Positions 1 through 64,000 of a DNA stretch of 64,000 nt are shown here, one piece after another (position 1 is the first letter of the stretch; the number at the start of each line of letters is the position of its first letter). Below the pieces are notes generated by a model, which did no database searches, was not told the origin of the DNA, and worked only from the letters and a program-made list of their open reading frames with translations. The DNA is from Candidatus Gastranaerophilales bacterium (GTDB lineage: Bacteria; Cyanobacteriota; Vampirovibrionia; Gastranaerophilales; Gastranaerophilaceae), in contig CALUYO010000004.1 in the NCBI GenBank assembly GCA_944325005.1, positions 124,001-188,000 of the forward strand. Direction: 5' to 3'. A program made the position numbers and the translations under genes.

Positions 1-95
1 TGTTGTTGTACACTGTTGTTTTGTTGAGGCGGACATGTACATTGTGGTATAACCTTTGGCTGTTGTATGTTTTGTTGTCCTACTGAACTTTGCAT
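1..95 (-). CDS. 5' end of a Gln-rich protein, cut by the window edge
   Basis: On the minus strand an ATG at 95-93 opens a frame that stays open to the window edge (31 codons). It is preceded by AAAAGGGTAG, a plausible ribosome binding site. The visible part is rich in Gln, Asn and Pro, with a Cys-x-Cys-Pro-Pro motif, and the CAA codons explain the TTG-rich look of the plus strand. There is no recognisable domain and no signal peptide. It is divergent from the gene at 141. A chance open frame in low-complexity DNA is possible. Confidence 0.4.
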   Translation of the reverse strand, partial: MQSSVGQQNIQQPKVIPQCTCPPQQNNSVQQ

Positions 96-140
96 GAAAA
101 CTACCCTTTTACTACTTATATAAATAAAGTATAGAGAGGT

Positions 141-794
141 ATGATTATTGCTTCAATTTTAAGAAATGTTACAGAATTTTTTATATTTTTGCATGAAAGT
201 TATAATTTAAATATGGGAAGTTATGAAGAAAATTTTTTAGCAAAGCGTCCTCAACACCTGTGTCATATGTGTGGTAAATGTTGTCGGGTTGTAACTACTT
301 CCATTCCATATCCTAAATTACGGGAAATGGCAAAAAAAGGGGATAAAGGTGCGCTTGATTTTCTTTCTTTATTTGTTCCTTATGAATCTATTGAGGCCGC
401 AAGAAAAGTTGATGCTTCTGTTGTAGATAATATTATAATGCGTTTAATAGACGATGGAAATTATAATGAAGATGAAATTACATTTTATGGCTGTAAATAC
501 TTACAACCGGATAATTTGTGTTCAAGATATGAGAGCAGATTAACACTATGCAGACACTGTCCTTCTTCTCCCTGGTCTATTGTTCCGCCCGGATGTGGTT
601 TTGAAGGCTGGCTTTTCTGGCAGAGAGAAGAAATCAAACAAAAAATCAGACGTTCTAAAGAAGAATTGATTGAATTACAACTTCTGAAAAAGAAGCCTTT
701 AAACGAAGAAAATTTAAAGAAAATTTTGTCAGTAGAACAAAAAATTCTGAAAAATATTGAAAGCTATAAGAAATACGGTTCTCTTGACTGGTAA
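141..794 (+). CDS. YkgJ-family cysteine cluster protein
   Basis: The 217-residue protein carries the cysteine pattern of the YkgJ/UPF0153 family: CHMCGKCCR near residue 41, then CKYL, CSRY and CRHCPSS between about 118 and 141. This family is thought to bind zinc or an iron-sulfur cluster; its biochemical role is unsettled. The first 24 residues are hydrophobic and poorly matched to the family, and the first ATG follows a GAGAGG that sits too close. The Met at position 25 (base 213) is therefore an alternative start, though it has no better SD. The C-terminal third is charged and helical. It converges on the GH57 gene that ends 3 bases away. Confidence 0.75.
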   Translation: MIIASILRNVTEFFIFLHESYNLNMGSYEENFLAKRPQHLCHMCGKCCRVVTTSIPYPKLREMAKKGDKGALDFLSLFVPYESIEAARKVDASVVDNIIMRLIDDGNYNEDEITFYGCKYLQPDNLCSRYESRLTLCRHCPSSPWSIVPPGCGFEGWLFWQREEIKQKIRRSKEELIELQLLKKKPLNEENLKKILSVEQKILKNIESYKKYGSLDW

Positions 795-796
795 AT

Positions 797-3295
797 TTAT
801 TGTAAGAGTAATTTATCCAATTTTTTTCTGTAGAATTCAGTATTAATATTTAAATTTTCTCCTATTTCTAAAAGCATTTCTACGAATCTTTTATTTGAAG
901 AACGTTTATTAAGTGTTCCGGATTCAATAATGTCACCTATTCTGTGATAAATTTTAGTAAAGTATATATTTTGAGCTTCTGATATATCTATTTGAAGCTC
1001 TAATCTTCTAATACTGTCAAATATTTCCAGAACAACATCAGCCTGTTGTATTTCAAAACTGTGAACAAGCCTGTTTATATTTTGGAGTATTTTTTTGCTG
1101 AAGATTTTGTTTGAAGGAGTTTTATCTAACTGAATCTCCATTTTTTTAGCTTCATAGTTAATATCAGTAGCCTGCTGGATTAAGTCGTCCTCAACAAAAC
1201 CTCCGGAGTGAACTACGATATCATTGAATTTGTGACTTAACGCGTATGCCGCAGAGATTTTAAATTCGTCAGGAATTTTTAAACCTAACCCCTGAAGATG
1301 ATATATTGATCCCTTTCCTTCGTCATACATTTCCTGGTATGTTTCTGAGAATTTTTCAAGTTTTCCTTTGAGCAAAATTTGAAGGATTTTTCTTCTTTCT
1401 TCAATAAATATGTCTTTCAGTGTAAAATATTCTTTCCCAAAATATTCATCCAGTGAACGTATAATCTCTGTCAGCGGATTCATAAGGAAAGTTTTTATAA
1501 GATTATTTTTAATTTTGTTAAATTCCGTATCATCAGAATATTCTTTAATTGCACAGTGGAAGTCACCATCTGCATATTGAATCAATGCAAACATTACATT
1601 GGATTTTTGAAGTGTAATTTTTGACTGTATTTCAATATGTCCTACAACAAAAGTTGAAGAACCCTTTTGTACTTTTTTATAAGCATCTTTTCTAATTGTG
1701 TAGCAATATACTCCTTCTTCATCTTCAAAATCCTGATAAAGTGAGGATAAAGCCCATAGGCTTGCAATTTGTTTTGTTGTAACTATAGATGGCTTAACAA
1801 AGCGTTCAAAAATATCTTTACCGGTTCCATGTTCAGGGATATTGCTTTTTGCCTCTGCAAGAATGTTAAGGAAATGTTCTTCAAGATTTTTATTTGTAAA
1901 TCTTGAAGCAAGCTGCATTGCGCGTGCTGCATATTTCATAATTTGTACAGTTTCAATCCCTGATATTTCAGAGAAGAACCAGCCGCAGCTTGTATACATC
2001 AAGAGAGCCTGACGCTGAATTTCTAATAATTCCATAGCTTTAACTTTATCTTCGTCTGATAAATCAGGCTTAAAGTTTTCCTGCTGGAATTTTTTTACGT
2101 TCATTTCAGTTCTGTCGAGAATAACATCAATATATCTGTTACGAACATCCCATACATTATCAAAATATTTTTGACCTTCCTGTTCAAAGAGACCGGCCAA
2201 TTCATCTCTTAAATAGTCAAGGGCATCTCTTAATGGTTTTCTCCATTTCTGATTCCAGCCCGGATGTCCTCCGGTTGAGCAGCCGCAATCTTCTTTCCAT
2301 CTGCCTACACCGTGGAAGCAGCTCCAGCTTGAAGCCTGCTTAATTTCAACTTCACAATCACTCCTGTATTTTTCAAGATATTCTGCATAGTTAGTAATTG
2401 TAAAGCCTTCATCTTTTGCTTTAATTTTTAAAACATAAGCAAGAGCCATATCTCCAAATTTTGTGTGGTGTCCATAGCTTTCACCATCTGTTGCTATATG
2501 AACAAGTTGAGGATAATCTCTGCAGTCAGATACACCTTCCTTGAGACGTTTAATGAATTTATTTCCGTCTTTAAGTAGTTCATCAAATGCGACAGAACGT
2601 GAGATGGCACCGTCATAGAAGAATAAATCGATATATTTTCCGGGAGCAGACTTAATATAATATCTGTATGAGCGTGCCGGATCAATATTGCCCCAGCTTA
2701 CATCTGTCCACTCTTTGTCACCGCTTTTTCTGAATTTCTCAGCCTGATAAGGTGAAAGTATTGTGAACTTAATCCCGTTTTCTTCAAGAATTCTCAAAGT
2801 TGCATCATCAACGGCTGTTTCAGCAAGCCACATTCCTTCAGGTTTTCTTCCGAAACGATATTCAAAATCTCTTATACCCCATTTTACCTGAGTTTGTTTA
2901 TCATTTTCATTGGCAAGAGGCATTATTATGTGGTTATATACCTGTGCAATGGCATTTCCATGGCCGTTGTGTTCGGCTATACTTTCTATATCAGCTTTTA
3001 TTATTCTTTCATAAGTTAAGGGAGCGAATTGTTCCATCCAGGAAAGCAGAGTTGGTCCAAAGTTATAGCTCATGTGCTCGTAATTATTTACAACATCAAG
3101 AATTCTATTTCTGCTGTCAACAATTTTTGATACGGAATTGGGGTTATAACATTCCGTATTAATCCTTTCATTCCAGTCGTGGAAAGGGAGAGCACTATCC
3201 TGCAGTTCAATTGCTTCCAGCCAGGGATTTTCTCTCGGAGGCTGGTAAAAATGTCCATGAATGGTTAAAAATATTTCATTTTTTTTATCGCTCAT
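797..3295 (-). CDS. GH57-type glycoside hydrolase with DUF3536 domain
   Basis: The 832-residue protein begins with IHGHFYQPPRENPW, typical of glycoside hydrolase family 57 proteins that carry a C-terminal DUF3536 region. Family motifs include EHNGHGNAIAQ near residue 107, WLAETAVDDATL near 157 and HIATDGESYGHH near 266. GH57 enzymes act on alpha-glucans (amylase, amylopullulanase or branching enzyme); the substrate here cannot be read from sequence. There is no signal peptide, so it should be cytoplasmic and probably works on stored glucan. The C-terminal half (about 390-830) is helical and lacks motifs I can name. The next gene upstream on the strand ends 31 bases away, so the two may be cotranscribed. 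Confidence 0.85.
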   Translation of the reverse strand: MSDKKNEIFLTIHGHFYQPPRENPWLEAIELQDSALPFHDWNERINTECYNPNSVSKIVDSRNRILDVVNNYEHMSYNFGPTLLSWMEQFAPLTYERIIKADIESIAEHNGHGNAIAQVYNHIIMPLANENDKQTQVKWGIRDFEYRFGRKPEGMWLAETAVDDATLRILEENGIKFTILSPYQAEKFRKSGDKEWTDVSWGNIDPARSYRYYIKSAPGKYIDLFFYDGAISRSVAFDELLKDGNKFIKRLKEGVSDCRDYPQLVHIATDGESYGHHTKFGDMALAYVLKIKAKDEGFTITNYAEYLEKYRSDCEVEIKQASSWSCFHGVGRWKEDCGCSTGGHPGWNQKWRKPLRDALDYLRDELAGLFEQEGQKYFDNVWDVRNRYIDVILDRTEMNVKKFQQENFKPDLSDEDKVKAMELLEIQRQALLMYTSCGWFFSEISGIETVQIMKYAARAMQLASRFTNKNLEEHFLNILAEAKSNIPEHGTGKDIFERFVKPSIVTTKQIASLWALSSLYQDFEDEEGVYCYTIRKDAYKKVQKGSSTFVVGHIEIQSKITLQKSNVMFALIQYADGDFHCAIKEYSDDTEFNKIKNNLIKTFLMNPLTEIIRSLDEYFGKEYFTLKDIFIEERRKILQILLKGKLEKFSETYQEMYDEGKGSIYHLQGLGLKIPDEFKISAAYALSHKFNDIVVHSGGFVEDDLIQQATDINYEAKKMEIQLDKTPSNKIFSKKILQNINRLVHSFEIQQADVVLEIFDSIRRLELQIDISEAQNIYFTKIYHRIGDIIESGTLNKRSSNKRFVEMLLEIGENLNINTEFYRKKLDKLLLQ

Positions 3296-3326
3296 ATCTT
3301 AACTCCGTTAATAATCTCAAAATACT

Positions 3327-3821
3327 TTATTTATCTTCTGATTTTGGTTTTGTGCTGATTACTGTAAATTTGTCGACTTCCATCCAGGGGTCTCCAAGAG
3401 CATTTGAGAATACTTTGCCTGTAAATTCAATTATATCACCGGAATTTAAATCAATATGTTTTTCAGCTTCTGTTCTGTCTAAGAATATTTTTAATTCCGA
3501 AAGAGGAATGTTATGATCTGTAACATCAGGTCTCTGGATTAAGAAAGAAATATATTTTTCTGAACTTTTCATTGCAGGAGCATAATCAAGTCCCAATGTT
3601 GAAAATTTATCAAATTTACCTTTAATTTTAATATTTTTATTTAAATAAAAATTCGGTCTGGCAACTACATCTAACGGATTAACACTGATATAAGTTTTTG
3701 CTGCTTGTGTTTGAGCCTGTATCTGAGCTGCCGTATTGTTGACGGGAGCCTGTGCAATTGCGTATGTATTTAATCCGGCAGCAAGTACCAATGTTAATAT
3801 TAAATATGTTATTTTATTCAT
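3327..3821 (-). CDS. Secreted protein of unknown function, probable OB-fold
   Basis: The 164-residue protein has a signal peptide (residues 1-23, ending AIA|QAP), then a Gln/Ala-rich linker to about residue 42. The remainder is a beta-rich domain with the pattern KGKFDKFS ... SGDIIEFTGKV, which resembles bacterial OB-fold or tRNA_anti-like periplasmic domains. No catalytic residues are evident. The start follows AAGGGGATTTTTTA, a good SD. It probably precedes the GH57 gene in one transcript. Function is unknown; the OB-fold is an inference from strand and glycine patterns. Confidence 0.65.
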   Translation of the reverse strand: MNKITYLILTLVLAAGLNTYAIAQAPVNNTAAQIQAQTQAAKTYISVNPLDVVARPNFYLNKNIKIKGKFDKFSTLGLDYAPAMKSSEKYISFLIQRPDVTDHNIPLSELKIFLDRTEAEKHIDLNSGDIIEFTGKVFSNALGDPWMEVDKFTVISTKPKSEDK

Positions 3822-4023
3822 TAAAAAATCCCCTTCTTATCTATTTTATTTACAATAATATTCTATCACAATATTTATTTTTTGTAACTACCCGAATAAA
3901 TAATTATGCATAAAAACAGAAAATTTAATTCTTTATTTTTATTTTGTGGTACTATAAACTGGAGGTTGATGTATTCGTGCGGATGCTGAATTGAATAACT
4001 GTGTTTTACAAAAGGAGAAAATT

Positions 4024-5670
4024 ATGTCTACAAAAGAATTTTTTACAAATTCTGATGAATTAAAGGGATTAATGTCTGCTGCAAGAGCTACGATTATTGC
4101 TCCATTTTTTGCTAATAATGTGCAACACATTAAATCAGTATCGGAAGCATTTGAATTAGCTAAAAATAGCCCCGGCACAATTGAATTGACCGGTATGCCC
4201 GTATATTGTCCAGAAAAATTGGGCTTACCGCAAGGAGCTAATCAATTACTTTTTAATGATGGTGCTGTTGTGGGACGGTGTGCTGTGGCGAGAAAAATTG
4301 CCGGGGAACCTAATTGTGATTTAAAAACTTTATTGCCTGTTATCAGAGAAGCTGTTTATAAAACACGTGATAAGCTTATGTATAAGGCGGAAGCGGTTGT
4401 AGGTCTGGATAAAGATTTTATGATTAAGGCTCATTTATTGATCCCGCAAAGGTTTGAGAATATAATGTATAGTTGGATGCTGAATTTTCAGTACATTAAC
4501 GAAGAATATGCAAATTTGTATAATGAATCAAGAGAACTTCCTGACGGTGATATTTATGTCTTTTCTGATCCTGACTGGTCGCATCCTGATTTCCCTTATG
4601 GATTAACTTTCTTTGATCCTGAGCATAATTGTGCTGCTATACTTGGTATGAGATATTTCGGAGAGCATAAAAAAGGAACTTTAACTCTTGCATGGGGTTG
4701 TGCTGCGCGTAACGGTTATGTGTCCTGTCACGGAGGGATGAAACGTTACTGTCTGGATAACGGCACCTCTTTTCAGGCTGCTGTATTCGGCCTGTCAGGT
4801 TCTGGTAAGTCTACAATTACTCATGCAAAACATAAAAATAAATATAATGTTACGGTTTTGCATGATGATGCTTTTATTATTAATGTTCAAGATAAATATT
4901 CTATTGCTTTGGAACCTGCGTATTTTGATAAAACCGCAGATTACCCTGTAGGCTGCGAAGATAATAAATATATTCTTACCCAGCAAAATGCCGGAGCAAT
5001 TCCTCTTTCTGACGGTAAGGTTGTTTCTGTTACCGAAGATGTAAGAAATGGTAACGGTCGTGCAGTAAAATCCAAATTGTGGTCTGCAAACAGGGTGGAC
5101 AGAATCAATGAACCTATAAATGCTATTTTCTGGCTGATGAAAGATCCTACAATCCCACCGGTATTAAAGCTATCAGGTGCATCGCTCGGAGCTGCTATGG
5201 GCGCAACTCTGGCAACAAAACGTTCTTCCGCGGAAAGACTTGCTGAAGGTGTTGATCCTGATGCGCTGGTTGTTGAGCCTTATGCTAATCCGTTTAGGGT
5301 TTATCCGCTGAAAATGGATTATATAAGATTTAGACAATTAATAGAAGATGGCGTTGACTGTTATATTTTAAATACGGGTGAATTTATGGGAACAAAGGTT
5401 ACACCTGCTCATACACTTGCTATTATTGAAGCAATTGTTGATGGTAGTGCAGACTTCCATAAATGGGAAAACTTTTCAAATATTCAAATTATGAACATTG
5501 AGGGATTTGATGCTTCGTTTAGTAATAAAGAATATGCTGATAAGTTTATTGCGCGAATGAACGATAGAATTTCTTTCGTAAAATCAAGGGAGACCGAAAA
5601 ACAGGGGCTGGACAGACTGCCTGATGATGCACTGGAAGCACTTGAAGCTGTTGTTAAAGAAGTTTCTTAA
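4024..5670 (+). CDS. Phosphoenolpyruvate carboxykinase-like P-loop enzyme
   Basis: The 548-residue protein has the kinase-1a loop of ATP-dependent PEP carboxykinase, GLSGSGKST, near residue 257, followed by HDDAF and a downstream region (ALEPAYFDKTADYP) typical of that fold. PEPCK converts oxaloacetate and ATP to PEP, CO2 and ADP. The N-terminal 200 residues do not look like canonical PckA, so this may be a divergent branch (I considered DUF4914) with another substrate. I chose the ATG at 4024 because AAAGGAGAAAATT precedes it; an in-frame ATG at 3991 has no SD. Promoter-like TACTATAAACT lies near 3950. Confidence 0.7.
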   Translation: MSTKEFFTNSDELKGLMSAARATIIAPFFANNVQHIKSVSEAFELAKNSPGTIELTGMPVYCPEKLGLPQGANQLLFNDGAVVGRCAVARKIAGEPNCDLKTLLPVIREAVYKTRDKLMYKAEAVVGLDKDFMIKAHLLIPQRFENIMYSWMLNFQYINEEYANLYNESRELPDGDIYVFSDPDWSHPDFPYGLTFFDPEHNCAAILGMRYFGEHKKGTLTLAWGCAARNGYVSCHGGMKRYCLDNGTSFQAAVFGLSGSGKSTITHAKHKNKYNVTVLHDDAFIINVQDKYSIALEPAYFDKTADYPVGCEDNKYILTQQNAGAIPLSDGKVVSVTEDVRNGNGRAVKSKLWSANRVDRINEPINAIFWLMKDPTIPPVLKLSGASLGAAMGATLATKRSSAERLAEGVDPDALVVEPYANPFRVYPLKMDYIRFRQLIEDGVDCYILNTGEFMGTKVTPAHTLAIIEAIVDGSADFHKWENFSNIQIMNIEGFDASFSNKEYADKFIARMNDRISFVKSRETEKQGLDRLPDDALEALEAVVKEVS

Positions 5671-5744
5671 TTTGAAAAATGCGGAGTATTGAACCTGTAT
5701 TTTTTATATGATACAATATTTAAAAAATATAAAAAGGTGATTAA

Positions 5745-6248
5745 ATGAATAAAAAATTGGCAATGTCTGCTTTGGGTTATGCTATAGTTCTTGTAATTAT
5801 TCTTGGTGTCGTAATGATTATAAGTGCTCCGATGCTGGCTGATAAGTATAAAACAAATCAGTTGAATACAGATGACGGAGATGTGATTTCAGAGAATAAT
5901 TCAAATTCCGAAACACGTCGCTCTTATAGACGAAATCGTAGTTCATCATCGGTCCCTGTCGGAGAGAGCAGTGCGGATGATAGTTATTCTGCCGGTACAT
6001 CAAATATGGTTGATATTGCATCTGAAATTCGAAGAATAGAAGATCGTATGGAAAATAGGATTAGAAGTGTAGAAAGAAATCAGCAGGAATTAATGCAAAG
6101 AAACGCAAACAATGCATCTTCTGTTTCAAATAAATATGTTTGTTCTATAGAAGGTACTCTTGATGCTGATAACAATGTTATTCCTATAGACAGCTCTTCT
6201 GATTTAAAATCTCAAAAATTTGTTTTTGTTTGCGAGTATAGACAATAA
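5745..6248 (+). CDS. Membrane-anchored protein with coiled-coil domain
   Basis: The 167-residue protein has one N-terminal hydrophobic helix (about residues 9-31) after a short MNKK start. A Ser/Asn/Arg-rich low-complexity linker follows (about 45-90), then a charged helix with heptad-like spacing (EIRRIEDRMENRIRSVERN, about 92-112), and a small C-terminal domain with two Cys. The layout suggests a bitopic surface or periplasmic protein. It lacks the G/A-FTLAEV cleavage motif of the prepilins in this window. The SD is AAAAGGTG before the ATG. Function not recognised. Confidence 0.6.
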   Translation: MNKKLAMSALGYAIVLVIILGVVMIISAPMLADKYKTNQLNTDDGDVISENNSNSETRRSYRRNRSSSSVPVGESSADDSYSAGTSNMVDIASEIRRIEDRMENRIRSVERNQQELMQRNANNASSVSNKYVCSIEGTLDADNNVIPIDSSSDLKSQKFVFVCEYRQ

Positions 6249-6279
6249 AAAAGATCCGGTATAACCAGACCTTTTTTTA
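6247..6279 (+). terminator. Hairpin terminator after the membrane-anchored protein
   Basis: An imperfect inverted repeat (AGATCCGGT / ACCAGACCT, two mismatches) is flanked by an A run on the left and seven Ts on the right. It can serve the gene ending at 6248 and, through the A run, the minus-strand ferredoxin gene that ends at 6296. Confidence 0.6.
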
Positions 6280-6295
6280 TTATTAAATATATAAA

Positions 6296-6472
6296 CTATT
6301 CAACTTCAATAGCTGACACCGGACAAGCGTCTGCAGCTTCTTTTACGCAATCCATATTATCTGCAACAGCTGCTTCATCAACTTGAGCAACACCATCTAC
6401 AGAAAATACTGCATCACAAATTTGTTCACAAGCACCGCATCCGATACAAGAATCATTTACTTTTACTGTCAT
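6296..6472 (-). CDS. Small [4Fe-4S] ferredoxin
   Basis: The 58-residue acidic protein has the single-cluster ferredoxin pattern: Cys9-x2-Cys12-x2-Cys15 and Cys50-Pro51. Cys19 and Cys42 sit where related clostridial and thermotogal single-cluster ferredoxins have a disulfide. It would carry electrons at low potential in the cytoplasm, for example for radical SAM or fermentative enzymes. The start follows AAGGAGAAAGTAGAA, a strong SD. It has its own intergenic space on both sides and is probably monocistronic. Confidence 0.92.
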   Translation of the reverse strand: MTVKVNDSCIGCGACEQICDAVFSVDGVAQVDEAAVADNMDCVKEAADACPVSAIEVE

Positions 6473-6560
6473 TTCTACTTTCTCCTTATAATTTTATACA
6501 TTGTGAAATTTTTTCACAACTTAATTGTACTATAAAAATTTTTAAAATTCAATTGTCCGT

Positions 6561-7736
6561 TTAGATTTTTAACCAATTTTTTACGGTATACGCGATATAG
6601 TCAAAACCTTTAATAAGGCCAAGGTTTTTGCCCTGAATATTTTTATGGTAAACAAGTATCGGTACATATTCTCTTGTATGATCTGTTCCGTCAACAGTCG
6701 GATCGCATCCGTGGTCTGCAGTTATAATGAGCAAATCTTCTTCCGTCATATTAGCAATTATGTCATCAATATATGTATCTATTTCTTCGATTGCTTTACC
6801 ATAACCTTTTGCATCATTTCTGTGACCGTAAAGCATGTCTGTATCAACGAGGTTTGTGAAAATAAGTTCATCGTCTTTAGTTATATTAATATTGTTGTAT
6901 GCAATCCCGGTGAGATCAAGGTCTTGTTTTACTGCTTTTAAAGTTAGTTCAAGTCCTTCTTTATTAGATCCGGTATGAATTGCATGGGTTATGCCGGATT
7001 TTGAAAAAATATCTTCAATTTTTCCTATTCCTATGACTCTGGCACCTGCATCTTTTATATCATTTAAAACAGTATGTGAAGGGACCATTGAATAATCACG
7101 TCTATCTTTGGAAATTCTTACCGGTTTTCCTTCTACAATCTTGTAGGGTCTTGCTATTACACGGGAAACATTCCAATCATCTTCGTCAAGAATTTTTCTT
7201 GCAATTTCGCACCATTTATATAGCGTTTCAAGAGGGATTAAATCTGTATCTGCCGCAATTTGGAATACGCTGTCGGCACTTGTATAAACAATCGGAAATT
7301 TTGTTTTATGATGTTTTTCATTGAGTTCAGCAATAATAGCAGTACCGCTTGCCGGTTTATTTGCAAGAACTCCTCCGCAATTAGTTTCTTTTATGAATTT
7401 CTCAATAAGTTTTACCGGGAAACCTTCGGGAAATGTCGCAAAAGGTTTTGGAGATACAAGTCCTGCCATTTCCCAGTGGCCCGTAGTGGTATCCTTACCC
7501 TTTGATTTTTCTTCCATTATACCATATTGCGCAGTTGGGTTGTCTGTTTTTTTTATCCCCTCGTAATCTTGAATATTCCCGAGCCCCATTTTTTCCATAT
7601 TAGGAACATAAAGACCGTTATTAAATTTGCATACATTTCTCAATGTATTACATTCAGGTGTATCATTAAATTCTCTGCAGTCAGGCATTGCTCCTGTCCC
7701 CATAGAATCAATAACAATTACTATTGCTCGTTTCAT
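6561..7736 (-). CDS. deoB: Phosphopentomutase
   Basis: The 391-residue protein is full length for DeoB, an alkaline-phosphatase-superfamily enzyme that interconverts (deoxy)ribose 1-phosphate and 5-phosphate in nucleoside breakdown. Metal and active-site motifs are present: DSMGTGAMPD at the N-terminus, GKDTTTGHWE near residue 75, DTDMLYGHR, then TADHGCDPT and DHTRE near the C-terminus. The start at 7736 follows AAAAGGGGTAAAT; a longer in-frame extension to 7790 has no SD and was rejected. It fits with the NupC nucleoside transporter at 56668. Confidence 0.95.
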   Translation of the reverse strand: MKRAIVIVIDSMGTGAMPDCREFNDTPECNTLRNVCKFNNGLYVPNMEKMGLGNIQDYEGIKKTDNPTAQYGIMEEKSKGKDTTTGHWEMAGLVSPKPFATFPEGFPVKLIEKFIKETNCGGVLANKPASGTAIIAELNEKHHKTKFPIVYTSADSVFQIAADTDLIPLETLYKWCEIARKILDEDDWNVSRVIARPYKIVEGKPVRISKDRRDYSMVPSHTVLNDIKDAGARVIGIGKIEDIFSKSGITHAIHTGSNKEGLELTLKAVKQDLDLTGIAYNNINITKDDELIFTNLVDTDMLYGHRNDAKGYGKAIEEIDTYIDDIIANMTEEDLLIITADHGCDPTVDGTDHTREYVPILVYHKNIQGKNLGLIKGFDYIAYTVKNWLKI

Positions 7737-7773
7737 AATATATTTACCCCTTTTAGACTTTATTGTAGCAATA

Positions 7774-8304
7774 CTAATCGTCAATGTCAATTACGGTGTA
7801 TGCGTTGAAGTCAAGGCCTCCGTAAATAATTTGTACATGGTTCTGCCCGTGCGGAAGAAGTTTTACAAAATTAATTGTCGGTTCGCCAAAATCGTCATTA
7901 GTTTCTGTTACCGGAAGTTTTGCTATAACATCATGAGATTGATAAAGATTTAAAAAAGTTTGACCGTTTTCTTTGAACCCCTCAACCTGATAGTGGCCGG
8001 TTGGTATAATATGATTATCAGCTTTTAAATCCAGAGGAATTAAAAGAATCGGGAGCTCCTTTGATGTCTGATTTATTTGCTCTGTTTCATTGCTTTGAGA
8101 AAAACTTTCTCCTTTCGGAATATTTTTATCGCGTTTTTTCTTTCCTTTTTTGCTTTCAAGAGCCTGTTCAAACTCTTTATCGCTAACGGGTTTTTGCCCA
8201 TAGACATTTGTATCTCCAAAGTTATCCCATAAATCTCCTTCCGCCAGGGTGAAATTCCCCATCAGAAATATTACTGTAAATACAAATATCAGAAACTTCT
8301 TCAT
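7774..8304 (-). CDS. Secreted protein of unknown function
   Basis: The 176-residue protein has a signal peptide (MKKFLIFVFTVIFLMGNFTLA, cleavage near 21). A Lys/Glu-rich disordered stretch follows (about 38-75) and then a beta-rich domain of about 95 residues ending DIDD. No motif is recognised. It is upstream of deoB on the same strand, with 37 bases between the genes. Confidence 0.6.
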   Translation of the reverse strand: MKKFLIFVFTVIFLMGNFTLAEGDLWDNFGDTNVYGQKPVSDKEFEQALESKKGKKKRDKNIPKGESFSQSNETEQINQTSKELPILLIPLDLKADNHIIPTGHYQVEGFKENGQTFLNLYQSHDVIAKLPVTETNDDFGEPTINFVKLLPHGQNHVQIIYGGLDFNAYTVIDIDD

Positions 8305-8396
8305 ACTTTAATAATAATGATTTTTAAATAAAAGTACACATCTGTTTATATGAATGTGTTGAAAAACTTTCCAAATAATGTTAAAATTATAATAAA

Positions 8397-8465
8397 GAAA
8401 GGAGCAAGTATGAAAACATTTATAGCTACATTGTTTCGGGGGGGGGGCGCTTAAGCGCTTCTTTT
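8397..8465 (+). promoter_or_regulatory. G10 element, copy 1 (pilin 1 leader)
   Basis: SD GAAAGGAGC (8397-8405), ATG at 8410, then C, ten Gs (8438-8447) and C. The G10 frame encodes MKTFIATLFRGGGA and stops at TAA 8452. The pilin body lies in the -1 frame (or needs 11 or 8 Gs). GCTTCTTTT at 8457-8465 can pair with the SD over nine bases counting G-U pairs, which would bury the SD in a hairpin whose loop holds the ATG and the G run. The pairing is inferred. Confidence 0.7.
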
Positions 8466-9135
8466 AAAGGTTTTACTTTAGCAGAAGTTCTTGTAACATT
8501 AGGGATAATCGGAGTAGTTTCAGCAATGACTGTACCGACACTGATGCAAAATCATCAGAGAAAAACCTATGTAACGCAGCTTCATAAAGTATATAATGAG
8601 ATTACTCAAGCCGCTTTGCAATATCAGACAGATAGAAATGCGTTGAATCTTCGGGAAGCCGGTATAAATTCGGTTGATAGCGCAAATGCATTTATAAGAA
8701 ATTATTTTAAGATTGTAAATGAGTGTGAAGGATTAAGCGGCTGCTTTGCTGATTCTTATAAAAAGATGAGTGGAGTAGAAGTTTCTCTTGGAGATGCAAA
8801 AAGTTTTGTTTTAGCAAGTGGGGCTTCTGTCAGGCCTAAGTATAATCCGGTAGGTTTATCTTTAATAAGTTTTCTTGTAGATGTAAACGGGAAACAAGGT
8901 CCTAAATATTGCGGGACGTGACGTTTTTATTATGTGTCTTTATAATAATGGTGTACTTGACGATGCTGGTTATACTGTAGATGATGATGGAAAAGTATCT
9001 GAAATTTTTGCGGCTGTTCCATTATCCGAAGAAGAAAGAAATAAGATATTTAATTCTCACTGTAATTCAAATTCTACCGGAATTTCAGGCTGTTTCGGTA
9101 AAATTTTAAATGATAACTGGGAAATGAATTACTAA
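8410..9135 (+). pseudogene. Prepilin-type protein 1, interrupted by two frame breaks
   Basis: Joined across its breaks this is a type IV prepilin-like protein: basic leader, Gly before FTLAEVLVTLGIIG, hydrophobic helix, HQRKTYVTQLHKVYNE, and the C-terminal GCFGKILNDNWEMNY shared by most prepilins here. The first break is the G10 run at 8438-8447. The second is one extra A in the triplet near 8904-8906, judged against the near-identical pilin 2; it shifts frame just before the conserved GRD.F motif. The second break makes this copy look inactive, a silent cassette, or a base-call error. Promoter-like TTATAAT lies just upstream. Confidence 0.75.
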
Positions 9136-9138
9136 TTG

Positions 9139-9168
9139 AAACGGTCATTGAAAAATCAATGACCGTTT
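9139..9168. terminator. Bidirectional hairpin between pilin 1 and a sigma factor gene
   Basis: A perfect 13-base inverted repeat, AAACGGTCATTGA / TCAATGACCGTTT, with a 4-base loop, sits between the convergent genes ending at 9135 and 9210. The T tract after it is weak, but the A/T flanks fit a two-way terminator. Confidence 0.75.
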
Positions 9169-9209
9169 ATAAAAATCTTTTATAAATAAACACAATAAAA
9201 TTTACCTTC

Positions 9210-10124
9210 TTAGTCAATATAAGCTGCAAGAACTTCCTGACCCAACACGGAGAATCTCATTTTTTTCAAAGCTCTTAATTCTGTTTGACGGATACATTCT
9301 TTGGTGACGCCATAAATATTCCCGATTTCTTCAAGTGTCATTTTTTCGCTGTTTTCAATTCCATATCTGAGTTTTACTACCTGCTGTTCACGTTCTTTAA
9401 GTGTTGAGATTACATTCAGGATATCATTCTTCAGATTTGTAAATTCGGCATCGTCAGTTGCAGATGCTTTTTTGTCTTCTATAATATCAGCAATATTCAT
9501 TTCTTTGCCGTCTGTATTTTCAAGTCCGCTCTCAATTGAAATTGTTTTTGTATATGCGTTTAGGAAAGAATCTATTTTGTCTGCAGAAATATTCATCTTT
9601 TTGGCTACGTCTTCATTTTTAATCTGGCAGTTATTTTCTCGTTCCATTTCTCTTTTGAGTTTGGAAAATCTTGACAGGGTTTCCTGAATGTATACAGGAA
9701 TTTTCATGCAGTGTGACTGTTCGGATATAGCTTTAAACATAGACTGTTTAATCCACCAGCTTGCATATGTTGCGAATTTATAACCGAGTTTATAGTTGAA
9801 TTTGTCTGCAGCAACCATAAGGCCAAGATTGCCTTCCTGAATTAAATCAATCATGGGCAAATTTGACATGTGTATTGCTTTTTTTGCAATTGTAACTACG
9901 AGTTTTAAATTTGCTTTGATCAAGCGGTCTTTTGCTTCCAAATCTCCGTTCTTTGCTTTTTTAGCAAGATCTTTTTCTTCTGCCGGAGTAAGTGAGCGGT
10001 AATCTGATATCTCTCTGATGTAATTAGACAGGATACTATCATTTGATCCGTCAAATATTTCATTTTTCGCAGGATTTGAGGATTGTCCGGCAGTTTTCAT
10101 TTTGACAGGCGTATTTTTTTTCAT
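9210..10124 (-). CDS. Sigma-70 factor, primary-like (group 1/2)
   Basis: The 304-residue protein has sigma regions 1.2 to 4. Region 1.2 is SNYIREISDYRSLTPAEE. Region 2 is LIKANLKLVVTIAKK ... DLIQEGNLGLMVAADKF ... YKFATYASWWIKQ. Region 4.2 has the helix-turn-helix MTLEEIGNIYGVTKECIRQ. The -10 recognition segment is intact. It lacks the long region 1.1 of vegetative RpoD, so it may be a group 2 factor. The start at 10124 follows AAGGAG; an upstream TTG extension was rejected. It is divergent from the thioredoxin-like gene. Confidence 0.88.
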   Translation of the reverse strand: MKKNTPVKMKTAGQSSNPAKNEIFDGSNDSILSNYIREISDYRSLTPAEEKDLAKKAKNGDLEAKDRLIKANLKLVVTIAKKAIHMSNLPMIDLIQEGNLGLMVAADKFNYKLGYKFATYASWWIKQSMFKAISEQSHCMKIPVYIQETLSRFSKLKREMERENNCQIKNEDVAKKMNISADKIDSFLNAYTKTISIESGLENTDGKEMNIADIIEDKKASATDDAEFTNLKNDILNVISTLKEREQQVVKLRYGIENSEKMTLEEIGNIYGVTKECIRQTELRALKKMRFSVLGQEVLAAYID

Positions 10125-10307
10125 ACCTCTTTTAAACTCCTTCTTATTTGGTGAACACAAGATACAACACTGATATAATAATTACTTAGTATATATTAAA
10201 TATATACCATGATATATACTTTTCTAAACATTATGTTAAGTTATGTTTCATTGATAATAATTTGTCAGATAAAAATTTTGTTGTATAATCATAAAATGGA
10301 GGATATT

Positions 10308-10781
10308 ATGAAGAAAAAGATACTTATAACTTTAGGAATTATTATTGCAATAGCAATGTCTTCGGTTGTAGGGTTTGCAGTTGCAGCCATGAATGCGCCA
10401 AAACATCCGTCTGACTATAAGATAGGTATTTCTTATGAGAAGGCCTTAGAATCTGACAAACCGATGCTTGCAGTATTTTATGTAGACTGGTGCGGTTATT
10501 GTATGAGGTTTATGCCTAAATTTAAAACATTAAGCGGAATTTATAAAAATAAATATAATTTCGTAATGATAGATGTTGAAAATGAAGAAAATCGTGCTCT
10601 TTCTGAAGATGTTGGGATTACAGGTTTCCCGACGGTTTATATTTTAGACCCGAAATATGACAACAGAGTTCTCATGTCTAACAGTTATTACCAAAATCTT
10701 AAAAAATTCAGAGTAGAACTTGACAGATACTTGAGAATAAGGGCTTTGTTAGATAAGGCTACTGTACAAGAAGAAAAATAG
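10308..10781 (+). CDS. Membrane-anchored thioredoxin-fold protein
   Basis: The 157-residue protein has an N-terminal hydrophobic segment (residues 5-26, signal anchor or signal peptide) and a thioredoxin fold with active site DWCGYC near residue 60 and cis-Pro motif GFPTVYILD near 107. It probably handles thiols outside the membrane, perhaps the disulfides suggested by the paired Cys of the prepilins. The start at 10308 follows TGGAGGATATT. Promoter-like TTGTATAAT lies at about 10280. A strong terminator follows. Confidence 0.8.
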   Translation: MKKKILITLGIIIAIAMSSVVGFAVAAMNAPKHPSDYKIGISYEKALESDKPMLAVFYVDWCGYCMRFMPKFKTLSGIYKNKYNFVMIDVENEENRALSEDVGITGFPTVYILDPKYDNRVLMSNSYYQNLKKFRVELDRYLRIRALLDKATVQEEK

Positions 10782-10879
10782 TTGTAATATTTCTTAACAA
10801 AATGGGCTAAAAATAGCAATTTTTTGAAAAGAGAGGGTTTTATATAAATATAAAGCTCTCTCTTCTTATTTAAACGGAT

Positions 10880-10914
10880 AGGCCTTGAATACTAATTCTC
10901 AAGGTCTTTTTTTT
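10880..10914 (+). terminator. Rho-independent terminator
   Basis: AGGCCTTGA pairs with TCAAGGTCT (nine pairs, one G-U) across a 9-base loop and is followed by eight Ts. It ends the thioredoxin-like transcript. A second hairpin (AAGAGAG / CTCTCTT) lies just before it at about 10828-10864. Confidence 0.88.
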
Positions 10915-10930
10915 ATGCTAAAATTATATT

Positions 10931-11713
10931 ATGAAAGATATTCAAAATTTAAAAGATAACAGAAATGTAGATATTCAAAAAGTCGGGATTAAACATCTTG
11001 AATTACCTTTGATTATTCAGCGAAAAAATAATTCTAATCAGGTTGTATGCGCCAGAGCAAAAGTTAATGTATCACTTCCGAGAGATTATAAGGGCACTCA
11101 TATGTCACGATTTGTAGAGGTTCTTGCCGAATGGAAAAATAAAAATCTTTTGGGTGTGGATATTAAAGGCTGTTTGGAAAAAATTATCAATAACCTCGAT
11201 GCACAAAGCGGTGAACTGGAATTTAAATTTACTTATTTTATAGATAAAAAATCACCGGTTACGGCTTTATCTGCTCCAATGAGCTATGACTGTTCATTTG
11301 AGGGGAGAATTGAAAACGGAAATTATAAATTTATCTTAGGTGTTGTTGTTCCGGTAACAACTCTTTGTCCGTGTTCTAAGGAAATCTCTGATAACGGTGC
11401 ACATAACCAGCGCGCTTTTATAAAGGTTAAGGTTTCTTATGATGAGAGCAAGCATGTTTGGCTGGAGGATTTAATAGATTTAATCGAAAATTGTGCTTCC
11501 TGTCCTGTTTATCCTTTATTAAAACGTGAAGATGAAAAGTTTGTAACTGAAAAAGCATGGGATAATCCTAAATTCGTTGAGGATGTTCTGCGTGATGTGG
11601 TTGTTGAATTAAGAAATCACCATGTTATAAAAGAATTTGAAGTGGAATGTGAAGCTTTTGAAAGCATACATAATCATTCGGCCTGGGCTTTTCAGCATGA
11701 GATTAAGAATTAG
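10931..11713 (+). CDS. folE2: GTP cyclohydrolase FolE2 (type IB)
   Basis: The 260-residue protein matches GTP cyclohydrolase IB, which makes 7,8-dihydroneopterin triphosphate for folate or queuosine-type pathways. Markers are the N-terminal QKVGIKHLELPL, the catalytic-cysteine region VTTLCPCSKEISDNGAHNQR near residue 145 and the closing HNHSAWA. This metal-flexible form often replaces zinc-dependent FolE. There is no clear SD before the ATG at 10931, and a TATGCTAAAATTAT box lies very close, so the mRNA may be leaderless. It converges with and overlaps the next gene by 4 bases. Confidence 0.93.
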   Translation: MKDIQNLKDNRNVDIQKVGIKHLELPLIIQRKNNSNQVVCARAKVNVSLPRDYKGTHMSRFVEVLAEWKNKNLLGVDIKGCLEKIINNLDAQSGELEFKFTYFIDKKSPVTALSAPMSYDCSFEGRIENGNYKFILGVVVPVTTLCPCSKEISDNGAHNQRAFIKVKVSYDESKHVWLEDLIDLIENCASCPVYPLLKREDEKFVTEKAWDNPKFVEDVLRDVVVELRNHHVIKEFEVECEAFESIHNHSAWAFQHEIKN

Positions 11714-12237
11714 AATTTGCAGGATATGATTGCGTTAAATCCCCAGTTTTTACCGCTGTTATCTTTTATATCCTGAAGGTTGTATCTTTGTGCTTCAAGT
11801 GATATTGATGTTCTGTCATTCAATTTTTGTGTTACACCTGCAAATACACCGACGCTGTGATTCCATTTCACTTTTTTGAAATCTTTCTGGCCTGCATAAT
11901 GCGGATTGCAATAAATATTTGTATTTTTTCCGACAGGAGCATCTACAGAGAAAGGAGAATATCTGAATTGAATAGATTCTGTTTCTTTTCCAAGTTTATT
12001 ACGTATTCTGAGGTTCTGGTTAAATACTCCTTTTTTGTCGTAATTGTAACCGCCCTTTAAATCAATAACAAACATTCCGTCGTCTTTAAAGTTTGTGCCG
12101 ACACCCAGAAATGCTGATACATATCCTTTTTCTTTTTTATATTTTTCTTCGACCCCGCATACTGTAAAATTTGAGCCGTCTAAGTTTTGATATGTTGAAA
12201 CTGAAACATTTCCGACTGTTTTAAGTGGTTCTGTCAT
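11710..12237 (-). CDS. Beta-strand-rich protein, possibly barrel-like
   Basis: The 175-residue protein has alternating hydrophobic and polar strands (VSAFLGVGTNF, MFVIDLKGGYNY, HSVGVFAGVTQKL, TSISLEAQRYNL) and ends with Phe after WGFNAIISCKF, as outer-membrane barrels often do. No signal peptide is visible, which argues against export unless the true start lies elsewhere. Only GGGGA-like purines precede the ATG. Function unknown. Confidence 0.5.
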   Translation of the reverse strand: MTEPLKTVGNVSVSTYQNLDGSNFTVCGVEEKYKKEKGYVSAFLGVGTNFKDDGMFVIDLKGGYNYDKKGVFNQNLRIRNKLGKETESIQFRYSPFSVDAPVGKNTNIYCNPHYAGQKDFKKVKWNHSVGVFAGVTQKLNDRTSISLEAQRYNLQDIKDNSGKNWGFNAIISCKF

Positions 12238-12359
12238 TATATCCCCTTTTTTTATTTTCCCCGTATAATTATAAACGTTTGTTTTATCAAAAAATTGCTT
12301 AATTGTTAAAATTTTTTAATCTTGAAAATTTTGGGACGATAGTTTATAATATAAAATAA

Positions 12360-12427
12360 GAAAGGAGCTGGTATGAAAACATTTATAGCTACATTGTTTC
12401 GGGGGGGGGGCGCTTAACCGCTTTTTC
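12360..12427 (+). promoter_or_regulatory. G10 element, copy 2 (pilin 2 leader)
   Basis: SD GAAAGGAGC (12360-12368), ATG at 12373, ten Gs at 12401-12410. The leader sequence from ATG to G run is identical to copy 1. The G10 frame stops at TAA 12415 after MKTFIATLFRGGGA. GCTTTTT (12420-12426) can pair with AAGGAGC only through two G-U pairs, the weakest SD pairing of the set. The -10 like TATAAT lies about 12 bases before the SD. Confidence 0.7.
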
Positions 12428-13097
12428 AGAGGGCTTTACTTTAGCAGAAGTACTTGTAACATTAGGCATAATCGGTGTAGTCTCAGCAATGACTGTTCCG
12501 ACTTTAATGCAAAATCATCAGCGAAAAACTTATGTTACGCAGTTGCATAAAGTATATAATGAGATTACTCAGGCAGCTTTGCAATATCAGACAGATAGAA
12601 ATGCGGTGAATCTTCGAGAAGCCGGTATTAATTCTGAGGCTAGTGCAAATGCATTTATAAGAAATTATTTTAAGGTCGTAAATGAATGTGAAGGATTAAG
12701 CGGCTGCTTTGCAGATTCTTATAAAAAAATGAGTGGTGGTGAAGTTTCTCTTGGAAATACAAGAAGTTTTGTTTTAGCAAGCGGAGCTTCTGTCAGACCT
12801 ATGTATAATGCTGTAGGGTTGGCTTTAGTCAGTTTTCTTGTAGATGTAAACGGGAAACAAGGTCCTAATATTGCAGGGCGTGATCTGTTTATTATGTGTC
12901 TTTATAATAATGGTGTGCTTGACGATGCCAGTTATACTATAGATGATGATGGCAATACATCTGAAATTTTTGACACTGTACCATTATCAGAAGAGGAGAG
13001 AAATAAGATTTTTAATTCTCAGTGCAATTCAAATTCTACCGGCGTAGCCGGCTGTTTTGGAAAAATTCTTAATGATGGATGGGAAATGACGTATTAG
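12373..13097 (+). CDS. Prepilin-type protein 2, out of frame at G10
   Basis: The pilin body is open from the G run to the stop at 13097 and needs a -1 shift (or 11 or 8 Gs) to join the ATG at 12373. Joined, it reads a short basic leader, RGGGRLTAFSEG, then FTLAEVLVTLGIIG with Glu5 of the mature helix. The body carries CEGLSGC near mid-protein, PNIAGRDLF, and the closing GCFGKILNDGWEMTY. It is a near copy of pilin 1 but with an intact body, so it is probably the functional member of the pair. PilD at 22659 would cleave after Gly. It is followed by a strong terminator. Confidence 0.85.
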
Positions 13098-13106
13098 TCT
13101 ATTAAT

Positions 13107-13135
13107 AAAAAGGACAGGTAAAACCTGTCCTTTTT
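13107..13135. terminator. Bidirectional terminator between pilin 2 and M49-like gene
   Basis: AAAAAGGACAGGT and ACCTGTCCTTTTT form a perfect 13-base hairpin with a 3-base loop and A/T runs on both sides. It serves pilin 2 (plus) and the metallopeptidase gene ending at 13139 (minus). Confidence 0.92.
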
Positions 13136-13138
13136 AAG

Positions 13139-14863
13139 TTATTCATTAAGTAACTTTTCTGCAAGTTCTGATTCTGTTCTACCGTTCAGAGTTTTGTTAA
13201 TTTTTTGCAGTTTCTGTCCTATGAGTTCCATATTATCTGTCCAGATAAAGTTATCAAGAACATATTTTTCTGCTTTGTCAAAATCGCCTTCGATTTGAAT
13301 TCTTACAATTTCAGCAAGCATTTCTTTTGCAATTGGAACAACTTTATCTATGTTGACATGTATTTTTCCGTCAATAATATCATACGCCCCGCGTTCTGCA
13401 AAATACTTGTTCTGCATAACTGTACGGACTCTGTGAGCCTGACTTAATGTCGGTTTAGACTTTAAGAAATTGTCGGCAATTGTTGTAACAATAATTTGTT
13501 TTCTCTGTTCCTCTGTATACATTCCGAGTTCTGTTAAAAGGTCAACAAAAGCTAAAGAACCCATATCAGCTTTGTTTTCCTCAATAATATTACGATATTT
13601 GCCCAAGGTTTCGCAAGCTTTTTTAGGTCCTAGTGAGTGTGCATTTTCATGACCTATTGTAAACCAGTGATCAGCTTCATCAAGGTAAAATTGGTGCTGA
13701 TTTTTATCTAAAATTGCATCCAGTCGTTCTTGGAGTTTTTTCATATCACTTATAAATCTTATCTGCCTGTGATAAACATTTCTTCTGCCTCCGCCGATTG
13801 TTAGAGATAATTTGTCATCGTTAGGGAGGTTTTCTGCGAGCGTAATCCCGCCCCTGTAAGCTCCGACATCTCCTGTTACAGCAACTAAATCAACATCAAC
13901 CATTGTTTGTTTCGCATCGCTGTTCGGATTAATATTTTGTTCATATTCATCAGCGTACGGCATATTTTGCGCAAGAGTCGGAAGATATTGTTTTATCGCC
14001 ATTAATGCATCTGTTCCTTTTTTGTTGACAATCCCGACGCGCCCGCCGAGAAAATCTTTCGGGATTGCTTTAATTCCGTTTTTTTCAAGAAGTTCTGAAA
14101 GTTCTTTATTTTCGGCAATTGTTCCGGTCATTTCATCCTCATAGTTTTCTCTGGTGATAGTAAATTCAAGAGGCGTATCTTGTAATGTTGACCATTTTTT
14201 GTCAGCATAAGCATCAAGCATAGGATCTGCTGTACGTAATGCTTTTGCCTGAAGTTTTAAGTATTCTGTGAAATCTTCATTAGTTGATGTTTCTGAGGCT
14301 TTATCAATTTCATCCGCCATTTTGGAAAAATCTTCTTTGAATTTGTCAATGTAATCAATTCCGATAAGTTCATCTCCGTTTCTTTCAACAACTGAGCGCT
14401 GGGTAAGAATTTTTTTGACTTCTTCTATTTTTCCTTCATTAATCATTTTTGTTAAAATACTATGGAATTCTTCTTTTGATAAATCTTCAGGGTAAACACC
14501 TTTGCCGGGTAATTCTTTTATTCCTTTTGCAAGGTTAATTTTATTTGACATAGTATCAATAGCGTTCATGCCCTTTTGAGCATCAAAAAGAATTTTTGTG
14601 AGTTCAGCCTGTTTGTTTCCCTTTGAAATTTCATCTTCTAAAAACTCTTTAAATTCAAGGTTATGATGGCAGTCAATCTGCATGTTAATCTTTTCTAATA
14701 TATATGCTGCTTTCACAAGGTGTTTAAGTGTTTCTTTATCGCCTTTTTCAAGTTCTATATATTCCGGGGCATCGCATTTAAGCATTTTTTTTGTCATTAA
14801 GTAATCTTTATGCGTGCGTTTTTCAAGTTCTTCCATTGAAAGATTAAATTCAAACTCTCTCAT
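13139..14863 (-). CDS. M49-like (dipeptidyl-peptidase III-like) zinc hydrolase
   Basis: The 574-residue protein has HENAHSLGP at residues 405-413 and IIEENKADMGSL around 428-433. That pair is the zinc-binding signature (HExxH plus a downstream EExKAD) of dipeptidyl-peptidase III and plant Nudix-hydrolase-associated M49 relatives. There is no signal peptide, so it is probably a cytoplasmic peptidase that trims small peptides. The N-terminal 250 residues are helical. DPP III proper is longer and has HEXXGH, so substrate is uncertain. The SD AAAGGAGATAAAAAT precedes the ATG. Confidence 0.75.
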   Translation of the reverse strand: MREFEFNLSMEELEKRTHKDYLMTKKMLKCDAPEYIELEKGDKETLKHLVKAAYILEKINMQIDCHHNLEFKEFLEDEISKGNKQAELTKILFDAQKGMNAIDTMSNKINLAKGIKELPGKGVYPEDLSKEEFHSILTKMINEGKIEEVKKILTQRSVVERNGDELIGIDYIDKFKEDFSKMADEIDKASETSTNEDFTEYLKLQAKALRTADPMLDAYADKKWSTLQDTPLEFTITRENYEDEMTGTIAENKELSELLEKNGIKAIPKDFLGGRVGIVNKKGTDALMAIKQYLPTLAQNMPYADEYEQNINPNSDAKQTMVDVDLVAVTGDVGAYRGGITLAENLPNDDKLSLTIGGGRRNVYHRQIRFISDMKKLQERLDAILDKNQHQFYLDEADHWFTIGHENAHSLGPKKACETLGKYRNIIEENKADMGSLAFVDLLTELGMYTEEQRKQIIVTTIADNFLKSKPTLSQAHRVRTVMQNKYFAERGAYDIIDGKIHVNIDKVVPIAKEMLAEIVRIQIEGDFDKAEKYVLDNFIWTDNMELIGQKLQKINKTLNGRTESELAEKLLNE

Positions 14864-14986
14864 ATTTTTATCTCCTTTATTATTTGATAATTATAGCATA
14901 TTCTATCAAATTTATATTAGACCATATAATGTAGTCTTATTGAAAATAATAGAAATTTTTGTTAAAATCATTATGTTATAATTTAA

Positions 14987-15059
14987 TTGAAAGGAGTAAT
15001 TATGAATACATATTTTAAATCTTCATGTCGGGGGGGGGGCGTAATTTAAGCTCTTTCAA
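14987..15059 (+). promoter_or_regulatory. G10 element, copy 3 (pilin 3 leader)
   Basis: SD TTGAAAGGAGT (14987-14997), ATG at 15002, ten Gs at 15030-15039. The G10 frame reads MNTYFKSSCRGGGVI and stops at TAA 15047. AGCTCTTTCAA (15049-15059) is complementary to the SD region: seven exact pairs (TTGAAAG / CTTTCAA), then a bulged G, then AGT / AGCT-side pairs. This is the longest SD pairing of the nine. TTATAAT lies upstream near 14976. Confidence 0.7.
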
Positions 15060-15786
15060 TGGTTTTACTCTAGCTGAAGTTTTGATAACATTAGGTATTA
15101 TTGGAATAGTAGCAGCCTTGACAATGCCTGCATTAATTAATTCTTACCAGAAAATGGTATTGAGACAGCAGTTTAAAAAAGCTTATAATACTATGTTAAA
15201 TGGCTATCGTTTGGCCGAAGCAAATTTAGGTTTTCATCCTATGTGTTATTATGGTGATGATAATATTGGGGCACCTTGTATAAAATATGAAAACGGAAAT
15301 TGTATTGAATATGGAGAGGCTGTTAATCCTACAAATCAATTATCTGACTGTCCGCTATTAAGAGAAGAATTAATGAAAGTATTATCTGTAATAAAGGTTT
15401 GTGAAGGGAATGGTCTTGCTGACGGATGTATTCCTCCATATAAAGGAAATGATACGTTATATAAAGACAATAATGAAAATGCTTCTGAAGAAGATACGAA
15501 TATGGCTACAACTGGTACAGCCGGCTGGAGAGAACAAAATATTCAAAATAAATCGCATATTTGGGTTTTGTCTGACGGTATAACTATAGTATGGTATGGT
15601 AGTTCAACTGCTTTGTTTGCAGTGGATGTTAATGGTATGAAAGGACCTAATAAATGGGGATATGACTTATTTCCATTTACCCTTAAATCAAATTTAGCTA
15701 AAGCATTATGGCTTGAGGCTGGTGCCTCGTTTACAGAAAAAGGCGGAAAGACAACAAAGGAAATGATGCAAAGCATGGGGTTGTAA
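15002..15786 (+). CDS. Prepilin-type protein 3, divergent
   Basis: The body joins the ATG at 15002 only by a -1 shift in the G run. An in-frame ATG at 15025 sits immediately before the run and gives an unbroken 253-residue protein starting MSGGGRN, but has no SD. After SSFNG comes FTLAEVLITLGIIG. The body differs from the main group: an insert with several Cys (CYYGDDNIGAPC, NCIEYGE), and VDVNGMKGPNKWGYDLF in place of PNILGRD. It lacks the closing GCFGKIL and ends QSMGL. It is probably a minor pilin or pseudopilin. It abuts rlmH, convergently. Confidence 0.8.
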
Positions 15787-16257
15787 TTATTTGTGGTAAG
15801 TTTCACCTTTAATAATTTTAAAAGCTCTGTAAATTTGTTCAATTAGTATTAATCGTGCAAATTGGTGCAGGAAAGTCATTTTTGACATACTCATTTTGAG
15901 GTTTGCACGAGCTGAAACTATTGGAGAAATTCCGCATGAAGAACCTATTACAAATATGATTTCCGAAACTCCGTCATTTGTCAGTTCTTCTATTTTGGCG
16001 GCAAATTCTTCAGAGGAAAACATTTTACCTTTAATTTCCATTGTGATTACAAATGATTGAGGTTTAATGTATGATAAAATTCTTTCACCTTCCTGCTCTA
16101 ATATTTTTGAGGTAAGATTTTCGTCTTTTATTTCAATTGCTGGAAGTTCAATTATTTCAAAAGAAGCATAAGGTGTCAGACGTTTTAAAAATTCATCAAT
16201 ACCTTCTTTTAGAAATTTTTCTTTAATTTTCCCGAGTGCAATGATTTTAATTTTCAT
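15787..16257 (-). CDS. rlmH: 23S rRNA (pseudouridine1915-N3)-methyltransferase RlmH
   Basis: The 156-residue protein is full length for RlmH (SPOUT fold). It has MKIKIIALGKIKEKF at the start, FVIGSSCGIS (the SAM-binding knot, near 108) and a C-terminal MTFLHQFARLILIEQIYRA. The protein methylates pseudouridine 1915 in helix 69 of 23S rRNA. The start at 16257 replaces a longer reading to 16299 that would overlap mscS coding; the overlap is then 11 bases, suggesting coupled translation after mscS. Confidence 0.95.
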   Translation of the reverse strand: MKIKIIALGKIKEKFLKEGIDEFLKRLTPYASFEIIELPAIEIKDENLTSKILEQEGERILSYIKPQSFVITMEIKGKMFSSEEFAAKIEELTNDGVSEIIFVIGSSCGISPIVSARANLKMSMSKMTFLHQFARLILIEQIYRAFKIIKGETYHK

Positions 16258-17104
16258 TTTTTGCCATATAAACAGTTGTGGAAGGGAATGCATAATCAAT
16301 GCCTTCTTTTCGGAAACGTGAGGTTACTTCAAAAAGAAATGCACTTTTTATTTTTACGAAAGTGTCGTAAGATTTTGTTTTTGCATATCCGATAAAGCGT
16401 ATATTAATTGAACTGCTGTCCAGCTCATGCATGAATGTATTGAAATCTTTATGTATTTCATGGTTTGCAATAGCAGCTTCATTAATTATTTCCATTGCAC
16501 GTTTAAGTTTTTCATCCGGAGTGTCATAAGTTAATCCGAAAATTACATCAATCCTGCGTTTTTTTGCACCGGAAACATTTGAGATAATGCTGTTGGCAAC
16601 CATGTCATTCGGCACAGTTACTACAAAATTTTCAAGGTTTCTGATTTTTGTAGAACGAATGCTTATAGCTTCTACAGTCCCTTCCAAATCATTGATTTTT
16701 ACGTAATCCCCGATTTTATAAACCTTGTCCCCCAAAAGAGCTATGGTGCCAAAAATTGAAGATATTGTCTGCTGCGCAGCGAAGCTTACCGCAAGACCTG
16801 TTATCCCGAAACCTGCTATAAGAGATGTTAAAGAATAACCCTGACTCTGCAAAAATGATGCAATAAGAACAAAAGCTATAAGAAATTTTATAACTTTACT
16901 AATCAGCGGTACTATATGATCAATCGGCAGGGGACTGTTATTTGCTTGGAATTTTTCTTTTAGTTTATGTGTAAATATATCAGTCAGTTTAAAAAGTACG
17001 ATTATAATTATCAGATTGACAATTGTTCCTGCAATCAGGTTTATTTTGAATGCAGCAAATATTTTGTCCAGCTTGTCGGCAAAAGAAACAATATCATCAA
17101 TCAT
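16247..17104 (-). CDS. Small-conductance mechanosensitive channel (MscS family)
   Basis: The 285-residue protein has an MscS layout: N-terminal membrane helices (about 20-45 and 68-88), the pore helix LIAGFGITGLAVSFAAQQTISS near 95, then the beta domain with GDYVKINDLEGTVEAISIRSTKIR and VPNDMV. It opens under membrane tension and releases solutes in hypo-osmotic shock. I set the start at 17104, eight bases after a GGAG. The open frame runs on through the tRNA-Gly gene, but that extension is non-coding. Confidence 0.93.
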   Translation of the reverse strand: MIDDIVSFADKLDKIFAAFKINLIAGTIVNLIIIIVLFKLTDIFTHKLKEKFQANNSPLPIDHIVPLISKVIKFLIAFVLIASFLQSQGYSLTSLIAGFGITGLAVSFAAQQTISSIFGTIALLGDKVYKIGDYVKINDLEGTVEAISIRSTKIRNLENFVVTVPNDMVANSIISNVSGAKKRRIDVIFGLTYDTPDEKLKRAMEIINEAAIANHEIHKDFNTFMHELDSSSINIRFIGYAKTKSYDTFVKIKSAFLFEVTSRFRKEGIDYAFPSTTVYMAKNEN

Positions 17105-17141
17105 ACACATATCTCCAGTTATTAAAAGAGAGTACAAAAAA

Positions 17142-17214
17142 AGCGGAAGACGAGACTCGAACTCGCAACAGCCTGCTTGGAAGGCAGGTACTCTAGCCAT
17201 TGAGTTACTTCCGC
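17142..17214 (-). tRNA. tRNA-Gly, anticodon TCC
   Basis: The minus strand folds as a tRNA. The 7-base acceptor stem is GCGGAAG / CTTCCGC with discriminator T. The D arm contains AATGGCTAGAGT. The anticodon stem-loop CTGCCTTCCAAGCAGG gives anticodon TCC (glycine, GGA). The T arm is GCGAG TTCGAGT CTCGT. CCA is not encoded. It lies 37 bases upstream of mscS on the same strand. Confidence 0.96.
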
Positions 17215-17340
17215 ATATTTCTATATATAATATAAACAAAAAATTTTTGCAATAGCTATAATGGATGAATATAATTCTAAAGAATTAGCTCTAGTTTGCT
17301 ACTTTTTTATAAAAAAACTCATCCTCAGGAGTGGTGAAAA

Positions 17341-17469
17341 GTGTTAAAAAAAACGTTATTATATATATGTAAGCTTATTATATCCAGGCACTTTTTCGGG
17401 GTTGCGATAAGATTTTTTCTCTTTGCAGGTTTGGTTGAAAATATAATGAGCTTACTTCACAAGATTTAA
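17341..17469 (+). CDS. Putative 42-residue cationic hydrophobic peptide
   Basis: In the 350-base gap between the tRNA and ppiC, a GTG at 17341 preceded by AGGAGTGGTGAAAA opens a 42-codon frame. The peptide is basic and hydrophobic: a lysine start, a stretch rich in Leu, Ile and Tyr, then HFFGVAIRFFLFAGLVENIM. It could be a small membrane protein, a type I toxin or a bacteriocin-like peptide. It is followed within 25 bases by a strong terminator. Upstream DNA contains TTTTTTATAAAAAA and GGATGA/TCATCC repeats that could fold the 5' leader. No family recognised. Confidence 0.5.
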   Translation: MLKKTLLYICKLIISRHFFGVAIRFFLFAGLVENIMSLLHKI

Positions 17470-17491
17470 AACTCTATGTTTGATATGCATA

Positions 17492-17526
17492 ACTTGCCCG
17501 ATTTTTTAGTCGGGCAAGTCTTTTTT
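17492..17526 (+). terminator. Rho-independent terminator
   Basis: ACTTGCCCGA and TCGGGCAAGT form a perfect 10-base GC-rich stem with an 8-base loop, followed by C and six Ts. It separates the 42-residue ORF from ppiC. Confidence 0.95.
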
Positions 17527-17565
17527 ATGTTATAATTTTTTTGTGAAGATATTAAGGAGTGAAAA

Positions 17566-17856
17566 ATGTTAAGAGAAGTTAGAGCAAGTCACATTCTTGT
17601 AAAAACAGAGGATGAAGCAAAAAGTTTATTAGAAGAAATTAAAGGCGGAAAATCTTTTGCAGATGCTGCAAAAGAAGTATCACTCTGCCCTTCCGGTCGT
17701 GACGGAGGAGATTTAGGCTTTTTCAAAAAAGGTGTTATGGTAAGACCTTTTGAAGATGCAGCTTTCTCTTTAAAAGAAATCGGCGAAATTTCTGAACCTG
17801 TTGAAACTCAGTTTGGCTGGCATTTAATTCAATTGACAGGCATGATTGATGATTAG
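17566..17856 (+). CDS. Parvulin-type peptidyl-prolyl isomerase
   Basis: The 96-residue protein is a stand-alone parvulin domain. It starts REVRASHILVKTEDEAKSLL, has SLCPSGRDGGDLGFF in the middle and ends GWHLIQLTG. Parvulins speed cis-trans isomerisation of X-Pro bonds. With no signal peptide it is cytoplasmic, like PpiC. Its SD is AAGGAGTGAAAA. The stop overlaps the pepP start by 8 bases, so it opens a ppiC-pepP-trmH-dnaA-ruvA run. Confidence 0.92.
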   Translation: MLREVRASHILVKTEDEAKSLLEEIKGGKSFADAAKEVSLCPSGRDGGDLGFFKKGVMVRPFEDAAFSLKEIGEISEPVETQFGWHLIQLTGMIDD

Positions 17857-19369
17857 CGCTGTTGAAAAAATTAGAGAGTTTATGAAAAAGCAGGGTGTAG
17901 AATACCTACTTGTAAACTCTGCAAACAAATATCTTGAAGAATATACTCCGCTTGAGGAAAATTCCCGTTATATTTTAACTGATTTTTCAGGTTCAACCGG
18001 AGACGTTCTTGTTGCTCCTGAAACAATTTATCTTTTTGTTGACGGCAGATATCATATACAAGCTGATTTAGAAGTTAATCATGAGATTATTGATGTCGTT
18101 AAATTACAAACGGGGCAATCTTTTTTAGAAGAACTTGTAAAAAAAATTCCTGAAGGAAACATTTTGGGTATTTTTTCTAAGAAAAATTCTCAAAAGCGTG
18201 TTGAATATCTGGAAGAAAAGGGGTTAAAGCTTAAATATTTTGACAATGATCCTTTAGATGAACAGATTTCTTATGACAGTTCAAATGTTGTTGCGGTTGT
18301 TGGTGTTTCTGTTGAAGAAAAAATTAAAGATATAAATTTCGACGGTGCCGTATTGATTACTGACCTGGAAGAAGTTTCTTATCTTTTTAATTTAAGAGAT
18401 TTTTCAAAAAATTATTCAAGTAAAATTCGCGGTAAAGCTGTAATTCTTACCGGGCGCGCACGTATGCTTGAAGATATTGACGATTTTGTTGAAAGTTATC
18501 AGGGGAATATTTACGTTGATAAAGCCTCAATTAATGCTTATGATTTTGCGTTAATCGGCGACAAAGTTAAAATTCTTGAAAACAGTCCTATAAAGCTGAT
18601 GAAATCAGTAAAAACAAATGATGAAATCGAACATTACAAAGAAGCTTTCAGGCGTACTGATTTAGCAGTCAAGGCAATCGGCGATTATATTGAAAATAAT
18701 GACAATATTTCTGAATTGGATATTGCAGAACAGCTTGAAAAAGAATTTAAGCGTTACGGTGCAAAAAGTTTGAGTTTTAAATCAATTGTAGCGAAAGATA
18801 AAAACTCTGCTCTTGCTCATTATTCAAAATGTTCAAAAGATGAAATACTAAAAGACGGCAGTCTGGTTTTAATTGACTGCGGAGCTTATTATGAGCAGGG
18901 GCTTGCAACTGATATTACAAGAGTTTTTGTAAAGGGAACTCCCTCTGAACTTCAAAGACGCGTTTATACAACTGTTTTAAAAATGTTCTTGAATGCATTT
19001 AATTCGAACTTGAAAACAGGCTATGAAATAGATAATCTTGTGCGGAAAATCTATTCTGAAAATGAAATAGATGGTTTTGTATTTAATCACGGGCTTGGGC
19101 ATGGTATAGGCGTAAGTGTTCATGAATATCCGCCGAATTTAAGCAAAAATGAAATGGCAAAAGTTCAAATTAAAGACAATATGTGTTTTACAATTGAGCC
19201 TGGATTGTATAACGAAAATTATTTCGGTGTAAGGCTGGAAAATTCATGCTATATGAAAGACGGAAAAATTTGTTCTTTTGTTCATATGAATTATGAAAAA
19301 AAATTGATTGATTTTTCTCTTTTGACTGAGCAGGAAAAGGAATGGCTGAAAGAATTTGAGGTTATATAA
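17849..19369 (+). CDS. Xaa-Pro aminopeptidase (M24B)
   Basis: The 506-residue protein has the creatinase-like N-terminal domain (DFSGSTGDVLVAPETIYLFVDGRY) and a pita-bread M24 domain with all five metal ligands: Asp in LIDCGAYY, Asp in ATDITRVF, His in HGLGHGIG, Glu in TIEPGLY and Glu in VRLENS. It removes an N-terminal residue before proline. The sequence is full length, resembling PepP and the APP1-like group. I prefer the ATG at 17849 over a TTG at 17846; both overlap the end of ppiC. The next gene starts 3 bases after the stop. Confidence 0.92.
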   Translation: MISAVEKIREFMKKQGVEYLLVNSANKYLEEYTPLEENSRYILTDFSGSTGDVLVAPETIYLFVDGRYHIQADLEVNHEIIDVVKLQTGQSFLEELVKKIPEGNILGIFSKKNSQKRVEYLEEKGLKLKYFDNDPLDEQISYDSSNVVAVVGVSVEEKIKDINFDGAVLITDLEEVSYLFNLRDFSKNYSSKIRGKAVILTGRARMLEDIDDFVESYQGNIYVDKASINAYDFALIGDKVKILENSPIKLMKSVKTNDEIEHYKEAFRRTDLAVKAIGDYIENNDNISELDIAEQLEKEFKRYGAKSLSFKSIVAKDKNSALAHYSKCSKDEILKDGSLVLIDCGAYYEQGLATDITRVFVKGTPSELQRRVYTTVLKMFLNAFNSNLKTGYEIDNLVRKIYSENEIDGFVFNHGLGHGIGVSVHEYPPNLSKNEMAKVQIKDNMCFTIEPGLYNENYFGVRLENSCYMKDGKICSFVHMNYEKKLIDFSLLTEQEKEWLKEFEVI

Positions 19370-19372
19370 AAG

Positions 19373-20119
19373 ATGCAGGAAATAACAAGTGTAAATAACA
19401 GTCTGGTAAAAGAAACCGTAAAACTTCAGCAGAAAAAATATAGAGAAAAAGAAAATAAATTTTTGCTTGAAGGATTTAAATGTATTTCAGAAGCTTTTAA
19501 TGCAGGTATTGAAATTGAATATGCATTTGTGTCTGATGAAAAAAAATACGATTTTCTAAATGATAAAATTATTCTCACAACCGAACCTGTTTTGAAAAAG
19601 ATTTCAACAACCGATACAGCTCCTGATGCTGTTGCTGTTGCTTTCAAAAAAGATTGTTCCTCTGCCGGTCTTAAAAATGCAAAGAAAGTTGTGCTTCTTG
19701 AAAATATAAAAGATTTAGGAAATCTTGGAACAATTTTGAGGACATCGACTGCATTCGGCGCTGATGCTGTAGTCCTATACGGACGTGAATGCGCTGACAT
19801 TTATAATCCTAAGTGTGTCAGAGCGTCTGTTGGAAATCTCTGGAAAATTCCTGTTAGTTATATTGAGAATTTTGAGGAATTGCAGAGGATTTTTGAAGGA
19901 TTTGAGCGCGTTGCAACACTTCCGCGCGCAAAAAATTATTTGCAAAACTTTAAAGTAAACGAACCTTTACTTGTAATGTTTGGTTCAGAGGCAGACGGAC
20001 TTTCTGATGAATTGATTAATTTTGCAACAAAAGAAGTTAAAATAGAGATGGCATCTTCTGTAGAGTCTTTGAATTTATCCGTTTCATGTGCTGTTGTGTT
20101 GTACAAATTATTTTTATAG
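19373..20119 (+). CDS. TrmH/SpoU-family RNA 2'-O-methyltransferase
   Basis: The 248-residue protein has an N-terminal substrate-binding domain (KYREKENKFLLEGFKCISEA) and a SPOUT knot domain. SpoU motifs I-III appear as NLGTILRTSTAFGADAV, LLVMFGSEADGLSDEL and SSVESLNLSVSCAVVLY. It methylates ribose 2'-OH in rRNA or tRNA; the exact site cannot be read. It sits between pepP (3-base gap) and dnaA (12-base gap). Confidence 0.92.
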   Translation: MQEITSVNNSLVKETVKLQQKKYREKENKFLLEGFKCISEAFNAGIEIEYAFVSDEKKYDFLNDKIILTTEPVLKKISTTDTAPDAVAVAFKKDCSSAGLKNAKKVVLLENIKDLGNLGTILRTSTAFGADAVVLYGRECADIYNPKCVRASVGNLWKIPVSYIENFEELQRIFEGFERVATLPRAKNYLQNFKVNEPLLVMFGSEADGLSDELINFATKEVKIEMASSVESLNLSVSCAVVLYKLFL

Positions 20120-20131
20120 TAAAATTATTTT

Positions 20132-21514
20132 ATGGATGAAAAAGAGATTTGGATAAAAGCAAAAGAGGAGTTGGCAAATACAGTTCCGACATTCAAAATG
20201 TGGATTGAACCTTTGGAACCTGTCTCGTTTGACGGAAACGTCTTAACTTTAATAACTGCTCATGCACTTGCTCCGCAGGCTATTAAGTCGCAGCATGACG
20301 CGAAAATCCTTGAAGCTTTAAAAAATGCATACGGGCAGAATGTAAGCTATAACATTCTATATGATGAAGAATTTGCTGAGCGCTATCAAAAAGAAAAGAA
20401 AAAAGAACTGCAAAAACAAAAGAAAACCCTTGCAGATACTGATGAAAACAGGATTATGGATAATCTTGCACAGATGCAGTCATCTGCTAACTTGAATTTG
20501 AAATATAAATTTTCAAATTTTGTAGTCGGTGAAAACAGCCGTTTTGCGCACGCTGCAGCATTTGCTGTTGCTCAAAATCCTGCAAAAAAGTATAATCCTC
20601 TTTTTATATACGGTGCATCCGGGCTTGGTAAAACCCACCTTATGCAGGCAATCGGGCATTATATAATTTTTAATAAACCGAAATTGAAAGTAAAATATAT
20701 TAAAACTGAAGAATATGTAAATGAACTTATTAAAAATATTCAATGCGGAGGAAATGATAGAAACAGCCGTATGGATAAATTCCGCCAGAAGTACAGAAAT
20801 GTTGATGTGCTTTTGATTGATGATATTCAGTTTTTAGAGAGCAAAACTTATACAATGGAAGAAATTTTCCATACTTTTGACAGTCTGCATAACAAAAATA
20901 AGCAGATAGTGATAACATCTGATAGACTACCTAAAGATATCCCGACTCTTCCTGACAGGCTTAGAACCCGTTTTGAAATGGGGCTGATGGTTGATATTAC
21001 TCCGCCTGATTTTGAAACGCGAGTTGCAATTTTGAAAAATCTTGCAGAGCAGGCTAATGTTAAAGCTGAATTTGATGTTTTTGAATATATTGCAAAGAAC
21101 TTTGTGAATAATGTAAGAGAGCTTGAAGGAGCCTTTAATAAGGTAAGCGCTTATGCTGATATAGAAAAGACTGATTTAACTCTTGAATTTGCAAAAAAAG
21201 TTTTGAATTGTGAGAGTATGAAGCAGGAAATTACAATCGAAAAAGTTGCAAGGGCAGTAGGTGAATATTATGGCGTTTCGCTGAATGATTTTTTAAGCTC
21301 CGCAAGAAATCAGAGGGTTTCGTCCGCCCGCCATGTTGCTGTTTATATGGCACGTGAACTTACGCAAAAAAGTTTTGAAAGCATTGCAGAATTTTTTAAG
21401 AAAAAGCATACAACAATGCTTTATTCTTATGAAAAAATCAGAGATGATTTAAAGACAAATAAAAATCTTGATCAGGATATTTCGGTTATAAGGAGAACTT
21501 TGAGGGAAAATTAA
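20132..21514 (+). CDS. dnaA: Chromosomal replication initiator DnaA
   Basis: The 460-residue protein has all four DnaA domains. Domain I is WIKAKEELANTVPTFKMWIEPL and domain II a charged linker near 90-115. The AAA+ domain III has Walker A GASGLGKTHLMQ near 165 and Walker B VDVLLIDDIQFL. Domain IV carries the signature VSSARHVAVYMARELT and KKKHTTMLYSYEKI, which contacts DnaA boxes. The gene is not beside dnaN, and I found no cluster of TTATCCACA boxes next to it, so oriC is probably elsewhere. Its stop overlaps the ruvA ATG. Confidence 0.97.
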   Translation: MDEKEIWIKAKEELANTVPTFKMWIEPLEPVSFDGNVLTLITAHALAPQAIKSQHDAKILEALKNAYGQNVSYNILYDEEFAERYQKEKKKELQKQKKTLADTDENRIMDNLAQMQSSANLNLKYKFSNFVVGENSRFAHAAAFAVAQNPAKKYNPLFIYGASGLGKTHLMQAIGHYIIFNKPKLKVKYIKTEEYVNELIKNIQCGGNDRNSRMDKFRQKYRNVDVLLIDDIQFLESKTYTMEEIFHTFDSLHNKNKQIVITSDRLPKDIPTLPDRLRTRFEMGLMVDITPPDFETRVAILKNLAEQANVKAEFDVFEYIAKNFVNNVRELEGAFNKVSAYADIEKTDLTLEFAKKVLNCESMKQEITIEKVARAVGEYYGVSLNDFLSSARNQRVSSARHVAVYMARELTQKSFESIAEFFKKKHTTMLYSYEKIRDDLKTNKNLDQDISVIRRTLREN

Positions 21515-22131
21515 TGTACGATTATATAAAAGGGATTTTGGCCGGTAAAACAAATTCTTCAAAAGGGACTTATGTTACCATAGAAACTTCTGGTATTGGT
21601 TATCTTTTAGAGGTTACGACACGTGACTTTAATGATATGCCTGATGGGGATATAAAAGTTTATACAGTCTTGCTTCACAGAGAGGACAAAATGAGCCTGT
21701 GCGGATTTTTGCATAAAGAGGACAGGGATATTTTCAATATTTTAACTTCTGTATCAGGTGTCGGTTCAAAAATGGCATTAACTTTGCTTGACGAATTTGA
21801 ATCATCTGAACTTATAGGTTTTGTTATCGAAGGGAATTATAAAGAGATTACGCGTGCAAAGGGAGTAGGACCTAAACTTGCGCAAAAAATTATTCTTGAA
21901 TTAAAAGATAAATTGATGAATTATCAAACAAAAGAACCTATAAAGATTACTTCTATAACCCCTGTAAAAATTGATGACAGGGCTGTTGAAGATGCACAAA
22001 TGGTTCTTGTATCTCTCGGCTATGAACGTAAAGAAATTCAGGATGCTATATCGAAAGCGGTTGCTATATTGAATGATAAGGCATCTGCTGAAGAAATTTT
22101 AAAAGAAGCATTAAAAATCCTTTCAGTCTAG
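21514..22131 (+). CDS. ruvA: Holliday junction branch migration protein RuvA
   Basis: The 205-residue protein is full length. The N-terminal OB domain is MYDYIKGILAGK ... VYTVLLHREDKMSLCGFLHKEDRDIF. Two helix-hairpin-helix motifs follow (TSVSGVGSKMALTLL and TRAKGVGPKLAQKIILELK), then the C-terminal domain III that binds RuvB (VEDAQMVLVSLGYERKEI). RuvA tetramers hold the four-way junction. It is translationally coupled to dnaA through TAATG. It converges on the XRE gene with a 4-base overlap. Confidence 0.97.
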   Translation: MYDYIKGILAGKTNSSKGTYVTIETSGIGYLLEVTTRDFNDMPDGDIKVYTVLLHREDKMSLCGFLHKEDRDIFNILTSVSGVGSKMALTLLDEFESSELIGFVIEGNYKEITRAKGVGPKLAQKIILELKDKLMNYQTKEPIKITSITPVKIDDRAVEDAQMVLVSLGYERKEIQDAISKAVAILNDKASAEEILKEALKILSV

Positions 22132-22337
22132 TCAATGCCTTTAAACAGTTCATTGATATCTATTTCAAGGACTTTTGCTATTAGATACAAGTTTATAGCA
22201 CTTGGTATTTGTTTCCCTTGTTCTATTGCAGTAATTGAAGTTTGACTTAAATCAACCATTTCTGCCAATTGTGCCTGGGACATGGCCTTTCTGTTTCTTT
22301 CTGCCTTTATATTTAAACCTAATGCTTTAATATTCAT
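22128..22337 (-). CDS. Small XRE-family DNA-binding regulator
   Basis: The 69-residue protein is a single Cro/CI-type helix-turn-helix: NIKAERNRKAMSQAQLAEMVDLSQTSITAIEQGKQIPS, where SQAQLAEMV and SQTSITAIEQG are the two helices. Similar small regulators repress their own or neighbouring genes. A perfect 13-base inverted repeat in the divergent promoter region (22376-22406) is the likely operator. It may regulate itself and the 73-residue gene at 22428. Confidence 0.88.
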   Translation of the reverse strand: MNIKALGLNIKAERNRKAMSQAQLAEMVDLSQTSITAIEQGKQIPSAINLYLIAKVLEIDINELFKGID

Positions 22338-22355
22338 ATTTTATATTATTATCTA

Positions 22356-22406
22356 TTGACAATAAATCTTCAATAAAGTAAACTTAATAATAAATTAAGT
22401 TTACTT
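22356..22406 (+). promoter_or_regulatory. Promoter with perfect 13-base inverted-repeat operator
   Basis: TTGACA at 22356-22361 is a consensus -35; 17 bases later TAAACT could act as -10. Overlapping and downstream is AAGTAAACTTAAT (22376-22388) and its exact inverse ATTAAGTTTACTT (22394-22406), with 5 bases between. The position over the -10 region fits repression of the gene at 22428 by the divergent XRE protein. Binding is inferred from position and symmetry. Confidence 0.7.
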
Positions 22407-22427
22407 ATTAAATATTTAGGAGAATTT

Positions 22428-22649
22428 ATGGCTAACCTTGAAGAAATGATTGATGATGTCGGGATGAGAATTTTTGAAATTCATTCTATGAATAAATGCA
22501 TGCGTGATATGCTTGAATGTTATATTGCCGGCAATGAAGATTATTCTCACCTTTTGCCTGTAGCCAAAATAATCTGCAAAAGATTAGAAAAGCTCACCTG
22601 TGAATACAGTGAGCTTGAATCTGAAGTTTATAAAAAATGTTTTCTGTAA
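22428..22649 (+). CDS. Small acidic helical protein
   Basis: The 73-residue protein is predicted helical and has five Cys spread over its length (KCMRDMLECYIAG, IICKRLEKLTCEY, KKCFL). No known domain. The SD is TTTAGGAGAATTT. Its promoter holds the inverted-repeat operator beside the XRE gene, so the two may form a regulated pair. I do not call a toxin-antitoxin system because neither has a toxin-like fold. Confidence 0.65.
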   Translation: MANLEEMIDDVGMRIFEIHSMNKCMRDMLECYIAGNEDYSHLLPVAKIICKRLEKLTCEYSELESEVYKKCFL

Positions 22650-22658
22650 ATATTATTT

Positions 22659-23654
22659 TTATAATATTAAAGCAATAAATGCTGCTGCAACCATTGCAGG
22701 TCCAAATGGCATATATGTTCTGTTTTCAGGATGTTCTCTCAAACCTTTGAATATCAATATGCAGGATACAATGCCCAGAATTATTAAAATCAATGCAAAT
22801 ATCGTATATAAAGTTATATTTTCAACTGTGATTATTCTAAAATATTGTAATGTATAAAATGTGATTGCAAAGATTGCAAATACTAAAAATGAAACTAATG
22901 TTTTCCAGTCCTTGTTTTTAACAAGACCTCTTATGAAAATAGGTAAAAATATAATTACCTGTATAACGACAGACAACGCAAGCACTATAAGGAGAGTTTT
23001 CCAGCCGAAAAGCGCCCCGAGACCGGCCGCAATAAAAGTGTCCCCTTCGCCGAAAGCTCTCGTTCCTGCTAACAAATAACCTGATCTTGCACATATTTCA
23101 AGAATTAGCGCACCTGCTATCATTCCTAAAAGGGACAGCATTATAGGGTTATTTAGTACCAGATACTTTGAAAATTCTATAGGAGTTCCTGCCAAATGCA
23201 TTTGGTAAAAAGAAAATGCTGTTACAAAAATTGAATATATAAGTCCTACTCCTATTAATGTATAAGTGTGCACATCATAAACAACTTTTTCTTTTATATC
23301 TGTGCCTGCAATAACAATAAGCAATGCAGCTATTATCCAGGCAAATAAGGTGTCAAAGCTTACACCAAATTTCATAAAAAGTAATGTAAAAATAATACCT
23401 GTCAGAAGTTCTATAATCGGGTACTGTATGCTTATAGCTTCTTTACAGAATGCGCATTTCCCTCTTAAGCAGATATACGATATGACAGGAATATTATGCC
23501 ACCATTTTAACGGATGCTGGCATTTCGGGCATTTCGATGCCGGAAAAACAATAGATTCTCCGCTTAGTGTCCTTAAAATAACAACATTTAAAAAACTCCC
23601 GATACACAAACCTGTAATAAATATCAGTGCTAAAACTGCAATTAGTGCTCCCAT
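22659..23654 (-). CDS. pilD: Prepilin peptidase and N-methyltransferase
   Basis: The 331-residue polytopic protein has the bifunctional PilD layout. The cytosolic loop carries two CxxC pairs (KCPKCQ near 42 and GKCAFCK near 66). The aspartate protease sites are ADIK-like TDIKEKVVYD near 117 and GEGD near 202. It cleaves prepilins after Gly/Ala and methylates the new N-terminal Phe. It should process all nine prepilins here. The C-terminus extends about 70 residues beyond a typical PilD, with extra membrane helices. The SD is AAGGAG. It lies 12 bases after the sigF-like gene, so one transcript is likely. Confidence 0.95.
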   Translation of the reverse strand: MGALIAVLALIFITGLCIGSFLNVVILRTLSGESIVFPASKCPKCQHPLKWWHNIPVISYICLRGKCAFCKEAISIQYPIIELLTGIIFTLLFMKFGVSFDTLFAWIIAALLIVIAGTDIKEKVVYDVHTYTLIGVGLIYSIFVTAFSFYQMHLAGTPIEFSKYLVLNNPIMLSLLGMIAGALILEICARSGYLLAGTRAFGEGDTFIAAGLGALFGWKTLLIVLALSVVIQVIIFLPIFIRGLVKNKDWKTLVSFLVFAIFAITFYTLQYFRIITVENITLYTIFALILIILGIVSCILIFKGLREHPENRTYMPFGPAMVAAAFIALIL

Positions 23655-23666
23655 TTTATGTCTCCT

Positions 23667-24473
23667 TTAATTTTCATCTTTTGATTTTATTATTTCATAC
23701 ATCTTACTCAATGCTTTTTTCAGCCGTCTGGAAACTTGCATTTGAGATATATGTATTCTTTCCGATATTTCTCGCTGGTTTAAGTCCTGATAATAGCTCA
23801 TTTCAATAATCTGCTGCAAATCACGTGGTAATTTTTTTATAGCGGCAGCAAGCATTATTTTATTTTCATAAGAGTTCATAAATTCCTGATAATCTCCGGC
23901 AGGAATTTTATCAATAAGCGTTAAATCGTCATCGTCAACTGAGGAAATCGCCTGATCAAGAGAAAGGGTGCTTTTACAAAGTTCAATTTCCATAACCTCA
24001 TGGATTTTGCTTACCTGAACTCCTACTATTTCTGCAATCTGTTCTTCTGAAGGTTCATCAATACCTTTTTCTTTTAATTGTTTTACAGCCGAACTTATTT
24101 TGAACACGAGTTCCTGCAGTTCTCTCGGAGCTTTAATCATTGACGCTTTATCACGCAGATAATGTTTTATTTCTCCTCTTATAAAATACGATGCATAAGT
24201 CTTAAATCTTGCATTTTTATCAGGATCAAAAAATTCGATAGCCTTGATTAATCCTATGGAACCGACCTGCACAAGGTCCTCATTGGAAATTCCGGATTGC
24301 GAAGAAATGCTTCCTGCAATTTTTTTTACAAGATGCATCCCGTTTTCAACAATATTGATATGAAGCATTCTTTTTTTCTTCTCGTCCTTGCAATCTTTAT
24401 AGGCGAGAAGCTGTTCATCTAGATCTTCGATAGGTTTTTCTTTACTGTCCAACAAATTAATCTCCAATATCAT
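23667..24473 (-). CDS. SigF/SigB-type alternative sigma factor
   Basis: The 268-residue sigma factor has region 2 (NIVENGMHLVKKIAG ... EDLVQVGSIGLIKAIEFFD ... RFKTYASYFIRGEIKHYLRD), region 3 (RELQELVFKISSAV) and region 4 helix-turn-helix (NQREISERIHISQMQVSRRL). This is the group 3 pattern of SigB/SigF; cyanobacterial SigF is known to control pilus genes. Here it lies directly upstream of pilD, so control of the pilus system is a reasonable inference. No partner anti-sigma gene is next to it. Confidence 0.88.
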   Translation of the reverse strand: MILEINLLDSKEKPIEDLDEQLLAYKDCKDEKKKRMLHINIVENGMHLVKKIAGSISSQSGISNEDLVQVGSIGLIKAIEFFDPDKNARFKTYASYFIRGEIKHYLRDKASMIKAPRELQELVFKISSAVKQLKEKGIDEPSEEQIAEIVGVQVSKIHEVMEIELCKSTLSLDQAISSVDDDDLTLIDKIPAGDYQEFMNSYENKIMLAAAIKKLPRDLQQIIEMSYYQDLNQREISERIHISQMQVSRRLKKALSKMYEIIKSKDEN

Positions 24474-24580
24474 TAGTATTATAGCATAACTTTTTTATTT
24501 TAGAAATCATTAAATTTGCGTAATAATTTAAGAGCATGTAAAATTTTTGTGCTACTATAATAAAATAACGGAGTAGAAAT

Positions 24581-24862
24581 ATGATAACGATTAAAGATGT
24601 AGAACATGTTGCAAAATTAGCAAGGCTGGAATTAACTGAAGAAGAAAAGGAATTGTATACTAAGCAGTTAGGTGATGTATTAAAATATGTTGATCAGATG
24701 AACGAAGTTGATACAACAAATGTTAAGCCAATGTGTCAGGTTATTGATTTTTATAATGTCATGAGAGATGACAAAGTTGTTCAGGAAATCAGCAAAGAAG
24801 ATTTAATGGCAAATGCTCCGGAAGAAGAAAACGGATTCTTTAAAGTTCCGAAGATTAATTAA
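24581..24862 (+). CDS. gatC: Asp/Glu-tRNA amidotransferase subunit C
   Basis: The 93-residue protein is full length: ITIKDVEHVAKLARLELTEEE, then LGDVLKYVDQMNEVDTTNVKP and the C-terminal PEEENGFFKVPKIN. GatC stabilises GatA in the GatCAB complex that makes Gln-tRNA(Gln) or Asn-tRNA(Asn). gatA and gatB are not in the window. The SD is weak (ACGGAGTAGAA). Confidence 0.95.
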   Translation: MITIKDVEHVAKLARLELTEEEKELYTKQLGDVLKYVDQMNEVDTTNVKPMCQVIDFYNVMRDDKVVQEISKEDLMANAPEEENGFFKVPKIN

Positions 24863-24882
24863 CCGTTTATTAATAATATAAG

Positions 24883-24979
24883 GCAAAACAGTTGTGAGGG
24901 GTTAAGGTCATAAACAGATTTTTGCATACTGCAAAATTCCCGTGAGTACATGAATTGATATAAATTTCACCGGTTTTGC
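24883..24979 (+). promoter_or_regulatory. Possible structured 5' leader of pyrG
   Basis: The gap between gatC and pyrG holds GCAAAAC (24883-24889) complementary to GTTTTGC (24973-24979), which would close a domain of about 97 bases. Inside it is a perfect hairpin TTTTGCA-TAC-TGCAAAA (24920-24936). The closing stem ends a few bases before the pyrG SD. It matches no riboswitch I know; CTP-dependent control of pyrG by leader RNA exists in Firmicutes but with a different sequence. Confidence 0.35.
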
Positions 24980-24994
24980 GTTGAAAGGGGATAA

Positions 24995-26596
<1,602 letters not shown>

Positions 26597-26600
26597 TAAT

Positions 26601-26637
26601 TTTCAGAGGGCTCTCATAAGTTGAGAGCCCTCTGAAA
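26601..26637. terminator. Long perfect hairpin between pyrG and pilin 4
   Basis: TTTCAGAGGGCTCTCA and TGAGAGCCCTCTGAAA form a perfect 16-base stem with a 5-base loop, 4 bases after the pyrG stop. There is no T run on the plus side, so it may end transcription with help or protect the 3' end. It lies between convergent genes and may serve both. Confidence 0.7.
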
Positions 26638-26697
26638 GCATATCTATTAACCACACGCTTTATTATTTTTAGTGTTTTGTCAAGTTTTATAATTTTG

Positions 26698-27446
26698 CTA
26701 CCACGGGTAATCATCCTTTATTTCCCAGCCATCGAGTTGTATTAGTGCTCCGCATGCATCGCTGCCATCGCCTTTACAATATTTTAATAGTGTTTCTCTA
26801 CTATTGCCGCTGCCATTCATATAAAAACCTTTAGAATTAAAGTTTGCAAAGAATGTATCTCTACCTACAATATTTGGCTTTTTTTCACCATTTGTATCAA
26901 TTCGTAGTGATATCGAATCTTCTTGTGTATAGTCAGCATTAAAATGCAGGTAAATTCCATTTGTCAGGGCTATACTGTAATGTGTATGTCCTCCGCCTGA
27001 TACAAGCTTGCCGTTCTCTCTGCGAAAATATTCATAAGGCATACCAGATGTTCTCATTTGTTCCTGCTTAACAACTTTAAGATATGGTGTAACATATGTA
27101 TCAACAAATGTTTTTGTTTCATCTGTATTTGTTTCGCCTGTATCTCCTTCAACCTCGTCTATCCAATCTTCCATAGGCCCGTTGTCGATTTCGGACATTT
27201 TTACAGCCTGGGAAACAACTGCGTAAGCATAGGCAAGTCTTGTTGCAGCTTCTTTTTTTTGATAATTTGCAGTCAATGACGGTATGGTCAGAGCTGCAAC
27301 AACACCTATAATTCCCAGTGTTATTAAAACCTCCGCCAGTGTATATGCATTAAAAAAATAAGTATATCTATTAATTCCTTGAAAATAAAAGATTACAGGC
27401 CTGTGTTTATCGGGGGGGGGGCAATTTGCAGCTTTTTCATAATCAT
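26698..27446 (-). CDS. Prepilin-type protein 4, minus strand, out of frame at C10
   Basis: From the ATG at 27446 (SD AAAGGAG nine bases upstream) the coding strand reads into a run of ten Cs (27421-27412) and then hits TAA after MIMKKLQIAPPPINTGL. One extra C, or a -1 shift, opens the frame through FNAYTLAEVLITLGIIG to the stop at 26698. The body has AYAVVSQAVKMSEIDNGP, DTNGEKKPNIVGRDTFF and CGALIQLDGWEI, so it is a divergent member of the same family. Cleavage would follow Ala. Unlike the others, its run encodes prolines and the Gs are on the template side. Confidence 0.8.
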
Positions 27447-27462
27447 ATTTTCAGTCTCCTTT
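27404..27462 (-). promoter_or_regulatory. G10 element, copy 4 (inverted relative to its gene)
   Basis: The ten Gs (27412-27421) are on the plus strand although the pilin gene is on the minus strand. In plus orientation the run is flanked as in copy 9: ATCG...GCAA and then CAGCTTTTTCATA, similar to AAGCTTCTCATA. So the block around the run looks inverted compared with the other eight. The SD (CTCCTTT complement, 27456-27462) belongs to the minus-strand gene. SD pairing with TCTTTT downstream is weak. Confidence 0.6.
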
Positions 27463-27471
27463 AATATTTTT

Positions 27472-27500
27472 ATTATTTCCGATTTATTTTACTTTGTCAA
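27472..27500 (-). promoter_or_regulatory. Sigma-70 promoter of pilin 4
   Basis: On the minus strand TTGACA (27500-27495) is a consensus -35, followed after 17 bases by AATAAT (27477-27472) as -10. The transcript would start about 10-15 bases before the SD at 27462. This is the clearest promoter of the pilin set. Confidence 0.75.
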
Positions 27501-27574
27501 GCTTAGTACTCTTGACTATGACTTATGTTGCGTGTATTTTATTATATACAGTGAAGTATTTGGGGAGATATTTA

Positions 27575-28960
27575 ATGGAAGAGAATAACGTTTTAAAAAA
27601 ATTTACTACAGCTCAATTTTTAAATTTTGCACTGGGATTTTTCGGACTTCAATTTGCATGGCAGATGAGAATTATTTTGTCGGGACCGGTAACTGAAGGG
27701 CTTGGGGCATCGCCGTTATTATACGGACTTATATGGCTTGCAGGACCATTTACCGGTATGGTTGTTCAGCCGTTAGTAGGTGCATTGAGTGACAAAACCG
27801 TATCTCCATTCGGCAGAAGGCGTCCATATTTACTTGGGGGCGCTTTACTGGCTTCTATTGCGTTATGGATTTTCCCTAATTCAGAAACTGTTACTGAATT
27901 TTTGCATAATTTTACGGGTATAAATCTTCCTCCGTTAACAGCTCTTTTTATTGCCGCAATTATGATATGGATTATTGATGCTTGCGTGAATGTAGCTCAG
28001 GGACCTTACAGAGCTCTTGTTCCTGATGTTGTTCCGGAGGAGCAATATTCAATTGCAAATTCTTATATAAGCCTTGCAATAGGACTTGGTTCTGTTGTTG
28101 CTGCCGGTACTGCACCGTTTTTAAAATGGGCTTTCGGCTATCAAATGTCTATAAATGCACAGTTTTATATGGCTGCCCTTGCATTTACTCTGGGTATGAT
28201 ATGGACTTGTATGACTGTTAAAGAACATAATTCAAGAAAAGAAATGATTAAAGAGGTTGCAACTGCAGAGATAAGTGAAACAGGTTTCTGGGATTCTTTA
28301 AAAAACTTTTTTGCTCTTTCTCCGGAAGTAGGTAAGATTTGTTTAATGCAGTTTTTTACCTGGATTGGCACTATGTGTATGATGATTTTCTTTACACAAT
28401 ATGCTGTTCATACAATTTATTTTGTACCTGATTTAACAACTGTTTCTGATTCAACCGTTGAGCAGTTTACGCAGGCAACCTTGAACGGGACAAATTTTTC
28501 TTCTGTATGTTTTGCAGTTTTTAATCTTGTATGTTTTTTAGTTGCTATACCTATAGGTGTTCTTTCTGCCAAATATACAAATAAAAAAGTTCATATAATT
28601 TCATTAATTTCCATGGTGCTTGCATATCTTGGAATGGCATTTACTAAAAATCCGAAAGCGGTTGCAGCACTTATGGGATTGTCAGGTATCGGATGGGCAA
28701 GTATTTGTGCACTTCCTTTTGCGATGCTTTCGCAGTTTATAAAAAAAGGTACGGAAGGCTCTGTTATGGGAATTTTTAATATATTTATTGCCGGACCTCA
28801 GGTCTTTGTATGTACTCTTGTTGCCTGGTTTATTTCAAAATGCTCTTTTACAATGGGTTCAGACTATATAAATTACCACTGGGAATATGCATTTATAATT
28901 GGCGCGGCTTGTCTGGCTGCGGCGGCAGTTATTACAAACACTGTTAAGGAAAAATGCTGA
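27575..28960 (+). CDS. MFS sugar transporter (GPH/SLC45-like)
   Basis: The 461-residue protein has about 12 membrane helices and the signature of proton- or cation-linked disaccharide carriers: GLGASPLLYGLIWLAGPFTG, then QPLVGALSDKTVSPFGRRRP (loop 2-3), and PYRALVPDVVPEEQ. Maltose or sucrose is a likely class of substrate, but it cannot be fixed from sequence. The start at 27575 follows TTGGGGAGATATTTA; a longer TTG-initiated frame was rejected. The radical SAM gene overlaps its stop. Confidence 0.85.
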   Translation: MEENNVLKKFTTAQFLNFALGFFGLQFAWQMRIILSGPVTEGLGASPLLYGLIWLAGPFTGMVVQPLVGALSDKTVSPFGRRRPYLLGGALLASIALWIFPNSETVTEFLHNFTGINLPPLTALFIAAIMIWIIDACVNVAQGPYRALVPDVVPEEQYSIANSYISLAIGLGSVVAAGTAPFLKWAFGYQMSINAQFYMAALAFTLGMIWTCMTVKEHNSRKEMIKEVATAEISETGFWDSLKNFFALSPEVGKICLMQFFTWIGTMCMMIFFTQYAVHTIYFVPDLTTVSDSTVEQFTQATLNGTNFSSVCFAVFNLVCFLVAIPIGVLSAKYTNKKVHIISLISMVLAYLGMAFTKNPKAVAALMGLSGIGWASICALPFAMLSQFIKKGTEGSVMGIFNIFIAGPQVFVCTLVAWFISKCSFTMGSDYINYHWEYAFIIGAACLAAAAVITNTVKEKC

Positions 28961-30354
28961 TGAAAAAGAAAATTCTATTAATATATCCGCCGTCTCCTGT
29001 ATTAAACAGAGAAGATCGCTGTCAACAGCCGACAAGAGATTTGATTGTAATTCCTCCTCTTCCGCCTACAGACTTAATGTACCTTGCTGCAGTTGCGGAG
29101 AAAGAGGGGCTTGAGGCAAAAATTCGGGATTACAGTCAGGGGGGCGATTTTGAAGCTGATTTAAAAGAATTTAAACCGGATTATCTTCTTGTTAATATTG
29201 CAACTCCGACTTTAGAACATGATTTGGAAGCTGTAAAAAAGGCAAAAGAAATTTGTCCGGATATTACAACTATCGCAAAAGGCGCTGCTTTTTTAGCTTT
29301 AGCAGAGAGAATAATTTCTGAACACGACGAATTGGATTTTGGAATTCTTGGTGAGGCTGAGATTACTCTAAAAGAAATTTTTAATGGTATTCCAAAGGAT
29401 CATGTGCTTGGAATTTATTATAAAGAAAACGGTGAGGTTAAGTTTACGGGGGTAAGACCGTTTATTGAGGATTTGGACTCTCTACCTTTTCCTGCAAGAC
29501 ATCTGGTTGATAATAATATATACAGACGTCCGGATAACAATAAAGTTCAGGCAACAATTAAAGTATCTCGCGGCTGTCCTTTTCATTGTTTTTTTTGCCT
29601 TGCAACTCCTGTGTCGGGGGCCAAAGTCAGACGCAGAACCCCTGAAAATATTGTTGCGGAAATAAGAGAATGCGTTGAAAAATATAACATAAAGAATTTT
29701 TTATTCTGGTCAGATATATTTAACCTTGACAAAGACTGGACTATGAAATTATGTAAGGCAATAATTGACAGCGGGCTTAAAATAATCTGGTCTGCAAATA
29801 CAAGGGCCGATACCGCGGATTTAGAAATGGCAGAAATGATGTACAAATCCGGTTGTCGTCTTGTAAGTATAGGTGTTGAAAGCGGTTCTCAGTATATGCT
29901 TGAAAAAATGGGTAAAAAGATTACATTGAATGATGTGCGTCGTACCGTAAAAGTATTTAAAAAGGCTAAAATAAGAATTTATAATTATTTTGTAATCGGG
30001 CTTCCATGGGAAACGGAAGAAACCGTGGAAGAAACAATAAAATTTGCAATAGAGTTAGATAGTGATTTTATAAGTTTTTATACTGCAACTCCGCTTCCGG
30101 GGTCAACATTTTATGATTACGCTGAGGAACATAATTTATTTGATAAAGAAACATCTTTTGAGAATGCTTATTATTATCCGGCTGTAAATACCCATTATAT
30201 GAACAGAGAAAGAGTGTTTGAACTTCACAAATCAGCAATAAAGCGTTTTTACTTGAGACCTCTGTATATACTGAAAATGTTATCAAGAATTCGTTCTTTA
30301 GTTGAAGTTAAAAACTATTTTATTGCAGGGATGAATGTACTTCTTCGAAAATAG
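28960..30354 (+). CDS. B12-binding domain radical SAM protein
   Basis: The 464-residue protein has an N-terminal Rossmann-like B12-binding domain (MKKKILLIYPPSP ... IPPLPPTDLMYLAAVAEKEG) and a radical SAM barrel with the cluster motif CPFHCFFC near residue 207. GVESGSQYMLEKMGK and GLPWETEETVEETIKF are typical later motifs. Relatives do methylations or ring rearrangements, for example in hopanoid, bacteriochlorophyll or lipid modification; the substrate is unknown. The B12 domain lacks a clear DxHxxG, so cobalamin may be bound base-on or not at all. It is coupled to the MFS gene by TGATG. Confidence 0.85.
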   Translation: MKKKILLIYPPSPVLNREDRCQQPTRDLIVIPPLPPTDLMYLAAVAEKEGLEAKIRDYSQGGDFEADLKEFKPDYLLVNIATPTLEHDLEAVKKAKEICPDITTIAKGAAFLALAERIISEHDELDFGILGEAEITLKEIFNGIPKDHVLGIYYKENGEVKFTGVRPFIEDLDSLPFPARHLVDNNIYRRPDNNKVQATIKVSRGCPFHCFFCLATPVSGAKVRRRTPENIVAEIRECVEKYNIKNFLFWSDIFNLDKDWTMKLCKAIIDSGLKIIWSANTRADTADLEMAEMMYKSGCRLVSIGVESGSQYMLEKMGKKITLNDVRRTVKVFKKAKIRIYNYFVIGLPWETEETVEETIKFAIELDSDFISFYTATPLPGSTFYDYAEEHNLFDKETSFENAYYYPAVNTHYMNRERVFELHKSAIKRFYLRPLYILKMLSRIRSLVEVKNYFIAGMNVLLRK

Positions 30355-30395
30355 TATTGAAAATTGTAGTTATATCCTTTATAATATTATATAGA

Positions 30396-30461
30396 AAGGA
30401 GTTAGTTATGAAAAGTTTATTTGTTTCAAGTTTTCGGGGGGGGGGCGCTTAGTAGCTTCTT
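30396..30461 (+). promoter_or_regulatory. G10 element, copy 5 (pilin 5 leader)
   Basis: SD AAGGAGTT (30396-30403), ATG 30408, ten Gs at 30436-30445. The G10 frame reads MKSLFVSSFRGGGA and stops at TAG 30450. AGCTTCTT (30454-30461) can pair with AAGGAGTT over eight bases, two of them G-U. A TATAAT box at about 30380 lies a short distance upstream, giving a very short 5' UTR. Confidence 0.7.
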
Positions 30462-31156
30462 CCATTTGTTACAACAACTTTGGTAAGATTTTTGTGTCGG
30501 GTCAAGCGGCACGCTTAGGGTTTACTTTAGCTGAGGTTCTTGTAACTCTGGGCATAATCGGCGTAGTCTCAGCAATGACCGTTCCGACTTTAATGCAAAA
30601 TCATCAGCGAAAAACCTATGTTACACAGCTGCATAAAGTATATAACGAGCTTAATCAGGTATTACTTCAATATCAAACAGACAGAAATGCAATTAATTTA
30701 TTTGAAGCAGGTCTAAGCAGTCAACAGTCTGTATATGATATGGTTACAAATTATATGAAAGTTATATCTTCATGTAATACTGTGACTGAACCATGTTTTC
30801 CAAGTGCTTCTTATAAACTTATTAGTGGAACAGATGTAAATAAGGGTGATCTTGATACGGCGCAGAAATCATTTGTACTTGCAGACGGAACTTCTATACG
30901 AATTAAATATGGTAATACAGGTAATGTGTTACTTTTTTGTCTTGTTGATACAAATGGCCTAAAGGGCCCGAATATACTCGGCCGTGATGCATTTATTATG
31001 TATGTTTATAAAAATGGATTGATAGATGATGGAGTTTATACCGGAGGCTATAATGCTCCTCTGACTAAGGAACAAAGAGAAGAGTTAAATTGCGAAACTA
31101 CAATTAACGGTTGTTTTGGAAGATTACTTAATGATAATTGGGAAATGAATTATTAG
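30408..31156 (+). CDS. Prepilin-type protein 5, out of frame at G10
   Basis: A -1 shift in the G run (or 11 or 8 Gs) joins the ATG at 30408 to the body, giving a long leader (RLVASS ... GKIFVSGQAARLG) before FTLAEVLVTLGIIG. Without the shift the body can start only at a GTG (30494) that has no SD. The mature part has CNTVTEPCF, then TNGLKGPNILGRDAFIMY, then CETTINGCFGRLLNDNWEMNY. Two Cys pairs suggest disulfides. Its leader resembles that of pilin 8. A strong terminator follows. Confidence 0.85.
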
Positions 31157-31198
31157 AATAAAATAAAGCCTCTGAAAATACAGAGGCTTTATTTTATT
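31157..31198. terminator. Bidirectional terminator after pilin 5
   Basis: AATAAAATAAAGCCTCTG and its exact inverse form an 18-base stem with a 6-base loop, with A/T-rich ends giving a T run on either strand. It serves pilin 5 and the convergent gene ending at 31223. Confidence 0.92.
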
Positions 31199-31222
31199 TA
31201 TGAAATGATTATGACTAAACTT

Positions 31223-31843
31223 TTAATTTAATATGAAACCGCCTTTATCAGCATTTTGTAAATTTTCCCCGTCAATTTTTGCTCTGAGGTTTTTAATATA
31301 TTTATAAACATAATCTCTTGGTAAATCAAGTAATGCTGCTAAATCTTTTGCATATACTATTTTACCTTTATTAGCGGCGAAGTGGTCAAATACTTTTTGT
31401 TCTCTGTCTGTAAGAGCTTTTTTAAATACAATTCTGACTTCATCTCTTAAAGATGCTGCAGACTTAGCTGTTTCTGTTTTTTTAGAAGATTTTGCGTTTG
31501 TTTTCTTTACAGCTGCTTTTTTTACATTTTTTTGCTTTGCAGTATGTTCAGCTGTTTCATCTTCTGTGTGAAGTTTATGGATAGAGAAAGGACTTGGTGC
31601 AATATCTCTTTCGATATCATATCCTCTTTCAGCTATAGAGCTTAATCTTTCTGCATGAGTTTGTTTCCATTCTCCTTCATTAGAAACAACAGGTTTCCCT
31701 TTTAAAACTATGTCTATTAAATCATTTGTAGGCTTAGTCTCTTCTATTTTCTTCCCTAATCTGGCAGCGTATTCTTCTAATGTAATCTTTTCTAATGAGC
31801 TTCTCCATTGCTTAATCTCTTCCTTGCTCAAATATTCAGACAT
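31223..31843 (-). CDS. Winged-helix protein with Lys/Ala-rich linker
   Basis: The 206-residue protein has an N-terminal helical part, a Lys/Ala/Thr-rich basic linker (about 102-130) and a C-terminal winged helix: ALTDREQKVFDHFAANKGKIVYAKDLAALLDLPRDYVYKYIKNLRAKI, similar to the DNA-binding domain of OmpR-type regulators. It is probably DNA-binding. No receiver domain is present. Upstream (31932-31955) lies ACGTAA ... TTACGT, a possible operator. Function unknown. Confidence 0.65.
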   Translation of the reverse strand: MSEYLSKEEIKQWRSSLEKITLEEYAARLGKKIEETKPTNDLIDIVLKGKPVVSNEGEWKQTHAERLSSIAERGYDIERDIAPSPFSIHKLHTEDETAEHTAKQKNVKKAAVKKTNAKSSKKTETAKSAASLRDEVRIVFKKALTDREQKVFDHFAANKGKIVYAKDLAALLDLPRDYVYKYIKNLRAKIDGENLQNADKGGFILN

Positions 31844-31985
31844 TCATTAATCTCCTATAAACTATAATATGTGTCTCTGTACATTTTCTAATGTAGCATA
31901 AACCATGCCCGCTGACGCAAAATGTTTCATAACGTAAATTTTTATTTAATTACGTAACAATAATGGTATATAAATAGGATATTAT

Positions 31986-32657
31986 CTAATATAAAACACC
32001 GGAATCAAGTATTTTTTGAACTTCTTTATTCATAATAGAATGAATTTCTTCAACAGTTTTTGTTCCGTCGATACTGATAAATTTATAAGCTGACTTCATG
32101 TTTTCATATTGTTCAAGGCATTTATTCTGATAAATTTCGAAACTTTTGTAAAAATCTGTTGAAAAGCCGACATCCCTTCCGCTTTCATAGTAATTTAAGC
32201 CTGTTGTTCCTATTATTCTTTTTAAAAGTATATCAACAGGCATATCAAGATAAAATATTAAATCCGGTTCGGGGGCATAATCATAAAGATTTTTAACCCA
32301 TTCGATATCCTGTCCTCTGACAACATCCCTTGCAAGGGCAGTATAATAATATCTATCCAGAAGAACTATAAAGCCTGATTTTAATGCGGGAATAATCTGG
32401 TTTTCCAGCCTATCAGCGAAATCTGCAGCATACAAAAGGCTATATGTTGTGGCATTAAGCAGGTTTCTTTCTTTTGCATCATCAATAACGTTTGCAATAA
32501 GTCTTGATGTTTTCCATTCAGATACCATAACTCCGTATGATTGTGCCTGAATTGACTTTTTTAAAAGTTCAAGCTGCGTGGATTTGCCGGAACCGTCTGT
32601 CCCTTCTATAACAATAAGCAAACCTTCATATCCGTGTTTTGTTTTAAATTGCGTCAT
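31986..32657 (-). CDS. Thymidylate kinase-like protein B
   Basis: The 223-residue protein has a P-loop EGTDGSGKST near residue 18, the DR motif LLDRYYYTALARDVVRG near 99 and a partial LID. It resembles bacterial thymidylate kinase (dTMP to dTDP) but the Y/R-rich stretch and long C-terminus differ from Tmk proper. It is the downstream half of a tandem pair; its start overlaps the stop of its paralogue. It could phosphorylate another nucleotide or act in a heterodimer. Confidence 0.75.
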   Translation of the reverse strand: MTQFKTKHGYEGLLIVIEGTDGSGKSTQLELLKKSIQAQSYGVMVSEWKTSRLIANVIDDAKERNLLNATTYSLLYAADFADRLENQIIPALKSGFIVLLDRYYYTALARDVVRGQDIEWVKNLYDYAPEPDLIFYLDMPVDILLKRIIGTTGLNYYESGRDVGFSTDFYKSFEIYQNKCLEQYENMKSAYKFISIDGTKTVEEIHSIMNKEVQKILDSGVLY

Positions 32658-33331
32658 TATAAGTTTACTCCTTTGCCTGCAAGAACATCCTTTAGCATAT
32701 TCCTTATCATAACCTGTTTTGAATGAATGGAATCCATCGCATCAAGTCTAACAAGTCCGAATTCTTCGACCATTTTTTGATATTCTTTAATAACCCGTCC
32801 CTGAAATATCATATAACTTTCATAAGGGTCATTGCTTAATTTCAAATCCATACCTGCTTCATAGAATTTTGGAGCACGGTTTGCACAAATTCTTTCCATT
32901 GAATGTTTCGGATCAATATCAAAATATATTGCAAGATCCGGTTTTATTGCAAAGCTGTAAACATTCCTAACCCAATTAGGATCCACACCTCTTGCGACAT
33001 CCCTTGCAAAAGCTGTATAGGCGTATCTGTCGGCAAGAACAATAAAGCCTGCTTTAAGCGCCGGGTCTATAACCTGCTTAAGTCTGTCTGCGAAATCTAC
33101 AGCGTGCAAAAGTGAAAAAGTTCTTGGAGAAAGCATATTTTTTTTCTTTGCAAGTTTTGTTGTTTGGCTGATTAATTCGGAAGAATTCCACTCAGTAAAA
33201 ATCACGTCCTGTCCTGTAGCCTTCAGCCAATCTCTTAAAAGCGCGAGCTGTGTGGATTTGCCGGAACCGTCAATACCTTCCACACAAACAAGTGTTCCTT
33301 TGTAATTATGTTTTTCAGTTAATCTGGACAA
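32657..33331 (-). CDS. Thymidylate kinase-like protein A
   Basis: The 224-residue protein has P-loop EGIDGSGKST near 19 and LADRYAYTAFARDVARG near 99, and aligns along its length with the gene just downstream. Tandem duplication is the simplest origin. Which copy provides dTMP kinase activity cannot be told. The pair follows the YhaM-like gene by 3 bases and so shares a nucleic-acid-metabolism transcript with it. Confidence 0.78.
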   Translation of the reverse strand: MSRLTEKHNYKGTLVCVEGIDGSGKSTQLALLRDWLKATGQDVIFTEWNSSELISQTTKLAKKKNMLSPRTFSLLHAVDFADRLKQVIDPALKAGFIVLADRYAYTAFARDVARGVDPNWVRNVYSFAIKPDLAIYFDIDPKHSMERICANRAPKFYEAGMDLKLSNDPYESYMIFQGRVIKEYQKMVEEFGLVRLDAMDSIHSKQVMIRNMLKDVLAGKGVNL

Positions 33332-33334
33332 ATT

Positions 33335-34177
33335 TTATACTCCTTTTTCTTCTAAGAGGTGAACATTAATTTTTCCGAATTTAGCTGACAGATTGTCTAT
33401 AATATGTATGAAATACAATTCAGGCTCTAAATCTTTCTGGTCAAGGTCGATTATAGCTCCCCAGTCGCTTCTCCCGTGGTGAGCGGCTATCATTCTTGCA
33501 ATCTCTTTAAAGCCGTTGTTCATACAGATTGAAAATCCGTATTGAGAATGAGTAAGCCATTCTTTTCTGAAATTTTCATCATAATCTATCAAGCCTGTTT
33601 CTGTATCAATTGTATATTCAAAAATTTTGCCTATATCATGCAGAATGCAGGCTGCAAGTATATTATCGCGGTTAAATTTATAATCAGATAAATCCATATT
33701 AATTTCAGCATATTTCAGACATTCAAGAATATGAACCATCAGTCCGCCTATGTAGTTGTGGTGCATAAGTTTTGCTGCCGGCATAATTTTAATTTTTTCT
33801 TTGTGTTCGGTGAAAAATCTTACAAGGAACTGATTTAATTTTTCATTTTGAATTTTGTCAAAATATGAAGTTAGTTCTGCGTAAACTTTTTCTCTTTCTT
33901 TTTCGTCAAGTCCTGTTTTTGCCTCTTTCACTACGGATAGAGCAGATACAAGGCAGTTATTAAATTTTTCATTGAACGAAGCAGAAACTATTCTTACAAT
34001 ATTGCCAGTCCTAAAAACTTTGCTGTCAAAGCGGTTAAGCGTTTCTTCCCAGAGAATACAGTTTAAAAGCGAGCCGTCCTCAAGATTTTTCAATTGAAGC
34101 TTGCCCATTTTTGTGCCTGCTTTTGTGTCGCCTACCGAGAATATTACAACTTCATAATCCGTATCTGTACTGAACAT
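33335..34177 (-). CDS. YhaM-like 3'-5' exonuclease (OB fold plus HD domain)
   Basis: The 280-residue protein has an N-terminal OB domain (VGDTKAGTKMGKLQLKN) and an HD phosphohydrolase domain with HNYIGGLMVHILECLKYA, CILHDIGKIFEY and AAHHGRSDWGA. This order is that of YhaM, a Firmicute RNA/DNA 3' exonuclease. It is slightly shorter than B. subtilis YhaM. Only 2 bases separate it from ilvC upstream. Confidence 0.87.
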   Translation of the reverse strand: MFSTDTDYEVVIFSVGDTKAGTKMGKLQLKNLEDGSLLNCILWEETLNRFDSKVFRTGNIVRIVSASFNEKFNNCLVSALSVVKEAKTGLDEKEREKVYAELTSYFDKIQNEKLNQFLVRFFTEHKEKIKIMPAAKLMHHNYIGGLMVHILECLKYAEINMDLSDYKFNRDNILAACILHDIGKIFEYTIDTETGLIDYDENFRKEWLTHSQYGFSICMNNGFKEIARMIAAHHGRSDWGAIIDLDQKDLEPELYFIHIIDNLSAKFGKINVHLLEEKGV

Positions 34178-34179
34178 TT

Positions 34180-35265
<1,086 letters not shown>

Positions 35266-35302
35266 TTAGAAAATTTGTTATAATTGAAAGTAGTATAAAG
35301 AA

Positions 35303-35364
35303 AGGAGCCAAAATGAACGAAAAGTTATATGAAAGCCGCGGGGGGGGGGCGTTTTAGAGCTCCT
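35303..35364 (+). promoter_or_regulatory. G10 element, copy 6 (mini-ORF upstream of pilin 6)
   Basis: SD AGGAGC (35303-35308), ATG 35313, ten Gs at 35340-35349. The G10 frame reads MNEKLYESRGGGAF and stops at TAG 35355. GCTCCT (35359-35364) is the exact complement of the SD. If the run is shifted by -1, the frame stays open to a TGA that overlaps the pilin 6 start as ATGA at 35452, which would couple translation. Here the element does not need to supply the pilin start. Confidence 0.7.
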
Positions 35365-35382
35365 GCAGCGCATTTTCAAGGG

Positions 35383-35410
35383 TTGCAAAATTCCAAAAAA
35401 CTGTTATAAT
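35383..35410 (+). promoter_or_regulatory. Promoter of pilin 6
   Basis: TTGCAA (35383-35388), 16 bases, then TATAAT (35405-35410). The same arrangement recurs before pilin 7. It lies downstream of the G10 mini-ORF and about 40 bases before the pilin ATG, so pilin 6 can be made without reading through the G run. Confidence 0.65.
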
Positions 35411-35451
35411 AGTGATATATATATATTCACATTAATGATGGAGATTTTGGA

Positions 35452-36099
35452 ATGAAAAAAGCGTTTACACTTGCAGAAGTATTGGTAACTTTGGGAATAA
35501 TCGGCGTAGTGTCGGCAATGACCGTCCCAACTTTGATGCAGAATTACCAGCGTCAGAGTTATGTAACCCAGCTGCATAAGGTCTATAACGAGTTTGCACA
35601 GGCGTTAACCCAATACCAGACAGACAGAAATGCAGTAAATTTAACAGAAGCTGGTTTAAATTCTCAGGCAAATTTAAATTCCTTTATAACAAGCTATTTT
35701 AGAGTTGTCCAAACCTGCTCGAATTCTTTGACACCTTGTTTTTTGGAGCAAACATCTTATAAAGCATTAAACGGAACGGCTTTACCAGCTCATTATACTG
35801 TTACAAATGCTTATGTTTTGGCAAGCGGGGCATCTGTAAGATTTTTATATGCTAAAGAAGGAGAAAAAGTTGGGAATATAATGGTTGATATCAACGGTCA
35901 AAAAGGTCCGAATATTCTTGGCAGGGATTTATTTACTATAGGTGTATATAATAATGGTATAATGGATGAGAATGGCACATCTGCCCCTTTAACAGAAGAT
36001 GCAAGAAATACTTTGTATAACAACGGCTGTTCTACCGGAGCAACTGCCTGGGGATGTTTTGGAAAGATTCTTAATGATAACTGGGAAATGACTTATTAA
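35452..36099 (+). CDS. Prepilin-type protein 6
   Basis: The 215-residue protein starts MKKA directly before FTLAEVLVTLGIIG, so the leader is only four residues with Ala at the cleavage site. The SD is TGGAG, 8 bases before the ATG. The body follows the family: NYQRQSYVTQLHKVYNE, CSNSLTPCF, NGQKGPNILGRDLFTIGVYNNG and the closing CFGKILNDNWEMTY, with an extra CSTGATAWGC loop. It is in one unbroken frame. Closest relative here is pilin 7. It converges with and overlaps the next gene by 4 bases. Confidence 0.93.
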   Translation: MKKAFTLAEVLVTLGIIGVVSAMTVPTLMQNYQRQSYVTQLHKVYNEFAQALTQYQTDRNAVNLTEAGLNSQANLNSFITSYFRVVQTCSNSLTPCFLEQTSYKALNGTALPAHYTVTNAYVLASGASVRFLYAKEGEKVGNIMVDINGQKGPNILGRDLFTIGVYNNGIMDENGTSAPLTEDARNTLYNNGCSTGATAWGCFGKILNDNWEMTY

Positions 36100-37082
36100 T
36101 TTGAGGCAAGTCCGTTTTCTCCGAATAAAAAAACCTGTAAGGCATTTTCTGTTTGTTTTACCGGTTTATAGAAATCCTTAATAAGCACGCATTGTGTTTG
36201 GATACAATTTAAATTTCGTTCATGCAGATATTTTTCAAGAATATCTGCATTTTTTGTGTATTGACGGTGTTTCAGAAAAGCATAAAATTTAGTTTTTCTT
36301 CTGGAGATTTCCCCTAGTGCAAAATTTATGATTTCATCGTAAGGGACATTGTAGCCGTCATTTAATGACATATCAATAATAAAGTTATTATTGTCGCTGG
36401 TTGTTATTGAAAGGTATGCAATAATTCTGTGATTAGACGGTTCTTCCAGCACGTATCTATTCTTGTAAAAATTCGTCATTCCTGCAAAAAACGGATCTTT
36501 ATATTCTTCCTTTGACCTTTCCAGTGATGGTTTATATAAGTTTTGCAGTTCGCTGTTATAAAGCTTTGCTATTGCGTCTGCATCTGAGTTCTGGCAATAC
36601 CTGAAATTTGCTTTTTTATCGGTAGGCGGTATGAAATTATCAAGTTTCCATAGGTTTTCATAACTGCATTGTCTAAAACCGCATCCTTGCATAAACAGAT
36701 TTAATAACTCATCATGAGAAATGTCTACGCATACAGCGAATGAAACAGCACCTTTGGCTCCGTATCTTGCAATAACAAATTCTACAAGCTGTTTTCCGGC
36801 TTCATACAGATTTTGTTTAAATATAAGTCGTGTGATATTAATTTTATAAGGATTTCCGCTTGTAGGAACAATTGTTATAAGTCCTAGTATTTCATTATCT
36901 TCAAGTAAAATGAAAGATTCCGGCAGAAATTTATATTTTAATGGCAGAATAGCATGAAGCATTATAAAGGCTTCGACATTTAAGGCTTTAGTGTATTTAT
37001 TGCCGTCGTCTGAGCCTAAGTAAGAAATCATTTTTTTGATTTTAGGTGCATCAAAACAATTTAATCTTCTTATGACTGCCAT
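36096..37082 (-). CDS. Tandem GNAT-like acyltransferase
   Basis: The 328-residue protein looks like two GNAT folds. The first spans about 1-140, with FILLEDNEILGLITIVP as the central strands. The second spans about 150-300, with FRYCQNSDADAIAKLYN at its start and HRIIAYLSITTS later. The acetyl-CoA loop is not canonical in either half, so activity is uncertain. No signal peptide. Starts 66 bases from the divergent dehydrogenase gene. Confidence 0.55.
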   Translation of the reverse strand: MAVIRRLNCFDAPKIKKMISYLGSDDGNKYTKALNVEAFIMLHAILPLKYKFLPESFILLEDNEILGLITIVPTSGNPYKINITRLIFKQNLYEAGKQLVEFVIARYGAKGAVSFAVCVDISHDELLNLFMQGCGFRQCSYENLWKLDNFIPPTDKKANFRYCQNSDADAIAKLYNSELQNLYKPSLERSKEEYKDPFFAGMTNFYKNRYVLEEPSNHRIIAYLSITTSDNNNFIIDMSLNDGYNVPYDEIINFALGEISRRKTKFYAFLKHRQYTKNADILEKYLHERNLNCIQTQCVLIKDFYKPVKQTENALQVFLFGENGLASN

Positions 37083-37148
37083 ATACTTATTATATAATTT
37101 ATTTTTAATCTTTTCAAGTTTGTGCTAAAATTTTTTACGAGGCGAGAT

Positions 37149-38129
37149 ATGAAAATAGCTGTAACTGATAATGAAAAAATTGTTGTGAAAGAGGTTGAAG
37201 ATTTAGTACTGGAGGGACGTAAAGGAGCAGTTGTAAAAGTAATAGGATGCGGGCTTTGCGGATCTGATATTGTCAAATTTGTTCATAAAAGCGTTAAGGA
37301 TGGAACAGTTTTAGGGCACGAAATTGTTGCAAAAATTATTGAAATAAATTCAGATACTAAATTTAAAACAGGTGATGTGATAGTTACATCGCATCATATT
37401 CCATGCGCTGAATGTGTATATTGCAGGCATGGTAATGTTTCTATGTGTGAACATTTTAAATCTACTAATATACGTCCGGGTGGCTTTTCCGAATATGTAT
37501 ATTTAAGCGAAGAACATCTGCAAAATGTTGCGCATAGAAAGCCTGATAATCTTACTGATATTGAAGCTTCTTTTTATGAGCCGCTGGGTTGTATCGTAAG
37601 AGCTGTAAAGCGTGCAAATTTGATGAATGGTGATAAAGCTCTTGTAGTTGGTCTTGGCTCTATCGGTATTTTATCGGCCCAGGCTTTAAAAGCTGGCGGG
37701 TATGATGTTACCGGATGCGACCTTCTGAAAGAAAGATGCGAATTTTTAAAATCTTTTGGTATTCAGGCCTGCGATGTCAGGGAGCTTCCGGAAACCTATA
37801 AGGCTGATTGTATTTTTATGACATCCGGTGCGGACAAAGCTGTTGATACAGCTCTTAAATATGTCAGAAACGGCGGAAAAATTCTTGTATTTTCAAGCAC
37901 TCCGCATGATGAAACTTCTTATCCTAATAATGAAATATATTATCGTGAACTGACTGTTCTGGGAAGTTATTCTCCTTCCCCTGAGGATTTGAGAACTTCT
38001 CTTTCGTTGTTGAAAGATGGTAAAGTCAGGGTTAACGGTATTTCAACAGAATATAAGCTGGATGATATTCAGAAAGCTTTTGATGATACTATGTCAAATA
38101 AAATAATGAAAGCGTATATAAAATTATGA
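37149..38129 (+). CDS. Zinc-dependent MDR dehydrogenase 1
   Basis: The 326-residue protein is a medium-chain dehydrogenase. It has the catalytic zinc site GCGLCGSDIV and GHEIVAK, the structural zinc cysteines CAECVYCRHGNVSMC and the NAD(P) loop VVGLGSIGILSAQ. Polyol or sugar alcohol dehydrogenases look like this; the substrate is not evident. The start at 37149 follows GAGGCGAGAT. It overlaps the second dehydrogenase by an ATGA-type junction, so the pair is one operon. Confidence 0.85.
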   Translation: MKIAVTDNEKIVVKEVEDLVLEGRKGAVVKVIGCGLCGSDIVKFVHKSVKDGTVLGHEIVAKIIEINSDTKFKTGDVIVTSHHIPCAECVYCRHGNVSMCEHFKSTNIRPGGFSEYVYLSEEHLQNVAHRKPDNLTDIEASFYEPLGCIVRAVKRANLMNGDKALVVGLGSIGILSAQALKAGGYDVTGCDLLKERCEFLKSFGIQACDVRELPETYKADCIFMTSGADKAVDTALKYVRNGGKILVFSSTPHDETSYPNNEIYYRELTVLGSYSPSPEDLRTSLSLLKDGKVRVNGISTEYKLDDIQKAFDDTMSNKIMKAYIKL

Positions 38130-39157
38130 AGGCAATACAATATTATGGTCCGCAAAATATAAAATATGAAGAAGTTATGGTAAAACCTCCGCAAGAAGGT
38201 GAAGTTGTAGTAAAAGTTATATCAGCACTAACATGCGGTACTGATGTAAAAACATATAGACGTGGACATCCTGTTTTGATAAAATCCGTTCCTTCCGGAT
38301 TTGGCCATGAGTTTGCCGGAATTGTGGAAAGAGTAGGCAATGGTGTTGAGAATTTTAAACCGGGTGACAGAGTTGTTGCCGCAAATTCCGCGCCCTGCGG
38401 CAAATGTTTTTATTGCCGGCATGAAGAATATAACCTTTGCGAAAATTTAGACTTGTTAAATGGAGCTTACGCAGAATATATTACCGTTCCGGCCCGTATT
38501 GTCCGTAAAAATATGCTTATACTGCCGGATAATTTAAGTTTTGACAAAGCTGCATTTTGTGAGCCTCTGGCTAATGTTGTTCATGGGGTTGAAAGGACAG
38601 GGATTAAGGAAGGTCAAACTGTTGGTATTATTGGAATCGGACCGATAGGACTTATGTTTGCAAGACTTGCAAAACTTAAAGGTGCCAGGGTTATTGTTGC
38701 AGGCAGAAATCCTTTAAAATTAAAAGCTGCAGAGGAGTTTGCACATGCTGATGAAATTATTGATCTAACGCGGTATGCAAATCCTGAAAAGATATTTAGA
38801 GAATATACAGAAGAACATAAAGGGCTTGATGTCGCTATAGAATGTGTAGGATTGCCTGAAATCTGGGAGAGAATTTTTTCATGTGTTCGTCCAGGCGGTA
38901 CTGTTCACTTTTTCGGAGGTTGTAAGTCAGGTTCAACTGTTACCTTCGATACTACTAAAATGCATTACGGTGATATAAAACTTATGAGTGTTTTTCACCA
39001 TACGCCTAAATATTTTAGAATGGCATTGGATTATATAGCATCAGGGGAAGTTGAAGTCGAAAAGCTTATTACAGATACCTTGCCTCTTGAAAAAGTTGAA
39101 TATGCAATGAAGCAACATATTGAAGGAAAAGCTATTAAATTTTTGATTAAACCCTAA
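38126..39157 (+). CDS. Zinc-dependent MDR dehydrogenase 2
   Basis: The 343-residue protein is a paralogous medium-chain dehydrogenase with TCGTDVKTYRRG, GHEFAGIV, the structural cysteines CGKCFYCRHEEYNLC and the NAD loop IIGIGPIGLMFARL. The overall pattern resembles sorbitol, threonine or inositol-amine dehydrogenases. It is translationally coupled to the gene before it. Two non-identical MDR enzymes in tandem may do successive oxidation and reduction steps on one sugar alcohol. Confidence 0.87.
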   Translation: MKAIQYYGPQNIKYEEVMVKPPQEGEVVVKVISALTCGTDVKTYRRGHPVLIKSVPSGFGHEFAGIVERVGNGVENFKPGDRVVAANSAPCGKCFYCRHEEYNLCENLDLLNGAYAEYITVPARIVRKNMLILPDNLSFDKAAFCEPLANVVHGVERTGIKEGQTVGIIGIGPIGLMFARLAKLKGARVIVAGRNPLKLKAAEEFAHADEIIDLTRYANPEKIFREYTEEHKGLDVAIECVGLPEIWERIFSCVRPGGTVHFFGGCKSGSTVTFDTTKMHYGDIKLMSVFHHTPKYFRMALDYIASGEVEVEKLITDTLPLEKVEYAMKQHIEGKAIKFLIKP

Positions 39158-39202
39158 TATTGCAGTAACTTCAAAATTATGTTATGATAATTATACGATG
39201 AA

Positions 39203-39264
39203 AGGAGCGATTATGAAAAAGATATTAAATAAAAAACTCGGGGGGGGGGCATTTTAGAGCTCCT
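39203..39264 (+). promoter_or_regulatory. G10 element, copy 7 (mini-ORF upstream of pilin 7)
   Basis: SD AGGAGC (39203-39208), ATG 39213, ten Gs at 39240-39249. The G10 frame reads MKKILNKKLGGGAF and stops at TAG 39255. GCTCCT (39259-39264) is the exact complement of the SD. With a -1 shift the frame runs without a stop into the pilin 7 coding frame, which would give a long N-terminal extension. Confidence 0.7.
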
Positions 39265-39282
39265 GTCTTTTTCTTTAAGATC

Positions 39283-39310
39283 TTGCAAAATCCCCAAAAG
39301 CTGTTATAAT
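39283..39310 (+). promoter_or_regulatory. Promoter of pilin 7
   Basis: TTGCAA (39283-39288), 16 bases, TATAAT (39305-39310), matching the pilin 6 promoter in sequence and spacing. It lies between the G10 mini-ORF and the pilin ATG. Confidence 0.65.
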
Positions 39311-39349
39311 ATTGATATGTATGTTCACATTAATAACGGAGTTTATAGA

Positions 39350-40012
39350 ATGAAAAAAGCATTTACTTTAGCCGAGGTTCTGGTCACTTTGGGCATAATC
39401 GGCGTAGTCTCAGCAATGACAGTACCGACCTTGATGCAGAATTACCAGCGTCAGAGCTATGTAACCCAGTTACATAAGGTGTATAATGAGTTTTCTCAAG
39501 CCTTAACCCAATACCAGACAGACAGAAATGCCGTAAATTTAACAGAGGCAGGTTTAAATTCCAAAGATGCGGTTGATACTTTTATTAAAAAATATTTTAG
39601 AGTTGTTCAGGAATGTGACTCTATGGATGATTGCTTTGCTGATGAGTATAAAACTCTTCAGGGTTCTAGTGATACTAGTTACAGTCGAGATGTTAAATCC
39701 TTTGTGTTAGCAAGCGGCGCATCAATAAGACCCAGCTATGCTACGGATGGAAGTAATTTTAAATTACTTAATGTAGGAATTGATGTTAACGGGAAGAAAG
39801 GTCCGAATATTTTAGGAAGGGATTTTATTTTTTTCGCTGTTTATAAAAACGCTTTAATAGACGATTATACAAATGATGTAAATGATAATGCTCCGTTGAC
39901 TGAAGAGGCACGTGACAATATGTTTAATTCTGAATGTAATGCAGGAGCTTCTGGCAGTAGCTGGGGCTGCTTCGGTAAAATATTGAATGATAACTGGGAG
40001 ATGACTTATTAA
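39350..40012 (+). CDS. Prepilin-type protein 7
   Basis: The 220-residue protein starts MKKA before FTLAEVLVTLGIIG. I chose the ATG at 39350, 9 bases after CGGAG; an in-frame ATG at 39317 has no SD. The body has NYQRQSYVTQLHKVYNE, CDSMDDCF, NGKKGPNILGRDFIFF and a closing SWGCFGKILNDNWEMTY, with a CNAGASGSSWGC disulfide-like loop. It is in one unbroken frame and most like pilin 6. From 39362 to 39408 it is identical at DNA level to pilin 8. A terminator follows at once. Confidence 0.93.
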   Translation: MKKAFTLAEVLVTLGIIGVVSAMTVPTLMQNYQRQSYVTQLHKVYNEFSQALTQYQTDRNAVNLTEAGLNSKDAVDTFIKKYFRVVQECDSMDDCFADEYKTLQGSSDTSYSRDVKSFVLASGASIRPSYATDGSNFKLLNVGIDVNGKKGPNILGRDFIFFAVYKNALIDDYTNDVNDNAPLTEEARDNMFNSECNAGASGSSWGCFGKILNDNWEMTY

Positions 40013-40017
40013 AAAAT

Positions 40018-40042
40018 AAAGACCGATTTTTATCGGTCTTTT
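40018..40042 (+). terminator. Rho-independent terminator after pilin 7
   Basis: AAAGACCGAT and ATCGGTCTTT form a 10-base stem with a 4-base loop and a short T run. It starts 6 bases after the pilin 7 stop. Confidence 0.85.
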
Positions 40043-40080
40043 AATAATATAAACTCTCAAATCTTAATAAACAATAAGCA

Positions 40081-40236
40081 CTACTTGACTGCGTGCAGTC
40101 TTGTTTGAATACCCGCATCCGCGTTAATCATCTTAGCGGCTGCCAGCGCTAAATTGCGCCGTTTTCTCGCTCCTCTTAATATAAATTCCACACTGTCGCA
40201 TACATTACACGAAGGTGTTACTATCTTTTTTAGCAT
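40081..40236 (-). CDS. Putative 51-residue basic protein
   Basis: On the minus strand an ATG at 40236, preceded by GGAGATTTATAT (a good SD), opens a 51-codon frame. The protein starts with a lysine-rich segment, has a Cys-x2-Cys pair (PSCNVCDS), then a very basic helix (RGARKRRNLALAAAKM). It may be a small nucleic-acid or metal-binding protein. It lies between the pilin 7 terminator and the pilin 8 promoter, facing pilin 7. No family recognised. Confidence 0.55.
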   Translation of the reverse strand: MLKKIVTPSCNVCDSVEFILRGARKRRNLALAAAKMINADAGIQTRLHAVK

Positions 40237-40378
40237 ATATAAATCTCCATTTTAATTCTGATTACATACTTTATATCGGTATATCATAATAAAACTTTAA
40301 TATTTACTTTAATTTATTTACATAATTTAATAATAATGATATAATTCGCATATATACAGGGTAAAATATGATTAGCAA

Positions 40379-40444
40379 GAAAGGAGAAGTAGTAATGATT
40401 AAATTTTTAAGTTGCCGGGGGGGGGGCGCTTAGTAGCTTCTTTC
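40379..40444 (+). promoter_or_regulatory. G10 element, copy 8 (pilin 8 leader)
   Basis: SD GAAAGGAG (40379-40386), ATG 40395, ten Gs at 40417-40426. The G10 frame reads MIKFLSCRGGGA and stops at TAG 40431. CTTCTTTC (40437-40444) can pair with the whole SD over eight bases with one G-U. The distance from ATG to the run (22 bases) is the shortest of the plus-strand copies, yet the frame relation to the body is the same. Confidence 0.7.
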
Positions 40445-41179
40445 ATTCGTTTTAGCAACTTCGGTAAGACCTTTGTATCGGGTCAAACGGTACGCTTTGG
40501 GTTTACTTTAGCCGAGGTTCTGGTCACTTTGGGCATAATCGGCGTAGTTTCGGCTATGACTGTTCCTACATTGATGCAAAATCATCAGAGAAAAACTTAT
40601 GTTGTCCAATTACATAAAGTCTATAATGAACTTCAGCAGGCTTTTGTTCAATATATGGCAGATAGAAATGCCTTAAATCTTCGAGAGGCCGGCATAACAG
40701 ATCAGGATACAATGAATAATTTCGTAACAACTTATTTTAAAATTGTAAGCAGGTGCTCGGATCCAAATGATGTAAAACCTTGTTTTGATGACCCGAACAA
40801 TTACAAAAAGATTTCTGGAAATGTTGCAAATGGTTTTACTAATTGTCAGAATTCTACGGACGGTTGTACTTTTACTCTTGCAAGCGGAGCAACAATAAGA
40901 CCTTGGCTTGCAGGTTCTGATGAGTTAGCTTTTATAGTGGCTGTAGTTGATGTAAATGGACCTAAAGGTCCTAATGTATTTGGCAGGGATTTTTTTGATA
41001 TGTGTATTGATGTAAATGGAAATATTGACTCATGTCTGCCTAATGGTACGGTTCCATCCTTTCCGCTTACGGAGGATAAAAGAGATGAGCTTTTTAATTC
41101 CGGATGCCTGGGAAATAGTGCATCTATATATGGTTGCTTCGGAAAAATATTAAATGATAACTGGCAAATGAATTATTAA
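40395..41179 (+). CDS. Prepilin-type protein 8, out of frame at G10
   Basis: A -1 shift (or 11 or 8 Gs) joins the ATG at 40395 to the body. Otherwise the only in-frame start upstream is a TTG at 40412 without an SD. The leader RLVASFIRFSNFGKTFVSG matches pilin 5; the helix FTLAEVLVTLGIIG follows RFG. The mature part has two extra Cys regions (CSDPNDVKPCF, NCQNSTDGC), then NGPKGPNVFGRDFFDMC and CFGKILNDNWQMNY. It is a mosaic: leader like pilin 5, helix DNA identical to pilin 7, next segment like pilin 1. A terminator follows. Confidence 0.85.
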
Positions 41180-41206
41180 AAAAGAGCCTTATAACGGCTC
41201 TTTTTT
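41178..41206. terminator. Bidirectional terminator after pilin 8
   Basis: AAAAAAGAGCC and GGCTCTTTTTT form an 11-base stem with a 7-base loop. The T run serves pilin 8; the A run serves the minus-strand membrane gene ending at 41205. Confidence 0.9.
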
Positions 41207-41999
41207 ACATATACATATTAGGCTCAATTTTTTCTTTAAAAATTTGCACCAGACAATAATACCATACAATTTGGACGACAAATCCCAGATATCCGCTGAT
41301 TATTCCGCCGGTATATATTCCTGCAGTTAAGGCATTCTGATTAATAATTCCAAAAATTAAACCTAGTACAAAGCCGGGAAATACCGTAACTATATAAACA
41401 GGTATAAAAAGCAGACCTAACAGTATAAAATCTGAAAAACTATGTTTTATATAACTTATCGGCAGTAAAATATTGTATAATCCTTTTCTGTCAAAATGTT
41501 TTGAATATGCTGTGTAAATAAATTGCACAAAAGCATAGAAACAAATAATACAGAGGAATATGAATATTCCAAGAACTTTATAAATTAATAAATTACCTGC
41601 CATAAGTAGAATTGATATTATGCCGATTATAAAAATATATAGTGTCCATACAAGCATTAGCGGGAAAGCATGAAAAAATACCTTTAAAGGTTTAAAATTT
41701 ATATCGGGTAGTATTTCACCGATGTCATTTTCTCTGAAAAATGAATTATGTGAAAATATAAGGTTGTATCCGCCAATATAGATTCCAAAAGCAACAAGCA
41801 TTATTATATAAATTATGAGTAAAGGAATGTTTGCCGGAAGTTCCTTAGTTTTTTCTATTGCATCTGCCGCTTCTTGTACATATACAGATGAAATAGATAT
41901 TACAGCAGTTATTAAGAATAAATATAGATGTTTAGTAAGAGCATTTTGCCCTGAAAAAACTCTTTTAAATCCTTCAACCATTATGTCAATAACGTTCAT
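41205..41999 (-). CDS. Polytopic membrane protein (paralogue C of three)
   Basis: The 264-residue protein has about six hydrophobic helices and no catalytic motif. The N-terminus (MVEGFKRVFSGQNALTKHLYLF) matches the start of its two upstream neighbours (FxxIY..KNA..RHI..F), and the order of helices is alike, so the three are tandem paralogues. It ends in KEKIEPNMYM. Its start overlaps the previous gene's stop. It resembles DUF4013-type bacterial membrane proteins of unknown role. Confidence 0.65.
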   Translation of the reverse strand: MNVIDIMVEGFKRVFSGQNALTKHLYLFLITAVISISSVYVQEAADAIEKTKELPANIPLLIIYIIMLVAFGIYIGGYNLIFSHNSFFRENDIGEILPDINFKPLKVFFHAFPLMLVWTLYIFIIGIISILLMAGNLLIYKVLGIFIFLCIICFYAFVQFIYTAYSKHFDRKGLYNILLPISYIKHSFSDFILLGLLFIPVYIVTVFPGFVLGLIFGIINQNALTAGIYTGGIISGYLGFVVQIVWYYCLVQIFKEKIEPNMYM

Positions 42000-42745
42000 T
42001 GTTCCTCTCTTTCATACGTTTTTAACATTTCATAATCCCAAACAAGAACACCGATAGACAACGTGTAGATCAGTAAGATGCTTACCATGTAATTTGAAAG
42101 TTTTAAAATTGCAGTCTGCTGTTGCGACAAAGTCAGACTTATAGCATTAATATCCCCTTTATAATACAATGCCGCAGATATTCCTATAATGAAAAATGTT
42201 ATAAAAATGCTCAAAAATGTTACAATATGGCTTAATATCACAATCCACAATCTTTTTATAAGAAGTAGAAAATATTCCTTAATTCTGAATTTTTTAAATA
42301 GCAATCCTGCTTCATTATTTTTATAGTTATAAGAAAACCCGGCCTGCATCATCGTCAACGGAATAGCAATAAGTGTTTCTACGCAAAATGACGGGTACTG
42401 GTATTTTGTATACAAACTGATAAGCAGAAACGGAATTCCGATAATAAAAATTATAAAAGGAATTTTTTTTACTGAGACTTTAAATGATTGCATATCAATG
42501 TCTGGAATTTCTCTTACATGCATAAATATTGTTTCATAACCTGTAAAGAATAGTGCGAATATAATAAGAAGTGCAGTGAATATTATTTTTTGATAAATAT
42601 TGACTTCCAGTATTCCCTGTGCGTCAAGAGCAAGATATCCATTTAGCAGACCTGTAATACCGCATATTGAAAATAATGATATTTGTCTGGGTAATGCATT
42701 TTTTCCAGTATATAGTTTTTTTAATCCTTTAATCATTTGTGACAT
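41996..42745 (-). CDS. Polytopic membrane protein (paralogue B of three)
   Basis: The 249-residue protein has about six helices. Its start MIKGLKKLYTGKNALPRQISLFS parallels paralogues A and C. Overlaps of 17 bases with A and 4 with C indicate one coupled transcript. Function unknown; products may form a hetero-oligomeric membrane complex. Confidence 0.65.
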   Translation of the reverse strand: MSQMIKGLKKLYTGKNALPRQISLFSICGITGLLNGYLALDAQGILEVNIYQKIIFTALLIIFALFFTGYETIFMHVREIPDIDMQSFKVSVKKIPFIIFIIGIPFLLISLYTKYQYPSFCVETLIAIPLTMMQAGFSYNYKNNEAGLLFKKFRIKEYFLLLIKRLWIVILSHIVTFLSIFITFFIIGISAALYYKGDINAISLTLSQQQTAILKLSNYMVSILLIYTLSIGVLVWDYEMLKTYEREEQ

Positions 42746-43511
42746 TATTATTATTATCCTTTCTGATAACAGGTCGTATGTATTTATTGTAAGAATTTAT
42801 TAAAGAATAGGGGAATGCAAAGTACCAGGTTACAATCGTAAAGTAACCTGCAAAAGTGCTCATAAAAAAATCCAGCAGGTAATATTCATTTGTAATACGT
42901 ACCATTTTATCAATACCCGTAAGTCCCGCCGCTAAATAAATTAAAATATAAACGGCAGCTACTGCAAGACTAAATATTACAAATAAAATTAATTTCAAAT
43001 AAGTTGGTTTAAAAGCAGGTTTTATAAATTTAAACAACAACAATATATTTATGAGACCTTTAGAATCAAGATTTTCTGCATAAGCCAGAAAAATATAATA
43101 TACAAATACTGCACAAAAAATTAATGCTATAGAAATCATTACGGGTAAAACTATAAAATGTGTTGTCATATATATTACGACAGCAAGTATTATACAAAGA
43201 CATGCATAGATACCCCATACAATATTCAGTTTAATAATTCCTAGGTAAATTCGGGGGGTAATATCTTTAAAGGAAGGCAAAATTCCGTTGTTTATATTAT
43301 TGATAGCATTATGCAAAAATTGCAGACTATATGCACCTATAATTATATTAAATATAAGATCAACAGGATTCTGTTTGTAACTGTATGTTTTACCTGTTTT
43401 AATATCAACAAATGTAGAGAGCAGTGTCCATATAATCGATATTATTATCAGAAAAATATGTGCTTTTTTGTTTTCATAAATTTTTTTGTAACTTTCAACT
43501 GGTCCTGCCAT
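42729..43511 (-). CDS. Polytopic membrane protein (paralogue A of three)
   Basis: The 260-residue protein has about six helices and opens the three-gene membrane operon. It starts MAGPVESYKKIYENKKAHIFLI and ends with a Lys/Asn-rich tail. It is divergent from prfB, 82 bases away. The SD is weak. Function not recognised. Confidence 0.65.
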   Translation of the reverse strand: MAGPVESYKKIYENKKAHIFLIIISIIWTLLSTFVDIKTGKTYSYKQNPVDLIFNIIIGAYSLQFLHNAINNINNGILPSFKDITPRIYLGIIKLNIVWGIYACLCIILAVVIYMTTHFIVLPVMISIALIFCAVFVYYIFLAYAENLDSKGLINILLLFKFIKPAFKPTYLKLILFVIFSLAVAAVYILIYLAAGLTGIDKMVRITNEYYLLDFFMSTFAGYFTIVTWYFAFPYSLINSYNKYIRPVIRKDNNNNVTND

Positions 43512-43593
43512 AAAATCTACCTACCGATAGTGTTTATTATATCAGTTTTTTTTTCAATTGCAAGATTGTCTTTTTTTATAGTAAAATGAACTT

Positions 43594-44674
43594 ATGGAAA
43601 CAGAAATTAAACAGAAATTAAGTGAATTAAAAGCCAGATTTGATAAAATAAAGGAGTGTCTTTGACCCGATAGGCTTGAAAGAAGAACTTTCTAAACTTG
43701 AGGCGGAGATGCAAACTTCTGAGATATGGTCTAATCAAAAAAAAGCATCAGAGCTTGGCGCTCGTATAAGAGAGATAAAGGATAATCTTGATTTTTATGA
43801 TAAATGCCTTCAGGTTATTGATGATGCATTAACAGCTCTAGAAATAGGCGATGATGAATTAATAGAAGAGAGTAAAGGTGCACTGTATAATATGGAAAAG
43901 GCTCTGGATAAATTTGAAGTGCATAAAATGTTAAGCGGGGAATATGATGATGCTGATACAATCCTAACTGTAAATGCCGGAGCCGGCGGTACTGATGCTC
44001 AAGATTGGGCAAGTCTTTTACTAAGAATGTACATGCGATGGGCAGAAAGTCATGGGTGGAAAGTTGAGCTTTTGGATAAACTTGATGGTGATGAAGCTGG
44101 AATAAAATCAGCATCAATTAAAATAATCGGAAAATATGCTTTTGGTTATGCGAAGGCAGAGAAAGGCGTACACCGTTTAGTCAGAATTTCGCCATTCAAT
44201 GCTAATGGAAAACGTCAAACAAGTTTTGCATCTGTTGAAGTTTCTCCTATAATAGAAGATTTTGAAAAAACTATTGTAATTCCTCCTGAAGATTTGGAAA
44301 TTGAGACAATGCGTTCAGGCGGTGCAGGTGGGCAAAATGTAAATAAGGTTGAAACAGCGGTAAGAATTTTGCATAAACCTACTGGTATTGTCGTAAAATG
44401 CCAGCAGGAACGTTCTCAGTTACAGAACAAGGAAAATGCAATGCAAATTCTTGTATCAAAACTTCTGGCAATAAAACAAGCTGAACATGAAAAAAAACTT
44501 GCAGAACTTAAAGGGGAGAATGTAGATATTAATTTTGGTTCACAAATTCGTTCTTATGTTTTTCATCCCTATAAAATGGTAAAAGATCACAGAACAAATT
44601 ATGAATCCGGAAATGTTGATGCTGTTATGGATGGTGAACTGGATGGGTTTATTGAGGCTTATCTGCGCAGATAA
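43594..44674 (+). CDS. prfB: Peptide chain release factor 2, with programmed +1 frameshift
   Basis: RF2 recognises UGA and UAA. The frame from ATG 43594 runs 23 codons to TGA at 43663-43665 in the context GGAG TGT CTT TGA C, the RF2 autoregulatory shift site. After the +1 shift on CTT the protein continues [16 protein letters not shown] to the stop at 44674. RF2 motifs are present: the tripeptide region near [13 protein letters not shown] and the catalytic loop [13 protein letters not shown]. Low RF2 lets ribosomes pause at the UGA and shift. The internal SD-like AAGGAG replaces the usual AGGGGG. This proves the organism uses recoding. Confidence 0.96.
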
Positions 44675-44745
44675 CAATAGCTTTTTGAACTTGTCATTTT
44701 TTTTAGTTTTTATGGTATTATTTTTTTATAAGGATAGATTTATTC

Positions 44746-45909
44746 ATGAAAAAAATATGTATTGTTGGCGGATGCGGGCATGTTGGTTTGCCTTTAGGGC
44801 TGGTGCTTGCGGATAGAGGGTTTGAAGTAACGCTTTTGGATATTAATAAAACTGCTGTTGATTTAATAAATAGCGGGATTGTTCCATTTCAGGAGGAGGG
44901 TGCAGGTGAACTTCTGAAAAAAGAGATTAATAAAAACCTTTTTGTTACAGATAATTCTGATGTGGTGAAAGTTCAGGATGTTGTAATTTTTATTACAGGA
45001 ACTCCAGTTGATGAACACCACAACCCTAAAATTCATGAAGTGCTTAATGTTGTTGAAAAATATTTGCCATTAATGCATAAAGAGCAATTAATTATTTTAC
45101 GTAGTACAATTTATCCCGGAACAACAGAGATTATTGAGCAAAAACTTCAGAATTTCTTTGGAGTTCAGCCTAAACTTGCTTTCTGTCCGGAAAGAATTTT
45201 GCAGGGTAAAGGTATTGAAGAAATTCAAAATCTTCCGCAAATTGTATCTGCTGTAAATGATGAAGCACGAAAAGAAGCCGCTGAAATATTTTCTAAAATT
45301 GCTCCAAAAGTTATTCATCTTGAACCGGTTGAGGCAGAACTTTCAAAGCTTATGCTTAATACATGGAGATATCTTGAATTTGCAATTGCTAACCAGTTTT
45401 ATATGATGGTTGAAGACAAAGGGCTTGATTTTTATAAAATATTTGATGCAATGAAAGAAGATTACCCGCGGGCAAAAACTTTTTGTAAGGCAGGACTTGC
45501 TGCGGGACCTTGTTTATTTAAAGATACTATGCAGTTGTCTGCTTTTTACAGAAATCAGTTTTTCCTCGGACAGTCTGCTATGCTGGTAAATGAGGGCTTG
45601 CCGAATTTTCTGGTAAGTCAGCTTGAAAAGAAAATGGGTTCTTTAAAGAATAAAAAAGTTGCTCTTCTCGGGATGACTTTTAAGGCAAACAATGATGATA
45701 TAAGAGAAAGTTTGTCTTTTAAGATTAAAAAAGAACTTGAATTTAAACTTGCTGAAGTCCTGCCCTCAGATCCTTATCTCAAAAATACATATAAACTTGA
45801 TGATGTTTTGGCTGATTGCGATGCAGTTATATTAGGGGTTCCTCATAATGAATATTTAAATTTACAAATTAATAAACCTTATGTGGATTGCTGGAATGTT
45901 TGGAAATAA
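44746..45909 (+). CDS. UDP-glucose/GDP-mannose dehydrogenase family protein
   Basis: The 387-residue protein has an N-terminal NAD-binding fold (ICIVGGCGHVGLPLGLVLADRG), the ST-rich region LRSTIYPGTTE, the central helix and the catalytic cysteine in AAGPCLFKDT near 262. The substrate-binding C-terminal domain follows (VALLGMTFKANNDDIRES). It oxidises a nucleotide sugar C6 alcohol to an acid; which one (ManNAc, GlcNAc or glucose type) is open. It opens a surface-polysaccharide operon. Confidence 0.88.
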   Translation: MKKICIVGGCGHVGLPLGLVLADRGFEVTLLDINKTAVDLINSGIVPFQEEGAGELLKKEINKNLFVTDNSDVVKVQDVVIFITGTPVDEHHNPKIHEVLNVVEKYLPLMHKEQLIILRSTIYPGTTEIIEQKLQNFFGVQPKLAFCPERILQGKGIEEIQNLPQIVSAVNDEARKEAAEIFSKIAPKVIHLEPVEAELSKLMLNTWRYLEFAIANQFYMMVEDKGLDFYKIFDAMKEDYPRAKTFCKAGLAAGPCLFKDTMQLSAFYRNQFFLGQSAMLVNEGLPNFLVSQLEKKMGSLKNKKVALLGMTFKANNDDIRESLSFKIKKELEFKLAEVLPSDPYLKNTYKLDDVLADCDAVILGVPHNEYLNLQINKPYVDCWNVWK

Positions 45910-45921
45910 GAGGTAATTAAA

Positions 45922-46941
45922 ATGAAAATATTAGTAACAGGTTCGGCAGGTTTTATTTGTGGTTATGTGGTGGAAGAATTATTGAACCACGGGCATGAAG
46001 TTGTGGGTATAGATAATTTCTCAAAGTACGGAAAGATTAAAAAGTCGTATGATAATCATCCTAACTATCATTTTGTAGAAGGTGATGCAAAAGATGTTGA
46101 GCTTATGAAAAAGCTTGCTCAAGATTGCGATCAGATACTTGCCTGTGCAGCAATGATAGGCGGAATTGCTTATTTTCATGAAATGGCTTATGACTTACTG
46201 GCAGAAAACGAAAGGATTATGGCGTCAACGTTTGATGCAGCAATTCATGCTTTTAAACATGGAAATTTGAAAAAGATTAATGTTCTCAGTTCGAGTATGG
46301 TTTATGAATGTGCTGTAAATTATCCTTCTAAAGAGGGTGATGAAAAAATTATTCCGCCGCCGATGAGTACATACGGTTTTCAAAAGTTAGCCTGTGAGTA
46401 TTACTGTAAAGGTGCGTTTGAACAGTACGGACTGCCTTATACAATAATAAGACCGTTTAATTGTGTCGGCACGGGCGAAAAACGTGCTTTATGCGATAAA
46501 GAAATCCTTTCAGGTAATGTAAAACTTGCTATGAGCCATGTGGTGCCAGATCTGGTGCAAAAAGTTCTTAAGGGGCAGGATCCTCTTCATATTTTAGGTA
46601 AAGGAAACCAGATTAGACATTACACTTATGCAGGTGATTTGGCAAGAGGTATAAGACTTTGTATTGAATCTCCCGATGCTTTTAATGAAGATTTTAACTT
46701 ATCAACCCCTGTTTCAACTACGGTTCTTGAACTTGCCGAAACTATATGGAAAAGATTAAACCCTGATAAAGAATTCAGATATGTAAGTGATGAACCGTTT
46801 AAATATGATGTTCAAAAAAGAGTTCCGTCAGTTGAAAAAGCCGAAAAATTGCTAGGATTTAAAGCTGAAACTTCGCTGGATGAAATTCTTGATGAAGTTG
46901 TACCATGGATTGCCGAACAAATAAAAATCGGTGGAATTTAA
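45922..46941 (+). CDS. NAD-dependent sugar-nucleotide epimerase/dehydratase
   Basis: The 339-residue extended SDR has the glycine motif TGSAGFICGYVVEELL, the catalytic Tyr-Lys context STYGFQKLACEYYC near 150, and GKGNQIRHYTYAGDLARGI near the C-terminus. Relatives epimerise C4 or dehydrate nucleotide sugars. It starts 12 bases after the dehydrogenase stop, with SD AAGAGGTAA, and shares its pathway. Confidence 0.88.
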   Translation: MKILVTGSAGFICGYVVEELLNHGHEVVGIDNFSKYGKIKKSYDNHPNYHFVEGDAKDVELMKKLAQDCDQILACAAMIGGIAYFHEMAYDLLAENERIMASTFDAAIHAFKHGNLKKINVLSSSMVYECAVNYPSKEGDEKIIPPPMSTYGFQKLACEYYCKGAFEQYGLPYTIIRPFNCVGTGEKRALCDKEILSGNVKLAMSHVVPDLVQKVLKGQDPLHILGKGNQIRHYTYAGDLARGIRLCIESPDAFNEDFNLSTPVSTTVLELAETIWKRLNPDKEFRYVSDEPFKYDVQKRVPSVEKAEKLLGFKAETSLDEILDEVVPWIAEQIKIGGI

Positions 46942-46958
46942 AGAAAGTTGGAGCATAA

Positions 46959-47642
46959 ATGCTGACAATTATTATTCCCGTTTATAACGAGGGTGAAAAT
47001 ATTAAGACTGCTGTTGAAAATATTGAAAGAGAAGTTAAATATCCATATACAATAAATGTAATATATGACTTTGATGAAGATACAACAATAGAACCTGCTA
47101 AAAATTTGAATGTAAATCTTGTTAAGAATAAATACGGCAGGGGTGTTTTGAATGCGATTAAAACCGGATTGGAAGATGTTAATACTGAATTTGCCATTGT
47201 TACAATGGCGGATTTGTCAGATCCGCCACAGGTTATGAATGATATGATTGATTCAGCTATAAAAAATAATGCGGATATAGTTTGCGCATCTCGTTATATG
47301 TCGGGAGGGGGGCAGGTTGGAGGCCAGCTGCTTAAAAAATTAATGTCAAGATATGCAGGTTTATCTCTTCATTATCTTGCAGGTGTTCCGGTGCATGATG
47401 TGACAAATTCTTTTAAACTTTACCGCAGATCATTTTTGGAGAGTGTTAAAATTGAAAGTACCGGAGGGTTTGAGTTAGGTCTGGAGTTAGTTGTTAAAGC
47501 GTTTAAAAACGGTAATAAGATAACGGAGGTTCCAACCGTCTGGTACGACAGAACTGCAGGAAAGTCAAATTTTAAACTTTTAGAGTGGCTGCCTAAGTAT
47601 CTTAAATGGTATTTTAAAGCTTTTGGAGGAAAGCATTGTTAA
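46959..47642 (+). CDS. Glycosyltransferase family 2 (polyprenyl-phosphate type)
   Basis: The 227-residue protein starts MLTIIIPVYNEGENIKTAVEN and has the metal-binding region MADLSDPP near 87 and SRYMSGGGQ, the pattern of dolichol/undecaprenyl-phosphate sugar transferases. It lacks their usual C-terminal membrane helices. It would charge a lipid carrier with a sugar for the membrane transferases that follow. Its end overlaps the next start by 7 bases. Confidence 0.88.
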   Translation: MLTIIIPVYNEGENIKTAVENIEREVKYPYTINVIYDFDEDTTIEPAKNLNVNLVKNKYGRGVLNAIKTGLEDVNTEFAIVTMADLSDPPQVMNDMIDSAIKNNADIVCASRYMSGGGQVGGQLLKKLMSRYAGLSLHYLAGVPVHDVTNSFKLYRRSFLESVKIESTGGFELGLELVVKAFKNGNKITEVPTVWYDRTAGKSNFKLLEWLPKYLKWYFKAFGGKHC

Positions 47643-49288
47643 AGAAAAAAGATATATGTATTTTATTTCTTATTAATTTATTTGTTTTTTTCTGTTTTAC
47701 GCTTTTTTCAAAGATTAATTGTGTAGTTGTATTGCAAAATCCGAAATATCAAACATACTCAGCTGTTATCGGGACAAAACAAGTAGATACCGATGTTCTA
47801 AACGGTGAGTATCTTGAAATAAAATTACCTTTCTTGACATCAGGATTTACAATCAATAATCTTAAAGAAAATCAAATTAGAACGGTATTTTTAAATGGCA
47901 ATGAAATATATTCTCTAAATAACATAAGTAATGTACTTTTGAAATTTAAAATAAATACCTTATTTAAGGTGTTTGCACTTACTATTGGGGTAATGCTTTT
48001 TGAAATAATTTTAATATCGCTCTTTTTTATACCTCAGAAAGACAAATTCTGGGAGAATTTGATTGAAAATAAGACGGTGTTTTACATTTCATGTCTAATA
48101 TTGTGTGTATTTATTATATGGAATTTTTATAACATTTACCAAACAGCTGTTGATTTACCTTTTTGGGATGAATGGGAAGCTTTAAATCCTGGCAGACTTG
48201 ATGAGCATTTAAATTTTAGCTGGCTTTTTGCCCAGCATAATGAGCATAAAATACTCTGGACTCGATTGTATACCTGGATTTTGTATCATCTTGACGGATG
48301 GAACTTAAGGCACCAGATTATATTGAATTTCTTTTTGTATCTTACTTCTTTATTTGTTTTGTATAAGGTTATACCTGATAAAAATAGTTTACTGCCATTA
48401 TTTTTTATTCCATGTTTTTCTGATGTGTTAATAGATAATCAGCTGACAGGTTTTCAATCTCAATTTTATTTTATGTTGTTATTTTCTTATCTGGCTATTT
48501 ATTTCGGTTTTGTAAAAGAAAATAGTTACAAAAATGCTGTCTTGTTTTCCGTATTTTCAGTATGTGCAATGCTATCTATGACATTTATTTCCGGGGTTGC
48601 TTTGTTTTTTGCGTACTTCATGAAGGAACGAAAGTTTAACATAAATGTTGTTACTTCTGCAGGTGTAATTTTAGTTGGATTATTTTTATTTTTTATTAAT
48701 TATACTACTTCTAATTTGCAAATGGAAGTTACAATGCCATACAAACCAGTATTCTGGTATTATTATTTCAGAATTATTTTAAAGGGTATTTTTAACGTTT
48801 ACCTGCCTGTTTTATGCACACTGTTATCCGGTATTTTGTTCGTTTCGGCTTTTATCATTTCTTATATTAAAGATAAAGATAGAAACAGCTATTATGTATA
48901 TTTTTCGCTTTTCATACTGTGTTTTGCATTAACGGCCGGTGTTGCAGCCGGAAGATGTTCCATTGATACTTCATATATTGTCGCAAGCAGGCATTTGAAT
49001 GTTGTTAACTTTTTAATTCCATGTATAGCTGCGATGTTAATACGATTTAAACAAGTAAAGATTTCTCTCATATATTTTATCCTTTTGATATGTATGTTTG
49101 CACAATGTTATACCTTTGATACATATTACGGGGTACGGGATTTTAGAATTCAGGCAAAGAAAGAACTCTTAATGGTTGTGGATTCCACTCGTGAAGAACT
49201 GACTGTAGGTAAAGTTAACCCGTTTAATATTAAAGAATGCATATTAAGAGCAAAAGATCTGAATGTAAGTTTTTTAAGGAAACGTTGA
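47636..49288 (+). CDS. Multi-pass membrane protein, possible GT-C transferase 1
   Basis: The 550-residue protein has an N-terminal helix, a short extracellular beta-rich part, then roughly ten helices. An acidic loop, DLPFWDEWEALNPGRLDEH (about 177-195), just after the third hydrophobic segment, is where GT-C enzymes hold the catalytic acid. It starts at a TTG preceded by GGAGGAAAGCA. It is likely to transfer lipid-carried sugars to a surface glycan or protein. No named family. Confidence 0.65.
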   Translation: MLKKKDICILFLINLFVFFCFTLFSKINCVVVLQNPKYQTYSAVIGTKQVDTDVLNGEYLEIKLPFLTSGFTINNLKENQIRTVFLNGNEIYSLNNISNVLLKFKINTLFKVFALTIGVMLFEIILISLFFIPQKDKFWENLIENKTVFYISCLILCVFIIWNFYNIYQTAVDLPFWDEWEALNPGRLDEHLNFSWLFAQHNEHKILWTRLYTWILYHLDGWNLRHQIILNFFLYLTSLFVLYKVIPDKNSLLPLFFIPCFSDVLIDNQLTGFQSQFYFMLLFSYLAIYFGFVKENSYKNAVLFSVFSVCAMLSMTFISGVALFFAYFMKERKFNINVVTSAGVILVGLFLFFINYTTSNLQMEVTMPYKPVFWYYYFRIILKGIFNVYLPVLCTLLSGILFVSAFIISYIKDKDRNSYYVYFSLFILCFALTAGVAAGRCSIDTSYIVASRHLNVVNFLIPCIAAMLIRFKQVKISLIYFILLICMFAQCYTFDTYYGVRDFRIQAKKELLMVVDSTREELTVGKVNPFNIKECILRAKDLNVSFLRKR

Positions 49289-49289
49289 T

Positions 49290-51053
49290 ATGTATAGAAG
49301 AATTCTCTGGTATTTTTTAATTATTATATTTATATTCTTTGGTTTTAAATTCACCTGTTTTACGGTTTTATCCGGTTTAGATCTGTCGTGGGCTTATGCA
49401 TTGAACAATATTCATCTTAATGGAGATTATATTTTTGGGAGGGATGTTTTTTTTACTTACGGCCCTCTGGGCTATTTACTTGCTCCTTATTGTTATAAAG
49501 GTATTGTTATACAGGCATTTTTGTTTAAGATTTTTATAATATTTTCATATATATTTGCTATACTCTGTTTTAAAGAACGTAAAAATGTAAATATTTTTTT
49601 TGTGCTTGTTGTTTTAAATTTTATACTTTTTTGGAGAGATTATGATTTTTTAGAATTTCTTGCATTAATGCTTGCGATGGTATGCGTGTATGCAGACCGT
49701 TTAAGGCAGAATACTGCTTTAATTCTTTTAAATTTATTGGCATTTTTTATGTTTTTTGCCAAGTTTAATATTGGAATAAGTTGTATTGCAACGTTAATTT
49801 TCACTTTAATATCTCTTAAATTAAAGCGGGAAGCAATTGTACTTACTTGCGGTATATGGGTAATCGGACTTGTTTTAATAACTATGTTATATTTTGGAGA
49901 TTTTTATAACTTTATTCAATGGTTTAGAGTTTCTCTGCTAATTGCTTCCGGATATAGTGAGGCAATGTTATTATGGCGTTATGCACTAAATCAAATTTAC
50001 CTTTTATCTGCTCTTATAATTGTAGGTTTATATTTTTCGTTATGGTTTTATGACTATAAAAAGAATAACAATGAATGTTTTAAAGTCTTTTTTGTCAGTT
50101 TGCCGTCTTTATTTTTTATTTTTAAGGCCGGATTTGTCAGGGCTGATTTGCATATGATGCAATTTTTTACATATATGCTTTTGTTAATTCCTTTGTTATA
50201 TCTGTTAGTAACAAATATTTCAACAAAAAAACTGGTTATAATGTATATTTTAGCCTTAATTTTGCCTGTGAACTATTTTTCAACGGGCAGTATGTTTAAT
50301 ATTATTCCTGTACTAAAATATGAACATGAAATTTTTGTTCCTAATGAATATACTCTGCCTTATAAATGGCTCGATAAAATAGGAAGTGCAAGGGTCGAAA
50401 TTCTTCCATATGATTTTTCATATATTGAAAAGAATAATTTGACGCCGCATTATAACCCTATTTTGCAGTTATATTCCGTATATACAAAAAGTTTGGATGA
50501 CATTAGTGCAGAAAATTACAGAAAACAAAAAACAGATTATATAATAGTTGACCAAAGCAGGTCCATTGACAATAGAAATTTGGTTATGGATAATCCGGCA
50601 ACCTGGGATGCAATAAGGGAAAATTATCAGGTTTATGATTTTAGGGAAAAGAAAATACTTCTGGAAAAAAGAGAAAAACCTGTTAAACACAAATATGAAA
50701 CATACAGAGTTCAAGAATTTACTTTTAATGATGAAATTTCTGTTCCTGTTGATGCTAAAAAAGCTGTAGTAAAAATGGATTTATCATTGTCCGGTGTTTC
50801 TGCAAACTTTTTATTAAAGGTTTTGCCTGTATTTATTTATGTGACTTTTAATAATGGTGAAATAATGAAAATAAGACAGGTTAGAGATGTTATGAAAAAT
50901 GGCATTTATATTGACGAATTTATTTTGTCAATGAAAGATTTAGATAAATGGCTTCAGTATGAGACTTGCGGTAAAAATATTACTTCTGTAAGATTTTATA
51001 CAGCTATGCCGATTTTGTATAAAAAGAAATTTGTAATTGAATGGCAGAAATGA
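49290..51053 (+). CDS. Multi-pass membrane protein, possible GT-C transferase 2
   Basis: The 587-residue protein has about ten helices up to residue 350, then a soluble C-terminal region of about 235 residues. An early loop with LSWAYALNNIHLNGDYIFGRD (short acidic motif after helix 1) fits a GT-C active site. It starts 1 base after the previous stop. It shares the operon and presumably the pathway of its neighbours. Confidence 0.65.
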   Translation: MYRRILWYFLIIIFIFFGFKFTCFTVLSGLDLSWAYALNNIHLNGDYIFGRDVFFTYGPLGYLLAPYCYKGIVIQAFLFKIFIIFSYIFAILCFKERKNVNIFFVLVVLNFILFWRDYDFLEFLALMLAMVCVYADRLRQNTALILLNLLAFFMFFAKFNIGISCIATLIFTLISLKLKREAIVLTCGIWVIGLVLITMLYFGDFYNFIQWFRVSLLIASGYSEAMLLWRYALNQIYLLSALIIVGLYFSLWFYDYKKNNNECFKVFFVSLPSLFFIFKAGFVRADLHMMQFFTYMLLLIPLLYLLVTNISTKKLVIMYILALILPVNYFSTGSMFNIIPVLKYEHEIFVPNEYTLPYKWLDKIGSARVEILPYDFSYIEKNNLTPHYNPILQLYSVYTKSLDDISAENYRKQKTDYIIVDQSRSIDNRNLVMDNPATWDAIRENYQVYDFREKKILLEKREKPVKHKYETYRVQEFTFNDEISVPVDAKKAVVKMDLSLSGVSANFLLKVLPVFIYVTFNNGEIMKIRQVRDVMKNGIYIDEFILSMKDLDKWLQYETCGKNITSVRFYTAMPILYKKKFVIEWQK

Positions 51054-52423
51054 AAAAATATAGTACAATAATACTTCTAATATTTACAATATTTGTTTTA
51101 TTTTTACATGCTCCGGATGTATTTATAAATCAAATATTGTTTTCAGAGGACGGGAATGTATTTTTTAACCAGTCGCAGGAATTTGGTATGCAGGCTTTAT
51201 TTATTCCTTATGCCGGTTACAGCCATTTGATATTACGTTTAATGGCCTGTTTTGCATCTTTCTTCCCTGTTCAAATAATACCATATATTTATCTTTTGTC
51301 TGTCATTTTTGTTCAATTTTTTATTGTATTGTTTACTTATAAAATTTTTAAACTTGAAAATTATAATTATGGTCTTATTATTGCTTTGTTTCCTTTATTA
51401 ATTCCTGTGGGTTGTGAAATTTATTTTAGTTTAACAAATTTGCAATGGCTTCTGGCTTTATTATTTGTAATATGCATCTCTAGTAGCTGGTTAACGCTAA
51501 ATAGCTGTATGCTGGCCTTAAATCTTTTTTTATTATCTTTAACGGGACCTTTTTCAATTTTACTTCTGCCTGTTGTAATTGTAAGGATGTTTTTATATAA
51601 AGATCTTAAAAAGAAATTGGGTATCTATGCATTATACTTTACAGGGACGTTAATTCAGCTATTTATTCTTTTTATGTCAGAGAGAACGCAGTCTATTTAT
51701 GATAAATTTCAATTTGCTAAGTTTATATCTTTTTTTATGTTGAAACTTTCATCTATAAATTTCTGGGATATAATTTTGTTCATAATCTTTTGTTTAGCTC
51801 TATTTAAAGCTGTGAAAAATTTTAAAGAATATTTTACTTTATTTTCATTATTATATCTGGGTATAGCTGTTATTTTTTCATCATTATTTATATTAAGCGC
51901 TGATATTCCCTCGCGTTACATGTATCTTTTTCTTGCTTCGGTATATTTAATGTCTGTAGTTGTTTTAAAAAATGATAAAATTTCTGCTTTTATAATACTG
52001 TTGCTTATTATACGATTTTCGCATTGCCGTTATGAAAATATTTATTGGAATGAGTTTACAAAATTTTCGCAATTGCAAAAAGAAGTTTTTGTCCCTATTT
52101 TACCTCCTCCAAACTGGTATGCAAAACTTACTTCCGGTGTAGAGGAAAATGCACCCCCGTATTTTGTTACAAATGGTATGTCTTATTTTAACCCTTCTAA
52201 AATATGTAATAAATATACTGGTATTAGTATTGAAACTGATAATCCGGGTTATGCCAAAGTTTTTATGATAACTGATCTTTCAAGGAGCAATATTAGATAT
52301 TTTAATTTTTATCCTGTTGATAATAAAAATTATAAATCAAATTTTGTTATTCCGGTAGCGGATACTGATATTCAAATAATTTTGCCGCCTGAATTAAAAA
52401 TTAATTGCTATTGTTTGGATTAG
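51041..52423 (+). CDS. Multi-pass membrane protein, possible GT-C transferase 3
   Basis: The 460-residue protein has about nine helices and a C-terminal soluble tail of about 110 residues. An acidic loop, SEDGNVFFNQSQEFG, follows helix 1. It overlaps the preceding gene by 13 bases. Function is inferred only from layout and neighbours. Confidence 0.62.
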   Translation: MAEMKKYSTIILLIFTIFVLFLHAPDVFINQILFSEDGNVFFNQSQEFGMQALFIPYAGYSHLILRLMACFASFFPVQIIPYIYLLSVIFVQFFIVLFTYKIFKLENYNYGLIIALFPLLIPVGCEIYFSLTNLQWLLALLFVICISSSWLTLNSCMLALNLFLLSLTGPFSILLLPVVIVRMFLYKDLKKKLGIYALYFTGTLIQLFILFMSERTQSIYDKFQFAKFISFFMLKLSSINFWDIILFIIFCLALFKAVKNFKEYFTLFSLLYLGIAVIFSSLFILSADIPSRYMYLFLASVYLMSVVVLKNDKISAFIILLLIIRFSHCRYENIYWNEFTKFSQLQKEVFVPILPPPNWYAKLTSGVEENAPPYFVTNGMSYFNPSKICNKYTGISIETDNPGYAKVFMITDLSRSNIRYFNFYPVDNKNYKSNFVIPVADTDIQIILPPELKINCYCLD

Positions 52424-52441
52424 TATGATAAAATAAATTCT

Positions 52442-53344
52442 ATGAATGATAAAAAAGAAATATATTATAAATACTTTAACGATAAAATTCTTCCTAATAT
52501 TCAAAATATTGAACAATACAGATTGAACCTTATACGTAAAGTTTTTCTATCTTCTTTAATTTTGTTTTGCCTTGGTATTTTGTGTGCTTATATATTCATT
52601 CTAATCATGCTTAAAGGAGAGTTTAATCCCGTATTATTTCCGGTTTTGCTATTTCTGATGTATGCATTTTTTATAAAGTCTATTATAAATTTTATAGTTG
52701 TAGGGAAAAGATATCAGGAAAGACTGTTTACAGATATTTTTCCTTTATTTCTTTCCCCTGTTGCGAATTTCAAGCCTTGGCCTAAAAACCATAATACTGA
52801 AACTATACTTGAATCCGGCTTGTTTCATAATTTTGACACTCAGGAAGATGAGGCAACTTTCTTCGGGTTCTATAATCGTACAAATATAATACTTTCATCG
52901 TCAAGATTAACGATGCCTGTGAGAGGATCAAGCAAACCTGATATGTTTAAGGGGACTTTAATCCAGCTTGAATTAGAAAAATCTATTAATAATCATGTAA
53001 TATTGTTTTCTAAAAATGAGCATAAATATAATAATTATCCTCAGGTTAACCCTCATATAGATGAATTAAACAGATACCTGTATGTTTTTGCAAAAAATAC
53101 GAACAATATTTCTTTTATTAATGAAGAATTTTGGAAAATAGTACAAAGATTTGGGGAATTATATACTGCTAAAGGTTTTGAATTTTCGTTTAAGAATAAT
53201 ATTGTATTAATAGCTCTCAGGCAAAAAAGACCGATGGAATTCGGTTTTTTGTTCCGTTCTCTTTTGAGAGCAAAAAATTACGATGATCTTATCGAAAGAT
53301 TCATCGTAATTTATGATTTGATAGATTTACTTAATAAGCGTTAA
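52442..53344 (+). CDS. DUF3137-like membrane protein
   Basis: The 300-residue protein has two helices near residues 30-82 and a cytoplasmic or exposed domain with LESGLFHNFDTQEDEATFFGFYN and a late NIVLIALRQKRPMEFGFLF. It matches the pattern of DUF3137 proteins, whose role is unknown. It closes the glycan operon, 18 bases after the previous gene, and converges with the large GT5-like gene with a 4-base overlap. Confidence 0.7.
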   Translation: MNDKKEIYYKYFNDKILPNIQNIEQYRLNLIRKVFLSSLILFCLGILCAYIFILIMLKGEFNPVLFPVLLFLMYAFFIKSIINFIVVGKRYQERLFTDIFPLFLSPVANFKPWPKNHNTETILESGLFHNFDTQEDEATFFGFYNRTNIILSSSRLTMPVRGSSKPDMFKGTLIQLELEKSINNHVILFSKNEHKYNNYPQVNPHIDELNRYLYVFAKNTNNISFINEEFWKIVQRFGELYTAKGFEFSFKNNIVLIALRQKRPMEFGFLFRSLLRAKNYDDLIERFIVIYDLIDLLNKR

Positions 53345-56300
53345 GCTATTTTATCAATTTTAGGTTTGAGCTCTGTTGTATTAACAGGTATTTGTGTCGG
53401 CGCCGGATTTTCGGAAGCATCATCTTTCTTATCATTGCGTTTCATATAGGCGTATGCTGCTGTACCTAATGCTGCAACACCAATTCCTGTCCCTATAATA
53501 ATTTTTGTCCATTTGTTTCTGATCTTCTTGGCGCTGTCTTCTACTGCCATTCCGAATTTATCTCCTACAAGACGTCTGAGCTTATCGATGTTTCGTGAGT
53601 TCATGCCCTTGTCAACTTCAAAAACTTCTGTCATGTAGCGTTCGTTTGCTGATTTCCCGCCGTTATAAGCATTGTTTTCGTGCCAGTCAATTTTTTGCTG
53701 TAAACAATCTCTAACCATTTCGGCATATTTGGATAATTTACCTTCATCTGCTTTGAGCCCATAGTCAGATACAGCGTTAGTCACACATTCTTCTACTTCT
53801 GCAGCATTAGAAATCATTCTTTCTGCATCAATTATATTTCCAAGCTCTTCACCTGTTTTACCCGCAAGTTTAGCAGGATCAATATTTAAATTTTCAGCTG
53901 TTCTAAGGTACGGGTGTTTCGTCAGGTAACCTCTTGTCGCAGCAATAAAGTCAGGTGCTCCGCCTGTATTTGTAGATATTACAGGTGTACCTGCCGCGAA
54001 AGATTCTAGCGGTGTGATTCCGCAGGGTTCAAATCTTGACGTAAAGATAGAATATGTTGCACATCCTACAAGCCTATTGGGGAAGAATCCATTAACATAG
54101 CAGGCGTTTCCTTTGTAAATTCCTCCGTCAAGTTCTTCAATTTGTCTGATTATATCTTTTACCCATTTGTAATCTCTGGCATTTTCATCCCAGACTCCTG
54201 CTCCTACTATTAATTTTGTATGTTTTTTTACTTCCTTGTCAACATTAGGATCTTTCAAAAAGTCTAAGAATGACCGGAATGTAGAAGGATATCCTTTTTG
54301 CGGGTCAGGACGCCCCCAGCCCATGAACAGCATATCACCTTCCTGATATTTTGATAAATGTCCTATTACACTTGCATTATTGTCAGAAATTTGCTTATCA
54401 GTAAAGAACATTTTTGTAATTCCTTGGGTACTGCCTTTCTCAAAGGCGTCGCCAAGTGAGTTTAACAGCCATTTAAGGTTTAATTGTTTTGCATTTATAA
54501 CCTCATCGATATTATCGGAAACAATCTTGCCGGCTTCATCATAAACCGGTTTATATTCATATGTTGTAAAACCTGATTTTAATTTTGTTAAACCGTTAAT
54601 GTTATTCCCCTGACAGAAGTTTGCAGTGGGATCATTTAATCTCAGATTTGCGGGAGTGCTTCCGTTAGTAATATCAATTGTTTTGATATTACCAAGTTTT
54701 GTCGTCATAAATTGGGCAATATCAGGAGTTTCTAATGATTTCATTTCTTTACCGTAATTTACGGACACCGTACCTGCACTCATATTATTCGGATTAATTT
54801 TTGTGCCGGCAACAGGCGTCATTGAAATATTAAATGTGCGGATATCATTTGCGGTATCAACGTAATCATCAAGGAAATTTTCCATAAACGGGCGCATGAT
54901 TTGATTTACATAGCTTTTTTCTTCTTTTGTTGCGCTGTTCCAGTGAGATTCAATTTTACGTAATTTTTCTATTTGAGGGTGCTTGTTAAGAAGATCTATA
55001 TCTTCTTTTCTTGCGACCATTCTGAAAAATTCAAACGGATTACTTTCTGCGCCCTGGTAATCTCTTCCGGGATTGTGGAATGTTCCGTGAACTTTCAAGC
55101 CGTTGTAGTATTCATTCCCGAAGTGTGAAGCATCAGCTATGGCATTCATTGTGATAAATGCCGGTCTGTCATGAAGCCACCAGTTTGCGGGATTATAATT
55201 ACCATGAGCTTCAGTATTCAATTTAGGCAATATTTCAACAAGAGCTCTGTTATTATCAGCATAAGCTACATTTGTGCTAACATATTCTCTGCCGCCATTT
55301 GTACTGTATGCACCTGTAGAGTATGAACCGGTTGTTCCGTAGGCTCCATAGGCACTGTAACCTTTGCCGCCTGCCCCGTATGCAGTTTCAAGTTTTGCAA
55401 GATCTTCTGTATGAACAAAGTATGCTGAGTTTCTTTCTTTTACTTCCGGAGCTGCTTTTATAGAAGATTTTATTGCTTTTATTTTATTTTGAACTTCTTC
55501 AGTATTTAGTTTTTCATTGTATGATGTATCAATTTTATTCTGAATTTCGTCAGAGTTAATTCTTTCATTTATTGCTTTCTGTATTTTTTCTTCTATATTG
55601 TTACGGTTTTTTTTAACTTCTGTAGAAATTCTAGTCAATTCATCCGGTTGTTTTTTTCTAGCTTCTTCTGTCAGCCTTTGATCTTCTTGTGCGGCTTTCT
55701 CCAATTGTTCTTTATATTTTTCACGAATTTGTGCAGTAATTTCTTCTTTGATAGGTTTTGTTACTTCTGCGAGCAATTTCTTTTTATAGTTGTTTACGGG
55801 GACTTCGGCAGAATCCGGAATGTCTACGGCTCTAAACAGCCTGTAGGTGACATCTTTTGTTTTTGTAATAGAATCATCTGCCGGTCTGGTAAATGATCCC
55901 TGAATTCCGGCGTCTTCCAGTCTTATGATTTGTGACATGCCTTTATCATTGGGTTCTACTCTTATAGCGTAAGCTAGTTTTTCTCCTTCTTTTAATTTGA
56001 CTCTTTTGGCTACATCTTCAAGAGTTTCATTTTGTTTGGCAGAGATAAAGCTTCCTGCAGGATAGGTTTCATTATAAATACCACGTTTATCCTTTGTTAA
56101 TTTAACAACAGTAACACCGCCATCTCCATTATTAAAACTATGGTAAGGTGAAAAATCTCTGATATCTGCTCCTTCATGCAGTCTCCAGCTTATCGGTGCT
56201 TCCTGGGTAACTACACCTAAGCCGCCGGCATTATAAGTTTTTACTCCATATCGTTTATTTTCAGGGGCATAAGAAAGAAATTGATGAATATTTTTGTCGT

Positions 56301-56451
56301 TCCCTGTAAAACTTAAAATAACCCCTGAGGTTATTCGCGGAGGAACTACACTCATCGCAATCGGCATGGTTTGATTGTTAGCCTCTACTTTGTCATTTTT
56401 TCTAATACTGTTTGCCCTGATCTGATTTGGCATAACTGAATAAACACGCAT
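53341..56451 (-). CDS. Large GT5-like (glycogen synthase-like) protein with C-terminal membrane anchor
   Basis: The 1036-residue protein has a GT-B end domain with the starch/glycogen synthase signature TSRFEPCGITPLESFAAGTP (about residue 805) and, near residue 90, KTYNAGGLGVVTQEAP, like the ADP-glucose-binding GGLG loop. Between them lie a charged coiled-coil insert (about 225-345) and a Gly/Tyr/Ser-rich stretch (about 365-395). The C-terminus has one hydrophobic helix (about 978-1000) and a Pro/Thr tail. Typical GlgA is half this length, has no anchor and no insert. It may make a membrane-bound or surface glucan. The SD is weak. Confidence 0.7.
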   Translation of the reverse strand: MRVYSVMPNQIRANSIRKNDKVEANNQTMPIAMSVVPPRITSGVILSFTGNDKNIHQFLSYAPENKRYGVKTYNAGGLGVVTQEAPISWRLHEGADIRDFSPYHSFNNGDGGVTVVKLTKDKRGIYNETYPAGSFISAKQNETLEDVAKRVKLKEGEKLAYAIRVEPNDKGMSQIIRLEDAGIQGSFTRPADDSITKTKDVTYRLFRAVDIPDSAEVPVNNYKKKLLAEVTKPIKEEITAQIREKYKEQLEKAAQEDQRLTEEARKKQPDELTRISTEVKKNRNNIEEKIQKAINERINSDEIQNKIDTSYNEKLNTEEVQNKIKAIKSSIKAAPEVKERNSAYFVHTEDLAKLETAYGAGGKGYSAYGAYGTTGSYSTGAYSTNGGREYVSTNVAYADNNRALVEILPKLNTEAHGNYNPANWWLHDRPAFITMNAIADASHFGNEYYNGLKVHGTFHNPGRDYQGAESNPFEFFRMVARKEDIDLLNKHPQIEKLRKIESHWNSATKEEKSYVNQIMRPFMENFLDDYVDTANDIRTFNISMTPVAGTKINPNNMSAGTVSVNYGKEMKSLETPDIAQFMTTKLGNIKTIDITNGSTPANLRLNDPTANFCQGNNINGLTKLKSGFTTYEYKPVYDEAGKIVSDNIDEVINAKQLNLKWLLNSLGDAFEKGSTQGITKMFFTDKQISDNNASVIGHLSKYQEGDMLFMGWGRPDPQKGYPSTFRSFLDFLKDPNVDKEVKKHTKLIVGAGVWDENARDYKWVKDIIRQIEELDGGIYKGNACYVNGFFPNRLVGCATYSIFTSRFEPCGITPLESFAAGTPVISTNTGGAPDFIAATRGYLTKHPYLRTAENLNIDPAKLAGKTGEELGNIIDAERMISNAAEVEECVTNAVSDYGLKADEGKLSKYAEMVRDCLQQKIDWHENNAYNGGKSANERYMTEVFEVDKGMNSRNIDKLRRLVGDKFGMAVEDSAKKIRNKWTKIIIGTGIGVAALGTAAYAYMKRNDKKDDASENPAPTQIPVNTTELKPKIDKIA

Positions 56452-56667
56452 ATTTACACCTACATCCCGTTTATAAAATATATACTACTTATTAATAATT
56501 TTGCAGAAAATTTTTCCCTGCCACTATAGTAAAATGCTGACATGATTTTTTTCAATAGTAATTTACTATATTATTAAGGAATATTAAGTAAATTTTTTTC
56601 AATAATTAAAGTTTTTTAGTTAAATTTAAAGTAATATTATATCTATAGTTTGTAATAAGGTGAAAAA

Positions 56668-57948
56668 ATGGATAGATTTTTTGGATTATTTGGAATTGTT
56701 TTAATATTCGGGATTGCATATTTAATGTCAAACAATCGTAAGGCAATTAACTATAAAACAGTTGGAACAGGTTTTTTACTTCAGGTACTTCTGGCTCTTT
56801 TTATATTCAAAGTACCTTTAGGTCGTGCATTATTTTATAATCTCGGGTTATTTATTCAAAAAATTCTTGAATTTGCAAAAGAAGGAGGTTCGTTTGTATT
56901 CGGGCCTTTAATGACGGAACATAAAATTACGGCTGTATTTGGAGATGGTGCGCAGGTATTTGCTTTGCAGCTTGTAGCATCATTAATTTTTATGATGATC
57001 TTGGTTAATATACTTTACTATTATGGCATAATGCAGCGTATAGTTCCGCTTTTTGGAAAGGCCATGAATAAGTTAATGGGAGTAAGCGGTGCTGAAGCTC
57101 TGTCAAACGTTGCAAGTGCGTTCGTCGGACAAATTGCAGCACAGATTATGATTAGACCGTATCTGGCCAAACTAACACGTTCAGAGCTTCTTGCATCAAT
57201 GACAGGAAGTATGGCATGTATTTCCGGTGCAACAATGCCTATTTATATAGGAATGGGCATTCCCGCACAGTACCTTCTTGCTGCTTCAATTATGGCTGCA
57301 CCGGGAGCTCTTGTGATATCAAAAATTGTTTTTCCAGAAACCGGCGTACCGGAAACAAGTGAGGATATTAAAATTACATACAGTAAGAAAAGAAAACCTT
57401 ATATTAATGTTTTTGATGCAATATCTGCAGGAGCTTCAGAGGGAATGAAAGTTGCAATTAATGTTGTTGCCATGATTTTGGCTCTTGTTGCTCTTGTTGC
57501 CATGATTGACTGGGTTTTGGGCTGTGCTGGCAATCTGGTTGTTAAATATCTGCATATTAACTTTGCATCTTTTGATTTAACCAATCTTTCTTTAAAACTA
57601 ATTCTGGGTAAAATATTTGCTGTTTTCGCTTATTTTATGGGAGTCCCGATGGGAGAGGCTACAACAGTCGGTAGTTTAATGGGAACAAAACTTGTTTTAA
57701 ATGAAATGGTTGCTTATTTTGATATGACACATCTCCCGGCTGCTTTATCAGATAAAAGCTTTTTGATAGCAAGTTTTGCGTTATGCAGTTTTGGGAATTT
57801 CGGTTCTATCGCAATTCAGCTGGGTGGGATTGGAGAACTTGCTCCTAACCAGAGAAAAAATTTAGCGCGACTCGGGGTAAGAGCGTTAATATGCGGAACA
57901 TTGACATGTTATATGTCTGCGGCTATTGCAGGGGTTTTGTTTAATTAA
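56668..57948 (+). CDS. nupC: Concentrative nucleoside transporter
   Basis: The 426-residue protein matches the CNT family, with eleven or so hydrophobic segments. Motifs: FVFGPLMTEHK, FALQLVASLIFMMILVNILYY, GVSGAEALSNVASAFVGQ and the late CSFGNFGSIAIQLGGIGELAP. It imports nucleosides with sodium or protons, feeding deoB-type salvage. Strong SD TAAGGTG. The upstream 216 bases are AT-rich with several TATAAT-like boxes and nothing else I can name. Confidence 0.93.
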   Translation: MDRFFGLFGIVLIFGIAYLMSNNRKAINYKTVGTGFLLQVLLALFIFKVPLGRALFYNLGLFIQKILEFAKEGGSFVFGPLMTEHKITAVFGDGAQVFALQLVASLIFMMILVNILYYYGIMQRIVPLFGKAMNKLMGVSGAEALSNVASAFVGQIAAQIMIRPYLAKLTRSELLASMTGSMACISGATMPIYIGMGIPAQYLLAASIMAAPGALVISKIVFPETGVPETSEDIKITYSKKRKPYINVFDAISAGASEGMKVAINVVAMILALVALVAMIDWVLGCAGNLVVKYLHINFASFDLTNLSLKLILGKIFAVFAYFMGVPMGEATTVGSLMGTKLVLNEMVAYFDMTHLPAALSDKSFLIASFALCSFGNFGSIAIQLGGIGELAPNQRKNLARLGVRALICGTLTCYMSAAIAGVLFN

Positions 57949-57997
57949 ACACCTTGATTTACTTTGAAAAATTTGTTATAATTTATTTAATAAAAAA

Positions 57998-58064
57998 GAG
58001 GAGATAGATATGAAAAATTTATTTGGATTTATTAAATCGGGGGGGGGGCAAATCTAAGCTTCTC
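57998..58064 (+). promoter_or_regulatory. G10 element, copy 9 (pilin 9 leader)
   Basis: SD GAGGAG (57998-58003), ATG 58010, ten Gs at 58039-58048. The G10 frame reads MKNLFGFIKSGGGQI and stops at TAA 58055. CTTCTC (58059-58064) pairs with GAGGAG over six bases, one G-U. TTATAAT lies about 20 bases upstream. Confidence 0.7.
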
Positions 58065-58767
58065 ATACGCTTTTACGTTGGCAGAGGTTTTAATTACTCT
58101 TGGAATTATCGGAGTGGTTGCTGCTATGACTATGCCTTCATTGATTTCCAAGCATAGAGAAAGGGTCTTTGTAGAGCAATTAAAACAGAGTTATTCTATT
58201 TTTTCACAGGCATATTTGATGGCTACAACAGAAAATGGTCCGGCTGATTTTTGGGACTTGGGTGAAAAAGCGACTATGGAAGGCGCTGAAAAAGTTTTTG
58301 ATATATTTGAGCCATATTTAAGTAAAGTCCAATCCTGTAGAGAAGAATCCGGATGTTTTGCTGAAAGTTATAAAACATTTAGCGGTGTTGATTATGGCTA
58401 TGCCCCTTATGCCCATACTATGTACACAAGAGGTATATTAGCCAACGGAGTATCATTTGCTTTTTCAAGTGGCGGAAGTGGCTGCCAAAACAGTAGCGGT
58501 CCATTGTATCCGAAAATCTGTGCTGTTTTATATGTTGATTTAAATAGTTATAAATACCCAAATAAGGCAGGTGTTGATTATTTTGGATTTTATATAACTC
58601 CAAATGCAATTTTACCTATCGGAATGAAAGGATATGATGGAGGGGAAAATGGCTATACGTGTCAGTATAAGGGAACAGGCAGCGGCAATGGTACAGGATG
58701 TACTGCCTGGGTATTAAGCAATCAAAATATGGATTATTTGCGTCGTGACATTTCCTCTGATTGGTAA
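58010..58767 (+). CDS. Prepilin-type protein 9, out of frame at G10, divergent
   Basis: A -1 shift gives the leader MKNLFGFIKSGGGANLSFSYA and then FTLAEVLITLGIIG. Without it the body has only a TTG (58078) inside the cleavage motif. The mature part differs from the main group: KHRERVFVEQLKQSYSIFSQAY, CREESGCF, LNSYKYPNKAGVDYFGFY, and a Cys/Gly-rich end (CQYKGTGSGNGTGC) without CFGKIL. It is probably a minor pilin or pseudopilin, closer to pilin 3 and 4 in style. It ends at 58767, two bases before the convergent zinc-ribbon gene. Confidence 0.82.
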
Positions 58768-58769
58768 GG

Positions 58770-59075
58770 TTATTGGGGCAGATGCTTTTGCCAGTCGCCT
58801 TCCAGGCTCTGGATAAACCGGTGTGCGTCAATTACGTCATCATAATTTATAGGTTCGGGACCTTCCTGAACTTCTAATGGTTCATAATTTTTTATATCAA
58901 TATCTGTAAATCCGACAAAGGCAATCCCAAAATTTTTCCCGCAGTGTTTACATTCCAAACCTATGACAGTAAGTCCTTCTTCTTCACGTTTGACGGTCAC
59001 AGAGTCCTCATCAAAGCTGTTTTTACATTGTGAACAGCATAAGTTATAAAATAATTTTTCTATTTTCTTTTTCAT
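58770..59075 (-). CDS. Small zinc-ribbon-like protein
   Basis: The 101-residue protein has two CxxC pairs, CCSQCK near residue 14 and CKHCGK near 43, fitting a zinc ribbon, and an acidic C-terminal half. It is probably cytoplasmic. No family recognised. The ATG follows GAGGACTTTATG-type purines (SD GAGGAC). Confidence 0.6.
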   Translation of the reverse strand: MKKKIEKLFYNLCCSQCKNSFDEDSVTVKREEEGLTVIGLECKHCGKNFGIAFVGFTDIDIKNYEPLEVQEGPEPINYDDVIDAHRFIQSLEGDWQKHLPQ

Positions 59076-59140
59076 AAAGTCCTCACTAATATTATATTTA
59101 AAATTTTATTAAAAAATGTTAATTTTTCTCAGAGCATGGG

Positions 59141-59146
59141 TATAAT
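59141..59146 (+). promoter_or_regulatory. -10 box of the 31-residue protein gene
   Basis: TATAAT with GGG before it, about 60 bases upstream of the ATG. A TTAATT at about 59119 is a weak -35. A 5' UTR of about 55 bases results. The rest of 59076-59209 shows no other structure. Confidence 0.5.
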
Positions 59147-59209
59147 ATAAATAGCGGATTATATATGTCGTTTCGGTTCGCTAAAGCTTAACAGATAGGA
59201 GTGTTTATC

Positions 59210-59305
59210 ATGGAAGCTATTAACTTAATTCTATTCGGTTTCATCGTTTATACTGCGTTAATCGTAGTTCCGAGCATCTGGGAAGAATTAACTACTGAAG
59301 GATAA
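59210..59305 (+). CDS. 31-residue single-helix membrane protein
   Basis: An ATG at 59210, preceded by TAGGAGTGTTTATC, opens 31 codons. The product is one hydrophobic helix (NLILFGFIVYTALIVVPSIW) with a short acidic C-terminus (EELTTEG). Codons are C-ending where the genome usually has T (TTC, ATC), a sign of strong expression. Size and shape recall single-helix subunits of photosystems, cytochrome complexes or bd oxidase, but I recognise no identity. It stands alone in a 348-base gap between convergent-minus genes. Bases 59306-59423 hold nothing I can name. Confidence 0.6.
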   Translation: MEAINLILFGFIVYTALIVVPSIWEELTTEG

Positions 59306-59423
59306 GATCCTTTAAAATTTCAGACGAAGATTAATGTTGAGAGTTCCATTTTCTTCAAAATTTCGCCAAGTGTGTAAGTATTTGTTTTAAAAAGTGTAAG
59401 TTGTACGTTATTTGTTTAACGCA

Positions 59424-60776
59424 TTATTTTGTTGCGGTCAAAATTTCATCTAAACATTTACGTGCAATATCGGTGGCAAGGTCCATATCTTTTCTTTCCA
59501 TAATCAGCGGTGGATTAAAATACAGGACATCACCGAGTGGTCTTAAAATAACTCCCTCCATCAAAGCCTTTTTGTATATTTGGTAACCTGTTCTCAAGTT
59601 ACTGTCAAAAGGCTTTTTACTTTGCTTATCATGCACTAGTTCTATTGCATTAATTAAGCCTATATGGCGAACTTCTCCAACATTGGGATGTGAGAGAAAT
59701 TTTTCTTTTATTATGTTGTTAAAATAAACTGCATTTTCCTGCGCTTTTTTTAAAACACTGCCATCCTCTAGAATATCTAATACTGCGTTTGCAGCAGAAC
59801 ATGCAAGAGGATTTCCGCTATAGGTGTGACTGTGCATAAATGCTTTTCCTGTATTATAATCTGCGTAAAATGCATCGTAAATTTTTTTAGTAGTAACAAA
59901 AAGTGCCATTGGCATGTAGCCGCCTGTCAGACCTTTTGAAAGGCACATAATATCAGGAGAAACTCCGGCATGATTAAAGGCAAACATTTTACCGGTTCTT
60001 CCAAAGCCTGTTGCAATTTCGTCGGCAATTAAGTGTACATTGTACTCATTACATAATTCGCGAAGTCTTTTTAAATAAAGTGCAGGATATATTTTCATTC
60101 CTGCAGAACCCTGTAAAAGCGGCTCCACAAGTATTGCAGAAGTTTCATGACCGTATTGCGCAAATGTTTTTTCTGCATGTTCAAAACATTCGCAGTTACA
60201 TGTTTCACGTTTTTTTCCGTACGGGCATCTGTAACAATCAGGACCTTGTATTTTCTTTATATCCATTAAAATAGGTTTATAAAGTTTTGTATAAAGGTCG
60301 CAGTCACCGGCAGAAAGCGCTCCTATAGTTTCTCCATGATAGGCATCTGTTAATGCCATGAATTTTGTTTTTTGCGGGTTACCTGTCTGCCGGTGATATT
60401 GAAAACTTACTTTCATTGAAGCCTCAATTGCTGATGACCCGTTATCTGTAAAATTAAATTTACACAAACCTTCAGGCATTATTTTAGAAAGCCTTTCACA
60501 GAGCCTTATAGCCTGTGTATGTGTAAAATTTGCAAATATAACATGTTCAAGTTCATCTATCTGCTTTTTTACAGCCTGATTAATTATCGGATTGCAGTGT
60601 CCGAGAAGATTACACCACCAAGAACTTATTACATCTATATATCTTTTTCCTTCTGTATCATAAAGATAAATTCCCTCGCCGCGTTTAATTACTATAGGTT
60701 TTAGCTCCTCGTAATCTTTCATCTGAGAACAGGGATGCCATATATATTTAATATCTTTTTCAGCCCAGTTTTCCAT
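59424..60776 (-). CDS. bioA: Adenosylmethionine-8-amino-7-oxononanoate aminotransferase
   Basis: The 450-residue PLP enzyme is BioA. It has IWHPCSQMKDYEEL at the start, GSSAIEASMKVSFQYH, DAYHGETIGALSAG, the PLP aspartate in LIADEIATGFGRTG near 254 and the lysine in CLSKGLTGGYMPM near 281. BioA uses SAM as amino donor to make diaminopelargonic acid. A Cys-rich loop (GPDCYRCPYGKKRETCNCEC) near 180-200 is a lineage-type insert. It starts 2 bases after bioD and forms a two-gene biotin operon. Confidence 0.96.
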   Translation of the reverse strand: MENWAEKDIKYIWHPCSQMKDYEELKPIVIKRGEGIYLYDTEGKRYIDVISSWWCNLLGHCNPIINQAVKKQIDELEHVIFANFTHTQAIRLCERLSKIMPEGLCKFNFTDNGSSAIEASMKVSFQYHRQTGNPQKTKFMALTDAYHGETIGALSAGDCDLYTKLYKPILMDIKKIQGPDCYRCPYGKKRETCNCECFEHAEKTFAQYGHETSAILVEPLLQGSAGMKIYPALYLKRLRELCNEYNVHLIADEIATGFGRTGKMFAFNHAGVSPDIMCLSKGLTGGYMPMALFVTTKKIYDAFYADYNTGKAFMHSHTYSGNPLACSAANAVLDILEDGSVLKKAQENAVYFNNIIKEKFLSHPNVGEVRHIGLINAIELVHDKQSKKPFDSNLRTGYQIYKKALMEGVILRPLGDVLYFNPPLIMERKDMDLATDIARKCLDEILTATK

Positions 60777-60778
60777 GC

Positions 60779-61453
60779 TTATACCTCTTTAAAAAGTGTT
60801 GATAAATCTTCAATATCATTGTCTCCTTTTTTTATGGCAGAGACAATCTTTGCTCCGGTTAATTTTTCAATCTGAATTTTATTATCTTTTTGCATTAAAT
60901 CTATTTCATCATAGTTATTTAAGATTATGCCTTTTATATTAATACCATGCTGCTTGGCATATTCAACTGTAAGTATAGTAGAATTTATTGTTCCAAGAGA
61001 TGCTGAGGCAACTATAATAATATCAAGTCCGAGTGCTTTAATAATATCCGTTAGCATAAGCTTTTCTTGTCTGAGATTAAAGGGGCAGGCTATTCCTCCG
61101 GCACCTTCCACAACAATATAGTCAAATTCTTTTTTTATGCGCTCAAAGTCTTTTTTAATTTTTTCTAATTTTATTGGATTATTTTCTATCTCTGCAGCCA
61201 GATGCGGGGAAACTGCAGGTTTAAATATGTAGGATACATAATCTGCAGGATCTGTGTTTATTCCTGCCTGTTTTAATACGTATGCACAATCTCCGGGGAT
61301 AATTTTATCATCAATAATTTCAGCTCCGCTTAAAGCAGGTTTGAAGTAACCGCAATTATATCCGCATTGTCTTAATTTTCTTACAATAAGGGCCGAAATA
61401 TAAGTTTTCCCGATGTCTGTACCTGTTGCTGTAATAAATATTGCTTTAGGCAT
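60779..61453 (-). CDS. bioD: Dethiobiotin synthetase
   Basis: The 224-residue protein has the P-loop TATGTDIGKTYISALIV at its start, the substrate region GYFKPALSG and VEGAGGIACPF. BioD closes the ureido ring of dethiobiotin with CO2 and ATP. I set the start at 61453 (MPKAIF), with GGAGG at good distance; an upstream reading to 61471 enters the terminator hairpin. It leads bioA. bioB, bioF and bioC are not in the window. Confidence 0.95.
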   Translation of the reverse strand: MPKAIFITATGTDIGKTYISALIVRKLRQCGYNCGYFKPALSGAEIIDDKIIPGDCAYVLKQAGINTDPADYVSYIFKPAVSPHLAAEIENNPIKLEKIKKDFERIKKEFDYIVVEGAGGIACPFNLRQEKLMLTDIIKALGLDIIIVASASLGTINSTILTVEYAKQHGINIKGIILNNYDEIDLMQKDNKIQIEKLTGAKIVSAIKKGDNDIEDLSTLFKEV

Positions 61454-61470
61454 AACCTCCTCCATACGCA

Positions 61471-61500
61471 TAAAAATGCGGCAACTTTATGTTACCGCAT
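61471..61500 (-). terminator. Terminator between the TpsB gene and bioD
   Basis: On the minus strand ATGCGGTAAC and GTTGCCGCAT form a 10-base stem with one mismatch and a 5-base loop, followed by TTTTT. It ends the TpsB transcript just before the bioD SD. Confidence 0.75.
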
Positions 61501-61522
61501 AATTTTTTTTATTCAATATTAT

Positions 61523-63514
61523 TTATAATGAGCCGCCGCCGCCATCACGGAAGTAGTCATAATGTCTTACGTCATCGTAATTATTAATATATTCTGCTTC
61601 AACATTTTTCTGGAACTGTGTTTTCGGAACAGCAGCAGTGCTTCTTGATGCAAGTAGTGCATCAATGTTCGGAGCCAGAGTTAATTCAAAATGGAAGCGT
61701 CCGTATTTTCTGTCAGGTTCCCAGTGGTTGCTGATTAAAGGATAGCCCCAGTATAGTCTGGCGCTCAAATCTCCCGGCAGTTGAACTCTTAATCCCATAC
61801 CAACAGAGGCTGCGAAATAACTTCCGCCGTAAACATCTTCACTTGCAGTAGGGAAAATACCGGCTGTATCCGCAAATATAGCACCTTTAACATATTTACC
61901 TATAAATGGGATTTTGTTACCTGTTCTCGGGCTTGTAATTTCTCTCGGCAATAGCGGGAACATTAATTCTCCACTTATGAAGTAACCGTTTTTACCGATC
62001 ATCATACCTTCAGAGTACCCTCTAACTGTTGCAAGACCACCAGTCTGCATTTGATCAAGATACGGTATTCTCTTATCTCCCGGAATAATTTGGTAGTTAC
62101 TTCTCAATTGTCCTATAAAACCGTGAGAAAAATCGTGCAATCTTACTATACTTCCACTGTATTTAAAATAATTATTATCTCTATCGCTGTTAAATATCGG
62201 GAATGAATAATAAGCATTCTGGTTTAAATACCAAATACCATATTTAGTATCTTTTCTTAACATTAAAGCTAATTCAGCAGAAGTGATATTATCAGTACTG
62301 CCTATGGCATCTCTTACGGCCTGATCAATTACCGGTATACCCATACTAAAGTCTGAGAACGTTCTGGCTCTTTTATAGTTAATACCGGCATAAGTTTTTA
62401 ATTCTAATCCAGGTTTTCTAACAATAGGCTGCATGTAGTACAAAGAATATTGATATGCATTACTGCCTAATTTTAAATCTGTAAGAGGGCCATATTTAAT
62501 ATCAGCAAATGTTGATGAAAACATGAAACCAACACGTCCGTCTTTTTTGTTTACCGGAAAGTTATAATCAAAGAACGGGCTCTGCGCGCCTCTGGAGAAG
62601 TATGACCCTAAAGACATTCTGTCTCTGTGGCCAAATAAACTGTCAGCATAAATCATTGCACCACCGCGGATGCTTCCTGTGTTATAACGACCTGCGTTAT
62701 CCATAATACCCATTATGTGAAACGGGAAGTTTTCATCTGCCACAAGTTCAATATCAGTAGTTCCGGGTTTTTCGCCTGCTTTTAAATTTGCCGATAGTTT
62801 AACGCCTTCATTATATCTGTTGAAATCAAGTACATCTTTTTCAAGTTCGACAATATCAAACAATTCACCTTCCTTTTGTGGAAGTCTGCTGGTGATATAT
62901 CCATCTTTAGTCCATTTATTTTGTTGAACTGTAATGTTTCCGATTTTACTTTCGGTCAGGGCAATATATATATTTCCATTTTCAACGGTTTGCTCAGGCA
63001 GGAATGCTCTGGCTGTTACAAAGCCTTTTTCTGCGTAGAGATTGTTAATGTCGTCGATAACTTTTTGGATATCTTCAATAAATACATTTTTCCCAACAAT
63101 AGGTTGAACTATTTTGTTGATTTCTTCTTTTGTAAGAATTTCTGAGGGTGCAACCTCTACTGAATTAACGTATACACCTTTAGTATTTAATTCCTCAACG
63201 GTAGCTTGCTGAATTGAACCGCCGTTATAATTTTGGATAATTTGATTACCAGCATTAGGATCTTTTTCAAGCTTTTTTCTTTCCTGATAATATTGGTAAT
63301 CATCTTCCCTTAACTTATCTTGAAATTGGTTACGAATATGATTCATATCGTGCCCCTGGTTCATTCCGGCTTCGGCTCCTATTTGACCGCCGATTGCTCC
63401 GGGAGTAATTGCAGCTCCTCCGAATGGATCAGCATTTGCAGGGGTTAATGATGCAGCAAAACATATACACATGATTGCGCTTAAAATATATTTTCTGGAA
63501 TTAATCTTCTTCAT
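61523..63514 (-). CDS. TpsB/ShlB-family outer-membrane transporter
   Basis: The 663-residue protein has a signal peptide (1-28), a Gln/Asn-rich N-terminal region, one or two POTRA domains (about 110-190: VYVNSVEVAPSEILTKEEI, GFVTARAFLPEQTVENG) and a 16-strand-type barrel with the conserved TVRGYSE near 498. TpsB proteins export large TpsA adhesins or haemolysins (type Vb secretion). No TpsA lies in the window. After the last strand (GRFHFELTLAP) comes an odd 45-residue tail ending in Gly-rich GGGGSL, which canonical TpsB lacks. An outer membrane is implied. Confidence 0.87.
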   Translation of the reverse strand: MKKINSRKYILSAIMCICFAASLTPANADPFGGAAITPGAIGGQIGAEAGMNQGHDMNHIRNQFQDKLREDDYQYYQERKKLEKDPNAGNQIIQNYNGGSIQQATVEELNTKGVYVNSVEVAPSEILTKEEINKIVQPIVGKNVFIEDIQKVIDDINNLYAEKGFVTARAFLPEQTVENGNIYIALTESKIGNITVQQNKWTKDGYITSRLPQKEGELFDIVELEKDVLDFNRYNEGVKLSANLKAGEKPGTTDIELVADENFPFHIMGIMDNAGRYNTGSIRGGAMIYADSLFGHRDRMSLGSYFSRGAQSPFFDYNFPVNKKDGRVGFMFSSTFADIKYGPLTDLKLGSNAYQYSLYYMQPIVRKPGLELKTYAGINYKRARTFSDFSMGIPVIDQAVRDAIGSTDNITSAELALMLRKDTKYGIWYLNQNAYYSFPIFNSDRDNNYFKYSGSIVRLHDFSHGFIGQLRSNYQIIPGDKRIPYLDQMQTGGLATVRGYSEGMMIGKNGYFISGELMFPLLPREITSPRTGNKIPFIGKYVKGAIFADTAGIFPTASEDVYGGSYFAASVGMGLRVQLPGDLSARLYWGYPLISNHWEPDRKYGRFHFELTLAPNIDALLASRSTAAVPKTQFQKNVEAEYINNYDDVRHYDYFRDGGGGSL

Positions 63515-63776
63515 TTAATCACCTTTTATAATTTTAAAATTATATTTAATTAAGTCCGGTCAATTTTATTTTTGCGCATAGGAGCATAAATAAAAACAAT
63601 TTCTTAACTTTTATTAAGATATAGTAACAAAAGTTAACTTTTTATCCAAAATTTAATATGACCTGTTATTATTATATAGGATATTAGTGCGCTTGTAAAG
63701 ATTCTATTAAAAAAATCAGTTCTTTAGTGTAGCTTTTTAATATGTATTCTTGCAGGCAGTGTGTAAGGGAGAAAAT

Positions 63777-64000
63777 ATGAATAACAAGATGAAATTTTTT
63801 GTAGTTGGTTTATCAACTTTTGTAATCGGGGTTGCTTTCAGTAACTTTGCGATGTCAGATGTTCCGTCAAAAATTGCTGTAGTTGATGTTCCTCAAGTTG
63901 TGAATTCGTCTTCTCAGGTTCAGGCATTGAAAAAAGAACAGCAGGCTAAAACAAAAGAAATTGTGGCTTTTGTTGAAAAGGCTAGAAAAGATGTTGCTGC
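63777..64000 (+). CDS. OmpH/Skp-like periplasmic chaperone, 5' part
   Basis: An ATG at 63777 after AAGGGAGAAAAT opens a frame that continues past the window end. The N-terminus is a signal peptide (about residues 1-27), then KIAVVDVPQVVNSSSQVQAL, the OmpH/Skp start, and a charged helix. Skp escorts outer-membrane proteins. It is divergent from the TpsB gene, and both speak for a Gram-negative envelope. Confidence 0.85.
   Translation, partial: MNNKMKFFVVGLSTFVIGVAFSNFAMSDVPSKIAVVDVPQVVNSSSQVQALKKEQQAKTKEIVAFVEKARKDVA

Follow-up and report, generated by a model that had tools for sequence, protein, structure and literature searches.

In Neisseria the pilus gene pilC is subject to poly-G phase variation, and the part of it that encodes the leader carries the G tract. 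In Neisseria gonorrhoeae the pilE G4, a G-rich and orientation-dependent element, is located by a pilin gene. Campylobacter possesses poly-G/C contingency loci in which a tract of about 10 Gs lies in the reading frame of many surface-structure genes and its length determines whether they are on or off (PMC6321876, PMC4965091). There, tract lengths peak at 9 (53%) and 10 (26%), the tract follows the coding strand and poly-C makes up only 5% of the ORF tracts (PMC6321876); the flanks of the G tract are without effect on slippage (PMC4965091). Experiments on GnT hotspots have shown that bacterial mutability beside G tracts is high only if the tract lies 5'-3' on the leading strand, and that flanking bases matter (PMC12344412). 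The published hotspots concern the substitution of a T beside short G tracts, not indels in a G10 (PMC12344412).

The pilin genes analyzed here share the main sequence-level features of poly-G contingency loci: a homopolymer at the start of the ORF (89 pilin leaders), a length that toggles between a full-length and a truncated frame, and variation of that length. New are the replication-locked strand, a conserved bipartite element and a near-universal off-by-one state. As in Campylobacter, a homopolymeric G tract is found in the reading frame and its length sets on or off by frame logic. Unlike the Campylobacter tracts, which follow the coding strand, the pilin runs follow the replication strand without exception, and 35% of them are poly-C (C on the coding strand in 31 of the 89 pilins). 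Moreover, 91% are exactly 10 long, against the two peaks at 9 and 10, the flank is conserved where it is irrelevant in Campylobacter, and almost every locus is exactly one base off. Neisseria pilC is likewise a pilus gene with a G tract where the leader is encoded, though in our case about 90 genes are involved instead of one or two; no replication-strand rule or conserved 3' block is known for pilC. The pilE G4 is likewise G-rich, orientation-dependent and next to a pilin gene, but our runs are present in about 90 copies, inside leaders, and are too short for an intramolecular quadruplex (by counting, two tetrads with 1-nt loops need at least 11 Gs). The GnT hotspots resemble our runs in having a leading-strand G tract; they differ in that a T is substituted beside a short tract in laboratory bacteria, whereas our runs are almost always followed by a C and are proposed to change by an indel (PMC12344412). 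Within the searches tried, no paper was found that describes these pilin-leader G10 runs.

The window is a 64-kb stretch (G000:C4:124001-188000) of the 2.0-Mb genome of Candidatus Gastranaerophilales bacterium (Melainabacteria), hereafter G000. The DnaA of this genome is 93% identical to the DnaA of MAG BRZ_KL__bin20. Nine G-runs are present in the window, all exactly 10 long, all C-G10-C and all on the + strand (Table 1). Eight are located in plus-strand leaders, nearly all belonging to pilin genes, and the ninth (27412-27421) in the leader of a minus-strand pilin, pilin 4. Matches to G8 are strongly enriched, with 27 observed against 0.28 expected by chance. The 15030 locus has a second ATG, at 15025, that is in frame by chance, and the pilin at 39240 also has its own start, MKKAFTLAEV.

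Table 1. G10 runs of the window and features of the pilin 4 locus, in window coordinates.
Feature	Position	Strand	Remark
G10, pilin leader, sense	8438..8447	+	off-frame at 10; at 11 open, 170 aa
G10, sense	12401..12410	+	off-frame at 10; at 11 open, 241 aa
G10, sense, N_methyl domain	15030..15039	+	RBS-linked ATG off-frame at 10; at 11 open, 261 aa
Pilin 4 frame, motif YTLAEVLITLGIIG (from about 27345) to stop (26698)	26698..27345	-	
Pilin 4 G10 element, TC-G10-CAATTTGCAGCTTTT	27410..27436	+	antisense to own gene
Pilin 4 G10 run (mRNA: C10)	27412..27421	+	run inside leader of minus-strand pilin
Pilin 4 leader start, up to run	27422..27446	-	ATG 27446-27444; run begins 25 nt past ATG
G10, sense	30436..30445	+	off-frame at 10; at 11 open, 249 aa
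G10, sense leader, then sigma70-like promoter TTGCAAAA...TATAAT	35340..35349	+	frame at 11 is 47 aa only
G10, sense leader, then promoter-like TTGCAAAA...TATAAT	39240..39249	+	at 11 open, 266 aa
G10, sense	40417..40426	+	off-frame at 10; at 11 open, 261 aa
G10, sense ("copy 9")	58039..58048	+	off-frame at 10; at 11 open, 252 aa

A preliminary description of this DNA had reported that pilin 4 reads Cs, coding Pro, while the Gs stay on the plus strand. This is correct: with a C on each side the run spans 27411-27422 of the plus strand (CG10C), and the message reads C10, coding APPP. An RBS-like AAAGGAG is found at about 27456-27462, and pilin 4 is open from its leader ATG (249 aa) only with a hypothetical 11-base run. 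The protein matches DUF6613 weakly, under the Pfam cut-off. On the + side the flank of its run, CAATTTGCAGCTTTTTC, is similar to the flanks of sense copies such as the one at 58039 (CAAATCTAAGCTTCTC).

Genome-wide, 100 runs of at least 10 Gs were found in G000, of which 91 are exactly 10 long, seven 11, one 12 and one 14 (at a contig end); a single run has exactly 9 Gs. Pilin leaders hold 89 of the 100, near the ATG. At most loci an ATG with a ribosome-binding site is seen 21-32 nt ahead of the run. With a length of 10 the frame soon ends at a stop at most loci, giving a peptide of typically 12-20 aa, and with a length of 11 it opens into FTLAEVLITLGIIG (with Pfam N_methyl at several loci) and a pilin usually within 170-350 aa, mostly 220-300 aa. 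This one-base shortfall, which was absent from the preliminary description, applies to 76 of about 87 leader-bearing loci in G000 (48 sense, 28 antisense), where the frame is open only at 11 and the run is 10. Similar tendencies are observed among the pilin copies fetched from other species: only a length of 11 opens the frame in 12 of 14 G9 copies and 18 of 19 G10 copies, while 11 of 13 G11 copies are already in frame. Run length thereby varies among paralogues as well as species, with G9, G10, G11 and G12 copies. By frame logic, a gene would be on at eleven, and ten would be the common off state. A pilin need not always depend on such a switch: between run and pilin, about 18 loci in G000 have a further in-frame ATG and about a dozen have a promoter-like TTGCAA-TATAAT. 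At the former loci an off-frame run need not silence the gene.

Along the contigs of G000 the Gs stay on one strand, apart from a single change in each of C2 and C10. Four relatives with few contigs show switches of the G strand at replichore boundaries and nowhere else: exactly twice in each of the near-complete genomes G007 (75 runs) and G044 (48 runs), and once each among the listed runs of G043 and G019, within a contig spanning a boundary. Third-position GC skew in G007 flips sign inside both polarity-change intervals (C1 ~300-310 kb, C2 ~580-600 kb), and by this skew the Gs are on the G-rich strand, which is the leading strand. In three of three genomes the dnaA gene is distant from both polarity switches and surrounded by a stretch of constant polarity (window 20132-21514; G007:C3:173321; G044:C1:658336). 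It was rejected as origin marker, and GC skew was therefore used for replication orientation.

Mapping of the 89 run-bearing pilins of G000 against replication shows that 58 of 58 co-directional genes carry G on the coding strand and 31 of 31 head-on genes carry C. The run thus follows replication, not transcription, and is locked to the leading strand whichever direction the gene points. Polarity as a by-product of gene orientation was rejected given that 31 head-on pilins hold their Gs on the leading strand. Pilin copies are non-independent (many are paralogues) and no formal P value is attached to these counts; the evidence consists of zero exceptions across several species. The earlier statement that the Gs keep to one DNA strand is therefore valid genome-wide, with the amendment that this is the leading strand of replication instead of the plus strand. 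The opposite pattern, minus-strand pilins mostly with Gs on the coding strand, had been named there as counter-evidence and was not found in any of the 31 head-on copies. Ordinary base skew was also rejected as cause of the polarity. C- and G-runs were compared in the stretches around every run in G000 (725 kb in total), where runs of length 4-5 show a mild G excess (94 G5 against 70 C5); the skew of G4/G5 is only 1.3-fold, compared to 100:0 for the long runs. An assembly artefact is unlikely, as the same rule is seen in many independent assemblies.

The runs belong to a short DNA element that is inserted into the leaders of pilin genes. On the G strand its consensus is 5'-(T/G)C-G10-C-R-n-Y-T-n-A-A-A-GCT-Y-3', with a spacer of 8-11 nt. 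Its GCT block follows the Gs on the 3' side at a distance of 8-11 nt in 110 of 121 sense elements and in 65 of 70 antisense ones (G000, G007, G044 and others), and a T is present at -5 in 95% and 91%, respectively. When aligned on the G strand, both classes alike have a C directly on both sides of the run, and conservation of the flank spans ~16 nt. The block lies between run and pilin in sense genes and between ATG and run in antisense genes. A constraint on protein or RNA does not easily explain why the message has the same word after the run in one class and before it in the other. All three codon phases are represented among the runs, as are both orientations.

The DNA-level, replication-strand-specific role suggested in the preliminary description gains support from the strand rule together with the same flank on the G strand in both orientations. 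For head-on pilins the shared G-strand flank also favors the view that the element is inverted relative to its gene. The proposal of an invertible segment did not hold up: site-specific invertible DNA has flanking inverted repeats, and none were detected at 27400-27450 beyond short AT-rich or 8-nt chance matches. A strand-specific structure likewise found no backing, as folding of 60-nt single strands was no better than that of shuffles. With neither inverted repeats nor a fold, an inversion or recombination site is not supported.

Pilins that are off-frame do not resemble pseudogenes, an option rejected by their open frames and dN/dS. In G000, 76 of the 79 pilins with a 10-base run continue for more than 120 aa after the motif. 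Cross-species pilin pairs show a dN/dS of 0.07-0.09 (0.094 for the pilin 4 pair), with the synonymous distance near saturation in three of the four pairs. Loss of mismatch repair was rejected as a cause too: MutS was found in 28 of the 29 genus members searched and also in most relatives. One genome of the same genus (G013, 92% complete) has neither a MutS match nor a G10 run, which may be due to chance or incompleteness.

Our main reading, with a probability of roughly 0.58, is that the runs form a length-dependent phase-variation switch of the pilins, operated by slippage, with the G strand fixed by replication. At the usual ten the leader start is one base off the pilin frame and the pilin would normally be off. 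Replication slippage that adds one G would turn the pilin on, and loss of that G would turn it off again. As cause of the polarity and of the fixed length we infer that leading-strand placement and the fixed 3' flank put all copies in the same replication context, which would give them the same equilibrium length and the same switching behavior. The likeliest reason for the strand rule would be a strand-asymmetric instability of leading-strand G tracts, for which the GnT hotspot experiments provide outside support (PMC12344412). The outcome would be a repertoire of about 90 pilins, few of which are made per cell at a time.

The leading rival is frameshifting at the level of expression, which we regard as rather unlikely. 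Here the DNA would stay G10 and either the ribosome (-1) or RNA polymerase (+1 base) would slip on the G10/C10 message, so that some full-length pilin is made from every locus. The great uniformity of G10 across species, the strong purifying selection on out-of-frame pilins and the fact that the same shift is needed at all loci are in line with this explanation. RNA signals, however, should keep one mRNA orientation, and the flank is 3' of the run in sense and 5' in antisense genes. A programmed ribosomal frameshift cassette has mRNA-sense signals at a fixed position and phase, whereas here every codon phase is used and the flank swaps sides. Furthermore, an RNA mechanism gives no reason to track the replication strand, and another cause would have to be sought for the strand rule.

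The 16-nt flank and the sharp peak at ten do not follow from slippage alone, seeing that Campylobacter tracts are indifferent to their flanks and differ in length, mostly 9 or 10. Since MutS is present, slippage may be slow, and the sharp peak would then be harder to obtain through slippage alone. It might be argued that the element is a switch dedicated to run length and coupled to replication. On the lagging-strand template the GCT block lies about one helical turn 3' of the run, and from there it would direct a fork event, such as the priming of an Okazaki fragment 8-11 nt away from the run or the binding of a protein at that site, by which the run is set at 10 and gains one G at a regulated rate. 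A small DNA element instead of passive slippage would in that case control about 90 pilins in either gene orientation, an idea we consider improbable.

It is equally improbable, in our estimate, that a G10 is purged from the leading-strand template for the damage it does to replication, the polarity being a by-product and the run an ordinary phase-variation tract. Such a hazard at the fork would agree with the complete absence of leading-strand C-runs of at least 8 from the 725 kb of G000 stretches oriented to the run. It leaves the conserved 3' flank in both gene orientations unexplained, though, and in Campylobacter poly-G tracks the coding strand (PMC6321876), so that either replication strand is presumably tolerated there.

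The distribution among relatives bears on a further explanation. The element is common in one genus, has fewer copies in several other genera of the family and is almost lacking elsewhere in the class. Pilins without the run mostly have plain short leaders such as MKKAFTLAE (in G000, in G022, G013 and G045, and in outgroups). As run-free genomes of the same genus and the outgroups have such leaders, the element is a derived insertion. This suits a mobile element copied, now or once, into single-stranded DNA at the fork, as in IS200/IS605 or oligonucleotide-like annealing, which would fix its orientation, with pilin leaders tolerating or benefiting from it; its occurrence in either gene orientation, and also in a few genes besides the pilins, fits as well. 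Insertion alone nevertheless does not give 89 of 100 copies in pilin leaders, nor a run one base short in all three phases, and we deem this origin of the pattern very doubtful. Finally, a KOPS/AIMS-type segregation or replication signal (FtsK-orienting or a similar G-rich polar sequence) that lies in pilin leaders by chance is hardly credible: the runs are G-rich, polar on the leading strand and, in G007, sparse near the origin-like switch and denser toward the terminus-like switch, yet they are not placed independently of gene family (89 of 100 copies in pilin leaders near the ATG, under a reading-frame rule), and the element is wholly or nearly missing from G022, despite its 133 pilin matches, and from other relatives.

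If the slippage switch is correct, a group of uncultured gut bacteria would have a reading-frame switch in about 90 members of one surface-protein family that is tied to the direction of DNA replication instead of transcription. With dozens of copies per genome, it constitutes a natural experiment on the part that replication strand and flanking sequence play in tract instability. We further predict that most pilins of these organisms are missed or truncated in genome annotation. For the function of the element, G022 offers a natural contrast: it belongs to the same genus, has almost no G10 runs and lacks the run in the pilins examined.

Several smaller observations can be added. Two duplicated pilin loci of G000 have near-identical leaders with a different run: C3:193123 has G11 and is in frame, C3:210054 has G10 and is out of frame. 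The length has changed after duplication, and both loci form a ready-made test pair. About a dozen sense leaders are in frame at 11 and are then followed by a conserved promoter-like TTGCAAAA-N-TATAAT, often with a second pilin start (e.g. MKKAFTLAEV); examples are window 35350-35420 and 39250-39320, and C1:257323, C8:69258, C13:37559 and C19:18604 of G000. Some of these starts would be nearly leaderless. About ten G10 runs are located outside pilin leaders, some of them in long ORFs (G000 C2:207, C2:7613, C2:17036, C4:199917, C5:42579, C7:75564 and C21:68); several have the GCT flank and all have the polarity of their contig. In another genus of the family (locus L320), G108 and G283 contain 59 and 16 C-G10-C copies. 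The only G108 leader that was read has a different 3' flank (CAAGCGCGTAGAGCGCG), so the flank may evolve independently of the run.

Follow-up and report, generated by a model that had tools for sequence, protein, structure and literature searches.

CydX, KdpF and AcrZ are proteins of about 30-50 amino acids with one helix that act as stoichiometric partners of large membrane complexes, and single-helix photosynthetic subunits of comparable length are also found in Cyanobacteria, among them PsbN, PsbM and PetN. Small hydrophobic helices encoded by structured mRNAs are known from TisB, DinQ and TimP as well, and long-range folded mRNAs occur among type I toxin mRNAs. In the window analysed here, a stretch of 64,000 nucleotides, an open reading frame on the forward strand at 59210-59305 runs from an ATG at 59210 to a TAA at 59303-59305 and encodes a 31-residue protein with a single transmembrane helix, MEAINLILFGFIVYTALIVVPSIWEELTTEG. 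The first-pass annotation had taken this frame for a real, well-expressed small membrane protein whose shape resembles single-helix subunits of photosynthetic or respiratory complexes. The frame is a real gene under purifying selection and its product forms a new lineage-restricted family of an already known kind of protein; the likeness to photosynthetic and respiratory subunits is one of shape only.

The 31-residue protein is similar to CydX, KdpF and AcrZ in size and in having one helix, and it carries the trait of a small accessory subunit, a single transmembrane helix of which one face is conserved, but no sequence match connects it to them. No Pfam, NCBIfam or PDB family was matched, the best hits being at chance level (E ~0.002 or worse). 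No CydX profile was present among the Pfam and NCBIfam matches up to E 10, no KdpF model was present among the matches from these two databases, and no kdpA lies among the neighbours in the window. Cytochrome bd subunit I (PF01654) was found in 0 of 35 genomes of the window's own family, compared to 10 of 14 positive control genomes, and the complex I 49-kDa subunit (PF00346) was not found in the window's own genome (0 of 1). Length and one helix are likewise all that the protein has in common with PsbN, PsbM and PetN, from which it differs in giving no profile match and in that, in the phylum sample beyond the window's own family (f1) and a sister family (f7), nothing but a single chance-level match was found. 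The account of published Melainabacteria genomes (PMC3787301) describes them as being without photosystems, cytochromes or terminal oxidases, with an F-type ATP synthase in relatives; some of those genomes are credited with a complex I dehydrogenase of 11 subunits, which was not seen in the window's genome. Together with the searches above, these reports speak against the kinship with photosynthetic or respiratory subunits that had been suggested. A literature search on small proteins of Melainabacteria and Gastranaerophilales, and on a 12-residue stretch of the protein, returned no report of it, and it may sit uncharacterised in a small-protein catalogue.

Conservation and distribution of the gene

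A check for conservation in close relatives, proposed when the frame was first described, found the gene in 31 of 33 genomes of the same genus, 29 of them with a protein identical letter for letter; in one of the two misses (G003), the contig stops just upstream. The identical protein is encoded at 33 loci in five genera (the 29 same-genus loci and four loci from four other genera) by 32 distinct DNA sequences, with a mean difference of 10.3 of 93 bases, all synonymous by construction. At the same loci, the neighbouring zinc-ribbon protein has a mean identity of 77.4% (31 sequences) and the neighbouring aminotransferase of 84.4% (22 sequences), indicating that the 31-residue protein is under very strong constraint. 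A non-coding RNA mimicking an open reading frame was rejected, since the bases vary to this extent among the 33 loci and almost every same-genus copy encodes one and the same protein.

A search profile built from divergent members of the family was positive in 165 of the 170 f1 genomes, nearly always with one match each, and in both sampled genomes of f7, which belongs to the same order. Among 214 other genomes, a phylum sample outside f1 and f7 counted together whatever their photosynthetic capacity, there was one match only, at chance level (E = 0.0195). None was seen in families f2, f3, f4 and f6, as covered by a single-sequence search, the zinc-ribbon neighbourhoods and the profile in one f6 genome. 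The five f1 genomes with no profile match are G028, G168, G176, G192 and G297, and unless missing contigs explain these absences, the gene may be dispensable. In the first four, which are 98-99% complete, neither the small gene nor the zinc-ribbon gene was found. No bioA orthologue was found in these four either, G168 having only a 32%-identical aminotransferase, and in G028, G168 and G192 other genes come after the transporter neighbour.

A DNA-pattern scan of GTDB contigs gave at least 114 stretches. The named matches listed are mostly Candidatus Gastranaerophilales or Melainabacteria MAGs, which agrees with the earlier placement of the host as a non-photosynthetic relative of Cyanobacteria, and a few bear other names as submitted (Clostridiaceae, Muribaculaceae, Heliobacteriaceae). 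A mobile or phage gene was rejected: viral contigs and plasmids gave no match, and phages one chance match (E = 9).

Protein anatomy and codon usage

AlphaFold predicted a single helix over residues 2-30 with a mean pLDDT of 94, in line with the hydrophobic helix first read from the sequence; this prediction, the identical protein at 33 loci and the near-universal presence in f1 bear out the description as a real small membrane protein. When 24 family members were registered on Y14 and P21, these two residues were constant in 24 of 24 rows, and L6, F9, G10 and E/D25 rarely changed. The conservation moment at 100 degrees was 0.416 (residues 4-23), a value reached in 20 of 20,000 column shuffles, and this alpha-helical period indicates that one face, L6-G10-Y14-P21-E25, is held fixed. 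K or R occurs before the helix in 0 of 24 rows and after P21 in 15 of 24. By the positive-inside rule the K/R-bearing end stays cytoplasmic, so the restriction of these residues to positions after the helix places the C-terminus in the cytoplasm, and the topology is probably N-out/C-in. The window's own protein contains no K/R and no His; 14 of the 24 rows carry a His among their final three positions. Longer forms of 44-51 residues in all, with an extra C-terminal tail, are present at three loci (L047, L048, L054), the first two with no zinc-ribbon gene alongside.

Seven of the 10 NNY codons in the gene end in C, compared to 1221 of 5064 (0.24) in 43 window genes and 264 of 533 (0.50) in 17 ribosomal-protein genes, and when the same protein was resampled with window codons, seven or more C-ending codons arose at P = 0.0001. 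The gene therefore does differ from its neighbours in C-ending codons, as had been noted, and resembles ribosomal-protein genes. Its CAI of 0.719 lies near the ribosomal mean (0.729) and above the window median and maximum (0.566 and 0.681), a modest result by itself (P = 0.049) that was reached by 47 of 497 31-codon stretches of window genes. The codon evidence is strong for the C-ending bias and weaker for CAI alone. Codons and leader are both of the type ascribed to a well-expressed gene in the first-pass annotation, and from these sequence features the gene is probably highly expressed.

The locus and its transcript

The gene stands alone, as originally described, because the flanking genes on both sides lie on the opposite strand: the nearest upstream gene is divergent and starts at 59075, and the nearest downstream gene is convergent and ends at 59424. 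The latter, on the reverse strand, encodes a class-III aminotransferase (Pfam Aminotran_3), which we take to be bioA. Within the window, the zinc-ribbon protein and this aminotransferase are joined as neighbours by a nucleoside transporter and a prepilin-like gene. Judged by eye, prepilin-like genes whose N-termini are of the FTLAEVLITLGIIGVVAAMTMP type occur separately at many places in the 64 kb, on the forward strand at 8526-8921, 12489-13097, 15025-15786, 30494-31156, 35452-36099, 39317-40012, 40412-41179 and 58078-58767; some of these frames as listed begin within the N-terminal motif. A leader peptide or attenuator was rejected, since no co-oriented gene follows in the window or at most same-genus loci.

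The divergent gene at 58770-59075 (reverse strand) encodes a conserved neighbour, a 101-residue Cys4 zinc-ribbon protein in which Cys14, 17, 42 and 45 are invariant in 35 rows. It is divergent from the small gene at 51 of 57 loci, second family included (50 by pattern and L034 by inspection, with eight chance loci, L058-L065, excluded); the six unpaired loci are either at contig ends (L019, L021) or have no zinc-ribbon gene adjacent (L033, L044, L047, L048). Of 192 genomes in the order, 148 gave a match to the zinc-ribbon profile, including some where the small gene was unseen, and the profile also matched in certain other families within the phylum. Archaeal Trm112 has weak similarity to 10 of 16 neighbour sequences (best E 3e-05), but the window's own zinc-ribbon protein scores 12.9 bits against a cut-off of 77, and the neighbour differs from Trm112 in an extra conserved C-terminal motif, DDVIDAHxFI. 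No PDB fold was matched by the neighbour at E<=0.001. In some lineages, rRNA methyltransferase-like genes, presumably rsmH and rsmG, adjoin the zinc-ribbon gene, and it is possible that the zinc-ribbon protein is a methyltransferase partner.

The Shine-Dalgarno sequence AGGAG at 59197-59201 (forward strand) ends 8 nt before the ATG and is invariant in 22 aligned same-genus leaders, confirming the strong site first reported. Further upstream, a -10 region, TGGG-TATAAT at 59137-59146 (forward strand), is kept in relatives and transcription is expected to start at ~59153. This supports the claim that the gene has its own promoter, though the -35 is weak and the site is absent from the list of a consensus promoter scanner. 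Directly after the predicted start, same-genus leaders contain a 5'UTR hairpin, in the window at 59152-59183 (forward strand), with arms at 59152-59160 and 59175-59183 and the loop GUCGUU at 59167-59172. In 28 leaders, matched arms form 8.32 pairs on average, compared to a mean of 6.62 and a maximum of 7.21 in 300 trials when arms were dealt among species; the arms vary between species yet match each other, and the loop is nearly constant. The covariation is strong evidence, although the relatedness of the species keeps the leaders from being independent of one another.

Alignment of 34 downstream regions revealed a conserved 3'UTR stretch, AGACGA...GAGAGTTCC, at 59322-59347 (forward strand), in which AGACGA...GAGTTCC, about 20 nt past the stop, is kept across genera; RNAalifold gave no consensus structure in this stretch. 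It is part of a long conserved 3'UTR (59306-59423) containing AGACGA, GAGTTCC, AGTGT and a weak hairpin, ACGTTA/TAACG, elements that are kept across genera even with a different downstream gene. The hairpin motif is present at 37 of 53 loci, and its arms pair at 5.59 compared to a dealt mean of 5.04 and a maximum of 5.41, a weak signal.

A proposed accessory subunit and its alternatives

A one-helix protein that is abundant, near-invariant and frozen on one face has the look of a subunit accessory to some large membrane complex, and with moderate confidence we regard the 31-residue protein as strongly expressed and single-pass, serving a larger and abundant membrane protein of this bacterial family as accessory subunit or regulator. 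The face L6-G10-Y14-(L17)-P21-E25 would pack against the transmembrane helices of the partner and the acidic C-terminal end would cap its cytoplasmic side, with the N-terminus presumably outside and the C-terminus in the cytoplasm. Since cytochrome bd and the complex I 49-kDa subunit were not found in the genomes searched, and relatives are described as having an F-type ATP synthase but no photosystems or electron-transport components, the partner should be sought elsewhere, and we infer ATP synthase, translocation, transport or division machines as candidates. The accessory-subunit reading is helped by the missing co-oriented downstream gene, which argues against a leader peptide in the window. 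Against it, none of the neighbours (zinc-ribbon, bioA-like and rsmH-like) is a membrane complex, and some genomes keep the small gene although no zinc-ribbon gene was found in them (e.g., G055, G052, G057). Self-assembly would account for a conserved helix face equally well. Tentatively, a lineage-specific micro-gene may have arisen within the divergent promoter region of an older zinc-ribbon gene, or been transferred there, in the common ancestor of the two families, and may now encode, on a structured mRNA of its own, a near-universal and near-frozen subunit of a core membrane machine restricted to these gut bacteria.

It is doubtful that the protein serves as a membrane anchor or partner of the divergent zinc-ribbon protein, perhaps in metal or redox sensing. 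The divergent pairing in both families, the finding of neither gene in the same four f1 genomes and the frequent terminal His are consistent with such a role. However, the small gene is present with no zinc-ribbon gene found in genera g21, g24, g26, g59 and g62, the zinc-ribbon gene is kept with no small gene seen beside it in f2, f3, f4 and f6, G040 and G142 (g9) carry the two on separate contigs, and the window's protein has no His. As each gene is also found without the other, the linkage, though old, is not obligatory.

A type I toxin-like membrane peptide in the style of TisB, DinQ or TimP, with a structured mRNA holding translation low, is unlikely. Such a peptide would share with the 31-residue protein its size of about 30 residues, its single hydrophobic helix and its monocistronic, structured mRNA with a leader hairpin, and the leader loop UCGUUU could pair with the conserved 3'UTR AGACGA, a complementarity spotted by eye between two sides that hardly vary. 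Unlike these toxins, the gene is near-universal in its family (165/170), identical in five genera and adapted to ribosomal-type codons, and its product in the window has no K/R. AGACG is also kept in other genera that have no leader hairpin, which leaves the loop-3'UTR pairing speculative.

A division or envelope protein tied to the dcw cluster is quite improbable: an rsmH-like gene is the next co-oriented gene at four loci of four genera (L038, L039, L041, L043), but it was found in 13 of 14 searched genomes and lies elsewhere in all 13, and rsmH linkage as the general setting was rejected. It is very hard to credit that the protein is a homologue, or a relic, of a subunit from a photosystem, cytochrome b6f, NDH-1 or an oxidase. 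Length and a single helix are the only points in favour, and against it stand the family and PDB searches without a match, the lone chance-level match in the phylum sample outside f1 and f7, and host complexes not found here or reported missing (PMC3787301).

Because of its small size, this family-wide gene is easily overlooked by annotation. The held face (L6, G10, Y14, P21, E25) makes a partner search and point-mutation tests direct, and the very strong constraint on the accessory-subunit candidate flags a contact that matters in the membrane biology of the mostly uncultured gut Melainabacteria.
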